Source: Solirubrobacterales bacterium
Lineage (GTDB): Bacteria; Actinomycetota; Thermoleophilia; Solirubrobacterales; 70-9
Assembly: GCA_021323175.1 (NCBI GenBank)
Contig: JAJTCK010000006.1
Coordinates: 1-43,310 of the forward strand
Length of the DNA stretch: 43,310 bases
Direction: 5' to 3'
In this document: piece after piece, positions 1 through 43,310 of the stretch
How positions within the stretch are numbered: position 1 is the stretch's first letter
Layout: every line of letters begins with the position of its first letter
Translations under genes and position numbers: made by a program
Notes under the pieces: generated by a model
What the model was told of the DNA's origin: nothing
The model's database searches: none
Seen by the model: the letters and a program-made list of their open reading frames with translations, nothing else

Positions 1-126
1 AACGCCCTCGGGCAGGGCGGGAATGTCGACGGACGATCCTCCCCAGGCGAGGAACAGGGAGACCACCAGCGCGATCGCCGAGACGATGGCGATGATCTGA
101 CCTCGTGACATCTCTGAAGCGCTCAA
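1..126 (-). CDS. Small membrane protein, N-terminal part only (cut by left edge)
   Basis: The reading frame runs off the left edge, so only 42 codons are visible. The visible part has a short polar start, then a strongly hydrophobic segment (IIAIVSAIALVVSLFLAW, about residues 11-28) followed by a Gly/Ser-rich exposed stretch. I start it at TTG 126 because a GAGGAGGG Shine-Dalgarno lies just upstream; the in-frame ATG at 111 is the alternative but is too far from that site. The pattern of a membrane helix ending in LFLxW matches the two downstream neighbours (241-584 and 717-1253), so this is probably the third member of a tandem paralog cluster. Function unknown. Confidence 0.6.
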   Translation of the reverse strand, partial: MSASEMSRGQIIAIVSAIALVVSLFLAWGGSSVDIPALPEGV

Positions 127-240
127 GCGTCCCTCCTCGGGGTTCGGTTCGGGCCGCTGGAACCTACAGCGGCGGGACGCGCCACGTTGCGACCGCCCTG
201 TGGATGGTCCCCCCGCGCCGCGCGCGTTCGCACACCGGCG

Positions 241-584
241 CTAGGTGCGCAGGCGGTCCGCCTGCTCGCCGAAGGAGGTGTCCTCCTCCTGCATGCCCAG
301 GTAGCCGCCGATGGCGATTCCCGCCGTGGCGAGCAGTCCGAGCCAGACCCCGATCTCCCTCGAGGCCTCCTCGGGTCGAAGGACTGCCACGCGTTCGCCG
401 TCGTGTCGACGTCCCCGCCGAGACCGGCGTCGACTCCGAGCTGCTCCCCGAGCTGCTGGCTCTGCTCGATCAGGTCGTTCACCTCGTCCGGCGCGCCGTA
501 CCAGCTGAAGAACATGAAGATGAAGAGCAGCGCGCCGCTGATGCCCGCGATCATCGCCCCCCTTCCGAGATTCCCAGTGTCCAT
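241..584 (-). pseudogene. Broken paralog of the neighbouring membrane protein (internal deletion plus frameshift)
   Basis: The ATG at 584 has a good AAAGGA ribosome site and opens a protein with one membrane helix (residues 11-29) and the motif FFSWYGAPDEVNDLIEQ, parallel to FLNWYVAPAEDLIQRG in the intact paralog at 717-1253. After NAWQSF (paralog: GWEAF) the frame turns into Arg/Ser-rich nonsense. The missing C-terminus is found in another frame: REIGVWLGLLATAGIAIGG down to a TAG at 241, matching LGLWLGLFAAGTIVYGA of the paralog. About 58-60 codons, holding the two central membrane helices, are absent, and the halves are out of frame. So this looks like an internal deletion, either real decay or an assembly gap. 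The N-terminal frame alone could still make a 153-residue product ending at 123. Confidence 0.65.
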
Positions 585-716
585 GGCTTTCCTTTGGCTC
601 GCTTCGCTCCGGCGCCCGCCCGCGCGGACGCGCGCCGTCGGGGTCCTACCCGATTTCGACCACGCGCGAAACCCTAACGCCGCCGCCGGTCGCGCTCGCC
701 GGTCCGCGGTCGGGTG

Positions 717-1253
717 TCAGGTCCCGCCGGACGGGCCGAGTGAGCGGCGGGCCTGCATCGCGACGTAGGCCCCATAGACGATCGTCCCGGCGGCGAACAG
801 CCCGAGCCAGAGGCCGAGCTCGCGGTCGAGGGCGACGTAAGGGGGGTTGACCGTCCGGTAGAAGATCAGCGCGAGCGCCGCCGCGCCGAATGCGCCCACG
901 AGGACGGCGCCCGGCACATCGGGGTCGTTCGACTGCCCGGCGATCGCCACTGCGGCCCGGACGATCGCGGTCGCTGCCGCGGCCACGCAGACGATGTCGG
1001 TGATCTCAAAGGCCTCCCAGCCCGTCAGGTGGATGGAGTCGCTTACCTGCTCGCCTACATCGATCCCGAGCGCGCCGCCGATCTCGTCGAGGAGCTCGCC
1101 ACCCCGCTGAATCAGGTCCTCGGCGGGCGCCACGTACCAGTTCAGAAACAGCGAGGCCAGCAGCAGGACGCCGCCGGCGCCCGAGATCGCGGCGCCCAGC
1201 AGCGCCGAGCGGTTCGGGTCCCTATGGGTCGGCTGAGATGCGTTGGCCTCCAC
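717..1253 (-). CDS. Four-helix membrane protein of unknown function
   Basis: 178 residues from GTG 1253, which lies 2 bases after the folD stop, so the two are probably translationally coupled; no separate Shine-Dalgarno is visible. Four hydrophobic segments can be seen, at about residues 18-40, 80-104, 112-134 and 148-168. An acidic amphipathic loop (APAEDLIQRGGELLDEIGG) lies between helices 1 and 2 and is probably outside the membrane. No catalytic motif is recognisable. It is the only intact member of the local trio. The family resembles short actinobacterial integral membrane proteins annotated as hypothetical; I do not assign a function. Confidence 0.75.
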   Translation of the reverse strand: MEANASQPTHRDPNRSALLGAAISGAGGVLLLASLFLNWYVAPAEDLIQRGGELLDEIGGALGIDVGEQVSDSIHLTGWEAFEITDIVCVAAAATAIVRAAVAIAGQSNDPDVPGAVLVGAFGAAALALIFYRTVNPPYVALDRELGLWLGLFAAGTIVYGAYVAMQARRSLGPSGGT

Positions 1254-1255
1254 GG

Positions 1256-2113
1256 TCAGCCGGCCGCCGAGGCTCGTGCGGCCTTGACGGTGTTGTAGAG
1301 CAGCATCGCGATCGTCATCGGGCCGACCCCGCCCGGCACGGGGGTGATGGCGCCGGCGACCTCGGTGACCGGCTCGAAGTCCACGTCACCGACCAGGCCG
1401 CCGTCGGTGCGGTTGGTCCCAACGTCGATCACGGTCGCCGCTGGGCAGACCATGTCAGCCGTGATCAGCTTCGGCTGGCCGGCAGCTGCGACCAGGATCT
1501 CGCCCCGGCGGCAGACCTCACCCAGGTCCGCCGTGCGGCTGTGGCAGGTGGTGACGGTGGCGTTGGCGCCCAGGAGCAGGCTGTAGAGCGGCTTACCGAC
1601 CAGGTTCGAGCGGCCCACGATCACCGCCTCCTTGCCGGAAGGATCAACGCCGGCGCTGCGAAGCAGCTCCATGACGCCGGAGGGAGTGCAGGGAACCAGG
1701 CCCGAGGGGTCGCCCCTCGCGAGCAGTCCGGCGCTGGTGGGGGTCAGCCCGTCTACATCCTTGGAGGGCGAGAGCGCGTTGACGACCTCGCCGGCGTCGA
1801 GGCCGTCTGGAAGCGGCAGCTGGACGAGGATGCCGTCGATCTCGTCGTTCCCGTTCAGCTCCTCCACGAGCCCCAGCAGGTCGGCCTGGGAGATGTCACC
1901 GGGCGGCTCGTGGTGAAACGAAGAGATTCCGACCTCCTCACAGGCCTCGCGCTTGCGGCGGACGTAGATGGCCGACGCGGGGTCCTCCCCGACCAGCACC
2001 GTCGCGAGGCCCGGGGGGCGGCCCATCCCGTCGCTCACTGAGATCACGTCCGCCGCGACCCGACCACGCACCTGCGCGGCCACGGCCTTGCCGTCGATCA
2101 CTTCAGCTGCCAT
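1256..2113 (-). CDS. folD: Bifunctional methylenetetrahydrofolate dehydrogenase / methenyltetrahydrofolate cyclohydrolase FolD
   Basis: 285 residues, the normal FolD length. The enzyme interconverts 5,10-methylene- and 10-formyl-tetrahydrofolate with NADP in the cytosol, feeding purine and formyl-Met synthesis. Seen here: the catalytic YVxxK motif (Y50, K54), the substrate-loop motif PSKDVDGLTP, the nucleotide-binding VGRSNLVGKP near residue 165, and the C-terminal signature TPVPGGVGPMTIAML. The ATG at 2113 is the family start. The gene is followed within 2 bases by the membrane protein at 717-1253, an unusual partner for folD, and it lies 56 bases downstream of the helicase stop on the same strand. 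Confidence 0.97.
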   Translation of the reverse strand: MAAEVIDGKAVAAQVRGRVAADVISVSDGMGRPPGLATVLVGEDPASAIYVRRKREACEEVGISSFHHEPPGDISQADLLGLVEELNGNDEIDGILVQLPLPDGLDAGEVVNALSPSKDVDGLTPTSAGLLARGDPSGLVPCTPSGVMELLRSAGVDPSGKEAVIVGRSNLVGKPLYSLLLGANATVTTCHSRTADLGEVCRRGEILVAAAGQPKLITADMVCPAATVIDVGTNRTDGGLVGDVDFEPVTEVAGAITPVPGGVGPMTIAMLLYNTVKAARASAAG

Positions 2114-2169
2114 GCAGGTCCTTTCGCTCGCTCCTCATCGGCGCGGAGACGCTATCTCACGCGCCAGGA

Positions 2170-4461
2170 TCAGCCGGCCTTGCGAAGGGGCGCGTAGTCC
2201 GCCATCAGCTTGCGCTCCGCTCCGTCGCCCGCGAAGCGCACGACGATGACTCCGCCCGGCTCGACGGAGGTGACGACGCCTTCGCCGAAGCTGGCATGGA
2301 CGACGTCGTCGCCCGTCCCGAACGTCCCGACCGGCCCTGTGCCGCGGCGCTGCGCGGCGCCGGTTCCCCGCGTGCCGCCGCCCGAAGCCCACCCCGTCAT
2401 GGCCTGCTGGTCGGTCCCCTCCCGTTCGACCAGCTCGTTCGGCAGCTCGGACAGGAAACGCGACGGGTAGCCGCCGGCGCGGTCGCCGAACAGGCGGCGG
2501 CTCCGCGCATGGGTGAGCCACAGGCGCTTGCGGGCGCGCGTGACGCCGACGTAGGCGAGGCGGCGCTCCTCCTCCTCGTTCCCCTCCTCGAGGGAGCGGG
2601 AATGGGGAAAGACGCCTTCCTCGGCGCCGATGATGAAGACGGCGTCGTACTCGAGTCCCTTGGCGTTGTGGAGGGTCATCAGCGTGATCTTCTCCTCGCC
2701 GGCGCCGATGTCGTCCTGGTCGGTGTAGAGCGAAATGGCCTGCAGGAACTCCTCGAGCGGGGTCAGGTCGGATTCGCCCTCCAGCGCCCGGTTGGCGTCG
2801 AACTCGGCGGCGACACCCACCAGCTCCTCGAGGTTCTCGATCCTGCCCTCGGCCTCGATCGTGCGCTCCGCGCGCAGCGCGTCCAGATAGCCGCTGCGCT
2901 CCAGCAGCGCCCGCACGAGCTCCGCGACCGGAGAGTCCCCGAACTCACCACGCAGCTCCTCGATCAGCTCCACGAAGCGGGCAACCGCCTTGATCGCAGC
3001 CGCGCCCAGGCCCGGCACTGCCTCCGGCTCGCGCGCCGCCTCCCAGATCGTCCGTCCGCCGTTGGCGGCGTGGGAGCGAAGGCGCTCCTGACTGGTGTTG
3101 CCGATCCCACGCCGCGGCGAGTTGACCACGCGTGAGAAGCTCACCTCGTCGGCGGGGTTCACCAGCAGGTTCAGGTAGGCCACCGCGTCCTTGATCTCTG
3201 CGCGCTCGTAGAACTTCGTGCCGCCGACCACCTGATAGGGCAGCTCGTAGCGGACCAGGATGTCCTCGAGGACGCGGCTGTGAGCGTTGGTCCGGTAGAA
3301 GACTGCGATCTGCTCGCGCGCGATGCCTGCCTGCTCGAGCTCCTCGATCTCGCCCGCTACGAACCGAGCCTCCCCGTGCTCGTCGTCCAACTCCGCGAGG
3401 ATGATCTTCTCGCCCTCCTCCCCGTTGGTCCAGAGGTGCTTCTCGCGGTTGGTCCGGTTGTGCGAGATCAGCCCGTTGGCCGCCGAGAGGATGGTCTGGG
3501 TCGAGCGGTAATTCTGCTCAAGCTTCACGAGCGCGGCTTCGGGGAAGTGCTCCTCGAACTCGAGGATGTTGCGGTAGTCCGCTCCGCGGAAGCCGAAGAT
3601 CGCCTGGCTGTCGTCACCGACCACCGTCAGGTTCCCGCTTGGGCCGGTGAGCAGCTCCAGCAGCCGGAACTGGGCGTGGTTGGTGTCCTGGTACTCGTCC
3701 ACGAGGACCCAGCGGAAGCGGTCGCGGTAGCGGTAGCGGACGTCCTCGAACAGCTCGAGCACGTTCACGGTGCGCATCAGCAGGTCGTCGAAGTCCATCG
3801 CGTTGGCGTCGAGCATCCGGCTCTCGTACATTCGGTAGGCCTGTCCCACCAGGTCCTCGAATGGCCCGCCGCCCATCTCCTGGTAGGCCTCGGCGTCGAT
3901 CAGGGCGTTCTTCGCGTCCGAGATGCGGGCGCGGATGGCCCGCGGCGGGTAGCGCTTGGTGTCCACCTCGAGGTCTGTGAGGCAGCGCTTCAGCATCCGC
4001 AGCGAGTCAGCCTCGTCGTAGATCGTGAAGCTCTTCGTGTAGCCCAGGCGCTCGGCTTCGATCCGCAGCAGGCGCGCGCAGGCGGCGTGAAATGTCATCA
4101 CCCACATCCGCCGCTCCACTCCGCCGACGAGCTGCCCCACGCGTTCGCGCATCTCCTGCGCGGCCTTGTTGGTGAAGGTGATCGCGAGGATCTGGTTGGG
4201 ACGGGCCTGGCCCGTTGCGAGCAGCCAGGCGATCCTGTGTGTCAACACGCGGGTCTTGCCCGACCCGGCTCCGGCCAGCACCAGTAGCGGTCCTTCCCCG
4301 TGGGTGACCGCTTCGCGCTGCGGGGGGTTCAGGCCCTCAAGGAGCCGCTCGGTCACGTCCCCGCCGGGATCGACCGAGGCCCCGGCGAACGCCTCCGTCA
4401 GGTCGTGTTGCTCGCCCGCGGTCTCCTCCGGGGTCGTCGTCTCCTCCTCGGTCCGGGCCAC
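2170..4461 (-). CDS. pcrA: ATP-dependent 3'-5' DNA helicase, UvrD/PcrA type
   Basis: 763 residues, superfamily 1A helicase acting in nucleotide excision and mismatch repair and in clearing replication or transcription blocks. Motifs in order: Q motif NPPQREAV (45-52), Walker A AGAGSGKT (63-70), Walker B VDEYQDTN (254-261), GDDSQAIFGFRGAD (282-295), EQNYRST, the motif-V block TLHNAKGLEYDAVF near 595, and motif VI RRLAYVGVTRARKRL. A C-terminal Tudor-like module (about 715-763, with FGEGVVTSVEPGG and ADYAPLRK) is the part of PcrA known to contact RNA polymerase, so PcrA fits slightly better than UvrD. The first 30 residues are acidic and poorly conserved. Start is ATG 4461. Confidence 0.95.
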   Translation of the reverse strand: MARTEEETTTPEETAGEQHDLTEAFAGASVDPGGDVTERLLEGLNPPQREAVTHGEGPLLVLAGAGSGKTRVLTHRIAWLLATGQARPNQILAITFTNKAAQEMRERVGQLVGGVERRMWVMTFHAACARLLRIEAERLGYTKSFTIYDEADSLRMLKRCLTDLEVDTKRYPPRAIRARISDAKNALIDAEAYQEMGGGPFEDLVGQAYRMYESRMLDANAMDFDDLLMRTVNVLELFEDVRYRYRDRFRWVLVDEYQDTNHAQFRLLELLTGPSGNLTVVGDDSQAIFGFRGADYRNILEFEEHFPEAALVKLEQNYRSTQTILSAANGLISHNRTNREKHLWTNGEEGEKIILAELDDEHGEARFVAGEIEELEQAGIAREQIAVFYRTNAHSRVLEDILVRYELPYQVVGGTKFYERAEIKDAVAYLNLLVNPADEVSFSRVVNSPRRGIGNTSQERLRSHAANGGRTIWEAAREPEAVPGLGAAAIKAVARFVELIEELRGEFGDSPVAELVRALLERSGYLDALRAERTIEAEGRIENLEELVGVAAEFDANRALEGESDLTPLEEFLQAISLYTDQDDIGAGEEKITLMTLHNAKGLEYDAVFIIGAEEGVFPHSRSLEEGNEEEERRLAYVGVTRARKRLWLTHARSRRLFGDRAGGYPSRFLSELPNELVEREGTDQQAMTGWASGGGTRGTGAAQRRGTGPVGTFGTGDDVVHASFGEGVVTSVEPGGVIVVRFAGDGAERKLMADYAPLRKAG

Positions 4462-4541
4462 GGTCCGAGAATAGCCCGCGCCCCGGAGCGCTCAGGTGCT
4501 GCGGGGCGCGGGCATGATCGGCTTGCTGTCCGCAGGGACGC

Positions 4542-5141
4542 CTAGCTGATGCAGGCTTCGAAGAGGGCGACCAGGTCCTGCTCGGTGCCTCCCAGGATCG
4601 AGCTCTTCACCTGCTCCCCGCTGGCGGAGTTGATCTCGTCGGCGATGCACTCGGACACCTGCGGTGGAATCTCGCCCTCGGACTCGAGCTGCGAGGTGAA
4701 CGACTCCTGGAAGGACTCGAGGTCGAGGGTCGGGATGTCGGTGATCTCGTCCAGCTTCCACTGGCCGTCCTCCTTGACCAGCGCGACGGTCAGCGTCGAG
4801 CCGTCGAACACGCCGCCCGTGAACGTCACGTCGGCGGTGGCGGCGTCGCCGTCCACCTCGATCTCGCTCACCTCGACCTCGTCGGGGTCGTTGGAGGTGT
4901 CGGCGACGTCCTCCTCGCAGTCGGCGATGGCTTCCTCGCCAGTCGAGAAGTTGACCTGCTCGACGAAGCGCTGGGTCTGCAGTCGGGTGCAGTCCGCGGG
5001 GTCGGTCGTCAGTACGGAGGTCTCGATGGCCTCGGAGATCTGGTCCTCCTCCTCGCCGCCGTCGTCTCCGCCGCAGGCGGCCAGGCCGAGGGCGAGCGCG
5101 GCGACCATCACAGTCAGAGACAGAAGTCGTGTCAGGCGCAA
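4542..5141 (-). CDS. Secreted lipoprotein of unknown function
   Basis: 199 residues. A TTG at 5141 gives a clean lipoprotein signal peptide (MRLTRLLSL, hydrophobic core, lipobox LAAC with the lipidated Cys at 23) preceded by a GGGAG site; starts further upstream would bury the signal. The mature part is very acidic (EEEDQISEAIETSV). It has an NTF2-like look: an early helical half (FVEQVNFSTGEEAIADCEED), then a strand-rich EVDGDAATADVTFTGGVFDGS and VALVKEDGQWKLDEI, a pattern common in actinobacterial lumazine-binding/NTF2-like lipoproteins. Cysteines in the mature protein (DC, EC and AC near the C-terminus) could form disulfides. Probably anchored on the outer face of the membrane. Function unknown. 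Confidence 0.82.
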   Translation of the reverse strand: MRLTRLLSLTVMVAALALGLAACGGDDGGEEEDQISEAIETSVLTTDPADCTRLQTQRFVEQVNFSTGEEAIADCEEDVADTSNDPDEVEVSEIEVDGDAATADVTFTGGVFDGSTLTVALVKEDGQWKLDEITDIPTLDLESFQESFTSQLESEGEIPPQVSECIADEINSASGEQVKSSILGGTEQDLVALFEACIS

Positions 5142-5196
5142 GGTCGGCTCCCTTGTCTGGGTTTCGAACCGAGGCAGTCTAGGGATGGGCGCCGGC

Positions 5197-5934
5197 TCAG
5201 CCGCCGGCGGAGCTGGGCCCCTTCTTGGGGCGCAGCTCGGTGACCGACCCCGAGGAGTCGTCCTCGCCGCGAGCCTTGGCGAGCTCGCTCTCCAGCATCG
5301 AGATCCGCGCCGACAGCTCCTTGATCGCCTCGGCGATCGGGTCGGGCAGGTGGATCCAGTCGGTGTCGGGGCCCTCGACCGGCTTGCCTTCGACGCGCAC
5401 GGGATGCCCGGGGTTGCCGACAACGGTGGTCTCCGCGGGGACGTCTTCGATCACGACCGTGTTGGCTCCCACCTTGGCGTTCCGCCCGATCGTGAGCGGG
5501 CCGAGCAGCTTCGCTCCGGAGCCGACCGTGACGCTGTCCTCCAGCGTCGGATGACGCTTGCCGGGTGCGAATCCCGTGCCGCCCAGCGTCACGCCCTGGT
5601 ACAGCGTGACCCGGTCCCCGATCTCGGCGGTCTCGCCGATCACGACCCCCGAGCCGTGGTCGATGAAGAAGTCCGCCCCGATCTGGGCCGCGGGATGGAT
5701 CTCGACGCCGGTCACGGCTCGGCTGCCGTAGGAGATCACCCGCGGTGCAAGCGGGACCTTCGCGTCCCACAGGGCGTGCGCGACCCGGTGTGCGAGCAGC
5801 GCCTGGACCCCCGCCCAGCTGGTCAGGATCTCGATGGAGCCGACCCCGCGCGCAGCTGGATCCCGGTCGCGTGCCGATCGGATGTCCGAGGAGATCTCTC
5901 CGGCGACCCGGCGGAGCCTTCCAAGCCCAAGCAT
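5197..5934 (-). CDS. cysE: Serine O-acetyltransferase CysE
   Basis: 245 residues from ATG 5934, chosen because it follows the cysK stop by 10 bases; an ATG at 5985 is in frame but would overlap cysK by 41 bases. The enzyme acetylates L-serine from acetyl-CoA, giving the O-acetylserine used by CysK. Seen: the N-terminal helical region (RDPAARG, SYGSRAVTGVEIHP), then left-handed beta-helix hexapeptide repeats with the catalytic DHGSGVVIGETAEIGD and TLGGTG, and the VGNPGHPVR cap. The tail after residue 215 (SARISMLESELAKARGEDD) is a short helix with a basic end, longer than in many CysE proteins. Gene order cysK-cysE shows an operon for cysteine synthesis. Confidence 0.94.
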   Translation of the reverse strand: MLGLGRLRRVAGEISSDIRSARDRDPAARGVGSIEILTSWAGVQALLAHRVAHALWDAKVPLAPRVISYGSRAVTGVEIHPAAQIGADFFIDHGSGVVIGETAEIGDRVTLYQGVTLGGTGFAPGKRHPTLEDSVTVGSGAKLLGPLTIGRNAKVGANTVVIEDVPAETTVVGNPGHPVRVEGKPVEGPDTDWIHLPDPIAEAIKELSARISMLESELAKARGEDDSSGSVTELRPKKGPSSAGG

Positions 5935-5944
5935 GTAGTGAAGC

Positions 5945-6898
5945 TTAGGCGGGAGGGAAGAACGGGAGCGACATGTAGCGCTCACCGGAATCGCAGACTA
6001 CGGTGACTATCCTCTTGCCCGCCATCTCTTCGCGCCCTGCGACCTCGAGCGCCGCATAGACGGCGGCACCGGCGGAGATTCCCGCGAGGACCCCCTCGCG
6101 GTTCGCGAGCAGGCGAGCCGTGGCCAGCGCGTCCTCGTCCTCGACCGGAATCATTTCGTCGATCACGGACCGGTCCAGCACCTCAGGGACGAACCCAGGC
6201 CCGATGCCCTGGATCTTGTGCGGTCCGGGCCGTCCACCCGACAGGACCGGGGACCCGGCGGGCTCCACCCCGATCACCTGGACGTCGGGGCGACGTTCCT
6301 TCAGCACCTGGCCGACGCCCGTGATCGTGCCGCCGGTCCCGACTCCGGCCACGAAAGCGTCCACCTGTCCATCCAGGTCACTCCAGATCTCCTCGGCGGT
6401 GGTGCGCCGGTGGATCTCGGAGTTGGCGGGGTTCGAGAACTGCATCGGCATGTAGCCGTCGTGCTCGGCGACCAGCTTCCGCGCCAGGGCGACGGACTCG
6501 TCCATGCCGCCCATCGACGGGGTCTCGTGGACCTCGGCGCCGTAGGTCCGCAGCATCGCGCTGCGCTCGCGGCTCATCCCCTCGGGCAGCGTCAGGATCA
6601 GCCGGTAGCCGCGCGCGGCGCAGACGAGGGCCAGGCCGATGCCGGTGTTGCCGCTGGTCGGCTCGACGATCACCGAGCCGGGGCCGACCAACCCGTCGCG
6701 TTCCGCGGCGTCCATCAACGCGACGCCCAGGCGGTCCTTGACCGAGCCGCCCGGGTTGAAGTACTCGAGCTTCGCGACGATCTCGCCGTCGACGCTCTCG
6801 CCCAGCCGCCCAAGCCTGACCAGGGGCGTCCCGCCGACCAGCGCCGAAGCCTCCCCGCCGACCCGCACATCCATGCTCTGTCCCGGCGCCCCGGCCAC
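5945..6898 (-). CDS. cysK: Cysteine synthase (O-acetylserine sulfhydrylase), PLP-dependent
   Basis: 317 residues from GTG 6898. Makes L-cysteine from O-acetylserine and sulfide. Seen: the PLP lysine in [12 protein letters not shown], the substrate loop [12 protein letters not shown], the phosphate-binding [12 protein letters not shown], and [10 protein letters not shown] near the C-terminus. A second possible start is the ATG 8 codons in. First gene of the cysK-cysE operon, preceded by an AT-rich 50-base stretch unlike the surrounding DNA, where the promoter probably lies. Fold type II relatives such as cystathionine beta-synthase are longer, so CysK is the natural call. Confidence 0.94.
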
Positions 6899-6900
6899 AC

Positions 6901-6940
6901 TTAAAAAACTACCAATTGTTGACCGGGTATAACGGGTTTA
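6901..6940 (-). promoter_or_regulatory. AT-rich upstream region of cysK with direct repeat and -10-like sequence
   Basis: Read on the minus strand this contains AACCCGTTATACCCGGTC, in which ACCCG occurs twice, 4 bases apart, followed by CAACAATTGG and a run of T/A before the GTG. TTATAC could be a -10 element; no convincing -35 is visible. A related sequence (GACCTGTTAGAA) sits directly in front of the Rrf2 regulator at 13701-13712, so this may be an operator. Promoter or operator role is inferred only. Confidence 0.35.
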
Positions 6941-7067
6941 GCGGTTTGCATCGTCCTTTTCCCGTCGCAACGGTCCAGGTCCGAACGACCTTGGCGGCAA
7001 CCAGGCGCGGTCGCCCAAAGACTTGCGCGCCCCGATGCGAGATTGGGGTGGCGATGTAAGGGACGGC

Positions 7068-8768
7068 CTAGCTCCAGCGGTCCGACGCCTCAGCGCCCAC
7101 CTTCAGCGGTGGTTCCTCGGCCGGGGCTGTGAGCCACCCAGACGCGACGGTGGCGGCAGCGTGACTGCTGCGCCGATGGCCCGCCACGGCCTCGATGAAG
7201 CGGTGCCGGGAGAGTGCCACCAACCGGGTCGTCCGGGTGGCCCTGACGGTGGCGGTTCGGCGCACATCCCGGATCAGCGCAATCTCCCCGAAACACTGGC
7301 CCTCCCCCTGCCTGCGCTTGAACAGGCCGTTCTCGAACACCTCCACCTCCCCGTCCTCGATCACGTAGAAGCGGTCCCCGCGGTCTCCCTGCGTAGTCAC
7401 CTCCTGGCCCGCGTCGGCCTCGACCTCGACCAGCGCGTGAGTGACCCCTTCGAGCGTCTCGACCGGGAGCGGGGCGAAGATGGAGGTGCCCCGCAACAGC
7501 TCGTAGTGGCGCTCGGAGACCGGAGCGCCGATCTCGAAAACCCGCAGGGCGCGCCAGCGAACGAGGGCCACCGTCGCGACCAACCCCCCGAAAAAGAACA
7601 GTGCTGGTCGAATGCCGATCAGCTCGACCAGCGCCGGTGCCGCCAGCGAGCCGAGAGCCATCGCAATCAGGCGGTTCGTCTCCAGGAACGCGATCGCGCG
7701 CGCGAGGGTCTCCGGATCGCCGAGCCGCTGCATCAGCGTCCTCCCGGTCACCTTGACCGAGGCATATCCGTAGCCGACGAGCATGAAGGAGATGTAGGCG
7801 ACGGCGATTGAAGGCCAGAGGCCGGGCAGGGCGAAGGCGGTCCCGGTGATCAGGCAGCCGGTGGCGATCGCAGCCGTGAGGTTGCCGCGGCGGGCCAGCA
7901 CGGCGAGAACGCCTCCCGCGATCAGCGCGCCGATCGCCCACGAGGCGTGCAGGTACCCGACCGTTCCCTCCCCCCTGCCGAGAAGGTCCAGAGCGATGAT
8001 CACCACCATCACATTGGCGACCCCCTCGATGAAGTCGTTCACGCTCATGACGTTGTCGAGCAGGCGCAACTTCCGATCGCTGTGGACCGCCTTGAAGCCG
8101 AGCGCGAGCTCTCGGAGCATCCCCGAAGCCGTCTGATCGGGCTCGTATCGAGGCGGGGCGTCCTTGCGGAGGGTGAACAGCAGGAGGCTCGCCAACGACC
8201 CGGCCGCCGCGGCGGCGATGAACGCGGACCCGAGGCTGACCGCGCTCATCAACACCCCGATGGCGAGCGAGGCCGTCAAGAACCCCAGGTTGCTCGCCTC
8301 GTTGTGAGCGACGTTCGCAGCCGAGAGCTCCTGGGGAGTGCGCGCGACCTGCGGCAGCAGGGCGCCCTCTGCCGGAACGTACGGCGAGACGGCGACCGTA
8401 CTGAGGGCGCCGAGCGCGTAGATGATCTCGCTCGGCCAATGAGCGTCGACTGCGTAGGCGCAAATCCCGAGGATGATGGCGCCCAGCAGGGCGCTCCCGA
8501 CCAGGACCAGCCGCCTCGAGAAGCGGTCGCCCATCAGACCTGAAAAGGGAGAGGCGAGCCCACCCGCGAGCTGCCTGGCGGCCGCAGCGATGCCGACCGC
8601 CCAGATTTCGCCATGGTGGAAGGCGTAAACCGACAGGGCGATCGCGAAGGCCCAGCCCGCGAACGTGAACGCACCCCACGCGAGAACCAGGCGCGCCAGG
8701 TCCCGGTTGGCAAAGACGTCCGTCAGGGCCCGCATCGAAAACCGGAACCTGCGCAGGGCAACATCCAT
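7068..8768 (-). CDS. MFS-type transporter fused to a C-terminal cyclic-nucleotide-binding domain
   Basis: 566 residues. Residues about 20-405 hold some 11-12 hydrophobic segments with an MFS loop motif (GLMGDRFSRR near 80), most like the MFS_3/enterobactin-exporter type. Residues about 425-545 form a cNMP-binding beta-roll: DRFYVIEDGEVEVF, then the phosphate-binding cassette FGEIALIRDVRRTATV with the Glu and Arg that contact the cyclic phosphate. The fusion suggests transport gated or scaffolded by a cyclic nucleotide, though such domains can be non-binding. Substrate unknown. Start is ATG 8768; no good ribosome site is seen, so the message may be nearly leaderless. The free cNMP domain at 16869-17315 has the same cassette. 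Confidence 0.87.
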   Translation of the reverse strand: MDVALRRFRFSMRALTDVFANRDLARLVLAWGAFTFAGWAFAIALSVYAFHHGEIWAVGIAAAARQLAGGLASPFSGLMGDRFSRRLVLVGSALLGAIILGICAYAVDAHWPSEIIYALGALSTVAVSPYVPAEGALLPQVARTPQELSAANVAHNEASNLGFLTASLAIGVLMSAVSLGSAFIAAAAAGSLASLLLFTLRKDAPPRYEPDQTASGMLRELALGFKAVHSDRKLRLLDNVMSVNDFIEGVANVMVVIIALDLLGRGEGTVGYLHASWAIGALIAGGVLAVLARRGNLTAAIATGCLITGTAFALPGLWPSIAVAYISFMLVGYGYASVKVTGRTLMQRLGDPETLARAIAFLETNRLIAMALGSLAAPALVELIGIRPALFFFGGLVATVALVRWRALRVFEIGAPVSERHYELLRGTSIFAPLPVETLEGVTHALVEVEADAGQEVTTQGDRGDRFYVIEDGEVEVFENGLFKRRQGEGQCFGEIALIRDVRRTATVRATRTTRLVALSRHRFIEAVAGHRRSSHAAATVASGWLTAPAEEPPLKVGAEASDRWS

Positions 8769-9118
8769 TGTGGCGCCAGCCTACTGCTGCGGGTTACCCC
8801 AGCGCGAGCGACGCGGGCTGTCCCCTACTCGGGCAGCCGCCTGAACTTGCCGCCGCTCTCTGCGCTATTTCCATCATTCTTTGTTCAATGGGGAAACGTT
8901 GACGACAGACGGAGACGAAGTCGAGTCCGTCTCCGACGAGAGCTAGCTCGTACCGCTTCTCCCGTCCAACCTGAAGATCTCGACACCGTAGTTCGGGCCC
9001 CCCAGTCGTTTGAGGCCGCGGGAGATCCGTGCTTCTATGCCATCGAATCTCCCCGAATTCGGAACCGCGGACCTGTCGCGCTTGTGAATGAACTGGACGA
9101 GGGGGATAGGGTCGGGGC
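8769..9118. other. 350-base gap with lower-GC, decayed coding-like sequence
   Basis: No intact gene is supported. On the minus strand two frames look protein-like in succession: one reads FDGIEARISRGLKRLGG and NYGVEIFRLDG before a TAG near 8943; the other continues with REKRYELALVGDGLDFVSV. Joined by a frameshift near 8960 they would make one plausible small protein starting near 9128. The base composition is lower in GC than the flanks. I treat this as a possible remnant rather than a gene. Confidence 0.3.
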
Positions 9119-9421
9119 ATGGAGACATTGCAAATCACTGAGACAGTCGGAGCGGAGGCCCGGATCAGAGGCGGCGAATACGAAGACCTTGAAATTCATG
9201 GTCCTGCCGTGTTTCAGCTAGCCGACTCCAACAACGTGCTTGAGGAATGCATCTTTGATCTGGAGCTGGATAAGTCCCTAGTGGGGATTGAAAGGCCGAT
9301 CCGGGGAACCATTGAGATCTCAGGCACGGCGTTCCGCCGCTGCATCTTCAGGAATATCGGCTTCGTCGGCGCGGAAACACTGATCGAACGGCTCAAGGTC
9401 GGGGCAGAGTTCCGCGCATGA
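9119..9421 (+). CDS. Small pentapeptide-like / short beta-helix protein, unknown function
   Basis: 100 residues from ATG 9119 with a purine-rich AGGGGG upstream. The sequence alternates hydrophobic and polar residues with turns like YEDLEIHGPAVFQL, NVLEECIFDLELD and GTAFRRCIFRNIGFVG, in which CIF/CxF steps recur about every 5 or 20 residues as in pentapeptide-repeat or short right-handed beta-helix proteins. No signal peptide or membrane segment, so probably cytosolic. Codon use is less GC-rich at third positions than in neighbouring genes (many ATT, GAA, AAC), which may indicate transfer. No function is assigned. Confidence 0.72.
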   Translation: METLQITETVGAEARIRGGEYEDLEIHGPAVFQLADSNNVLEECIFDLELDKSLVGIERPIRGTIEISGTAFRRCIFRNIGFVGAETLIERLKVGAEFRA

Positions 9422-9564
9422 GCCAGCCGTATCGCTGAAGGCGCGAACCTCCTGACCCTGCGTGACGGCAAACTCGCGCGGGCTGGAACTCGCAGGGCTC
9501 GGACGAAGCCCTTGCAGCCACCGGGCTGTCGACGTAGGCGATGTCGGCAGTCGCTAGCAACTGA

Positions 9565-9757
9565 TTAGCTCTCCTTGACCACCGCGTACACGATTCTCTC
9601 GGCTACGTCGATCACCGGCTCGCCGATGGGCGAGCAGCCCGACGATCTGCAGGAGCACGGTCACCACGAGCACCCATGCCGCGGCGTCGATGAGCGCGGC
9701 CGCGAACTCGTGCCCGGGAGATGCAAGGGTTTCCTTCGTGAACGGTCCGCGCGGCAC
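9565..9757 (-). pseudogene. Frameshifted small membrane protein
   Basis: From GTG 9757 the frame reads VPRGPFTKETLASPGHEF and then a single membrane helix (AAWVLVVTVLLQIVGLLA). At about 9622 the frame becomes Arg-rich nonsense. Shifting frame at the same point gives GEPVIDVAERIVYAVVKES and a TAA at 9565, a natural C-terminal tail. The total length of 193 bases is one more than a multiple of three, so a one-base insertion or two-base deletion explains it. This could be decay or a sequencing error. Divergent from the transporter at 9788 with only 30 bases between them. Confidence 0.55.
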
Positions 9758-9787
9758 CCTTCGTAGCTCTGGGGGACGGTCTCCGGC

Positions 9788-10693
9788 ATGATCGTCGGAC
9801 TCGCCCTCGCCCTCGCCTGCGCGGCGGCGACAAGCGTCTCGTTTCTGCTCAAGCACCGCGGCGCGGTTCTCGCGCCACCCGTGCGGGTCCGGCACCCGCT
9901 GCGGAGCGCGGTCGACCTCTTCGGCTCCAAGTGGTTCGCGGTCGGCTGGGTAGTGGCGGTCGGCGCCTGGTTACTTCACGTCGGCGCGCTCGCCCTGGCG
10001 CCATTGTCGATCGTGCAGGCCGTCCTCTCGGGCGGCCTGGTGTTCCTCGCCGTCTTCGCCGAGCGCTTCTTCGGCTTCCGGCTCGGACGCCGCCAATGGG
10101 CCGGCGTGATCGTTACTGCGGCGGGGCTTGTGGTCATCGGACTGACGTCGGGGCCGGACGACGATCCGCCAGGCTACGCCCTAGCGGCATTAATCGCGAT
10201 CGAGTGTGGCGTCATTGTCGTAAGCGGCGCGGTCGCCGCGATCTCGACCCACCGCCGCGTCTCGCCCGCGGTGCAGGGTCTGCTCCTTGGCGCTGCCGCC
10301 GGGGCGCTGTTCGGCGTCTCCGACATCGCCATCACGTACCTGGCAGACGCTGTTGAAGACGGGGCGCTCAAGCTGATCAGCCCGTGGACCGGGGCGGCTC
10401 TGGTCGCCTCGGTGGGTGCCTTCTATGCCTCGGCCCGTGGACTGCAGCTGGGGCCGGGCGTCGAAGTGATCGCTCTCACCTCGGTCGCGGCCAACCTCAT
10501 CGGGATCGTCGGCGGGATTCTGGTCTTCCGTGACCCGGTCGGCACGGGGGCGCTGGAGATCACCGGGCGGATGCTCGCGTTCTGCCTCGTCGTCGTAGGG
10601 GCGGCTCTGATCCCAGCTCCGGTCCGCGCCACCCACGCATCGTCTGATGCCTCGGGGGAGCCAAGGACGGCGGCCCGGGTGTCGAACCCGTGA
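9788..10693 (+). CDS. EamA/DMT-superfamily membrane permease
   Basis: 301 residues with about nine or ten hydrophobic segments spread over the whole length and two internally similar halves, as in drug/metabolite-transporter (EamA, NIPA-like) permeases. Seen: the N-terminal helix with ATSVSFLLKHRGA, the pore-like PLSIVQAVLSGGLVFLAVFAERFF at about 78-100, and its counterpart VEVIALTSVAANLIGIVGGILVF at about 228-250. The last 30 residues are hydrophilic and probably cytosolic. Start is ATG 9788. Substrate cannot be told from sequence. Stands alone: the downstream 490 bases hold no gene. Confidence 0.85.
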   Translation: MIVGLALALACAAATSVSFLLKHRGAVLAPPVRVRHPLRSAVDLFGSKWFAVGWVVAVGAWLLHVGALALAPLSIVQAVLSGGLVFLAVFAERFFGFRLGRRQWAGVIVTAAGLVVIGLTSGPDDDPPGYALAALIAIECGVIVVSGAVAAISTHRRVSPAVQGLLLGAAAGALFGVSDIAITYLADAVEDGALKLISPWTGAALVASVGAFYASARGLQLGPGVEVIALTSVAANLIGIVGGILVFRDPVGTGALEITGRMLAFCLVVVGAALIPAPVRATHASSDASGEPRTAARVSNP

Positions 10694-11136
10694 AGTACGC
10701 CCGCGCGCACGCCGAGTCGCGTCGGAGCCGCTTTCGCTCCCATGCGCAGAGCCAACGTGACCACTGATGAAACGGTCGCTTCTGCTATCGCGTGAAGCAG
10801 CAGGGTTTGGCCGCTCGCCGAGCTAGCCGTCAAATAGGAGCCTTGGACGAGAAGCAGTACTTCTCGCCCCCCCAATTCGTGCGTCTCCCAGAAATCGCAT
10901 CGGCGGCCCGATTCGTTTCTCGCTACCACCCTCCAAGGGTCCGCGAAGTTCTCCGGCAGTCGGCTGAGGCAGTCTCGCGACTTTGACCCACTCGAAAGCG
11001 ATATCGCGGGCCGCTGAGTGCCGCTCTGCATGGAAAGGAGCGCTCCGGGTCAAGGCGAGTCGCTTGCACACCAAAGGACGACAGTCCTCGGTCGCTTATG
11101 CAGAGCCCCGTCCGGGCGTCGGCGAATGGAAAGGAG
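10694..11136. other. Gene-free intergenic stretch
   Basis: No reading frame here has convincing codon use, a start with ribosome site, or a family motif. The stretch contains repeat copy A (10789-10930). The remainder, including 10931-11136, shows nothing I can name. Confidence 0.6.
10789..10930. repeat. Dispersed intergenic repeat, copy A
   Basis: Copy A aligns with copy B at 11618-11743 in the same direction. Shared blocks are CGCGTGAAG at the left end, TTGGACGA about 55 bases on, and a highly similar core of about 50 bases (10879-10930) containing TCGCATCGGCGGCCCGATTC and ending CTCGCTACCACC. The core holds the small inverted repeat ATCGG-cggc-CCGAT. The intervening bases are diverged, so this is an old duplication or a constrained RNA/DNA element. 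Confidence 0.7.
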
Positions 11137-11160
11137 AAGCGCCCCCGATTGGGGGCGCTT
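11137..11160 (-). terminator. Perfect 10-bp stem hairpin downstream of the 11183-11461 gene
   Basis: AAGCGCCCCC-GATT-GGGGGCGCTT is a perfect inverted repeat with a 4-base loop, 22 bases past the stop codon of the minus-strand gene. On the minus strand it is followed by CTCCTTTCC, a weak pyrimidine tract. Likely a transcription terminator. Confidence 0.7.
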
Positions 11161-11182
11161 CGGGCGCCGCTCGGAAGCCTTG

Positions 11183-11461
11183 CTACGCGCCTGCCGCGGC
11201 AGCCTCCGGAAGGCCCATCGCGCGCTCCGTGTCGACCTCGAAGTACGTGTTCTCACTCACGCCGGCGGTAGCCGAATCGAGGTAATCGCGGAGCGTGTCG
11301 ATCGAGTCCGCCTCCCATAGGCAGGCGGCCACCGACTCGTCCGTAGACGGGAAGAACTGCCGCCCCTGGACACCAGGCGGCCCCCCTCCGACAACCTCCT
11401 CGGCGTCCATCGAAAAGAACTTCTTCGGATCGGTGATCTGGTGCTGCACGACGATATGCAT
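11183..11461 (-). CDS. Small conserved protein, probably ferredoxin-like alpha/beta barrel
   Basis: 92 residues from ATG 11461, picked because GGAGGTG lies at the right spacing; the longer frame from 11530 has no such site. The sequence starts MHIVVQHQITDPKKFF, then has GVQGRQFFPSTDESVAACLWEA, an amphipathic helix (SIDTLRDYLDSATAG) and NTYFEVDTERAMGL. This strand-helix-strand-strand-helix-strand order resembles dimeric alpha/beta-barrel or DUF4242-like proteins. Cytosolic, no cofactor motif visible. Single-gene unit: own ribosome site upstream and hairpin terminator downstream. It lies between the two copies of the intergenic repeat. Role unknown. Confidence 0.82.
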   Translation of the reverse strand: MHIVVQHQITDPKKFFSMDAEEVVGGGPPGVQGRQFFPSTDESVAACLWEADSIDTLRDYLDSATAGVSENTYFEVDTERAMGLPEAAAAGA

Positions 11462-11617
11462 AGCCACCTCCGTTGAATCGGATACGCCGACTCTACCCCT
11501 GCTGTATCCGGATGCAAGGGAGCGCGACACGACTCGACTGGGTCAGAGCGCGCTTCCGCCTCCCTCACCCCCGAGGCAGCGCTCTCCTCGGGGAAGGGAA
11601 TCGACCGCTGCTCCCTT

Positions 11618-11743
11618 CGCGTGAAGGCGGAAAGTCTCAGTCGCCAGGAAAGAGCCGGCTTGGACGAAAGGCGGTAGTCCGGACGCCTTGCCTGTGCGTC
11701 CCCAAGATCGCATCGGCGGCCCGATTCGTCTCTCGCTACCACC
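11618..11743. repeat. Dispersed intergenic repeat, copy B
   Basis: Direct-orientation partner of copy A, about 830 bases away. The core at 11694-11743 differs from copy A by a few substitutions and a 2-base length change. Some similarity continues past the core (TCCGCxAAG, CTCGGCA), so the unit may reach about 11772. Confidence 0.7.
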
Positions 11744-11888
11744 GCGCGCGTATCCGCAAGACCACTCGGCACCCCAACTAGGAATCAGCGCTCTGGGTCA
11801 TGCGAACCCGACGCCGCAGCCCCCTTTTTCTCGCGAAGAGGCAACCGGCGGTTTGCTGGCGCTGCTGATTCCAAGTCGACCCTCCCTA

Positions 11889-11916
11889 TAGCCGCTTTTC
11901 GTCCAAAGCGGCTATT
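11889..11916 (-). terminator. Hairpin downstream of the TetR gene
   Basis: ATAGCCGCTTT-tcgtcc-AAAGCGGCTAT is a perfect 11-bp inverted repeat with a 6-base loop, about 70 bases past the TetR stop. It lacks a long T tract on either strand. Probably the end of the membrane-protein/TetR transcript. Confidence 0.6.
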
Positions 11917-11984
11917 TCGCTTCGCATGGAAAGCGTCGGTGGGCCGGTGCAGCGAGCTTTCTAGAGCCTCGCCGGATCGCAGTT

Positions 11985-12626
11985 CTAGCCGGCCGGATCG
12001 ACCATCGGCCCGAACAGCCCGTCGTAGAGTGAAACGTAGAGGTCGAGCGGCACGGCATCGGGATCGACCAGGTGCTGCACCGCGAGCCCGATGTCCAGGG
12101 CGATCATTGCCGTCGCGAGCTGCTCGTGAGGTAACGGCGGCTTACGCCCCAGCTGCTCGAATTGGACCTCGCTCTGGGCCGCGAGCAGCGAGCGGTTGCC
12201 GCTCCAGAAGGTCGCCGCCAGCTTTCGGAAGTCCTCGTCCCGCGCGGCCTTCGTCAGGCACTCGAGCCAGAGGCGGAAGAGCCAGCGGCCTTCCTCGTGG
12301 CCCTGCGCGTCGCGGAGCATCGCCGCGCCGCGGACCAGCCGCTCCCGCGGGGTACCGCCCGATTCCTCAACCCGATCGAGCATCCGGCGGTAGCCGCGAT
12401 AGATGCGCTCGTGCAGAAGCTCGACGAAGAGCTGGTCCTTGCTCTCGAAGTTGGAGTAGAAGGCGCCGCGCGTGAAGCCGGCCTCGGCCGAGATCTCCTC
12501 GACGCTCGACCCCTCGAGGCCGCGGCGCAGGAAGACCCGCTCCGCCGCCTCGAGCAGCTGCTCGCGGGTTTCGGCCTGCTTCTCCTTCCGCGACAGTCGC
12601 TTCGGTGGGCTTAGGGCCCGCGGCAT
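11985..12626 (-). CDS. TetR-family transcriptional regulator
   Basis: 213 residues. The N-terminal helix-turn-helix is clear: REQLLEAAERVFLRRGLEGSSVEEISAEAGFTRGAFYSNFESKDQLF at about residues 21-67, with the family hallmark GAFYSNF. The C-terminal ligand half (about 80-213) is helical and variable, so the inducer cannot be named. The ATG at 12626 follows GCGAGGACG and lies 9 bases after the stop of the membrane protein upstream, so the two form an operon. A 26-bp palindrome in front of the operon (13100-13125) is the likely operator, giving autoregulation by repression, the usual TetR arrangement. Confidence 0.93.
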   Translation of the reverse strand: MPRALSPPKRLSRKEKQAETREQLLEAAERVFLRRGLEGSSVEEISAEAGFTRGAFYSNFESKDQLFVELLHERIYRGYRRMLDRVEESGGTPRERLVRGAAMLRDAQGHEEGRWLFRLWLECLTKAARDEDFRKLAATFWSGNRSLLAAQSEVQFEQLGRKPPLPHEQLATAMIALDIGLAVQHLVDPDAVPLDLYVSLYDGLFGPMVDPAG

Positions 12627-12635
12627 CGTCCTCGC

Positions 12636-13079
12636 TCAGATCAGGGGCTGGTTGGGCAGGGGCGATCCTGCAAAGAAGAAGAACCAGACCTCGAACGCGA
12701 CGATGCCGAGCACCGCACTGATGATGAACAGGCGCTCGACCGGGTCGCTCTTGTGGTCGCCGGGGCGGTAGGGCTCGTCTCGGAAGCTCCGGTTCCACGA
12801 CATGCGGCGGACCTTGCGCTTCCGCTCCTCCTCGCCGACCCAGCGGGGCCGGGCCGTGAGCGCTATCAGCAGCGCGGCCCAGTAGGTGACGAGGATGCCC
12901 GTCGTGATGAATAGCGCCAGCGCGACGTTGATGTCCGGGTCGCTGCCGGCGAGCTTCGAGGCGACGAAGACCCAGAACAGCGGCACTCCGAGACAGAGCA
13001 GCGGGACGAAGATAAGTATGAGCGCGATAGCTCCGGTCCCGCGAGCGGCTCCCAGAGCCGTGTGCTTGATGGCGTTCAT
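12636..13079 (-). CDS. Three-helix membrane protein with C-terminal FEVWFFFFAGSPLPN motif
   Basis: 147 residues from ATG 13079 with GTGGAG just upstream. Hydrophobic segments at about residues 15-40 (GAIALILIFVPLLCLGVPLFWVFVASKL), 52-72 and 115-138, separated by a basic loop (RPRWVGEEERKRKVRRMSWNRSF) that should be cytosolic. The last helix ends AFEVWFFFFAGSPLPN. The protein at 16383-16826 ends almost identically (AFEVWFFFFAGSSLPNA) and has the same helix-basic loop-helix plan, so the two are paralogs. First gene of the operon with the TetR regulator, which probably represses it. Function unknown. Confidence 0.82.
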   Translation of the reverse strand: MNAIKHTALGAARGTGAIALILIFVPLLCLGVPLFWVFVASKLAGSDPDINVALALFITTGILVTYWAALLIALTARPRWVGEEERKRKVRRMSWNRSFRDEPYRPGDHKSDPVERLFIISAVLGIVAFEVWFFFFAGSPLPNQPLI

Positions 13080-13099
13080 GGGACTCTCCACTTTGAATT

Positions 13100-13125
13100 C
13101 AGTCCTGTATTTGTATACAAGACTG
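13100..13125. promoter_or_regulatory. 26-bp near-perfect palindrome, probable TetR operator
   Basis: CAGTCCTGTAT-ttgt-ATACAAGACTG: the arms match at 10 of 11 positions, and an exact inner palindrome TTGTATACAA lies within it. It sits 21 bases upstream of the membrane-protein start, covering the AT-rich part of the leader where the promoter must be. The half-site TGTAT recurs a third time just outside (CTGTATC). Assignment to the operon's TetR protein is inferred from position. Confidence 0.7.
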
Positions 13126-13293
13126 TATCTGAAAGCTTGGACTCGCCGCAGATCCCTCTCATGTAGGGCTCCGGACGTAGCTGGTGCGCCACTCGTGCGC
13201 CAGTCAGACACCGAAACAACCGGAAACAACCGGAGCCAATCGGAACGGATTTCGCTTGCCCATGCGGTTTTCCGCTTAGTCGTGCGGAGCAAC

Positions 13294-13692
13294 CTAGATG
13301 TAGTACATGCCGGCGCCGGACTCCTGGGACTCGCGGCGGGCGATTTCGGCGATGGTGTTCGAGCGGAAGGTCTCGCGCAGGGCCTCGACCCCGTCCGCCC
13401 AGATTCCGCCCGCCTCCTTGCCCTCCTCGCCGACCACGCCGTCGAGCGCCTGGACGACCTCGAGGACGGTGATCTCCCCGGCAGGGCGGGCGAGCGTGTA
13501 CCCGCCCTTCGCTCCCCGGTGGCTCGTCAGGATCCCCGCCCGCCGGAGAGTCGAGAACAGCTGCTCGAGGAACTGGACCGGCATGCCCCGCCGCTCGGCG
13601 ATCTGCCCGATGGGGATCGGGTCCGATCCGGAGCGGGCGAGCTCAGCCAGCGCCACCACCGCGTAACGTGATTTGGAGGTGATCGAGATCAA
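13294..13692 (-). CDS. Rrf2-family transcriptional regulator lacking iron-sulfur cysteines (CymR-like)
   Basis: 132 residues from TTG 13692, with AGAAGGGGG at the correct spacing. The winged helix is typical: SKSRYAVVALAELARS, IGQIAERRGMPVQFLEQLFSTLRRAGIL, then the wing SHRGAKGGYTLARPAGEITVLEVVQALDG. The linker region, where IscR, NsrR and RirA carry three cysteines, has none, so it cannot hold that cluster. Cysteine-free Rrf2 proteins include CymR, a sensor of O-acetylserine through CysK. A CysK target is therefore plausible, and a motif near its start resembles one upstream of cysK at 6923-6938. Divergent from the VanZ gene. Confidence 0.88.
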   Translation of the reverse strand: MISITSKSRYAVVALAELARSGSDPIPIGQIAERRGMPVQFLEQLFSTLRRAGILTSHRGAKGGYTLARPAGEITVLEVVQALDGVVGEEGKEAGGIWADGVEALRETFRSNTIAEIARRESQESGAGMYYI

Positions 13693-13734
13693 TTTCCCCC
13701 TTCTAACAGGTCGGTCGGCGGCCGTGGGCGGCGC

Positions 13735-14115
13735 GTGACCGCAGCCCTCCCCCGCCCCGTGCTCCGGGCGCTCGCGCCACTGGCGATGATGGGCGCGATC
13801 TTCTATTTCTCGGCCCAGCCGTTCGAGGGCCCGGAGCTGGCCTGGTGGGAGGTCGCGATCCGCAAGCTCGGTCACGTCGCGGGCTACGCGGTCCTTACCT
13901 TCCTCTGGTGGTGGGCCCTGGTCGGCAGGGCGGATCACCCCCTGGCGATCGCCGCGGTTATCTCGCTTCTATACGCCGCGAGCGACGAGTATCACCAGAC
14001 CTTCACCGAGAATCGCAACGGCTCCCCGCTCGACGTCGGCATCGACGCGATCGGGATCGCCTTGGCGTGCGGCGTCGTCAGCTGGCGCTGGCCGGGCCCG
14101 CCGGAGTCCGGCTAG
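13735..14115 (+). CDS. VanZ-family membrane protein
   Basis: 126 residues from GTG 13735. Four hydrophobic segments; the VanZ-family signature is visible as IFYFSAQPFEGPE, the KLGHVAGYAVLTFL helix, and YAASDEYHQTFTENRNGSPLDVGIDAIG, where the Asp/Glu/His cluster faces the membrane surface. VanZ in enterococci gives low-level teicoplanin resistance; most relatives, like this short one, have no proven role. Lies 42 bases from the divergent Rrf2 gene and converges on gltX, with stop codons 9 bases apart. Confidence 0.87.
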   Translation: MTAALPRPVLRALAPLAMMGAIFYFSAQPFEGPELAWWEVAIRKLGHVAGYAVLTFLWWWALVGRADHPLAIAAVISLLYAASDEYHQTFTENRNGSPLDVGIDAIGIALACGVVSWRWPGPPESG

Positions 14116-14124
14116 GTCCAGCCC

Positions 14125-15519
14125 TCAGCCATTACGTCGAGCCTTTCGGTCTCTGTCCAGCGCCCGCCTCATGCGCCTGAGGGCGGCCTCCCGCCCGAGC
14201 GCGGCGAGGGATTCGAAGATGCCCGGGGAAACCGTGCCGCCCGTGATCGCCACGCGTATCGGCTGGTAGAGCTTGCCGGGCTTCACGTCGCGCTCCGCGA
14301 GCACACTCGCGAGGGCACGCTCGATCTGGCCGGGCTCGAACGGGTCGACCCCACTCAGCGCCGCGTGCGCCTCCTCAAGCAGGGGAAACGCGCCGTCCTT
14401 CATCACCTTCCTCCAGGCCTTCTCGTCCGTGACGGGCTCCTCGAACAGGAATGCGACGAGTGGCCAGACCTCGTTCAGCGTCTGAGCCTTGTCTTGGACG
14501 ATCGAGCAGGCCGCGCGCAGCCGCTCGTCGGGCTCGCGTCCGAGGTGCCGTGCCACCACCGCGGTGTACTCGTCGAGCGCCATCTCCCGCATGAAGCGGC
14601 CGTTCAGCCAGCGCAGCTTCTGCTCGTCGAAGATCGCGCTCGAGCGCCCCACGTCGCTGACGTCGAAGCGCTCGATCAGCTGCTCGGTGCTCATCACCGT
14701 CGTGTCATCGCCGGTGCCCCAGCCGAGCAGCGCCAGGTAGTTCCGAACCGCGGCCGGCAGGTAGCCACGCTCGCGCAGCTCCTGGACGCTGGCGGCGCCA
14801 TTGCGCTTGGAAAGCTTCTTGCCGTCCGGCCCGTGGAGCAGCGGCAGGTGCGCGTAGCGCGGCGGCTCGACGCCCATCGCCTCCATCACCAGCAGCTGCT
14901 TGGGCGTGTTCGACAGGTGGTCGTCGCCGCGGATCACGTCGGTGATGCCCATGTCCGCGTCGTCGACCGCGACGGCGAAGTTGTAGAGGACCGAGCCGTC
15001 ACCGCGCGCGATCACGAAGTCGTCGGCGGCCGCGTTCGGAAAGCGGACCTCGCCGCGGATCAGGTCCTGGACGATGGTGTCCCCGTCATCGGGCACCCGG
15101 AGCCTCACCGCCGCGCCGGGGTCGTCGCTTGCCTCGCCGCGGTAGCCACGATCGGCACCGTGCCGGTCCTTCCACGCCTTCACGTCCTGGGAGGTGGCGG
15201 GATCGCGGTAGGCGGCGCCGCTTGCCAGCAGCGACCCGAGCACCTCGACGTGGCGATCGCCCCGCTCGTACTGGCTCTTCGGGCCCTCGTCCCACTCAAG
15301 CTCCAGCCAGCGCAGCGCGTCCAGGATCTGCTCGACGTTGTCCGGGGTGGACCGCTCCCGGTCGGTGTCCTCAATCCGGAGGATCATCGCGCCGCCGTCG
15401 TGGCGAGCCTGGAGCCAGTTGTACAGTGCCGTCCGCGCGCCGCCGATGTGCAGCAGCCCCGTCGGGGACGGCGCGAACCTCACGCGAACCTTCTCATCTC
15501 TCTCTGAATCGTCACTCAT
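14125..15519 (-). CDS. gltX: Glutamyl-tRNA synthetase
   Basis: 464 residues from ATG 15519. Attaches glutamate to tRNA-Glu (and to tRNA-Gln in organisms that use the transamidation route). Class I catalytic motifs: FAPSPTGLLHIGGART (HIGH-type HIGG at 24-27) and the KMSKS-type KLSKR at 235-239, with DDHLSNTPKQ between them. The C-terminal helical anticodon-binding half is complete (LNEVWPLVAFLFEE, LYQPIRVAITG). A longer frame opens at 15717, but its first 66 residues are antisense to nfo and unlike any GltX, so I reject it. No Shine-Dalgarno is visible. The start codon overlaps that of the divergent nfo gene. Confidence 0.95.
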   Translation of the reverse strand: MSDDSERDEKVRVRFAPSPTGLLHIGGARTALYNWLQARHDGGAMILRIEDTDRERSTPDNVEQILDALRWLELEWDEGPKSQYERGDRHVEVLGSLLASGAAYRDPATSQDVKAWKDRHGADRGYRGEASDDPGAAVRLRVPDDGDTIVQDLIRGEVRFPNAAADDFVIARGDGSVLYNFAVAVDDADMGITDVIRGDDHLSNTPKQLLVMEAMGVEPPRYAHLPLLHGPDGKKLSKRNGAASVQELRERGYLPAAVRNYLALLGWGTGDDTTVMSTEQLIERFDVSDVGRSSAIFDEQKLRWLNGRFMREMALDEYTAVVARHLGREPDERLRAACSIVQDKAQTLNEVWPLVAFLFEEPVTDEKAWRKVMKDGAFPLLEEAHAALSGVDPFEPGQIERALASVLAERDVKPGKLYQPIRVAITGGTVSPGIFESLAALGREAALRRMRRALDRDRKARRNG

Positions 15520-16405
15520 GCTGATCGGCGCCCATGTTTCCACCAGCGGCGGCCTGCTGAAGGTATTGGAGCGGGCCGAGGACACACGCTCGGACGCCAT
15601 CCAGCTGTTCAACCAGAGCCCGCGGATGTGGAGGCCGACGAAGTACACCGCAGCCGACTTCGCCGAGTTCAGGAAGGCCCTCCCAGGCTCCCGGCTCAGC
15701 GCCGTGATGATCCACATGATCTACCTGGTCAACCCCGCGACCGATGACGCGGAGATGAGGAGGAAGAGCCTTGACTCCCTGATCCATGCGCTGCGGGTCG
15801 GCGACGGGATCGGCGCGATTGGAGTCGTCGTCCATCCGGGCGCCCTCAAGGCCGACTCGCGGACGAACGCCAAGAAGCGCGCGATCAAGCTGCTGAAGGA
15901 GGCCCTGGCCGAGTCGGAGTCCTGCCCGATCCTCTACGAGAACACCGCCGGCTCGCCGCAGCTCCTGGGACTCGACTTCGACGAGACGGCGGAGCTGATC
16001 GAGAAGACGGGCGGCCCGAAGCGCCTGGGTCTCTGCATCGACTCCTGCCACCTTCACGCGACCGGCTACGACGTCCGGACACCCGAGGGCGTCGCCGAGA
16101 TCGCCGACGAGATCGAGGCCAAGATCGGCCTGGACCAGCTGCGCGCCATCCACCTGAACGACTCTCGCGACGCGCGCGGTTCCAACCGAGACCGGCACGC
16201 CGCGATCGGCAAGGGCGAGATCGGCCGCAAGGGCTTTCGCGCCTTCCTGAGCGAGCCTCGCTTCGAGGGGATCCCCGCCGTCTCCGAGACTCCGGGGCTC
16301 GGCGGGAAGGGACCCGACAGGCCCGAGGTCGTCCTGCTGCGTCGCCTGCGCCGCGAGGGCCTCCAGGCGCGACAATCAGGGAGTGGAAGCGGCAAGCCCT
16401 CCTGA
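15518..16405 (+). CDS. nfo: Endonuclease IV, apurinic/apyrimidinic-site endonuclease
   Basis: 295 residues from ATG 15518; the family start MxIGAHVSTSGG fixes it. Cleaves the backbone 5' of abasic sites in base excision repair, using three metal ions. All nine expected ligands are present: H66, H106, E141, D175, H178, H212, D225, H227 and E257. Motifs: VVVHPGA, ILYENTAG, LCIDSCHLHATGYD, IHLNDS, DRHAAIGKGEIG, AVSETPG. The tail (about 274-295, REGLQARQSGSGSGKPS) is longer than usual and its coding region overlaps the start of the next gene by 23 bases, implying coupling. Confidence 0.96.
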   Translation: MLIGAHVSTSGGLLKVLERAEDTRSDAIQLFNQSPRMWRPTKYTAADFAEFRKALPGSRLSAVMIHMIYLVNPATDDAEMRRKSLDSLIHALRVGDGIGAIGVVVHPGALKADSRTNAKKRAIKLLKEALAESESCPILYENTAGSPQLLGLDFDETAELIEKTGGPKRLGLCIDSCHLHATGYDVRTPEGVAEIADEIEAKIGLDQLRAIHLNDSRDARGSNRDRHAAIGKGEIGRKGFRAFLSEPRFEGIPAVSETPGLGGKGPDRPEVVLLRRLRREGLQARQSGSGSGKPS

Positions 16406-16826
16406 CGCCCACCGCCTGCAGCGGCTCGCGCTGATCGCGGCGTCCGCGCTGGTCTCGATCAACCTGTGGACCGGCGCCCCGCTGCTCGCCGTCTGGGTCG
16501 GCTCCCAGGTCCAGGCGGCCCAGAACGGGCTCAGCATGACTGCGCTGCTCGCGGTGGTCGTGACCCTCGCGGTCACGGTCTTCCTGCTCGCGGTCCTGCT
16601 GGCTCGCATCAACGGCCGCTACGACCAACTCTCGGGCCGCCCACAGAAGGCTCGCCAGACCTCCCCCTGGCTGCGCAGCATGCGCGGAGAGCGCGAGGAG
16701 GACATCCGCCGCGAGTCGGGCATCAGCGGCATCGAGCGCGTCGTGGTGATCGCGGTGATCCTCGCCGTTCTGGCCTTCGAGGTCTGGTTCTTCTTCTTCG
16801 CCGGCTCCTCCCTGCCCAACGCCTGA
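16383..16826 (+). CDS. Membrane protein, paralog of the TetR-operon protein (FEVWFFFFAGSSLPNA)
   Basis: 147 residues from GTG 16383, inside the end of nfo. Three hydrophobic segments at about 12-38, 52-77 and 114-140, with a charged loop between the second and third (PQKARQTSPWLRSMRGEREEDIRRES). The C-terminal helix ERVVVIAVILAVLAFEVWFFFFAGSSLPN aligns with ERLFIISAVLGIVAFEVWFFFFAGSPLPN of the protein at 12636-13079; both are 147 residues long. Conservation concentrated in this last helix suggests it carries the function, perhaps an interface. No known family is recognised. Translationally coupled to nfo, but a functional link is not evident. Confidence 0.8.
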   Translation: MEAASPPDAHRLQRLALIAASALVSINLWTGAPLLAVWVGSQVQAAQNGLSMTALLAVVVTLAVTVFLLAVLLARINGRYDQLSGRPQKARQTSPWLRSMRGEREEDIRRESGISGIERVVVIAVILAVLAFEVWFFFFAGSSLPNA

Positions 16827-16868
16827 CGACCGTCCGCTGATCCGCGAGCGCGACGATGGCGCTGCGGC

Positions 16869-17315
16869 TCAGTGGTGAGGTTGGGCTCGCTCGGCTTCGC
16901 GAAGCCGCTCGGCCAACGCCTCCAACACCTTCCGGCCCACAGCCGGGACGCGGTCGATCAGCGCCGTGAACTCACGGGAGCCGAGCACGAAGAGACGCAT
17001 GTCGCTCTCGGCGGTGACCGTGGCTGAGCGCGGCGCCGAGTGAAGCAGAGCCATCTCGCCGAAGCACTCGCCGGGACCGAGCCTTGCGCTTCGCTTGCCC
17101 CGGATCGTCACCTTCGCACGGCCATCGGCGATCACGAAAGCCTCGCGCCCGAGGTGACCCTGGCGCATCAGGACCCGGCCCGCGGGAACCTCGACCTCTT
17201 CGGTCAGGGCGGCGATGCGGGAGAGGTCCCGCTTGCTGCAGGCCGAGAAGAGCTGGACCTGCGAGAGCCGGTCGATCTTGGGGTCGCGCGTCCGCCCTCG
17301 TGCCGGTCGCCTCAT
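16869..17315 (-). CDS. Stand-alone cyclic-nucleotide-binding (Crp-like sensor) domain protein
   Basis: 148 residues from ATG 17315. A complete cNMP-binding beta-roll: LSQVQLFSACSKRDLSRIAALTEEVEVPAGRVLMRQG, AFVIADGRAKVTI, then the phosphate-binding cassette FGEMALLHSAPRSATV, with Glu and Arg in place. There is no helix-turn-helix after it, so it is not a Crp/Fnr regulator; the C-terminal helix (VLEALAERLREAERA) could pair with a partner. Whether it binds cAMP or another nucleotide is not shown. The transporter-fused domain at 7068-8768 has the same cassette. Converges on the membrane gene at 16383-16826. Confidence 0.86.
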   Translation of the reverse strand: MRRPARGRTRDPKIDRLSQVQLFSACSKRDLSRIAALTEEVEVPAGRVLMRQGHLGREAFVIADGRAKVTIRGKRSARLGPGECFGEMALLHSAPRSATVTAESDMRLFVLGSREFTALIDRVPAVGRKVLEALAERLREAERAQPHH

Positions 17316-17356
17316 CGGCAGCAGTATCCCAGCGGTTGCCGATCGCGCCTCACCGG

Positions 17357-17764
17357 CTAGGCGAGGGAGTTCCTGAGGTCGAACGCACGGATCGCTTCGG
17401 GGTGCGCGTCCGAGGCGTCGAAGAAGCGCTTGTTGACGCACTCATACGCCGGACCCCTGCCCTCGTAGGCGCGCTCCACCGTGAACTGGCACTGCGGCAG
17501 GGGCTTGCCGGTCATCTTTATCCCGCCGTAGCCGCCGCGGCCGCGCTCGGCCATCAGGAACAGGTCCAGGTCGATCTCGGTCCCGAACACCTTGTTCATG
17601 CAGCCCATGAACCGCGCACCCGTCAGCGCGTCCTCGTACTGGTAGAGAAAGCGGCAGCCGATCTCCATGCAGCCGGCCGGCTCGATCAGCTTGTCGCAGA
17701 AGGACTGGCAGCGGCGGCATTCGCCCGCCGTGCTGGTCCTCTCCTGTGGCTGTCCGAGGGGCAT
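17357..17764 (-). CDS. Cysteine-rich small protein, probable metal binder
   Basis: 135 residues from ATG 17764. Eight cysteines at 16, 19, 23, 32, 37, 55, 92 and 109, in the pattern CxxCxxxC then CxxxxC, with sequence GECRRCQSFCDKL and GCMEIGCRFLYQYE. No signal peptide or membrane helix, so the cysteines more likely bind zinc or an iron-sulfur cluster than form disulfides. The rest (GARFMGCMNKVFGTEIDLDLFL, QCQFTVERAYEGRGPAYECVNKRFFD) is well-formed globular sequence with normal codon use. It stands between dnaE and the cNMP protein on the same strand. I do not recognise the family by name. Confidence 0.78.
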   Translation of the reverse strand: MPLGQPQERTSTAGECRRCQSFCDKLIEPAGCMEIGCRFLYQYEDALTGARFMGCMNKVFGTEIDLDLFLMAERGRGGYGGIKMTGKPLPQCQFTVERAYEGRGPAYECVNKRFFDASDAHPEAIRAFDLRNSLA

Positions 17765-17879
17765 AGGGGTGAGTCTAAGCCCACTCCGGACGCGCAATCG
17801 ACGCCCATATGTTGCCCCTTGTGCTCGCGCGACGCCTGTGGTAGTCCGCGGCCGCGGCGGACGTGTGGCCCGCCGTGGA

Positions 17880-20800
17880 TCAGGCGGCGCGTGCGCCGGA
17901 TCCGAGCAGGGCATCCAGCTCGGCGTGGAGCGCGGCGCTGTCCCGGACCCGGTAGCCGTCACCGAAGCGGAGCTTGCGCAGGCCCTCGCGGGTCTGCATC
18001 TCGAGCACGACCTCGGCCCGGCCGGGAAAGTGCTCGAAGACCGCCTTCAGCTCGTCGACCAGCGACGGCGCCCACTCGTGGGCCCTGACCCTGACGACGA
18101 CGGGGCTCGATGCGCGGGCGCTGCGGGCGCGAGCAACCTCATCGTCGCTGGGCTCGAAGGCCGAGACCTCGGTAGCGATCAGCTTGGTCTGGCCGCGCTC
18201 CTGGTGGTCCAGGCGTCCCTTGACGACCAGCACCGTGTCCACCGCCAGTTTCTCCCTCGCGTTCACGTAGACCTGGCCGAGGATCAGGGCGTCGACCTGA
18301 CCCTCCACGTCGTCGAGGGTGAGGAAGGCCATCGGGTCCCCGCGCTTGGTCTTGTGGTGTTTCATCTCGGTCACGATCCCGCCTGCGGTGACGATCGAGC
18401 CGTCGGGCTTGGAGGACAGGTCGGCGAGGGGGCAGTCCACCGCTGCGCGCAGCGCGTCGCGGACCTCGGAGAGGGGGTGCGAGGAGAGGAAGGTCCCCAG
18501 GGTCTCCTTCTCCAGGCTGAGCAGCGCCCGCTGGTCGTACTCGTCCATCAAGATCGGCGGATGCTGGCCACGGCCCCCCGCGGCGCCCTGGCCCCCGCCC
18601 AGGTCGAAGATCGACCCCTGTCCCAAGCGAGAGTCCTCCTGGGACTTCTGCCCCGCGTTGGTCGCTCGGGGCAGCGCCTCGAGCATCCCGCGGCGGCTGG
18701 CGCCCGTGGAGTCGAGGGCTCCGCACTTCACCAGGCATTCGATCGCGCGCTTGTTGACCGCCCTGCTGTCAACCCGCTCGCAGAAGTCCCAGATCGAGGT
18801 GAAGTCCCCGCCCTCGGCCCGCGCGTCGAGTATCGCCTGCACGGCGGAGTGCCCGACGTTCTTGACGGCGTCAAGCCCGAACCGGATGCAATTGCCCGCG
18901 ACGACGAAGCCGTGGTGTGAGGCGTTCACGTCGGGGGGCAGGACCTCGATGCCCATCTCGTCGCAGCGGTTGACGAAGAAGGGCACCTTGTCCTTGGTGC
19001 TCATCACGCTCGAGATCAGCGCCGCCATGTACTCGGCCGGATAGTTCGCCCGCAGCCAGGCCGTCCGGTATGCAATCAGCGCGTAGCAGGCGGCGTGTGA
19101 GCGGTTGAAGGAGTAGTCGGCGGCGGCCTCCATCAACGACCACAGGTCCGTCGCCACCGTGCGCTCGGTCCCCGACTCGCCGAGCCCTTCGAGGAACTCC
19201 TCCTTGATCGTCGCCATGAGGTCGCGCTTCTTCTTGCCGATCGCCTTGCGGAGGTCGTCCGCCCGGGCGGGGCTGAAGCCGGCCATCTGCTTGGCGATCT
19301 CCATCAGCTGCTCCTGGTAGATCACGCAGCCGTAGGTGGACTCCGTGATCGGGCGCATCCGGTCGTCCGGGTGGCGGATCGTTCGCGGGTCTCGCTTGCC
19401 CTGGGCGTACTGCGGGATGTAGGCCATCGCGCCCGGGCGGTACAGCGAGACGAGGGCGACGAGGTCCCGGAACTCGGTCGGGCGCACCTGGCGGAGCGCG
19501 TCGCGCATGCCGTCGGACTCGAATTGGAAGACCCCGATCGACTCCCCGCGCGAGAGCATCTCGTAGGTCGCGGCGTCGTCCAGCGGGATGTCCTTGATGT
19601 CGATCGTCTCGTCGCGCGAGCGCTCGACGATCTCGACGGCGTCCTCGATGACGTCGAGGTTCCGCAGCCCGAGGAAGTCCATCTTCAGCAGGCCGATCTC
19701 CTCGATCGGTCCCATCGAGTACTGCGTCACCATCTTGTAGGCCCGCTCGGCGTTCCCGTTGACCTCGGCCGCCCCGGCGCCGCGGTCCTCCGCGAGCTGG
19801 AGCGGGACGATTTCGGTCAGCGGCCGGTCGGAGATGACCACGGCGGCCGCGTGGATTGAGTTGTTGCGGACGATCCCCTCCAGACCCTTGGCCACGTCGA
19901 TGATCTTCCTGGCGTCGGGCTCGGCGTCGTAGGTCCGCCGCAACTCCTGACCGCCCTGCAGGCACTCGTCGAAGGTCGGCGAGCGGCCCATGATGGGCTC
20001 GGGGATCTGCTTCGCGAGGCGGTCGCCCGTCGCGTAGTCGTAGCCGAGTACTCGCGCCGCGTCCCTGGTGGCGGCCCGGGGGGCCATCTTGCCGAACGTG
20101 ATGATCTGGGCGACGCAGTCGCGGCCGTACTTCTCCTGGACATAGCGGATCACGCGCTCACGTCCGCGGACCGAGAAATCTATGTCGATGTCCGGCATCG
20201 ACTTGCGCCCCGGGTTCAGGAAGCGCTCGAAGAGCAGGTCGTTGGCGATCGGGTCGATGTCGGTGATGTCGAGCGCGTAGGAAACGATCGAGCCGGCCGC
20301 GGAGCCACGACCCGGCCCGACGGCGATGCCGTTCTCCTTCGCGTACTTGACGAAGTCCCAGACGATCAGGAAGTAGGAGTCGAACCCCATCTCGCCGATC
20401 ACACCGAGCTCGAACTCCAGGCGTTCCCGCGCCTCGGCCGATATCGGGTCCCCGTAGCGGCTGCGCAGGCCATCGGTGGCGAGCCGCCGCAGCATCTCCG
20501 CAGGCTCTTCGCCGTGGGTGGTCTGGTAGCGGGGGAGCAGCAGCTTGCCGAGCTCCATCTCCACCTCGCAGCGCTCGGCGATCTCGACGCTGGTCGGCAT
20601 CGCCTCGGGCCACTCGGCGAAGTCGGCGGCCATCTCCTCGGGGCTCTTCAGGAAGAACTCGTTCGTGTCGAAGCTCAGCTTCGGTTCGGCGACGGTCGAC
20701 TTGGTCTGGACGCAGAGAAGCGCGGCGTGGTTGTCGTAGTCCTCGCGGGTCAGGTAGTGCACGTCCGCGGTTCCGACCAGCGGCCGGCCCACCTCGCGGG

Positions 20801-21428
20801 CCACCTTCACGATCGCCTCGTTCGCCTTGTCCTGCTCGGCGATCCCGTTCCTTTGGAGCTCGAAGTAGACCTGCTCCGGCCCGAACACCTGCAGCAGGTC
20901 GTCGATGTGCGCGCGGGCGTCGTCGGGGCGGTCCTCGACCACGCGACGGCAGAAGCGCGACTGCAAGCATCCCGTCAGGGCCAGCACCCCGTCCGAGTGC
21001 CGCGAGATCAGCTCCATGTCCAGGTTCGCCTTGCCGCGGGAAAAGCCCTCCAGGAAGCCGGCAGAGCTGAGCCGCGCGAGGTTCCGGAACCCCTCGCCGC
21101 TGTGCGCCAGCAGGGTCAGGTGGTTGCGCTCGTACCGCGTTGCCGAGACGATCGCGTGGCGATCCTCGACGAGGTAGGCCTCCATGCCGATGATCGGCTT
21201 GATCCCGTGCGCCTTGCACGCCTTGTAGTGCTCGACCGCCCCGTTCATGACGCCGTGGTCGGTGAGGCCCAGCGCCGGCATTCCCAGCTCCGCGGCCCGC
21301 TCGGCGAGGGACATGCGGCCTCTCGGCTTGCCGTTCTTGTCGTGCTTGCGCGGCAAAAGCTTGCAGGCGCCGTCGAGCAGCGAGTACTCGCTGTGTACGT
21401 GCAGATGTACCGCCGAGGCGCCGCTCAC
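17880..21428 (-). CDS. dnaE: DNA polymerase III alpha subunit (replicative, DnaE1 type)
   Basis: 1182 residues from GTG 21428. Order of parts: PHP domain (1-285), palm with GPGRGSAAGS (371-380) and the catalytic PDIDIDF (412-418), thumb and fingers, tandem helix-hairpin-helix, then an OB fold near 1010-1090 (TAGGIVTEMKHHKTKRGDPMAFLTL) and a C-terminal domain. The PHP metal ligands known from mycobacterial DnaE1 all appear to be kept here (H8, H10, D19, H58, E83, H103, C154, D222, H224), so the subunit probably proofreads by itself. Length and OB-fold position match DnaE1, not the shorter error-prone DnaE2. Stands alone, divergent from sixA with 83 bases between. Confidence 0.97.
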   Translation of the reverse strand: MSGASAVHLHVHSEYSLLDGACKLLPRKHDKNGKPRGRMSLAERAAELGMPALGLTDHGVMNGAVEHYKACKAHGIKPIIGMEAYLVEDRHAIVSATRYERNHLTLLAHSGEGFRNLARLSSAGFLEGFSRGKANLDMELISRHSDGVLALTGCLQSRFCRRVVEDRPDDARAHIDDLLQVFGPEQVYFELQRNGIAEQDKANEAIVKVAREVGRPLVGTADVHYLTREDYDNHAALLCVQTKSTVAEPKLSFDTNEFFLKSPEEMAADFAEWPEAMPTSVEIAERCEVEMELGKLLLPRYQTTHGEEPAEMLRRLATDGLRSRYGDPISAEARERLEFELGVIGEMGFDSYFLIVWDFVKYAKENGIAVGPGRGSAAGSIVSYALDITDIDPIANDLLFERFLNPGRKSMPDIDIDFSVRGRERVIRYVQEKYGRDCVAQIITFGKMAPRAATRDAARVLGYDYATGDRLAKQIPEPIMGRSPTFDECLQGGQELRRTYDAEPDARKIIDVAKGLEGIVRNNSIHAAAVVISDRPLTEIVPLQLAEDRGAGAAEVNGNAERAYKMVTQYSMGPIEEIGLLKMDFLGLRNLDVIEDAVEIVERSRDETIDIKDIPLDDAATYEMLSRGESIGVFQFESDGMRDALRQVRPTEFRDLVALVSLYRPGAMAYIPQYAQGKRDPRTIRHPDDRMRPITESTYGCVIYQEQLMEIAKQMAGFSPARADDLRKAIGKKKRDLMATIKEEFLEGLGESGTERTVATDLWSLMEAAADYSFNRSHAACYALIAYRTAWLRANYPAEYMAALISSVMSTKDKVPFFVNRCDEMGIEVLPPDVNASHHGFVVAGNCIRFGLDAVKNVGHSAVQAILDARAEGGDFTSIWDFCERVDSRAVNKRAIECLVKCGALDSTGASRRGMLEALPRATNAGQKSQEDSRLGQGSIFDLGGGQGAAGGRGQHPPILMDEYDQRALLSLEKETLGTFLSSHPLSEVRDALRAAVDCPLADLSSKPDGSIVTAGGIVTEMKHHKTKRGDPMAFLTLDDVEGQVDALILGQVYVNAREKLAVDTVLVVKGRLDHQERGQTKLIATEVSAFEPSDDEVARARSARASSPVVVRVRAHEWAPSLVDELKAVFEHFPGRAEVVLEMQTREGLRKLRFGDGYRVRDSAALHAELDALLGSGARAA

Positions 21429-21511
21429 CCGACCATCCTGCCAAGCGGGGCAGATGCCACGGACGGGGATCAGCGCATCTTCCGCGCAACTTCGGGCAGG
21501 ATTACGCTCGG

Positions 21512-21949
21512 ATGATCTGGCTACTCAGACACGGCGACGCGGAGGGCGGCGAGGGCAAGCCCGACGCCGACCGCGACCTGACCCGGAAGGGCGAGCGGCA
21601 GGCGCGAGACGCCGGCGCGGCGCTACGGGCGCTGGGCGTGGAGCTGGACGTCTGCCTCACGAGCCCCAAAGTCCGGGCCCGCCGGACCGCCGAGCTGGCC
21701 TGCGAGGCGCTTGCTGCCCCGGTGGAGCTGGACGACCGCCTCGCCGGCGGGGACTTCGATCCGCTGGAGCTGTCCTCGGGCCGCGGCGAGGTGATGCTCG
21801 TCGGGCACGAGCCCAACTTCTCGGGCGCGGTCGCCTTCGTCACGGGCTCCCGCGTGAAGCTGAAGAAGGGCGGGATCGCAGCCCTCGACGACCACCTCCT
21901 GCACGTCCTGCTCAGGCCCAAGGACCTGAGCGGGATCGCCGGAAACTAG
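21512..21949 (+). CDS. sixA: SixA-type histidine phosphatase
   Basis: 145 residues from ATG 21512. Histidine-phosphatase superfamily: the catalytic motif is LLRHGDA (R6, H7) and the second His is in VGHEPNFS near residue 94. SixA removes phosphate from phosphohistidine, in E. coli from ArcB and PtsN partners; the target here is unknown. Its short length, the SPKVRARRTAELA motif and the lack of an inserted domain fit SixA better than phosphoglycerate mutase. The stop codon overlaps that of the convergent ferritin-like gene within the palindrome CTAG. Confidence 0.9.
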   Translation: MIWLLRHGDAEGGEGKPDADRDLTRKGERQARDAGAALRALGVELDVCLTSPKVRARRTAELACEALAAPVELDDRLAGGDFDPLELSSGRGEVMLVGHEPNFSGAVAFVTGSRVKLKKGGIAALDDHLLHVLLRPKDLSGIAGN

Positions 21950-22458
21950 GCCAGGCCCTCCGCCTCGTACTCCCGCAGGAAGCCCTCGAAGAGGCGGCGA
22001 TGTCCCTGCTCGTCGCGCAGGATCGCAATGACCATGTCCTGGGTGACCGGGTCCACCCCGTCGGTCACCTCGATGATCCGGGTGTAGTGCTCGATCGCAC
22101 CGGTTTCGGCTTCGATCACCCCGCGGACGATGTGCACGACGTCGGTCTGGTGCTCGGGCGGCTGCAGGAACGACTGCTCGGCGGCGAACTCCTCGGAGCC
22201 CGGTACGACGCCGTAGAGCTCCTTGATCCGCACGGCGAATTGCTGGGCGTGGCCCAGCTCCTCGGTGATGTCGGTCTCCAAGGACTCCTTGATCTCCTGG
22301 GCGCGGACGCCGTCGGGGTTGACCGAGTTGGCGATGTAGCTCATCACCGTCTCGATTTCCATCCAATAGGCCTTCTTCAGCAGCTCGACGATCTCGTCGC
22401 GCTTCGCGGTCTTGTCGTCACCCAGAATCCCTTCCGAGGGCTTGGCAGCGGTCGCCAT
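21946..22458 (-). CDS. Ferritin-like di-iron protein (bacterioferritin-type)
   Basis: 170 residues from ATG 22458, chosen over the ATG at 22473 because GGAGG lies 5 bases before it. A four-helix bundle with two Glu-x-x-His metal pairs: E67-H70 (EELGHAQQF) and E150-H153 (DEQGHRRL). Additional acidic residues lie in helices 1 and 3 (MEIETVMSYIANSVN and VIEAETGAIEHYTRII). Such proteins oxidise ferrous iron or bind redox metals; no heme-ligand Met like that of bacterioferritin is certain. Probably cytosolic. Convergent with sixA. An N-terminal extension of about 20 residues precedes the bundle. Confidence 0.88.
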   Translation of the reverse strand: MATAAKPSEGILGDDKTAKRDEIVELLKKAYWMEIETVMSYIANSVNPDGVRAQEIKESLETDITEELGHAQQFAVRIKELYGVVPGSEEFAAEQSFLQPPEHQTDVVHIVRGVIEAETGAIEHYTRIIEVTDGVDPVTQDMVIAILRDEQGHRRLFEGFLREYEAEGLA

Positions 22459-22537
22459 CGTTCCTCCATTCATCGCTTGAGCGCTTCAAAGCTACCCGGC
22501 GCCGGGTGCGGGCTAACCACGTCGGCTCCGGGTGAGG

Positions 22538-23518
22538 CTACGCGCAGGACCAGGCTCCCGGGCCGTCGTTCTCCCAGATCAGGCGGGCGATACGGTCCTG
22601 CTCGGCCCTGGAAGCCTGGTGGGCATAGCCCTGGCCGCCGTAGGCACGCCAGGTCGAGGGGATGATTTGGTAGGCGCCGCCGGCGCCGCTCGAGGAGTTG
22701 TAGGCCCGGTAGTTGCCGCCTGACTCGCACATCACGATGTAGGTGGGGATCGCGTAGGGACCCCCCAGGTAGGCGCTGTCCGCGAGCTGCTCGGCTGCGG
22801 CCTTGCGGACCTCGAGCTCCCAGCCCGAGATCCGCTCTTGAAGCTCGGCGAGCGCGGCGCGCTCCGATTCTCGCGCCTGCGCGATCTCGGCGGCGCGGCG
22901 CTGGGCCTCCGCCCTGCCCGCCCCGATCTCCACCCGCGCGGACTCGAGGCGACGAGTCTCCGCGTCGATTTCGGCCTTCAGGGCCGCGATCTCCTCGTAT
23001 GCGGCCGCCACCTCGTCGCGCAGCTCCGAGACCCGGCCGGCGATGCGCTCGTCGGCATCGGTCAGAGCCTCCAGGTACTCGGCGCGCGCCTCCACCTCCT
23101 CGAAGCCCTCGGACTCGAGGACGACCGAGAGCAGATCGGGCTCCGAGCCCTTGTAGATCTCCACCAGACGCTTCGAGAGGACCCCGAGGGCCCGCTTGTA
23201 GCGAGCCCTGACCGCTTCCAGCTCCTTCTCGGTCGCCAGCAGCTCGTCGTTGAGCGCACCGGAACGGGCGGTGCTCTCGCGCAGCTGGGCCATCAGCTCC
23301 TGCTCGCGCGCCGCTGCCTGGTCGGCCTGCCGCTCCAACTCGGCGAGCTCGGCGGACCGGGAGTTGATGCGCTGGGTGATCAGGGTGGCCTCGTCCCGCG
23401 CGGACTCGAGCTTCTGCCCGGTGTCCGTGGGCTCGGCGATCGCGATCGCGCCGAAGCCCGCGACTGCGGCGGCGGCGGCGCCGCACGCGGCAATTCCGAT
23501 CTTGAGTTGCTTCGACAC
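22538..23518 (-). CDS. Secreted peptidoglycan hydrolase: coiled coil plus Rpf-like transglycosylase domain
   Basis: 326 residues from GTG 23518, chosen because GGAAGGA lies 9 bases upstream; ATG 23527 is the alternative but overlaps that site. A signal or anchor segment (IGIAACGAAAAAVAGFGAIAIA) leads to a long coiled coil (about 35-245, many ELExQ heptads), as in PcsB/RipA-type hydrolases, whose coiled coil holds the enzyme in check. The last 75 residues form an Rpf-like transglycosylase domain: IPTYIVMCESGGNYRAYN with the catalytic Glu, GAYQIIPSTWRAYGG, and the end GPGAWSCA, whose Cys can pair with the MCES Cys. Controlled by the cyclic-di-AMP riboswitch immediately upstream. Confidence 0.9.
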   Translation of the reverse strand: MSKQLKIGIAACGAAAAAVAGFGAIAIAEPTDTGQKLESARDEATLITQRINSRSAELAELERQADQAAAREQELMAQLRESTARSGALNDELLATEKELEAVRARYKRALGVLSKRLVEIYKGSEPDLLSVVLESEGFEEVEARAEYLEALTDADERIAGRVSELRDEVAAAYEEIAALKAEIDAETRRLESARVEIGAGRAEAQRRAAEIAQARESERAALAELQERISGWELEVRKAAAEQLADSAYLGGPYAIPTYIVMCESGGNYRAYNSSSGAGGAYQIIPSTWRAYGGQGYAHQASRAEQDRIARLIWENDGPGAWSCA

Positions 23519-23534
23519 GCTGCCCATTCCTTCC

Positions 23535-23702
23535 GGCGCCTGCGGGGTTAGCTGTCGGGCTCGCGCCGAAGGAGTGGCGCTACGCGTCTGGCCTGGTGGA
23601 CCTGCGATTCGCCCCGAGGCGCTGTGCGCCCCCTGGGTCCCCCGCTCCGCCACGATGACCGGGGCGGATTCGGCTCGCTATCGAGCCGCAAGTTAGCGGA
23701 CG
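23535..23702 (-). ncRNA. Cyclic-di-AMP riboswitch (ydaO/yuaA), in the leader of the Rpf-like gene
   Basis: Read on the minus strand, conserved aptamer blocks occur in the expected order: CCGAATCCG (23665-23673), GGGGGACCCAGGGGG (23629-23643), GGGGCGAATCGC (23604-23615), GCGTAGCGCCACTC, then GAGCCCGACAGCTAAC (23547-23562) and CCGCAGGCG. These are the hallmarks of the ydaO/yuaA class, which binds cyclic-di-AMP and is usually an off switch. In Actinobacteria it is known in front of Rpf and other wall hydrolase genes. The 3' edge touches the GGAAGGA ribosome site, so translation control by hiding it is likely. Boundaries are approximate. Confidence 0.88.
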
Positions 23703-23790
23703 CTCAGATCCTCACACCGGGGCGTCGCGAGCGCGCCGGGTCTTCCTGGGGATGCAAGGGATCGTGCAAGGCCGCGGTCCCAGACGACGC

Positions 23791-24720
23791 CTACGCTGCA
23801 ATCGCCTCGGCGACCTGGGTGGTGTAGCCCTCCCCAGCCTCCACGAGGACGCCGACCATGGCCTGCGTGGCCGGGGAACGGGTGGAGGCCTCTCGGGTCA
23901 CGGCCCAGACCCGCCGGGTAGCGGCGCGTCCGGCGATCGGACGCAGCTCGAGCCCGGTCGGCCGCTCCGCGAGTGCCAGCTCCGGCAGCAGGGTCACGCC
24001 GAGACCGGCTGCGACTAGGCCCTTCAGGACCTGGTAGTCGTCGCTGTCGAAGGTCACCCGGGGCTCGTATCCGGCCTCGCGGCAAAGCCTGATCACGTGC
24101 TCGCGGCACGAGCCGCTGCGGCCGCACATCCAGTCGTCTTCGGCCAGGTCCTCCAGGCGTACGGCATCGCCCCCGGCGAGGGGGTGGCCCGGCGGCAGCG
24201 CGACCCACATGCGTTCCTCCAGCAGCATGGCGCGCTCCAGGTCGCGGCCCGGCTCAACGGGGTGCGCGCTGAAGTCGAAGCTGAGCGCGACGTCGTAGTC
24301 GCCGGCGCGAATCGCGGGGACCGAGTCCTCGGGCTCACCCTCGCCGAGCTCGAGCTCGATGGCGGGGAAGCGGTTGCGAAAAAGCGAGACCGCCCGCGTC
24401 AGCAGGGTGGCGCTGGCGCTAGGGAAGCTGATCACCCGCACCCGGCCCCCCTCGAGTCCTGCGACCGCCGAGAGCTCTCGCTCGGCCTCTGCCAGGCGGG
24501 AGAGCACCGCGTCGGCGTGATCCATCAGGGTCTCGCCGGCCTTCGTCAGCTTGGGGCCGGCGCTCGTGCGCTCCAGCAGCTGCATGCCGACCTCCTTCTC
24601 CAAGGCCGCGACCTGTTGGCTGACCGCGGACTGGGAAAGGTGCAGCGAGTCGGCGGCCGCCGAGAAGGACCCCGTCGCGATCACCTCGCGCAGCACGCGC
24701 ATCCGCTTCACGTCGAGCAT
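23791..24720 (-). CDS. LysR-family transcriptional regulator
   Basis: 309 residues. The N-terminal winged helix-turn-helix is standard: LREVIATGSFSAAADSLHLSQSAVSQQVAALEKEVGMQLLER (about 10-51). The periplasmic-binding-type effector domain follows (about 92-300), with VRVISFPSASATLL, DYDVALSFDFS, and GLVAAGLGVTLLPELAL. The co-inducer is not deducible. It resembles the group of LysR proteins in which the sensor opens with RVRVISFPSA, often annotated near transporters or catabolic genes, but no target is obvious here. Divergent from the small gene at 24825; the 104-base gap holds ATCA-N10-TGAT, a possible binding site. Confidence 0.93.
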   Translation of the reverse strand: MLDVKRMRVLREVIATGSFSAAADSLHLSQSAVSQQVAALEKEVGMQLLERTSAGPKLTKAGETLMDHADAVLSRLAEAERELSAVAGLEGGRVRVISFPSASATLLTRAVSLFRNRFPAIELELGEGEPEDSVPAIRAGDYDVALSFDFSAHPVEPGRDLERAMLLEERMWVALPPGHPLAGGDAVRLEDLAEDDWMCGRSGSCREHVIRLCREAGYEPRVTFDSDDYQVLKGLVAAGLGVTLLPELALAERPTGLELRPIAGRAATRRVWAVTREASTRSPATQAMVGVLVEAGEGYTTQVAEAIAA

Positions 24721-24824
24721 TAGCTGAGCTTATCAAGCGAAGAAGTGATCCATGTTGCGCTGATACCTCACGCGCGAGACGATGCAGCCGTTCAATCCTC
24801 GGCGGCGAGAAAAGGAGCTTTCAG

Positions 24825-25205
24825 ATGAGGTCGGAGAGAGCAAACGGAAGCGCAGGCGACGGCCACCAGGAGATCGTGATCGGCGTGGTCGGTCCGCGTG
24901 AGGGCGGCGAGCTGCGGCGCGTGGCCGAGCGCGACTCGGCGGCGATCCCCACCGGGTGCGTCCTGGGAGGACGCGTCAACGACCAGTTGGTGGCAGCGGT
25001 CTCGGTGACGAGCGGGCAGATGGTGGCCGATCCCTTCGTTCCCACCGCCGAGATCCGCGAACTGCTGTCGGAGCGTGCGGCGCAGCTGCGTGGCGAGCGC
25101 ATCCTCGGGCGCAGGCTGGGCCGGCTGCGGCGGCGGCGCGCGCACGCGCGGGCGGCGCTCCCCGCCTCACCCCCGGGGGCGGGCGGGAAGCTGCTGCAGA
25201 TCTGA
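24825..25205 (+). CDS. Small conserved protein of unknown function
   Basis: 126 residues from ATG 24825, with AAAGGAG at good spacing. The conserved-looking core is LRRVAERDSAAIPTGCVLGGRVNDQLVAAVSVTSGQMVADPFVPTAEIRELLSERAAQLRG, a mixed strand-helix module that I associate with short actinobacterial hypothetical proteins carrying the same VADPFxPTAE phrase. The tail is Arg/Ala-rich (RRLGRLRRRRAHARA) and could bind nucleic acid or a membrane surface. No membrane helix. Divergent from the LysR regulator, which may control it; that link is only positional. Confidence 0.75.
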   Translation: MRSERANGSAGDGHQEIVIGVVGPREGGELRRVAERDSAAIPTGCVLGGRVNDQLVAAVSVTSGQMVADPFVPTAEIRELLSERAAQLRGERILGRRLGRLRRRRAHARAALPASPPGAGGKLLQI

Positions 25206-25225
25206 GCGGGGCGACCCCGCCTGGG

Positions 25226-25429
25226 TCACTCCTGCTCGTCGTCCTGGCTGGCCGCGTAGACGCCGAGCGCGCCGAGCACGGCCGCACCGAGGCCGACCAG
25301 CGCCGCGACCCGAAGCTGCCGGCCGTAGCGGTATTTGACGAAGCCGACCACGGTGCGGCCGGTCAGCTCATAGCGGAATCGCACGAAGCGGACCACCGCC
25401 CGTCCGATCAGCGTGTAGACGCTGCTCAT
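25226..25429 (-). CDS. Small one-helix membrane protein, coupled to argG
   Basis: 67 residues from ATG 25429, which overlaps the argG stop in ATGA, with AAGGAGG at the right distance. The N-terminal 38 residues are basic and aromatic with an internal near-repeat (RAVVRFVRFRYELTGR and RTVVGFVKYRYGRQ), then one membrane helix (VAALVGLGAAVLGALGVYAA) and an acidic tail (QDDEQE). It may sit at the inner face of the membrane. No known family recognised. Translational coupling to argG is clear, but a role in arginine synthesis is not implied. Confidence 0.8.
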   Translation of the reverse strand: MSSVYTLIGRAVVRFVRFRYELTGRTVVGFVKYRYGRQLRVAALVGLGAAVLGALGVYAASQDDEQE

Positions 25430-26730
25430 CGGTCCTCCTTGTCATCGTTTTTCTCCGTCCCCTTCCCGCCGGCCGCCCTCCGAACCCTGTGGGCCAGACG
25501 GCTCTGAAGCGTGAACAGCTCGATGAAGCCTGGACTGGCGTGTTGAGAGAAGTCGCCGCCGGACTCCCCGAAGGTCGCCAGCGACCGGTCGTACAAGGCG
25601 TAGGGCGAGTTTCGGGCGACCGGGGTCACCGAACCTCGGTAGAGCTTGAGGGTCACTTCTCCGGTCACCCAGCGGTTGACCGAGTCCATGAAGGCGTCCA
25701 GGTCAGCGCGCAGCGGCTCCAGCCACAGCCCGGCGTAGCAGAGGTAGGCCCAGTGGCTCTCGAGCGCACGCTTGAAGTTGTTCTGGTGGATCGTGCAGAC
25801 GAGGTTTTCGAGCTCCCTGTGCGCGGACATCAGGATCGCGGCGGCCGGTACCTCATAGAGATCGCGGACCTTGAGTCCGACGATCCGGTCCTCCACGTGG
25901 TCCACGATGCCGACCCCATGTCGAGCGCCGATCTCGGCGGCTCGCTCGATCAGCTCGACCAGGGCCAGCGTCTCCCCGTCCAGCGAGACCGGGCAGCCGC
26001 GCTCAAACCCCACGCGGACCAGCTGTGCTTCGTCGGCCGCGCGCTCGGGCGGGGTGACCAGCCGGAAGACATCGTCAGGCGGAGGCTGGTCCAGGTGCTC
26101 GATCGCCCGACCCTCCGAGGAGCGCCCCCAGAGGTTGTCGTCGATCGAGTACGGCGAGACCGCGCTGCCGCCCTTGATCGGGATGCTGTGCTCGCGTGCG
26201 TAGGCGATCTCCTCCTCGCGGCCCATCTGCCAGTCGCGGACGGGAGCGATGATCTTTAGCTCGGGATCCAGCGCCGCGATCGTGCCCTCGATTCGCACCT
26301 GGTCGTTGCCCTTCCCGGTGCATCCGTGGGCGATGGTGTCGCAGCCGTGGTTGCGCGCCGCCTCGACCGCGAGCGTCGCGATCAACGGCCGTGCCAGGGC
26401 GGTGAACAGCGGATAGCCGCCTCCATAGAGGGCGTTTGCCTTGATCGCGGGAAGCACGTAGTCGCGCGCGAACGCCTCCCGCGCGTCGGCGACGACCGCC
26501 TCCAGCGCACCGAGCTGCTCGGCCTTGCCGGTCACCACCCCCCAGTCCTCGCCCGGTTGGCCCAGATCCACGGTCAGGGTCACCATCTCGGCGCCGTAGC
26601 GCTCCTGGATCCAATGCAGCATCACGCTCGTGTCGAGTCCGCCGGAATACAGCAGCAGGACCCGGCCGACCTGCTCGGGGCTGGCCTCGTAGGAGGCGGT
26701 GCGGGGCTTGTCGGGTGGCTCGGCGCTCAT
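25426..26730 (-). CDS. argG: Argininosuccinate synthase
   Basis: 434 residues from ATG 26730. Joins citrulline and aspartate with ATP to make argininosuccinate, the step before ArgH. Seen: the PP-loop YSGGLDTS (28-35), the citrulline/aspartate-binding GCTGKGNDQVRIEGTI, and SIDDNLWGRSSEGRAIE. The longer frame to 26787 has no family match and overlaps the sortase region. The N-terminus carries about 20 extra residues before the first strand and a charged tail (GGKGTEKNDDKEDR). Separated from the argCJBD cluster by about 2 kb and alone apart from the coupled small gene; argF, argH and argR are not in this window. Confidence 0.95.
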   Translation of the reverse strand: MSAEPPDKPRTASYEASPEQVGRVLLLYSGGLDTSVMLHWIQERYGAEMVTLTVDLGQPGEDWGVVTGKAEQLGALEAVVADAREAFARDYVLPAIKANALYGGGYPLFTALARPLIATLAVEAARNHGCDTIAHGCTGKGNDQVRIEGTIAALDPELKIIAPVRDWQMGREEEIAYAREHSIPIKGGSAVSPYSIDDNLWGRSSEGRAIEHLDQPPPDDVFRLVTPPERAADEAQLVRVGFERGCPVSLDGETLALVELIERAAEIGARHGVGIVDHVEDRIVGLKVRDLYEVPAAAILMSAHRELENLVCTIHQNNFKRALESHWAYLCYAGLWLEPLRADLDAFMDSVNRWVTGEVTLKLYRGSVTPVARNSPYALYDRSLATFGESGGDFSQHASPGFIELFTLQSRLAHRVRRAAGGKGTEKNDDKEDR

Positions 26731-26810
26731 CCTGGCGGCGCAGTTTCGCAGCAGCGGCCGCACCCCGCAGGCTCCGACGCCGTTCACGGGCGCTGCCAGA
26801 ATGGCCGCGC

Positions 26811-27506
26811 TTGCATCGCCGGATTCGCATCCTCTCCACCGCCCTGATCACCGCCGGGCTTGTCGTCCTCGCCGACGCCGTCGCGACGCTGCTCTGGCAG
26901 GAGCCGGTCTCGGCGGCCTACGCATCCCTACAGCAGATCCGGGCCGGTGACGAGCTGGCCGACCTGGAGTCGGAGTTCGATCCGGGGGACGTCGGCTTCC
27001 TGACCGCGAACGCCAGCGAGGCGGCACGAGCCCGGGTCCTGGCGGAGCGCTTCGAGGAGGCGATCACCACCGGCCAGCCGATCGGACGCGTGAAGATCGA
27101 CAGCATCGGTCTGGACACCGTGCTGATGGACGGCACGGATACGGCGACGCTCCAGAAGGGGCCGGGGCGCTACCCCCGGACGCCGCTGCCGGGCTTCGGG
27201 TCGACGACGGGCATCGCCGGTCACCGGACCACGTATCTGGCGCCCTTCAGGAAGATCAACGAGATCTCGGACGGCGACGAGGTCAGGGTTGAGCTGCCAT
27301 ACGCGGTCTTCACCTACGAGGTCGAGAAGCACGAGATCGTCGACCCCAGCAACGTGGAGATAGTGGACCCCGTCGGCTACGAGAGGATCGTGCTGACCGC
27401 CTGCCATCCGCTCTATAGCGCCGCCGAGCGCTGGGCCGTCTTCGGCAGGCTGATAGATATCGACACGTTCGCCATCTCCGGAGAGGGAGAGTGGGTCGCC
27501 TTCTAG
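26811..27506 (+). CDS. Sortase family transpeptidase (class E-like)
   Basis: 231 residues if started at TTG 26811; a GTG at 26715 would add a 32-residue Arg-rich extension overlapping the argG start, so the start is uncertain. An N-terminal membrane helix (ILSTALITAGLVVLADAVATLLW) anchors the enzyme outside the cell. Catalytic residues are recognisable: H138 in GIAGHRTTY, C198 in IVLTACHPLYS, and R207 in AAERWAVFGRL. Sortases cleave a C-terminal sorting signal and attach the protein to the wall. No protein in this window carries an obvious LPxTG or LAxTG signal, so the substrate is elsewhere. Convergent with the epimerase gene, 6 bases between stops. Confidence 0.9.
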   Translation: MHRRIRILSTALITAGLVVLADAVATLLWQEPVSAAYASLQQIRAGDELADLESEFDPGDVGFLTANASEAARARVLAERFEEAITTGQPIGRVKIDSIGLDTVLMDGTDTATLQKGPGRYPRTPLPGFGSTTGIAGHRTTYLAPFRKINEISDGDEVRVELPYAVFTYEVEKHEIVDPSNVEIVDPVGYERIVLTACHPLYSAAERWAVFGRLIDIDTFAISGEGEWVAF

Positions 27507-27512
27507 CCGCGG

Positions 27513-28442
27513 TCAGTCGCCGGTCTCGAACTCCTTCACCAGGGCCCGGTAGGTCTCGGGCACCCCCCGCTCCAGCGAGATCTCCGCCTTCCAACCGAGC
27601 CGCTCGGCGGCGCGGGTCGGGTCCATCCGCGAGCGCTCCAGCTCTCCCTCGCGAAGGGGCGCCAGGACCGGCTCGACCTGCACGCCGGACTCCTGGCTGA
27701 GGAGGTCGAAGATCTCGCGGACGGGGACCTCGCGTCCCGCGGAGATGTTGAAGACGCCGCCCGCCCCGGCCGCCCGCACCATCGCTTCCACGGCGTCGGT
27801 CACGTGTAGGTAGTCCCGGGTGGCCTCGCCGTTGCCGAACAGCGTCGGAGGCTCCCCCGACCAGAGCTTGTGACTGATGATCGAAACGACCCCTGCTTCG
27901 CCGTGAGGGCTCTGGCGCGGCCCGTAGACGTTCCCGAGGCGGCAGACGGAGTGCGGGACGGCGTCGGCGAGCGCCCAGGTCTGCACGTAGGCCTCGGCCG
28001 CCCACTTCGACGCACCGTATGGAGCGACGGGAGCCGGCAGTTGCGTCTCGGGGGTCGGCAGCGGCGCCTCGTTGCCGTAGAGCGCGCCCCCGGTCGAGGT
28101 GAAGACGATCGGAACCTGCTCGCCGCGGCCGGCCTGCAGGACGTTGAGCGTGCCGGTGACGTTCACCGCGGAGTCACGCCAGGGGTCGCTGACGGAGACG
28201 GTGACCATCGATTGCGCCCCGAGGTGGAAGATCGCCTCGGGAGAGCTGGAGATGATCAGGTCGCGCAGGCGCTCGTACTCGACGATGTCGAGCCGCTCGA
28301 AGTCGGCCTCGGCGGGGACTCGCTGCTCCGATCCCGTGGAGAGGTCGTCGACGACGATCACGCGGTAGCCATCCGCGATCAGCCGCTCGGCCACATGTGA
28401 GCCGATGAAGCCCGCCCCTCCGGTGACGACCGCCGTTCGCAC
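27513..28442 (-). CDS. NAD-dependent nucleotide-sugar epimerase/dehydratase
   Basis: 309 residues, extended short-chain dehydrogenase. Seen: the Rossmann motif TGGAGFIGSHV (7-17), VVDDLSTG, the FTSTGGALYG region with the catalytic Ser/Thr near 116, and the Tyr/Lys pair in PYGASK (Y142, K146). The active-site pattern and RDYLHVTDAVEAM match UDP-glucose 4-epimerase-like and related enzymes; the exact sugar cannot be assigned. Such enzymes supply precursors for cell-surface polysaccharide. Start is ATG 28442. On the minus strand, 85 bases after the small anchored-protein gene. Confidence 0.9.
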   Translation of the reverse strand: MRTAVVTGGAGFIGSHVAERLIADGYRVIVVDDLSTGSEQRVPAEADFERLDIVEYERLRDLIISSSPEAIFHLGAQSMVTVSVSDPWRDSAVNVTGTLNVLQAGRGEQVPIVFTSTGGALYGNEAPLPTPETQLPAPVAPYGASKWAAEAYVQTWALADAVPHSVCRLGNVYGPRQSPHGEAGVVSIISHKLWSGEPPTLFGNGEATRDYLHVTDAVEAMVRAAGAGGVFNISAGREVPVREIFDLLSQESGVQVEPVLAPLREGELERSRMDPTRAAERLGWKAEISLERGVPETYRALVKEFETGD

Positions 28443-28527
28443 AACAGCCGCAACCTACAGCCGGGATCGGAGGAGCTCCGGGCTGACTAGGCCGGCTCGG
28501 TGGCGGCTCCCAAGCAGGCGAAGGCCG

Positions 28528-28761
28528 CTATGGAGCGGTGATCCCGCCGGAGCCGTCGGTCGTCGTCGTCGACGTCGGGGTCTCGGTCGGCGTCGTGGTG
28601 GTCGTCGGCTCGGTTTGGGTCTGCGACGTGGCCGGTGGAAGCGTCACGGTGCTGCTGTCGGACCCCTCGTCATCGTCACCGGCGACGATTAGGAGAGCGA
28701 CCCCGAGTCCGACCACGAGGGCCACCAGCAGCGCGACGATCCAGCGAGCGTTCGTGGTCAT
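28528..28761 (-). CDS. Small anchored protein with Thr-rich extracellular tail
   Basis: 77 residues from ATG 28761, 10 bases after the argD stop. One N-terminal hydrophobic helix (WIVALLVALVVGLGVALLIVAG) followed by an acidic DDDEGSDS and a Thr/Pro/Ser-rich tail (about half threonine) ending GGITAP. Simple-sequence tails like this are typical of outside-facing, possibly glycosylated linkers. The LPPAT in the tail is not a sorting signal because it lacks the following hydrophobic span. Probably co-transcribed with argD. Function unknown. Confidence 0.7.
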   Translation of the reverse strand: MTTNARWIVALLVALVVGLGVALLIVAGDDDEGSDSSTVTLPPATSQTQTEPTTTTTPTETPTSTTTTDGSGGITAP

Positions 28762-28771
28762 CGCGGCGACT

Positions 28772-29944
28772 CTATCCGAGGGTTCGGCCGAGAAGTCCGA
28801 CGGCCTGCTCGATCTCGGAGTCGGAGACCGTGAGCGGCGGCAGCAGGCGGATCGTGGAGGGGTCGGTGGCGTTCACGACCAGGCCCTCGGACAGCAGTCG
28901 GTCCCGCACCTCGGGCGCGTTGCCGCCGGCGAGCGCCACCCCGAGCATCAGGCCCCGCCCGCGGACACCGCTCACGCCGTCCATTCCCTCGAGAGCCTCG
29001 GTCAGATACGCGCCCCGCTCGCGCACGCCGCGCAGCAATGCGGGGTCGTCGATCACGTCGAAGGCTGCAAGCGCCGCCGCGGAGACGAGCGGACCGCCGG
29101 CGAAGGTCGAGCCGTGGTCGCCGGGCTGGAGGGTGTCGGCGAAGTCCGGCGCGGCGGTGCAGGCCCCCACCGGGAGCCCCCCGCCGAGCGCTTTGGCGCT
29201 CGTCATCACGTCCGGCCGCGCGGGCAGCTGCTCATACGCCCACAGCGAACCGGTCCTCCCCATCCCGGTCTGGATCTCGTCGAAGACGAGCACGGCACCC
29301 GCCTCGTCGCAGGCGATGCGCGCCTCGGCGACCATCTCGTCGGCGATCACGTGGACCCCGGACTCGCCCTGTATCGGCTCCAGCATCACCGCCGCTGTGC
29401 GCTCGCCCACCGCCGCGCGCAATGCCCCCGGGTCGTCCCGCGGGACGACCACGAAGCCCGGCAGATAGGGGGCGAAGCTCTCGTTCGCCGCCATCCCCGG
29501 GGTGGCGGAGACCGCGCCCATCGTGCGGCCGTGGAATGCGCCCTCCAGGACGACGATCTCGGGGTCCGAGATGCCGCGTCCGTGCGCGTGCTTGCGGACG
29601 AGCTTTATCGCGCACTCGTTGGCCTCCGTGCCGGAGTTGCACAGGAACGCCTTGCCGCCAACGCTCGACGTGCACAGCCGCTCGGCCAGCCTGATCCCGC
29701 CCTCGGTCAGGTACAGGTTCGAGACGTGGGTCAGGGCGCCGGCCTGCTCACGCACCGCCGTCACCACCGCCGGGTGGCAGTGCCCGACCGAGCAGACCGA
29801 GATCCCGGTCAGAAAGTCCAGGTACTCGCCGCCCTCGGAGTCCCACAGGCGGGTCCCCTCGCCCCTCACGAACTCGACGCCCGCGCGCTTGTAGGTGGGC
29901 ATCACCCAGCGGGCCTCCAGCTCGCGCAGCGCCTCTGCGCTCAT
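28772..29944 (-). CDS. argD: Acetylornithine aminotransferase
   Basis: 390 residues from ATG 29944 (AAGGGGG upstream), though the frame extends to 30046. PLP-dependent class III transaminase converting N-acetylglutamate 5-semialdehyde to N-acetylornithine. Seen: NSGTEANE (103-110), the Asp of FDEIQTGMGRTG (221-232) and the PLP lysine K251 in MTSAKALGGG. Last of the arg genes in the cluster, 28 bases after the argB stop. The class includes succinyl-diaminopimelate and ornithine transaminases; context makes ArgD the natural call. Confidence 0.95.
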   Translation of the reverse strand: MSAEALRELEARWVMPTYKRAGVEFVRGEGTRLWDSEGGEYLDFLTGISVCSVGHCHPAVVTAVREQAGALTHVSNLYLTEGGIRLAERLCTSSVGGKAFLCNSGTEANECAIKLVRKHAHGRGISDPEIVVLEGAFHGRTMGAVSATPGMAANESFAPYLPGFVVVPRDDPGALRAAVGERTAAVMLEPIQGESGVHVIADEMVAEARIACDEAGAVLVFDEIQTGMGRTGSLWAYEQLPARPDVMTSAKALGGGLPVGACTAAPDFADTLQPGDHGSTFAGGPLVSAAALAAFDVIDDPALLRGVRERGAYLTEALEGMDGVSGVRGRGLMLGVALAGGNAPEVRDRLLSEGLVVNATDPSTIRLLPPLTVSDSEIEQAVGLLGRTLG

Positions 29945-29972
29945 CCCGTCGCCCCCTTCACTCGCCGGGCCC

Positions 29973-30818
29973 TCATGCCGTGATCTTCGTCCCGATCCCG
30001 GCGTCCGTGAAGAGCTCCAGCAGCAGGCTGTGCGGCTGTCGGCCATCGATGATGTGCGCGGCCTCCACCCCGCCGCCGATCGCCTCGACGCACGCGCTGA
30101 GCTTCGGGCGCATCCCCCCCTCGATCGACTCGAGGGCCCCGGTGAGCTCGCCCACGGTCGCCTGGGAGATCCGGGAGGCCTCGTCGGGCGGAGCTGCCAG
30201 CCAGCCCACCACGTCAGTCAGAAAGATGGCCTTGTGGGCCCCCATGGCCGCGGCGACCTTGCCCGCTGCCTCGTCGGCGTTCACGTTGTAGGAGCGGCCT
30301 TCGCGGTCGGTGCCCACCGAGGCGATCACCGGCACGTAGTCGGCCGCGATGTGATCGATCACGCCGACGTTCACCCGCTCGATCTCGCCGACGAACCCGA
30401 CCTTGTCGGCCTGCGCGGCGGGCCTGACCTCGAACAGGCGGCCGTCCTCGCCGCCGAGGCCGACCGCGGGCTGCCCGTGGCGGCTGATGCGGGTGAGAAT
30501 GTCCGAGTTGATCTTGCCGAGCAGGACCATCTTCGCCACCTCGACCGTCTGCTCGTCGGATACCCGCAGGCCCTCGACGAACTTGACCTCCATTCCCAGG
30601 CGCTCCATGTACTCGGTGATTTCCGGGCCACCGCCGTGGACGATCACCGGGTTGAGTCCGACGTACTTGAGCAGCACCACGTCGGTGGCGAATGCCTCCA
30701 TCAGCTGCTCGTCCCGCATCGCCGAGCCGCCGTATTTGATCACGATCGTCTGCCCGTGGAACTGCCTGATGTAGGGCAGCGCCTCGAGCAGCGTCTCGAC
30801 CGAAGAGCCGCCGGTCAT
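29973..30818 (-). CDS. argB: Acetylglutamate kinase
   Basis: 281 residues from ATG 30818, overlapping the argJ stop by 4 bases (ATGA). Phosphorylates N-acetylglutamate with ATP, the second step of arginine synthesis. Seen: the amino-acid-kinase start TIVIKYGGSAM with the catalytic K28, VIVHGGGPEITEYMERLGM, the NAG-binding NVNADEAAGKVAAAMGA, and the closing lysine in GMRPKLSACVEAI. The N-terminal helix (SSVETLLEALPYIRQF) is the type found in arginine-inhibited hexameric enzymes, so feedback inhibition is likely. Confidence 0.96.
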   Translation of the reverse strand: MTGGSSVETLLEALPYIRQFHGQTIVIKYGGSAMRDEQLMEAFATDVVLLKYVGLNPVIVHGGGPEITEYMERLGMEVKFVEGLRVSDEQTVEVAKMVLLGKINSDILTRISRHGQPAVGLGGEDGRLFEVRPAAQADKVGFVGEIERVNVGVIDHIAADYVPVIASVGTDREGRSYNVNADEAAGKVAAAMGAHKAIFLTDVVGWLAAPPDEASRISQATVGELTGALESIEGGMRPKLSACVEAIGGGVEAAHIIDGRQPHSLLLELFTDAGIGTKITA

Positions 30819-32017
30819 GTCGTGTACTCCGCGTTGATACGGACGTAGTCATAGGTGAGATCGCTGAAGTAGAGGTGGGCGGCGCCCTGGCCGCGACCGA
30901 GCGCCACGCTCAGCTCGGGCTCGGCGGTCTCGGCGCCCAGCTCGGTGGCGTCGATACGATCGGGTCCGAGCTCCTCGAGCTCCTCGCCGGCCAGCGCCTG
31001 GCCGGCGGCCTGCGCGATACGCCCCCAGTTGGGGTCCCGCCCGAACAGCGCGGTCTTGACCAGCGGCGAGTTGCCGATCGCGCGGGCGACGCGCTCCGCT
31101 TCGGCGTCGTCCCTCGCCTCCCTGACCTGGATGCGGGCCACCCTGGTCGCGCCCTCACCGTCGGCGGCGATTTCCAGGGCGAGCTGCAGCAGGACGGCGT
31201 CGAGCAGGCCCTCCGGCAGCGGCCTGTCGGCGGCCCCGGTCGCCTGCAGCAACACGGTGTCGTTGGTGCTCATCTGCCCGTCCACGGTGATCCGCTCCAT
31301 CGATCCCGCCAAGGCGCTGCGCAGGGCCGCGTCCGGTTCCTGGACAACTGCATCGGTCTGAACGAAGCACAGCATCGTGGCGAACCCGGGCTCGATCATG
31401 CCGGCCCCCTTCGCCTGCGCCGACAGCGTCACGCCGCAGACGCGGACGGCGCACTGCTTCGGCTCGCGGTCGGTGGTCATGATCGAGCGCGCGAAGTCGA
31501 CCCCGCCGTGGTCCGAAAGCGCGGCGGCGGCGTCGCGGACCCCGCCGACCAACGCATCGGCCTTCAGCGGGACTCCGATCGTCCCCGTCTCGGCGATCGC
31601 GACCGCCCGTCTGGCCACGCCCAGGGCGTCCGCGGCCGCATCGCGCATCTGGACGGCGTCCCGGTATCCCTGGTCCCCCGTCGAGGCGTTCGCGTTGCCC
31701 GAGTTGACGGCGATGGCTCGGATCGCGGCGGCGTCGCACTCGTCGCGGCACAGCCTGACCGGAGCTGCGGCCGAAGCGTTGGCGGTCAGGGCCAGCGCGG
31801 AGTCGACGCGCTCGGTGGAGCAGAGCAGGACGCCGACGTCCGTCTCGCCGGCGCCCTTGAGACCGCACGCGACGCCCGCCGCACGGAACCCGGGAGCCAG
31901 GACGGACGGGTCGAGCTGCTCGAGATCGGGCGGAGGGCTCACCCACCGCGAGCGAAAGAAGCCGGCGGGCGCAGCTTCGGCCGTGCCCCCGTCCCCGGGA
32001 GCCGATGTCGCGCTCAC
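30815..32017 (-). CDS. argJ: Bifunctional ornithine acetyltransferase / N-acetylglutamate synthase
   Basis: 400 residues from GTG 32017, whose GTGA overlaps the argC stop by 4 bases; the longer frame to 32092 overlaps argC coding and is rejected. Recycles acetyl groups from acetylornithine to glutamate, and may also use acetyl-CoA. Seen: AIAVNSGNANASTG, the autocleavage region KGAGMIEPGFATMLCF with the nucleophilic Thr in FATML, GQMSTNDTVLLQATG, and GRDPNWGRIAQAAG. The expected self-processing would give two subunits cut before that Thr. Its presence indicates the cyclic acetyl pathway. Confidence 0.96.
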   Translation of the reverse strand: MSATSAPGDGGTAEAAPAGFFRSRWVSPPPDLEQLDPSVLAPGFRAAGVACGLKGAGETDVGVLLCSTERVDSALALTANASAAAPVRLCRDECDAAAIRAIAVNSGNANASTGDQGYRDAVQMRDAAADALGVARRAVAIAETGTIGVPLKADALVGGVRDAAAALSDHGGVDFARSIMTTDREPKQCAVRVCGVTLSAQAKGAGMIEPGFATMLCFVQTDAVVQEPDAALRSALAGSMERITVDGQMSTNDTVLLQATGAADRPLPEGLLDAVLLQLALEIAADGEGATRVARIQVREARDDAEAERVARAIGNSPLVKTALFGRDPNWGRIAQAAGQALAGEELEELGPDRIDATELGAETAEPELSVALGRGQGAAHLYFSDLTYDYVRINAEYTT

Positions 32018-33057
32018 GAGATCCCCTCGCCCTCGGGCAGTCCCAGGATCAGATTCAGGTTCTGGACGGCCTGGGAGGCGGCGCCCTTCCATAGATTGTC
32101 GATCGCCGCGAATGCCATTACGCGAGAGACGTCCGGATCCGCCACGACGCAGATCCGGCAGAGGTTCGTATCGCGGACCTCGGCGACGCCGGGCGGGTCG
32201 GCGCGCATCTCGACGAACCGCTCGCCCGCGTACAGGCCCTCCGCGGCACCGGCGGCGCCATAGAGACGCTTCAGCTCGGAGTCCTCGACCGGGCGGGTTG
32301 TCCTGACGTAGCAGCTGACCAGCTCGCCCTGGTCGAACGGCATCAGGTGCGGGACGAACGTGACGGGCAGCGCTCCGTTCGGGGAGGCGCCCCGCGCGGC
32401 GAGAGCGGTCAGCTCCTGCACGATCTCGGGCGTGTGCCGATGCGCTCCGACCTTGTAAGCCTTGCTGTCATCCGTCCGCTTGATGACCTCCATCGGCTCC
32501 GCCGCCCCCCGTCCCGCGCCGGAGACGCCCGACTTGGCGTCGATCACCACGTCCTCGATCAGCCCGGCCTCCGCGAGCGGGGCCAGGGCCAGTAGCGTCG
32601 CGGTCGGGTAGCAGCCCGGGTTCGCCACCAGCTCCGCACCGGCGATGGCCTCGCGGTTCAGCTCCGTCAGCCCGTAGACGGCCCCGTCGAGCAGGTCTGG
32701 CTCGCCGTGCGGGCCGTACCAGCGCTCATACGTCGGCAGGTCCCGCAAGCGGAAGTCCGCAGACAGGTCCACCACCTTCAGCCCCAGGCCGCGCATGGCG
32801 GCCACCACTGGGGCCGAGGCCCCGTGTGGATAGGCGACGATCGCCGCGTCGGCGTCCTCGATCTGGTCCAGGTCCAGCTCGCGCAGCGCGACGGGAGCGG
32901 TGTACTGCGGATATAGCTCGTTCAGGGGCGTTCCCACGTCGCTTCGGGCCGTCGCGGCCATCAGCTCCAGGGCCGGATGCCGGTGCACCAGCTCGGCGGC
33001 GAGGGCACCGGCATAGCCCGAGGCGCCCGCGACGATCACACGACGGGCGTCAGCCAC
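32014..33057 (-). CDS. argC: N-acetyl-gamma-glutamyl-phosphate reductase
   Basis: 347 residues from GTG 33057, preceded by GGAGGG; it overlaps the end of pheT by 8 bases. NADPH-dependent reduction of N-acetylglutamyl phosphate to the semialdehyde. Seen: the Rossmann GASGYAGALAAEL at 11-23, the catalytic cysteine C149 in NPGCYPTATLLAL, and SGVSGAGRG and HRHTPEI further on. First of the arg genes. Because its start lies inside pheT and uses its own ribosome site, the arginine cluster is probably co-transcribed with pheST, as known in other actinobacteria. Confidence 0.96.
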   Translation of the reverse strand: MADARRVIVAGASGYAGALAAELVHRHPALELMAATARSDVGTPLNELYPQYTAPVALRELDLDQIEDADAAIVAYPHGASAPVVAAMRGLGLKVVDLSADFRLRDLPTYERWYGPHGEPDLLDGAVYGLTELNREAIAGAELVANPGCYPTATLLALAPLAEAGLIEDVVIDAKSGVSGAGRGAAEPMEVIKRTDDSKAYKVGAHRHTPEIVQELTALAARGASPNGALPVTFVPHLMPFDQGELVSCYVRTTRPVEDSELKRLYGAAGAAEGLYAGERFVEMRADPPGVAEVRDTNLCRICVVADPDVSRVMAFAAIDNLWKGAASQAVQNLNLILGLPEGEGIS

Positions 33058-35554
33058 GGAGCGACCCTCCGATCCGACCGAGGGCGTCCGTGATCGCGGC
33101 GCGGCGCTCGGCGACCTCATCGTCGGTGAGGGTCCGATCAGGCGCCCTGAAGGCGAGGCGCAGGGCCAGGCTCTTGCTGCCCGGCCCGACCTGCTCGCCC
33201 GTGTAGAGGTCGAAGACCTCTGCCGATGCCAGCAGCTCCCCGCCCGCCTCGATCACGGCCTCGCGCACACGCGCTGCGGGCAACTCGTCGGAGACCACCA
33301 CCGCGATGTCCTCGTGCACCGGCGGGAAGGTCGCGACGTCCTGATAGGCCTCCCGCCCGGCACCCGCCGAGTCGATCAGCGCGTCCAGGTCCAGCTCGAA
33401 GCCGGACCCACCGTCGAGGTCCCAGGTCCGCGCGACCAGCGGATGGACCTCGCCGATCCAGCCGGCGGCCCGCCCGGCGGCGCCCAGCCGTATCGCTGCC
33501 GATCGCCCGGGGGTGAGGAAGGGCTCGTCGGCCGGTTCGACCGAGACCGATGCGCCGAGGTGCGCGCAGAGCGCCTCGAGGATCCCTTTGGCCCAGAAGA
33601 AGTCCGGCTCACGCGGCTCCTCGCGCCAGCCGGCGGGGGACCGCCCGCTGGCGAGCAGACCGATCCGGTGCGGCTCGGTGACCGGCGCGCGGTGCCGGCC
33701 CAGGACGGCCCCTGCCGCCTGGTCCTGGCCCTCTCCGGCGCCGGCATCCGAGCGCAGGTGCACCCTGCCCGACTCGAACAGGCTGACGTGGTCGGCCCCG
33801 CGCGAGCGGTTAAGCCGGGCGGCGTCGAGAAGGCTCCCGAGCAGGGTCGTACGCATTCCCGACTGCTCGCCGGAGAGCGGGTTGTCCACCTGAATCAGGT
33901 CGCGGCGCGGATCCCCCTCCGGCAGCCGCAGGCGCTCACCGACGACCGGGTCCGCGAAGCTCCAGCCGACGATCTCGGTGGCCCCGAGGTCGCGCATGAC
34001 GTCCTCGGCCCTGCGGCGAAGCGCCTGCTCGCGCGTCACCTTGCCGACCGAGGGGGTCTGGGGCAGCGTGCTCGGCAGTGTCTGGTCGAGGTCGCCCAGC
34101 CGCGCGACTTCCTCGATCAGGTCGGCCTCGCGCCGCACGTCGGAGTCCCGCTCCGGCGGCACGGTCGCGCGCAGGGTGGCCCCGGCGCCCCCGCCGCCGC
34201 TTCCTTTCGCGGTTTCCACGGGGAACCCGAGCGCCTCGAGCCGGGCGGTGCAGGTCTCGGCGTCGACCGGCAGCCCGATCAGGGCGCCCACGCGCGGGAC
34301 GCGGAGGTCCACGACCCGCGGCTTGGGCTCACCGGCCGAGACGTCGATCGTCCCGGGAACCAGGTGAGCCCCGGCCAGCTCGACCATCAGGCGTGAGGCA
34401 ACGCCCTGGGCGCGCATCGTCAATGCCGGGTGCAGCTGCTTCTCGAACCGCGCCGAAGCCTCGGAGCGCAGGCCCAGCCTGCGCGACGTGCGCAGGATGT
34501 TGACCCCGTTCCAGTTCGCCACCTCCATCAGCACGCGCGACGTCCGTTCGGACACCTCGGATGCCTCGCCGCCCATGATCCCCGCGATGCCCGAGGGCCC
34601 CTCGCGGTCGCAGACCAGCACCGTGTCCGAGTCGAAGGCTCGCTCCACTCCGTCGAGGGTCGTCATCCTCTCGCCCTTGTTCGCCGTGCGGACGATCAGC
34701 TCCCCGCCGGGCACCTCGTCCAGGTCGAACGCGTGCAGCGGCTGTCCCGTCAGCAGCATCACGTAGTTGGTGATGTCGACCACGTTGTTGATCGGGCGCT
34801 GGCCGGCCGCCGTCAGGCGGGCCTTGAGCCACGCCGGCGAGGGACCGACCTGCACGTCCGTGAAGACCCGGGCCGTGAACCTGGGGCAAAGCTCCGGCAC
34901 CTCGACGGTGACCGAGGCGTAGTCCTCGGCCTTGCCCTCGCCGGTCGCTTCGGCGTCCTCGTCCCACGGAGGGGCGGCCAGCTTCGCGCCGCTGACCGCG
35001 TGGACCTCACGCGCGACCCCGTAGACCGCGAGGCAGTCCGGCCGGTTCGAGGTCACCTCGAGCTCAAGCACAGCCTGGGAGATCGGAAGGGAGTCAGCGA
35101 GCGGGGAGCCCGGCCCCGCCCCGTTCATGTCGGTCCCCTCGGCGAGGACCATGATTCCCTCGGCGTCCTCGCCTATCTCCAGCTCGGTCTCGGAGAGGAT
35201 CATCCCGTCGGACTCCACGCCGCGCAGGGTCGCCTTCTTCAGCTTCGTGCCGTCCGGGAGGACGGCGCCGGGCAGGGCCACCGCGACCATCTGGCCGGCC
35301 GCCACGTTGGCCGCGCCGCAGACGATCGTGCGCGGTCCATCACCGGTCTCGACCTCGCACACGTTGAGCCTGTCCGCGTCCGGGTGCTGCCGGACGGAGA
35401 GAACGTGGCCGAGCACGAAGTTCTCGGTCGTCGGTGCGCCCGCGGTCGAGACCCGCTCCACCTCGGTGCCGGTCATCGCCAGGCGATCGGCGATCCGCTC
35501 CGGTTCCCAGCCCGGATCGCAGTACTCGCTCAGCCACTCCAGCGGCGCCCTCAT
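33050..35554 (-). CDS. pheT: Phenylalanyl-tRNA synthetase beta subunit
   Basis: 834 residues from ATG 35554, with GAGGGGG upstream; the frame to 35596 is rejected. Domains in order: an N-terminal tRNA-binding OB domain (about 40-155, with VLGHVLSVRQHPDADRLNVCEVE), the B3/B4 domain with possible editing activity against Tyr-tRNA(Phe), B5 with the helix LIGLPVDAE, the catalytic-like core (READLIEEVARLGDLD), and the C-terminal anticodon-binding FDX-ACB domain (PPVHEDIAVVVSDELPAARVREAV). Forms an alpha2-beta2 enzyme with PheS, whose gene lies 10 bases upstream. Confidence 0.96.
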   Translation of the reverse strand: MRAPLEWLSEYCDPGWEPERIADRLAMTGTEVERVSTAGAPTTENFVLGHVLSVRQHPDADRLNVCEVETGDGPRTIVCGAANVAAGQMVAVALPGAVLPDGTKLKKATLRGVESDGMILSETELEIGEDAEGIMVLAEGTDMNGAGPGSPLADSLPISQAVLELEVTSNRPDCLAVYGVAREVHAVSGAKLAAPPWDEDAEATGEGKAEDYASVTVEVPELCPRFTARVFTDVQVGPSPAWLKARLTAAGQRPINNVVDITNYVMLLTGQPLHAFDLDEVPGGELIVRTANKGERMTTLDGVERAFDSDTVLVCDREGPSGIAGIMGGEASEVSERTSRVLMEVANWNGVNILRTSRRLGLRSEASARFEKQLHPALTMRAQGVASRLMVELAGAHLVPGTIDVSAGEPKPRVVDLRVPRVGALIGLPVDAETCTARLEALGFPVETAKGSGGGGAGATLRATVPPERDSDVRREADLIEEVARLGDLDQTLPSTLPQTPSVGKVTREQALRRRAEDVMRDLGATEIVGWSFADPVVGERLRLPEGDPRRDLIQVDNPLSGEQSGMRTTLLGSLLDAARLNRSRGADHVSLFESGRVHLRSDAGAGEGQDQAAGAVLGRHRAPVTEPHRIGLLASGRSPAGWREEPREPDFFWAKGILEALCAHLGASVSVEPADEPFLTPGRSAAIRLGAAGRAAGWIGEVHPLVARTWDLDGGSGFELDLDALIDSAGAGREAYQDVATFPPVHEDIAVVVSDELPAARVREAVIEAGGELLASAEVFDLYTGEQVGPGSKSLALRLAFRAPDRTLTDDEVAERRAAITDALGRIGGSLRG

Positions 35555-35564
35555 ACCGACCCCC

Positions 35565-36713
35565 TCACGTGAACTGCTCCAGCATGCGCAAGTCATTGTC
35601 GAAGAACCGCCTCAGGTCGGGCACGCCGTAGCGGAGCATCGCGATGCGCTCGACCCCGATCCCGAAGGCGAAGCCCTGGACCCGCTCGGGGTCGTAACCC
35701 TTGTCGCTCACGAACCCGAAGACGTTGGGGTCCACCATGCCCGCCCCGCCGACCTCGATCCAGCCGACGCCCTTGCAGATGCCGCACCGATCGCCGTCCG
35801 GGAGCGTCCCGGCTCCGTCGCAGGCGAAGCAGGAGACGTCGAACTCGACGCTGGGCTCGGTGAACGGGAAGTAGTGCGGGCGCATCCGGGCCTCGCGCCC
35901 CGGCCCGAAGATGCCCCTCAGCATCTCCAGCAGCGTCCCCTGCAGGTCCGCGAGGGTGATGTCCTCGGCGACCGCCAGGCCTTCGACCTGGGTGAACATC
36001 GGCGAGTGGGTGGCGTCGGAGTCCCGCCTGTAGACCTTGCCGGGCACGATCACGAAGATCGGCGGCTCCTGGGCCTCCATCGCCCGGACCTGCATCGGCG
36101 ACGTATGCGTCCTCAAGACGACGAGCTCCTCGTCGGGCGTAGCGGCCACTTCCTCTCCAGCGCCGTCGGCAGCCTCGCGGGCCGCCGACAGCGCCGCCTT
36201 GGTCAGGGATCCCGGCGCGACGTAGAAAGTGTCCTGGCTCATCCTCGCCGGATGCCCCGGGGGATGATTCAGCGCGGTGAAGTTGTAGTAGTCGAGCTCG
36301 ACCTCGGGGCCCTCGAGCACCGTGTAGCCCAGCCCGACCATGATGTCCTCGATCTGCCTGCGCGTCCTCGTGATCAGGTGCAGGTGGCCGACCGGATGCG
36401 CGGGCGAGCCGGGCAGGGTCACGTCCACGGCGCCCTCGGCCAGGCTCGACTCCAGCTCGGAGGACTCGAGCTCCGCGGCCCTCTCCTCCAGCAGCGACTC
36501 GAGCCGGCGGCGCACCTCATTGCCGCTCTTGCCGACCACGCCGCGCTGATCGGGCGGCAGTTCGGCGATTCCGCGCAGGATGGCGGTCAGCTCGGCCTTC
36601 CTGCCCAGGTAGCGGACCCGAAGCTCCTTGAGCTCGGCCGTGCCGGGCGCCGCCGCGATGGAGTCGGCCGCCTCCTTCCCTATCTGCGAGATTCGCTCGG
36701 TCGCGTCAGCCAT
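35565..36713 (-). CDS. pheS: Phenylalanyl-tRNA synthetase alpha subunit
   Basis: 382 residues from ATG 36713, overlapping the upstream methyltransferase gene by 8 bases. The class II catalytic subunit: N-terminal coiled coil (1-95), motif 1 (GHLHLITRTRRQIEDIMVGLG), motif 2 (GKVYRRDSDATHSPMFTQVEGL), motif 3 (FGIGVERIAMLRYG). A notable insert is a four-cysteine knuckle (CFACDG and CGICKG, about 299-320), which probably binds zinc; related knuckles are known in some bacterial PheS proteins. The loop ATPDEELVV and the Glu/Ala-rich insertion around 185-205 are slightly longer than usual. Confidence 0.96.
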   Translation of the reverse strand: MADATERISQIGKEAADSIAAAPGTAELKELRVRYLGRKAELTAILRGIAELPPDQRGVVGKSGNEVRRRLESLLEERAAELESSELESSLAEGAVDVTLPGSPAHPVGHLHLITRTRRQIEDIMVGLGYTVLEGPEVELDYYNFTALNHPPGHPARMSQDTFYVAPGSLTKAALSAAREAADGAGEEVAATPDEELVVLRTHTSPMQVRAMEAQEPPIFVIVPGKVYRRDSDATHSPMFTQVEGLAVAEDITLADLQGTLLEMLRGIFGPGREARMRPHYFPFTEPSVEFDVSCFACDGAGTLPDGDRCGICKGVGWIEVGGAGMVDPNVFGFVSDKGYDPERVQGFAFGIGVERIAMLRYGVPDLRRFFDNDLRMLEQFT

Positions 36714-37455
36714 CGTCGTTCTCCGCGCTCGACTCGTTCGCCGGCGGAGCCATCTTCGCGGACCCCGGCGACGATATTCGCTGCATCGCGATCGCCGCCG
36801 CCGCCGCGACGTTCAGCGACTCGGTGCCCGGACGGAGCGGGATCGTCACCCGCTGCTCGCAGTCGGCCAGCACGGAGTCGGGCAGGCCGTCGCGCTCCGA
36901 TCCCAGGCACAGGGTGGCGGGCGAACCCAGCGCCTCCAGCGGCCTCCCGCCATGCGCGACCAGGGCGGCCCGCGGGCCCGGGGTGTCTGTCGGCTCAGCC
37001 CTTGCCACGGGCTGGAAGAAGATCGCACCCATGCTCGACCTCACGGCCCGCGGCCCGTAGGGATCTGCGCAGCCCGGTCCCAGCGCGACCGTGCCGCCGA
37101 CCAACGCCGCGGCCGTGCGGATGATCGTCCCGACGTTGCCGGGATCGGAGATCCCGTGCAGGTAGAGGCAGGGTGGGTCGATCGCGTCGGCCCAGCGCTC
37201 CCGCCAGACGCCGATCACGCGAGCGCCCGACCCAAGCGCCGAGACGCCGTCGAGCAGCGCGGGCTCGACCTCGTCGCCGCCCAGGTCTTCCCCGGCGGCG
37301 CTGAGCAGCTCCACGGGCTCGGCGCCCGCCGACCGGGCCGCGTCCAGCAGGTCCCCTCCCTCGGCGACGAACAAGCCCTCGGCGTCGCGCCGGCGCCGGC
37401 GGGCCAGCCGTCGCACCAGCTTCAGCTTCTCGTTCTGCGGGCTTGTGATCGTCAT
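36706..37455 (-). CDS. TrmH/SpoU-family RNA 2'-O-methyltransferase
   Basis: 249 residues from ATG 37455. A short N-terminal substrate domain (LKLVRRLARRRRRDAEGLFVAEGGDLLDAA) precedes the SPOUT knot: motif 1 SDPGNVGTIIRTAAAL, motif 2 CLGSERDGLP, motif 3 IPLRPGTESLNVAAAAAIAM. Uses S-adenosylmethionine to methylate a ribose 2'-OH in rRNA or tRNA; the site is not predictable. The position between the rplT terminator and pheS is the one seen in actinobacteria. Its last codons overlap pheS, so it is the first gene of the trmH-pheST-arg unit. Confidence 0.93.
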   Translation of the reverse strand: MTITSPQNEKLKLVRRLARRRRRDAEGLFVAEGGDLLDAARSAGAEPVELLSAAGEDLGGDEVEPALLDGVSALGSGARVIGVWRERWADAIDPPCLYLHGISDPGNVGTIIRTAAALVGGTVALGPGCADPYGPRAVRSSMGAIFFQPVARAEPTDTPGPRAALVAHGGRPLEALGSPATLCLGSERDGLPDSVLADCEQRVTIPLRPGTESLNVAAAAAIAMQRISSPGSAKMAPPANESSAENDDG

Positions 37456-37485
37456 CTCGTGTCGTCTCTTGTCGTCTCGTGCGGG

Positions 37486-37518
37486 AAACAAAAAGGGCGG
37501 CCGCTGTGCGGACCGCCC
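37486..37518 (-). terminator. Rho-independent terminator after rplT
   Basis: On the minus strand GGGCGGTCCGC-aca-GCGGCCGCCC forms a long GC stem (one unpaired T) followed immediately by TTTTTGTTT. It lies 25 bases beyond the rplT stop and 31 bases before the start of the methyltransferase gene, so it separates the ribosomal operon from the trmH-pheST-arg operon. Confidence 0.88.
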
Positions 37519-37543
37519 GGGAAAATCGCATCAGTGCCTCGGC

Positions 37544-37903
37544 TCAGGCCGCGGCACCCTCCCGGGCTAGCTCCACGAATCGGCGAAAGCCGTCGGGGTC
37601 GTTGACGGCGATGTCGGCGAGCATCTTGCGGTTGACCTCGACGCCGGCCTCGTTCAGGCCGTGCATGAACTGCGAGTAGCTCATGCCCTCTTGCCGCGCC
37701 GCCGCGTTGATCCGTGTGATCCACAGGCGCCGGAAGTCGCGCTTGCGGTTGCGCCGATCGCGGTATGCGTAGGCGTCCGAACGCATGAGCTGCTCGTTCG
37801 CGAGGCGGTAGCTGGAGTGCTTGCGGCCGTAGTAGCCCTTGGCGCGGTCGAGCACCTTCTTGCGGCGCCTGCGCCTGGTGACGGCGTTGGTCGCGCGGGG
37901 CAT
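37544..37903 (-). CDS. rplT: 50S ribosomal protein L20
   Basis: 119 residues, the normal L20 length. The basic N-terminal tail ([28 protein letters not shown]) and the globular part ([43 protein letters not shown]) are typical. L20 is an early assembly protein for 23S rRNA. The ATG overlaps the rpmI stop by 1 base (TGATG), so the two are coupled. Last gene of the infC operon. Confidence 0.98.
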
Positions 37904-38109
37904 CAGCGACCGGCCTTTCCGGGCAGCAGGCCGCGCACGCGCTCGGCGTCGGACTGCGAGATCTCAGACGGCCGGCCCAGGCGGCGCTTGCGCTTGGGCG
38001 ACTTCTTCTCGAGGATGTGGCTGCGGTTGGCGCGCCTGCCGCGAAGCTTGCCGCCCGCGGTCTTGTGGAAGCGCTTCTTCGAGCCTGAGTGGGTCTTCAT
38101 CTTGGACAT
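37903..38109 (-). CDS. rpmI: 50S ribosomal protein L35
   Basis: 68 residues from ATG 38109; the frame upstream to 38181 has no L35 character. The sequence [35 protein letters not shown] is the classic L35 pattern. It is the middle gene of the infC-rpmI-rplT operon, with 74 bases between it and the infC stop and a 1-base overlap with rplT. In bacteria L20 often represses this operon by binding the leader. Confidence 0.97.
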
Positions 38110-38183
38110 CGCGGCGCTTATTGAAGCAGACGCGTCCGTGCCCTTCGCCCGACCTTGCCCTTCGGGCGCGTCGAGTGCCAAGG

Positions 38184-38747
38184 TCAGGCGCCGCGGTCTG
38201 CGGTGCCCGCGACGGGCGCGAGAAGCATGTGCATGTTGCGTCCCTCCTGCTCGGGCGCGGACTCGACCGTCGCGAGCTCGGAGACGTCCTGGAACAAGCG
38301 GTCAAGCAGGGCGCGGCCGCGGTCGGGGTGCTGCTGCTCGCGTCCCCGGAACATGATCGTGACCTTCACCTTGTCCCGGTTCTTCAGGAAGCGCTCGACG
38401 TGGCCCTTCTTGGTGTTGTAGTCGTGATCCGCGATCTTGGGCCGCAGCTTGATCTCACGCACGTTCACCTGCTGCTGGTGCTTGCGCGCGGCCTTGGCCT
38501 TCTGCTCCTGCTCGTACTTGTACTTCGAGTAGTCAAGAACGCGGCACACGGGCGGCTTCGACTGGGGGGCGACCTCGACCAGGTCCAGGTCGTGTGAGCG
38601 CGCGTACTCCAGGGCCTCCGGGGTCGGCCTGACGCCGGCCTGGTCGCCGTTCTCGTCGATCAGGCGCACCTCGGGCACGCGGATGCGCTCGTTGATACGA
38701 GTCAGGTCGCGCTCAGGCGGGCGGCGGTCGAAACGTGAGACCGCCAC
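38184..38747 (-). CDS. infC: Translation initiation factor IF-3
   Basis: 187 residues from GTG 38747. The N-terminal domain (RINERIRVPEVRLIDENGDQAGV, AQSKPPVCRVLDYSKYKYEQEQK) and C-terminal domain (VREIKLRPKIADHDYNTKKGHVERFLKNRDKVKVTIMFRGRE) are complete. IF-3 checks initiator pairing and keeps subunits apart. A GTG start without a visible Shine-Dalgarno is notable; infC is known for atypical start codons and autoregulation through them, which I infer here. A short extra C-terminal tail (MHMLLAPVAGTADRGA) is present. Confidence 0.96.
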   Translation of the reverse strand: MAVSRFDRRPPERDLTRINERIRVPEVRLIDENGDQAGVRPTPEALEYARSHDLDLVEVAPQSKPPVCRVLDYSKYKYEQEQKAKAARKHQQQVNVREIKLRPKIADHDYNTKKGHVERFLKNRDKVKVTIMFRGREQQHPDRGRALLDRLFQDVSELATVESAPEQEGRNMHMLLAPVAGTADRGA

Positions 38748-38804
38748 TAGCTGGGCATGTAAGAGCTCGTCAAACGGATGGGAGCGAGGGGAGGATCGTC
38801 AGAG

Positions 38805-38848
38805 CGGGCACGGGTGCGCTCAACGGCGCGTGATGGTGTGGGTGCCCG
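38805..38848 (-). other. Possible leader hairpin of the infC operon
   Basis: On the minus strand CGGGCAC and GTGCCCG pair perfectly (7 bp) around an inner stem GCGC-cgttga-GCGC. It lies 57 bases upstream of the infC start, where infC operon leaders carry regulatory structures, and is not followed by a T tract, so it is not a simple terminator. Role inferred from position only. Confidence 0.4.
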
Positions 38849-38860
38849 GCATTCGGCCTG

Positions 38861-38866
38861 AGTATA
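38861..38866 (-). promoter_or_regulatory. Possible -10 element for infC (TATACT)
   Basis: TATACT on the minus strand lies 6 bases beyond the thrS stop and 113 bases before infC. It differs from TATAAT at one base. No matching -35 is clear at 17 bases. It would give infC its own promoter and a leader of about 107 bases containing the hairpin at 38805-38848. Confidence 0.35.
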
Positions 38867-38872
38867 GACGCG

Positions 38873-40798
38873 TCAACCGGTCTCGGCGGCGATGCGTCCC
38901 GCGAGCTCCGCCGGGCGCAACTGCCCCACGTCTCCGCCCTCGTGCGAGCGCACTGAGATCGCGCCGGCCTCCTGTTCGCGATCGCCGACCACAAGCATGT
39001 AAGGCGCCTTGGACAGCTCCGCGTCACGGATCTTCCTGCCGACCGACTCAGAACGCTCGTCGACTTCGGCTCGCACGCCCGCGCGCTTGAGCTCGCCCGC
39101 GACCCCGATCGCATAGTCGTTGTGGCGGTCGGCGACTGGCAGGACCAAGGCCTGCACGGGCGCCAGCCACAGCGGCAATCGCCCCCCGTGGTGCTCCACC
39201 AGGATGCCCGCGAAGCGCTCCATCGATCCGAGCAGGGCGCGGTGAATCATGACCGGGGTGTGCTCGGCGTTGTCGGCGCCGGTGTAGGCCAGGTCGAAGC
39301 GCTCGGGCATGAAGAAGTCGAGCTGGCACGTACCCAGCTGCCAGCTGCGGCCGAGCGCGTCTGTGACGTGGAAGTCGATCTTCGGCCCGTAGAAGGCGCC
39401 GTCGCCGGGGTTCAGCTCGTACTCGCGGCCCGCATCCTCCAACGCTTCCCGCAAGGCCGCCTCGGCGCGCTCCCACTGCTCGGCGGTGCCGATCGACTTC
39501 TCGGGGCGCGTCGAGAGCTCCAGCTGCACGCCGGCGAATCCGAAGCGCGTGTACAGCTCGTCGATCGCCTCCAGGACGTCCAATACCTCGCCCGGGATCT
39601 GGTCCTCGGTGCAGTAGATGTGCCCGTCATCCTGAGTGAACGAGCGCACGCGCAGGAGACCGTGCAGGACCCCCTCGCGCTCGTTGCGGAAGACCTTGCC
39701 GAACTCGGCCAGGCGCAGCGGCAGATCGCGATACGAGTGCCTCTCGGCCCCGAACACGAGGCAGGCGCCGGGGCAGTTCATGGGCCTCAGCGCGTAGCGC
39801 CTGTCCCCGGAGCCCATGAAGTACATGTTGTCCTTGTAGTTGTCCCAGTGGCCCGAGCGGTGCCAGAGCTCCTCGTCGAGGACCTCCGGGGTGCGGATCT
39901 CGCGGTACCCCCGCTTCCGTAGCTGAACCCGGACCTCTTCCTGCATAAGCTCCAGCAGGGCGCTCCCGTTGGGCAGCCAGAACGGCATCCCCGGGGACTC
40001 GGGCCGGAAGCGGAAGAGGTCCAGCTCGGGACCGAGCCTGCGGTGGTCCCGCTCCCTGGCCTGCTCGAGCATCTCGAGATGCCGGTCGAGCGACCTCTGG
40101 TCGTGGAACGCGGTCCCGTAGACCCGTGTCAGCATCTGGCGGGTCTCGTCGCCGCGCCAGTAGGCGCCGGCGAGCGACGTCAGCTTGAAGGCGCCGATGT
40201 GCCCCGTCGAGGGGCCGTGAGGCCCGCGGCAGAGGTCCTCGAAGGGACCATTGCGGTACAGCGTCACGGTCTCGGCCCCCTCGTCGCGGGTCAGGTCCTC
40301 GATCAGCTCGACCTTGTAGTCCTGGCCCTCGGCGCGGAAGTGCTCGATCGCCTCGTCGGTACCCAGCTCACGGCGCTCGAACGGCTCGTCGGCGGCGACG
40401 TGCTCGCGCATGCGCTCCTCGATGCGCTCCAGGTCCTCGGGGGCCGGTGCGTCACCGTCCGGAAACTCGATGTCGTAGTAAAAGCCGTTGTCGATCGGAG
40501 GACCGATGGAGATCTTCGCCCCGGGCCACAGGTCCAGGACCGCCTCGGCGAGGACGTGCGCCGCGTCGTGGCGAACCAGCTCCAGCGCCTCCGGGCTCTT
40601 CTCGGTGATCACCTCGATCCGCTCGCCGCCGGTGAGCAGAGCCGAGAGGTCGCGCAGCTCACCGTTCACCTTCAGCGCCAGCGCGGCCTTGGCCAGCCCC
40701 GGGCCAATCGCCGCGGCGGCGTCGGCGCCGGTGGCACCGTTCTCCAGCTCGAGCTCGCTGCCGTCTGGCAGCTCCACCTTCAGGCTCGTCTCCGGCAT
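38873..40798 (-). CDS. thrS: Threonyl-tRNA synthetase
   Basis: 641 residues, normal full length. A TGS domain (1-62), the editing domain with HDAAHVLAEAV (77-87) and CRGPHGPST, then the class II core: motif 2 around FGKVFRNEREGVLHGLLRVRSFTQDDGHIYC, zinc-site residues including RPMNCPGACLVF and HRALLGSMERF, and the C-terminal anticodon-binding domain (ALVLPVADRHNDYAIGVAGELKRAGVRAEVDERSESVGRKIRDAEL). Start is ATG 40798. No T-box is seen upstream. Divergent from the riboswitch leader of the M23 gene. Confidence 0.97.
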   Translation of the reverse strand: MPETSLKVELPDGSELELENGATGADAAAAIGPGLAKAALALKVNGELRDLSALLTGGERIEVITEKSPEALELVRHDAAHVLAEAVLDLWPGAKISIGPPIDNGFYYDIEFPDGDAPAPEDLERIEERMREHVAADEPFERRELGTDEAIEHFRAEGQDYKVELIEDLTRDEGAETVTLYRNGPFEDLCRGPHGPSTGHIGAFKLTSLAGAYWRGDETRQMLTRVYGTAFHDQRSLDRHLEMLEQARERDHRRLGPELDLFRFRPESPGMPFWLPNGSALLELMQEEVRVQLRKRGYREIRTPEVLDEELWHRSGHWDNYKDNMYFMGSGDRRYALRPMNCPGACLVFGAERHSYRDLPLRLAEFGKVFRNEREGVLHGLLRVRSFTQDDGHIYCTEDQIPGEVLDVLEAIDELYTRFGFAGVQLELSTRPEKSIGTAEQWERAEAALREALEDAGREYELNPGDGAFYGPKIDFHVTDALGRSWQLGTCQLDFFMPERFDLAYTGADNAEHTPVMIHRALLGSMERFAGILVEHHGGRLPLWLAPVQALVLPVADRHNDYAIGVAGELKRAGVRAEVDERSESVGRKIRDAELSKAPYMLVVGDREQEAGAISVRSHEGGDVGQLRPAELAGRIAAETG

Positions 40799-40902
40799 GG
40801 CCCGTGATGCTAGTCAGCGGGCAGCCCGCGCCCGCATAGGGGCTCGGAACGCATCCGCGCGCAACTTCGCTCTCAACTGTTAGTTTCTCTTCACGGATGA
40901 CC

Positions 40903-41035
40903 TTGCTTAACCGATGCTCCTCCCTGGAGGGACATCGGCCGGGGGACCCAGTCCCGGGGCGAATCGCGGCGAAGCTGCCACGTAACGCGACTCTCTTTCG
41001 CGTGAGCCCGACAGCTAACTCCGGAAGCGCGAACG
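40903..41035 (+). ncRNA. Cyclic-di-AMP riboswitch (ydaO/yuaA), in the leader of the M23 peptidase gene
   Basis: The same ordered blocks as the 23535-23702 element, on the plus strand: GCTTAACCGATG at the 5' side, GGGGGACCCAGTCCC (40941-40955), GGGGCGAATCGC (40956-40967), CACGTAACGCGACTC (40979-40993), GAGCCCGACAGCTAAC (41004-41019). The match in the last block is 16 of 16 with the other copy. The 3' end is about 94 bases before the start codon, so its expression platform differs from the other one. Ligand assignment follows from the motif class; binding is untested. Confidence 0.88.
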
Positions 41036-41077
41036 AGAGAGAGAAGGTCGGTTGCGAAGTCGAAGCGTCGCCCGAAG

Positions 41078-41099
41078 CGGCCGGGGACGATCCCGGCCG
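41078..41099 (+). promoter_or_regulatory. Hairpin between riboswitch and M23 start, possible expression platform
   Basis: CGGCCGGG-gacgat-CCCGGCCG is a perfect 8-bp inverted repeat with a 6-base loop. It ends 30 bases before the GTG start and lacks a T tract, so it is more likely an anti-sequestering or Rho-related element than an intrinsic terminator. Confidence 0.45.
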
Positions 41100-41128
41100 G
41101 CACCCCGCGTGAGGGCCGCGGTCGCTCC

Positions 41129-42163
41129 GTGACGCTCCGCGGAGGAGCAGTTGCGACCCTGGTCGCCGTCGCGGCGCTGCTCGTCCTCGCGGCCTCGGCC
41201 CCCGCCGCCCAGTTCGGATCGCGGCCGCTGAAGATGGGATCGAAGGGCAAGGACGTCCGCGTCCTGCAGCGCAGCCTGACGCGCCTCGGGCAGTCCACGC
41301 CCGTCACGGGCTACTTCTGGAAGCTCACCAAGCGGAGCACCAAAGGGCTCGAGCGCGCGCAGCAGTGGCGGGTGGACGGCAAGGTCTCGCGCAAGGATGC
41401 CGCCCGGATCGCCGGACTGGCCGCCCAGGCGCCCAAGGCGCCCACAGCCACGACCGGGACCGTCTACTTCGTACGCGGGCTTCTGAAGCCGGAGATCGCC
41501 CTCACGGCGCAGTCCCCCGGAAGCGCGGCAGTGGACGTGGTGGACGTGGCCTCCGGCGCCGCCGTCGCCCGCCTCACCGTCAGCTTCGAGTCGGCCGGCA
41601 CGGCCGACTCGCGCTGGAACGGCCTGACGGCGTCGGGCGGTATCGCGCCCGACGGCAGCTACCGCTTCGATCTCGCCGAGCCCGGCGACGCCCGGGCTGC
41701 GATCACCGGCGGCCAGACGGACGAGTTCCGCCTTCGCCGCCACACCTTCCCGGTACCCGGGCAGCACGACTACGGAGGAGCCGGGTCAAGGTTCGGGGCG
41801 CCGCGCTCCGGCCATACCCACCAAGGCCAGGACATGGCCGCCGCCTGCGGTGAGCCGCTGCTCGCCACCGAGACCGGCACGGTCGCCGCCAAGGCCTACC
41901 AGGCCGGCGGCGCGGGCCACTACCTCGTGATCCAAGGGGCGGTCACGGGCACCGCCCACGTCTACATGCACATGGTCAAGGCATCCTGGGCCGACAAGGG
42001 AGAGGTGCTCTTCGCCGGGCAGCAACTCGGCAAGGTGGGCACGACCGGCTCCTCGACCGGGTGCCACCTTCACTTCGAGCGCTGGACCGCTCCCGGTTGG
42101 TACGTCGGCGGGAAGCCGTATGACCCGCTGAAGGAGCTGCGCTACTGGGACTCGTACTCGTAG
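41129..42163 (+). CDS. Secreted M23-family peptidase with peptidoglycan-binding domain
   Basis: 344 residues from GTG 41129. A signal peptide (hydrophobic core 7-22, APAAQ cut region) is followed by a PG_binding_1-like domain (about 35-98, LKMGSKGKDVRVLQRSLTRLG), a strand-rich FlgD/Ig-like middle (about 110-205, with ADSRWNGLTASGGIAPDGSYRF), and an M23 peptidase domain. Its zinc ligands are H231 and D235 (HQGQD) and H315; H281 (YMHM) and H313 (GCHLHFE) are the catalytic histidines. M23 enzymes cut peptide cross-links in peptidoglycan. Controlled by a cyclic-di-AMP riboswitch. The stop codon is inside an 18-bp tandem repeat. Confidence 0.92.
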   Translation: MTLRGGAVATLVAVAALLVLAASAPAAQFGSRPLKMGSKGKDVRVLQRSLTRLGQSTPVTGYFWKLTKRSTKGLERAQQWRVDGKVSRKDAARIAGLAAQAPKAPTATTGTVYFVRGLLKPEIALTAQSPGSAAVDVVDVASGAAVARLTVSFESAGTADSRWNGLTASGGIAPDGSYRFDLAEPGDARAAITGGQTDEFRLRRHTFPVPGQHDYGGAGSRFGAPRSGHTHQGQDMAAACGEPLLATETGTVAAKAYQAGGAGHYLVIQGAVTGTAHVYMHMVKASWADKGEVLFAGQQLGKVGTTGSSTGCHLHFERWTAPGWYVGGKPYDPLKELRYWDSYS

Positions 42164-42187
42164 GGCGGGTCGTACTCGTAGGGCGGG
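42152..42187. repeat. Tandem 18-bp duplication spanning the M23 stop codon
   Basis: TCGTACTCGTAGGGCGGG occurs twice, head to tail and exact (42152-42169 and 42170-42187). The first copy carries the last codons and the TAG of the M23 gene; the second repeats the same TAG in frame. It may be a recent slippage duplication. Confidence 0.85.
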
Positions 42188-42212
42188 GCGGAGGTCGTTG
42201 CCTCCGCCCCGC
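42183..42212. terminator. Strong GC hairpin between convergent genes
   Basis: GCGGGGCGGAGG-tcgttg-CCTCCGCCCCGC is a perfect 12-bp inverted repeat with a 6-base loop between the M23 stop (42161) and the stop of the convergent gene (42224). No T tract on either side. Probably a bidirectional terminator. Confidence 0.7.
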
Positions 42213-42223
42213 GCCCCGCGAGA

Positions 42224-42868
42224 CTAGGTGGCCGGGTCCACCCTGAACTTCTTCAGCTTCGGGTTGGCCGGCTTGTAGAACAGCGCAATCGCCGGCTTCA
42301 TCCGCCAGTTCTTCGGCAGGTTGCCCGCCGGGCGGTTCAGGAACTGCCTGAACAGCTTCGATGCGTTCTCGCAGGTGATGATCGATCCCCGCGGGATTAC
42401 GAGCCTGTAGCCGCCCTTGGGGAAGCTCAGCGGTCCGATCGTGTCGTTGTTCAGGACTTGGAACTGGCCGGGGCAGACGCTGCCGTAGGTCGCGGGCGTG
42501 TTGCCGCCTCCACCGCTGCGCGCCACCGAGAACCCAGGCTGCCCGTTCAGCGAGAAGAGGGCCTTGCCCTTGCCCTGGGCGACCACCTTCCAGCCGCCGC
42601 CGAGCTTGCCGTCGTAGTCCTGAAGGAAGCGCGTGAAGAGCTTCGAGGCCGATACGCACGATACCCCCGCCCCCCGCACGGTGACCATGTAGTTGCCGGC
42701 CGGCAGCACGGCCGAGCCGATGCGGTCGTTGTGGAGCACCCTGAAGCTGGCCGGGCACGCTGCTGCCGCCGCCCCGGATGCCTGCTGTTCGCCGGTGGCC
42801 GCCGCGCCCGGCGCCGTGATCGCCAGCGCCGCCAGGGCCGCCCCGAACGTGACCGTCGTCCTCTTCAT
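42224..42868 (-). CDS. Secreted protein with two copies of a Cys-paired repeat domain
   Basis: 214 residues from ATG 42868, with GGGAGAAGAG upstream. A signal peptide (TFGAALAALAITAPGAAA) is followed by two related units: 38-95 (CPASFRVLHNDRIGSAVLPAGNYMVTV...CVSASKLFTRFLQDY...GGGWKV) and 132-190 (CPGQFQVLNNDTIGPLSFPKGGYRLVI...CENASKLFRQFLNRP...KNWRM). Each unit has two cysteines (38/71 and 132/166) that could form a disulfide outside the cell, and a helix S/ASKLFxxFL. The linker is Gly-rich. I do not recognise the domain; it looks like a small beta module duplicated in tandem. Convergent with the M23 gene, suggesting a cell-surface neighbourhood. Confidence 0.82.
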   Translation of the reverse strand: MKRTTVTFGAALAALAITAPGAAATGEQQASGAAAAACPASFRVLHNDRIGSAVLPAGNYMVTVRGAGVSCVSASKLFTRFLQDYDGKLGGGWKVVAQGKGKALFSLNGQPGFSVARSGGGGNTPATYGSVCPGQFQVLNNDTIGPLSFPKGGYRLVIPRGSIITCENASKLFRQFLNRPAGNLPKNWRMKPAIALFYKPANPKLKKFRVDPAT

Positions 42869-42980
42869 CGCGTCTCTTCTCCCTCGTCGTCGAGATTGTG
42901 GAGCCCTTCTAACACCAGGTTCTCGCAGATGTTGCTGGCTCCTGCCCAGTCGGGTGGTCCATGCGATTCCCTCGGGCCGC

Positions 42981-43310
42981 CTACGCCGCGAGTGGGATCG
43001 CGATCGCGAGGTAGACCGCAATCGAGAGCAGGTCCTGGATCACGGTCGCGACCGGGCCGGACCCGAACGCGGGGTCGCGCCCCAGGCGCTGGAACGCCCA
43101 TGGGAGCGCCATCGCGACGAGGGTGGCTATCGAGCAGCTGGCGAACAGGGCGAGGCCCACAGCGATCGCAACATCGAGCTCGCTCCAGCCGATCAGGACA
43201 AACGGGACGAAAGCGAACCCGACCAGCGCTCCGGTGATTGCGCCGGTCGCCACCTCGCGCTTGAAGACGCCCCTGATCGTCACTCCGACCGACAGGCCCC
43301 TGATAAGGAT
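42981..43310 (-). CDS. mgtE: MgtE-type magnesium transporter, C-terminal end (cut by right edge)
   Basis: The 109 visible residues are the C-terminus of a longer protein whose start lies beyond the window; a GTG at 43283 is in frame but is not the real start. Three or four membrane helices are seen. The phrase DPAFGSGPVATVIQDLLSIAVYLAIA is the MgtE signature, where the first Asp helps form the magnesium pore, and ILIRGLSVGVTIRGVFKREVATGAITGAL is the usual preceding helix and loop. The cytosolic gating domain (N-domain and CBS pair) should be encoded further right, or may be absent in a split protein. Confidence 0.88.
   Translation of the reverse strand: MLIRGLSVGVTIRGVFKREVATGAITGALVGFAFVPFVLIGWSELDVAIAVGLALFASCSIATLVAMALPWAFQRLGRDPAFGSGPVATVIQDLLSIAVYLAIAIPLAA

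Follow-up and report, generated by a model that had tools for sequence, protein, structure and literature searches.

The locus considered here raises the question of how a c-di-AMP riboswitch, a class usually described as transcription terminators, would act where the 3′ side of its aptamer ends at the ribosome-binding site of the following gene. The locus lies in a window of 43,310 nucleotides (the whole stretch of DNA that was analyzed) from a Solirubrobacterales bacterium, in which a first-pass annotation, made from the letters alone, had placed a c-di-AMP aptamer at 23535-23702, next to the ribosome site of an Rpf-like wall hydrolase gene, and had suggested that it hides this site directly rather than terminating transcription.

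The class assignment was borne out by a covariance-model search (cmscan), the check that the annotation itself had named, which returned a significant minus-strand match to RF00379 (ydaO/yuaA, c-di-AMP) at 23685-23525, scoring 57.2 bits compared with a gathering score of 38 bits (E 8.4e-11). The match covers the full model (positions 1-134) and comprises the aptamer together with its 3′ tail; the span originally annotated overlaps this match, with a displacement of 10-17 nt in the 5′ direction. All core blocks are present on the minus strand in the order that had been described: the conserved blocks GCCGAATCC (23674-23666), GGGGGACCCA (23643-23634) and GGGGCGAATC (23615-23606), the aptamer hairpin region with the stem GCGCC ... 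GGCGC (23583-23560), the conserved block CAGCTAACCCCGC (23554-23542), and the P1 3′ strand GGC (23540-23538). The element is confirmed by these sequence features as a c-di-AMP (ydaO/yuaA) riboswitch aptamer, which would bind the ligand of its class.

The gene downstream (22538-23518, minus strand) encodes a predicted secreted protein of 326 aa, with a start that resembles a signal peptide by eye, a coiled coil that weakly matches the PcsB coiled-coil, and a C-terminal Rpf-like transglycosylase domain, which matches PF06737 (Transglycosylas) at residues 264-328 with 58.9 bits against a cut-off of 27. Target genes of the riboswitch class function in wall or ion homeostasis, and the transglycosylase-like domain places this gene among them, in agreement with its annotation as an Rpf-like hydrolase gene. 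A GTG at 23516-23518 (minus strand), positioned 9 nt after the Shine-Dalgarno sequence, is supported as the start codon by one same-genus ortholog (L243), in which its position and frame are kept. An alternative ATG at 23527-23525 is less likely as the start because a one-base indel in this 72%-identical ortholog puts it out of frame but spares the frame of the GTG.

Only 4 nt (GCCG) separate P1 from the sequence GAAGGA (23528-23533, minus strand), which is the core of the Shine-Dalgarno sequence GGAAGGA (23534-23528); the 3′ side of the aptamer thus reaches the ribosome site, as first described. The loop of the aptamer hairpin, ACUCCUUC (23575-23568, minus strand), contains the sequence UCCUUC (23568-23573), which forms six perfect pairs with GAAGGA, and the duplex CUCCUUC/GAAGGAA has a calculated energy of -7.5 kcal/mol. 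A strand of the aptamer therefore pairs with the ribosome-binding site itself, a trait of the Corynebacterium glutamicum nlpC type of switch. The loop also has CUCCUU in common with the 3′-end of 16S rRNA, CACCUCCUUUCU, a sequence taken from three family members, as this end was not found in the organism's own genome assembly. The UCCUUC/GAAGGA helix most likely corresponds to the pseudoknot already known for this class, because the same relation links the loop CUCCUUCG and the tail CGAAGGAG of the crystallized 108-nt ydaO construct, the report of which mentions a pseudoknot (PMC5393176; the two are equated here from the construct sequence rather than from coordinates), and because ydaO is listed in a review among the switches whose expression platform docks on the aptamer (PMC10907184). 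According to the same review, the aptamer-only and full-length structures of ligand-bound c-di-AMP riboswitches superimpose. The loop-tail pseudoknot of the solved RF00379 members is accordingly present in the window, and it covaries in the relatives.

This covariation was measured by a swap test, in which every loop was given the tail of another locus and the complementarity of own and swapped partners was scored. Across 137 loci of the order, own partners scored 16.47 and swapped partners 14.53±0.17 (Z 11.4; 0 of 2000 permutations, which leave some relatedness among the loci in), and for the 47 order loci with non-consensus loops the values were 14.55 and 11.47±0.36 (Z 8.6). Control tails taken 20-80 nt further downstream gave Z values between -1.1 and 0.9, while an excess for own partners was also detected in 20 other loci of the phylum (Z 7.0) and in 117 loci from all phyla (Z 13.8). 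The signal is clear when the loop and the proximal tail alone are used and weak when a wide upstream stretch, with its chance stem-tail matches, is included. In a MAFFT alignment of 65 loci, which is enriched for variant loops and in which misregistered tails count against the structure, all 7 pairs show two-sided changes, 42 covarying cells were counted as compared with 21.9±3.4 after shuffling, and the true register outscores slides of 1 to 3 columns. The order loci contain 37 distinct perfect helices, such as CUCUUUC/GAAAGAG and CUCGUUC/GAACGAG, including helices that lack the purine-rich character of a Shine-Dalgarno sequence (UCACUCG/CGAGUGA and GCCCAU/AUGGGC). Five order loci (L008, L038, L099, L109, and L111) have aptamer matches without a convincing loop-tail pseudoknot in the parse; L008, from the organism's own genome, has an enlarged hairpin.

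The pseudoknot is located at the initiation site in nearly all sampled loci of the order. For 117 order loci that have a pseudoknot, a start was assigned on the basis of reading-frame length and third-position GC, a procedure that may err in individual cases; the median distance from the pseudoknot to this start is 7 nt. In 15% of these loci the start overlaps the pseudoknot or directly adjoins it, and in 79% it follows at a distance of up to 15 nt, so that it lies in or no more than 15 nt from the pseudoknot in about 94%. The tight coupling to which the first-pass annotation had drawn attention is therefore present, but it is not peculiar to this gene. No terminator-like site was identified in the window leader, and an intrinsic terminator between the aptamer and the start, as found in the Bacillus type, is missing from the window locus; within the stretch scanned, intrinsic terminators were detected in 0 of the 137 order loci and in 49 of the 116 loci of an all-phyla sample, a comparison affected by the rarity of U-runs in GC-rich DNA. 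These results bear on the view that the aptamer acts mainly on transcription, through premature or attenuated termination, and that its closeness to the Shine-Dalgarno sequence is incidental. Termination is the textbook mode of the class in Bacilli, is consistent with the terminators in the all-phyla sample, and has been reported for Streptomyces rpfA (PMC10117811), and the lack of an intrinsic terminator is compatible with Rho-dependent or other attenuation; nevertheless, the terminator-free leaders of the window and the order, the very short distance from P1 to the Shine-Dalgarno strand, and a transcript level that does not respond to c-di-AMP in C. glutamicum (PMC9960051) make this view unlikely.

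Comparison of orthologs of the hydrolase gene indicates what is conserved. The same-genus ortholog retains both CUCCUUC/GAAGGAG and the GTG, and the aptamer and its geometry are kept in same-genus and same-family orthologs. In L252, L256, and L258 (GAAGGAUG), the pseudoknot runs into the start codon, and in L251 and L254 the tail is no longer similar to a Shine-Dalgarno sequence, the loop GCCCAU instead matching AUGGGC, which contains the start codon itself. Because the loops of these orthologs pair with or run into the start codon, what selection appears to maintain is pairing at the site of initiation, and not resemblance to a Shine-Dalgarno sequence in itself. The riboswitch is absent from nine of the 17 ortholog loci with the best matches (no CAGCTAA-type riboswitch is present in the fetched loci L245-L250, L253, L255, and L257), and c-di-AMP control of the hydrolase gene would therefore be patchy within the family. 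This patchiness, along with a score lower than that of any other of the genome's ten copies, is what a decayed relic or a chance match without any regulatory role at the hydrolase gene might produce, although such an origin is highly improbable for an element with this E value, with all core blocks and the pseudoknot intact, and with its geometry retained in same-genus and same-family orthologs.

The identity of the pseudoknot strand with the Shine-Dalgarno sequence, the covariation, and the absence of a leader terminator are best explained by a translational OFF switch, in which the fold stabilized by c-di-AMP buries the ribosome site of the hydrolase gene; we assign this explanation, which agrees with the direct hiding proposed at the outset, a probability of about three in four. 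In this mechanism, c-di-AMP would fill the aptamer and P1 would close, after which the hairpin loop UCCUUC would pair with the tail GAAGGA just after P1 to form the class pseudoknot. As the tail strand is the Shine-Dalgarno sequence, the 30S subunit would be blocked and the wall hydrolase would not be made, whereas at low c-di-AMP the ribosome site would be free more often. Ligand binding, its coupling to the pseudoknot, and the OFF direction are inferred here by analogy with the class as a whole and with C. glutamicum nlpC.

The folding calculations introduce a caveat. The leader is 72% GC, and nested folding yields a ligand-free fold of -93.1 kcal/mol that breaks the aptamer and pairs UCCUU with AAGGA, whereas the forced aptamer core reaches -61.7 kcal/mol, to which the pseudoknot adds about -7.5 kcal/mol. 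The fold model takes no account of pseudoknots, ligand, or folding during transcription and may predict too much structure in GC-rich RNA. If the nested fold is real, the Shine-Dalgarno sequence could be hidden with or without ligand, or the ligand could even open the site. In the latter case, the loop-tail helix would be an alternative hairpin that breaks the aptamer and hides the Shine-Dalgarno sequence until ligand frees it (an ON switch), and nested folding does favor this hairpin, with a pair probability of 0.81 in the window; among 130 order loci, 32% show the same preference. The aptamer hairpin is, however, also kept (79% of cells paired, with rare two-sided changes), a pseudoknot is present in the crystallized construct, whose loop and tail match in the same way (PMC5393176), and both C. 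glutamicum nlpC (PMC9960051) and the Bacillus cases (PMC9960051, PMC6488665) are OFF switches; together with the limits of the fold model, these points render an ON switch improbable, somewhat more so than control of transcription.

The translational OFF switch would not be confined to one gene. The window contains a second c-di-AMP riboswitch (40894-41044, plus strand; RF00379, 65.6 bits), which precedes an M23 peptidase gene (41129-42163; PF01551 and PF01471). The only start listed for the M23 gene is a GTG at 41129, approximately 86 nt past the pseudoknot tail, whereas in the orthologs L336 and L337 an ATG is found near the tail. A TTG-initiated ORF of 26 codons (41052-41132, plus strand) occupies the expected place of the start, and its TGA overlaps the GTG at 41129 (GTGA); this ORF could be a coupled leader ORF or reflect a local sequence error. 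The organism's own genome (an assembly of 2.3 Mb in 169 contigs) contains ten RF00379 matches and one diadenylate cyclase (DAC) domain, the latter in keeping with the proposed mechanism, and RF00379 matches were found in all 121 of the same-order genomes sampled, with 1 to 12 in each. The other targets in the genome include four M23 peptidases (one being the second target in the window), two DPBB lytic-transglycosylase-like proteins, a protein with an NlpC/P60 match below the curated cut-off, and a protein that resembles an NlpC/P60-like protein by eye and has no Pfam match. At a further locus of this genome (L009, contig C60), the riboswitch is followed by an ORF of 41 residues, MTALIEQLASDKLDRGTIVLAYALGIVVGTLVVAFLLVAVS, which has the look of a small single-pass membrane protein and not of a hydrolase.

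Among the closest known systems is C. glutamicum nlpC, for which c-di-AMP lowered the level of reporter protein and not that of transcript, and a pseudoknot between the aptamer and the ribosome-binding site, with CTCC of the riboswitch pairing with GGAG, was proposed; the OFF switch was concluded to be translational (PMC9960051). The window locus shares with it the aptamer class, a wall-hydrolase target, and the lack of a terminator. The pairing in C. glutamicum was derived from one sequence, whereas the pairing described here is backed by covariation across 137 loci in an order of the same phylum and is retargeted to the start codon in some orthologs; the work on C. glutamicum was experimental, the present analysis computational. 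The ydaO/kimA and kdpFABC riboswitches of Bacillus have the same aptamer, and the loop-tail match also occurs in the Firmicutes-rich all-phyla sample, but they close with an intrinsic terminator that precedes the start, whereas the tail in the window is the Shine-Dalgarno sequence. The Streptomyces rpfA riboswitch is of the same class, has an Rpf-type hydrolase target, and lacks a canonical terminator, as in the window, but transcription termination has been reported for it (PMC10117811), whereas at the window locus the pseudoknot strand is the Shine-Dalgarno sequence. The preQ1-III and cobalamin docking riboswitches resemble the window element in that pairing of an aptamer loop with a 3′ element conceals the ribosome-binding site (PMC10907184), but their aptamers and ligands are different and they do not form one family with it.

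The first-pass annotation had regarded hiding of the ribosome site as not the textbook mode for this class; the arrangement is indeed terminator-less and best read as translational, but there is published precedent (C. glutamicum nlpC, PMC9960051; review, PMC10907184). Elsewhere the mode is documented or proposed (for C. glutamicum it was proposed in 2023), and the window provides a further example of a known switch type; earlier statements on translational control in actinobacteria may be found in the primary papers on the class. The comparison adds that such an arrangement prevails across the order and that the loop tracks the site of initiation, start codon included. A broader proposal, for which the odds are about even, is that the riboswitches of the order have no separate expression platform, that an anti-Shine-Dalgarno-like loop pairs and co-evolves with the initiation site and has been retargeted from the Shine-Dalgarno sequence to the start codon in some genes, and that several wall-lytic genes in each genome form one translational regulon. 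The comparative data make translational control by a pseudoknot on the Shine-Dalgarno sequence the mode to be expected for many wall hydrolases of actinobacteria, and the natural covariation, with its Shine-Dalgarno and start-codon versions, provides material that is directly testable by reporter experiments.

What the first reader, a model, noticed from the sequence alone, without database searches (positions are those of the whole stretch)
40903..41035. Second cyclic-di-AMP riboswitch, on the opposite strand, before an M23 peptidase
The 16-base block GAGCCCGACAGCTAAC is identical to the first element and the GGGGGACCCAG and GGGGCGAATCGC blocks match too, yet the rest is diverged and the spacer to the start is about 94 bases instead of about 15. 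The P1 pairing and platform seem different, so the two may respond differently to the same ligand.
Basis: partly seen in the sequence, partly recalled or inferred. Interest (0 to 1): 0.6.

Follow-up and report, generated by a model that had tools for sequence, protein, structure and literature searches.

The report
c-di-AMP riboswitch with relic leader gene
This is a genuine RNA switch for the bacterial signal c-di-AMP in front of a cell-wall-cutting enzyme gene, and the odd gap behind it is the shrunken remains of a lost neighbouring gene that probably still passes the switch's signal on to the enzyme.

Summary
The element is real. Window 40894-41044(+) is a full-length RF00379 (ydaO-type c-di-AMP) riboswitch, 65.6 bits against a cut-off of 38. 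The genome has ten such elements and one diadenylate cyclase domain. In the two closest syntenic relatives (thrS | riboswitch | rlpA-like gene | M23) an rlpA-like gene fills that place, and its stop overlaps the M23 start (GTGA or ATGA). In the window rlpA is reduced to about 80 bases. Its Shine-Dalgarno (SD) region, start (TTG 41052), last codons and the GTGA overlap at 41129-41132 survive as a 26-codon leader ORF. Bases 41065-41131 align to the last 69 bases of the relative's rlpA better than any of 1000 shuffles or 1000 random slices. The switch itself looks ordinary for this order: an aptamer loop pairs with the strand beside the SD (covariation), so c-di-AMP should block initiation. The most likely mechanism is therefore: c-di-AMP shuts the leader ORF, and M23 follows by termination-reinitiation. 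Relay function, ligand response and assembly accuracy are untested. Known riboswitch class, unusual architecture (1 of 168 elements).

The parts
40894..41044 (+). c-di-AMP (ydaO-type) riboswitch aptamer including 3' tail
   Evidence: RF00379, 65.6 bits, full model length
40904..40907 (+). P1 5' strand (UGCU), pairs with 41026-41029 (AGCG)
   Evidence: structure line of the cmscan alignment
40985..41003 (+). hairpin ACGCG-ACUCUCUUU-CGCGU whose loop can pair with the SD-side tail
   Evidence: read from sequence and cmscan structure line
40991..40998 (+). pseudoknot 5' strand CUCUCUUU
   Evidence: complementary to 41036-41043, 8 pairs incl. one G-U; register read; complementarity scored
41026..41029 (+). 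P1 3' strand
41036..41043 (+). pseudoknot 3' strand AGAGAGAG, directly before SD-like AAGG 41044-41047
41052..41132 (+). leader ORF, 26 codons, TTG start, TGA stop 41130-41132: relic of the rlpA-like gene
   Evidence: only short leader ORF coupled to a long ORF among 168 elements; start at the position of the rlpA start in G001/G003
41065..41131 (+). stretch homologous to the last 69 bases of the rlpA-like gene of G001
   Evidence: local alignment score 69; 1000 shuffles max 54, 1000 window slices max 53
41129..41132 (+). GTGA stop/start overlap (leader TGA, M23 GTG)
   Evidence: same overlap GTGA in G001, ATGA in G003
41129..42163 (+). M23 peptidase: signal-peptide-like N terminus, PG_binding_1, FlgD_ig, Peptidase_M23
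   Evidence: signal peptide judged by eye
38873..40798 (-). threonyl-tRNA synthetase gene, divergent; synteny anchor
   Evidence: Pfam TGS, tRNA_SAD, tRNA-synt_2b, HGTP_anticodon; same neighbour in G001 and G003
23525..23685 (-). first c-di-AMP riboswitch of the window, before a gene with a Transglycosylas domain
   Evidence: RF00379, 57.2 bits; Pfam PF06737

Best explanation
A ydaO-type c-di-AMP riboswitch controls translation of a cell-wall hydrolase operon. With c-di-AMP bound, the loop 40991-40998 holds the tail 41036-41043 in a pseudoknot next to the SD (41044-41047), so ribosomes cannot start at TTG 41052 (OFF switch). In the ancestor the first gene was an rlpA-like (PG_binding + DPBB) gene whose stop overlapped the start of the M23 gene. 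In this lineage nearly all of rlpA was deleted, but its start region, its last codons and the stop/start overlap remained as a 26-codon leader ORF. M23 is therefore probably translated by termination-reinitiation from the leader ORF and stays under c-di-AMP control through that relay. Shown by computation: riboswitch identity, loop-tail covariation in the order, rlpA relic, conserved GTGA overlap, synteny. Inferred: ligand binding, OFF sign, translation of the leader ORF, reinitiation.
For: RF00379 match over the full model. The two nearest relatives are syntenic (thrS, M23 and, in G001, the downstream ORF) and carry riboswitch-rlpA-M23, with GTGA/ATGA overlaps. Window 41065-41131 aligns to the 3' end of G001 rlpA and ends at the same stop; 0 of 1000 slices and no shuffle is as good. 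Codon log-odds switch frame where the relic does: 41057-41104 fits the frame reading RPGTIPAGT (G001 LGTIPVGT), 41105-41128 fits the leader frame RVRAAVA (G001 EVKAVVA). The own genome has no full-length counterpart of that rlpA, only paralogues. TTG 41052 sits where the rlpA ATG sits in G001/G003. Loop-tail pairs: at least 6 Watson-Crick pairs in 128 of 168 elements, against 65.5 on average (max 79 of 300) with tails swapped. No terminator-like site. A C. glutamicum c-di-AMP riboswitch was reported to act on translation (PMC9960051, passages).
Against: The rlpA relic similarity is seen against G001 only; G003 gives 37, within chance. In the window the SD-like AAGG lies just outside the pseudoknot strand instead of inside it. 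TTG is a weak start and the leader ORF has non-coding-like codon usage (-16.8 bits), as expected of a relic but also of an untranslated stretch. M23 could have lost its coupling. The S. coelicolor rpfA switch is reported to act by transcription termination (PMC10117811, passages). The 168 elements are 168 of about 374 matches counted (my sum of its table), mostly the best-scoring ones, and are not phylogenetically independent.
Confidence: 0.62

Rival explanations
1. The M23 protein itself begins right behind the riboswitch, with a 26-residue N-terminal extension in the M23 frame; the frame offset behind TTG 41052 is an assembly or sequencing error, or a rare start codon is used.
For: The M23 frame is open back to 41051 and its codons score 1.6 bits for 41057-41128, like the weakest in-gene windows (5th percentile 0.7); 1.6% of shuffles reach that. 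In 130 of 168 elements a start lies 0-22 bases after the pseudoknot strand. Some relatives do seem to use AUC/AUU starts behind this riboswitch.
Against: The coding signal is explained by rlpA homology and changes frame inside the stretch as rlpA predicts. The M23 start with NUGA overlap is conserved in G001 and G003. G001 M23 starts at the same place as GTG 41129.
Confidence: 0.15
2. The deletion of rlpA is an assembly artefact of this metagenome bin; the true locus is an ordinary riboswitch-rlpA-M23 operon.
For: The genome is a 169-contig bin, and contig C3 carries a 93.7% identical variant of window 42071-43310, so strain mixture exists.
Against: One continuous contig; the own genome has no other full-length copy; the remaining stretch has several small indels against G001, as expected of an older relic and not of a fresh mis-join.
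Confidence: 0.13
3. The 94-base stretch is a distinct expression platform (attenuator or terminator) giving this element a different response.
For: The spacer is the longest to a main ORF start in the own genome by the usual start rule.
Against: No terminator-like site; the stretch is homologous to coding sequence; a start codon lies at the usual distance.
Confidence: 0.05
4. The leader ORF is inert debris: M23 is translated independently from a weak SD, so the riboswitch no longer controls it.
For: A GAGGG stretch lies 13 bases before 41129; leader codon usage is poor.
Against: Aptamer core, P1, loop-tail complementarity and overlap are all kept; 121 of 135 aptamer alignment columns are identical to G001, which suggests continued selection.
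Confidence: 0.2

Closest known systems
[quoted passage not shown]
   Same: Sequence, P1, conserved core, loop-tail pairing; the crystallised ydaO RNA quoted in PMC5393176 (passages) has the same loop/tail complementarity (CUCCUUCG/CGAAGGAG) and a pseudoknot is described there
   Different: Most studied Firmicutes members control transcription terminators (recalled, and for B. subtilis); here the tail leads straight to an SD and start codon
C. glutamicum nlpC c-di-AMP riboswitch (PMC9960051, passages)
   Same: Cell-wall peptidase target, no canonical terminator, proposed CTCC:GGAG pseudoknot hiding the RBS, translational OFF
   Different: No leader ORF between switch and peptidase is described in the passages seen; this work adds covariation across an order
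M. tuberculosis ppe2 B12 riboswitch with uORF and AUGA overlap (PMC11260477, passages)
   Same: Riboswitch controls a short uORF whose stop overlaps the main start; main gene depends on uORF by termination-reinitiation
   Different: Different ligand and aptamer; here the leader ORF is visibly the relic of a full gene
Streptomyces rpfA ydaO-like riboswitch (PMC10117811, passages)
   Same: Actinobacterial cell-wall hydrolase regulon under c-di-AMP
   Different: Reported to cause premature transcription termination

Membership tests
c-di-AMP riboswitch RF00379 | covariance-model score above the gathering score over the whole model | tested here: met
   65.6 vs 38 bits, positions 1-134 of 134
c-di-AMP riboswitch RF00379 | P1 and conserved core pairs | tested here: met
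   cmscan alignment with four non-standard columns marked
c-di-AMP riboswitch RF00379 | pseudoknot between hairpin loop and 3' tail | tested here: met
   8 pairs incl. one G-U here; covariation in 168 elements
c-di-AMP riboswitch RF00379 | binds c-di-AMP | not testable with these tools
   needs in-line probing or ITC; a DAC domain gene is present in the genome
translational (SD-hiding) c-di-AMP riboswitch | start codon and SD directly behind the pseudoknot strand, no terminator | tested here: met
   TTG 8 bases after the strand; no terminator-like site; typical distances
translational (SD-hiding) c-di-AMP riboswitch | SD inside the pairing strand | tested here: inconclusive
   72 of 83 elements with a recognisable SD overlap by at least one base; here AAGG abuts the strand
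uORF relay with NUGA stop/start overlap (ppe2-like) | short ORF with SD and start, stop overlapping the main start | tested here: met
   41052-41132 and GTG 41129
uORF relay with NUGA stop/start overlap (ppe2-like) | main gene depends on uORF translation | not testable with these tools
   needs reporter mutants
rlpA-like gene (DPBB_1) | DPBB domain encoded between riboswitch and M23 | tested here: not met
   present in G001 and G003; only the last ~69 bases left in the window

The most novel reading that the evidence does not exclude
[quoted passage not shown] This would be the first c-di-AMP riboswitch with such a relay (as far as searches show) and a visible origin for riboswitch-linked uORFs.
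Probability: 0.45. Interest if true: 0.6.

Novelty: new variant of a known kind. Interest (0 to 1): 0.42.

Why it matters
It removes a misleading 'different platform' reading and replaces it with a testable history: operon gene, deletion, leader ORF. The covariation in 168 elements gives evolutionary support to the SD-hiding pseudoknot that was only proposed for the C. glutamicum switch. It also shows how dense the c-di-AMP regulon of cell-wall enzymes is in this order: 2 to 11 elements per genome, ten in this 2.3 Mb genome.

Tried and rejected
Tried: terminator and sigma-70 scan, nothing found. Folding the leader without pseudoknots gives a long-range fold that also pairs the CUCUCUUU stretch with the tail; it cannot show a pseudoknot and I did not build on it. 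Codon test for an N-terminal extension of M23 at first favoured a frame error; the G001 operon explained the signal better, and the per-segment test settled my preference. The G003 rlpA does not align to the relic above chance. My first start-finding rule picked wrong frames for several loci, so I used the rule for the leader-ORF count. Rows dropped: 3 of 171 pattern matches, off-register or chance. [quoted passage not shown] what I say of Firmicutes members beyond searches is recalled. That no c-di-AMP riboswitch with such a leader ORF is in print rests on searches in an open-licence library only. PMC10907184 (passages) already lists ydaO among riboswitches whose ligand-bound aptamer docks the expression platform and hides the RBS, so that mechanism is not claimed as new.

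Full report
What is there. Window 40894-41044(+) matches Rfam RF00379 over its full length (65.6 bits, gathering score 38). The own genome (2.30 Mb, 169 contigs, 93.6% complete) holds ten elements, and 61 of 61 searched genomes of the order, own included, hold 2 to 11 each. The own genome has one diadenylate cyclase (DAC) domain gene. The gene behind the element encodes PG_binding_1, FlgD_ig and Peptidase_M23 domains.

How the switch works in this order. I collected 171 pattern matches from the fetched loci, dropped 3, and kept 168, of about 374 matches by my sum of its table. In most elements the hairpin before the CAGCTAAC core has a loop facing a tail just behind P1. The two strands change together: CUCUUUC/GAAAGAG, CUCC/GGAG, ACUCAC/GUGAGU (L006), CGUUUUC/GAAAACG (L183). 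At least 6 consecutive Watson-Crick pairs are possible in 128 of 168 elements, against a mean of 65.5 and a maximum of 79 in 300 rounds with tails swapped between elements. The sequences are related, so this is not a formal probability. In 130 elements with at least 5 pairs and an ORF start behind, the start lies a median of 6.5 bases after the pairing strand; 83 of those 130 have an SD by my word list, and it overlaps the strand in 72. This fits an SD-hiding OFF switch, as proposed for C. glutamicum nlpC and listed in a review. In the window the strand is 41036-41043 and AAGG 41044-41047 abuts it; TTG 41052 follows 8 bases after the strand.

The long spacer. In the own paralogue L007 and in G001, G003 and G055 the start codon follows the tail at once. 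In the window, too, a start codon (TTG 41052) sits there, but it opens a 26-codon ORF that ends in TGA 41130-41132, overlapping GTG 41129 of the M23 ORF. Of 168 elements only this one has such a coupled short leader ORF. The relatives explain it. In G001 (same genus, M23 64% identical) and G003 (same family) the order is thrS (divergent), riboswitch, an rlpA-like gene (PG_binding_1 + DPBB_1), M23; the rlpA stop overlaps the M23 start as GTGA and ATGA. The window has the same order without rlpA. Bases 41065-41131 align with bases 585-653 of the 654-base G001 rlpA (score 69; best of 1000 shuffles 54, best of 1000 window slices 53), and the alignment runs on through the GTGA overlap. The peptide end RVRAAVAP* matches EVKAVVAP*; the part before it matches in another frame (RPGTIPAGT / LGTIPVGT), so small indels followed or came with the large deletion. 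The start MRSRSVAR resembles MRQRALFR of G001, a short similarity that I did not test. Against G003 rlpA the same stretch gives only a chance score (37). The own genome has no full-length counterpart elsewhere, only paralogues, the best two on C59 and C160, both also behind riboswitches.

Interpretation. rlpA is present in both outgroups with the same neighbours, so it was most simply lost in the window's lineage. What survived is what coupling needs: the riboswitch-controlled SD and start, a short ORF, and the stop/start overlap. Termination-reinitiation from a uORF with an AUGA overlap under a riboswitch has been shown for M. tuberculosis ppe2. I therefore expect c-di-AMP to repress M23 through the leader ORF. 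This step is inference.

Against it. TTG is weak, leader codon usage is poor, the relic homology rests on one relative, and the locus comes from one contig of a metagenome bin that seems to contain strain variants. If the relay is dead, M23 would be constitutive or start from a weak SD.

Two elements compared. They differ in sequence (89 of 149 alignment columns identical) and in the number of loop-tail pairs (6 Watson-Crick in the first; 8 with one G-U in the second; and reading). A difference in ligand response cannot be judged from this.

Noticed in passing
L091, L118, L125, L129, L131, L139, L147, L150, L156, L171 (7 genomes, all genus g10): Ten riboswitch-controlled secreted proteins with a YDCSG motif (NlpC-like by recall; 4 of 10 tested, no Pfam hit) appear to start with AUC (9) or AUU (1), 6-7 bases after GGAG; in several no ATG/GTG/TTG precedes the signal-peptide-like stretch.
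   Followed up: partly
L009, L121; L033, L081, L089, L104, L143; L036, L102: Small ORFs of 40-48 codons with one hydrophobic stretch directly behind c-di-AMP riboswitches, in at least three sequence groups conserved between genomes: possible c-di-AMP-controlled small membrane proteins.
   Followed up: partly
window 42071-43310 and G000:C3:1-1216: Contig C3 of the same bin is 93.7% identical to the window's right end and begins inside the M23 gene: strain mixture or duplication.
   Followed up: no
window 40874-40886: CAACTGTTAGTTT upstream of the aptamer is kept in G001 although no sigma-70-like promoter was found; may be the promoter region.
   Followed up: no
L051 second element (G041:C3), L172 (G045), L008 (own): A few elements lack clear loop-tail complementarity; they may use another platform.
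   Followed up: no
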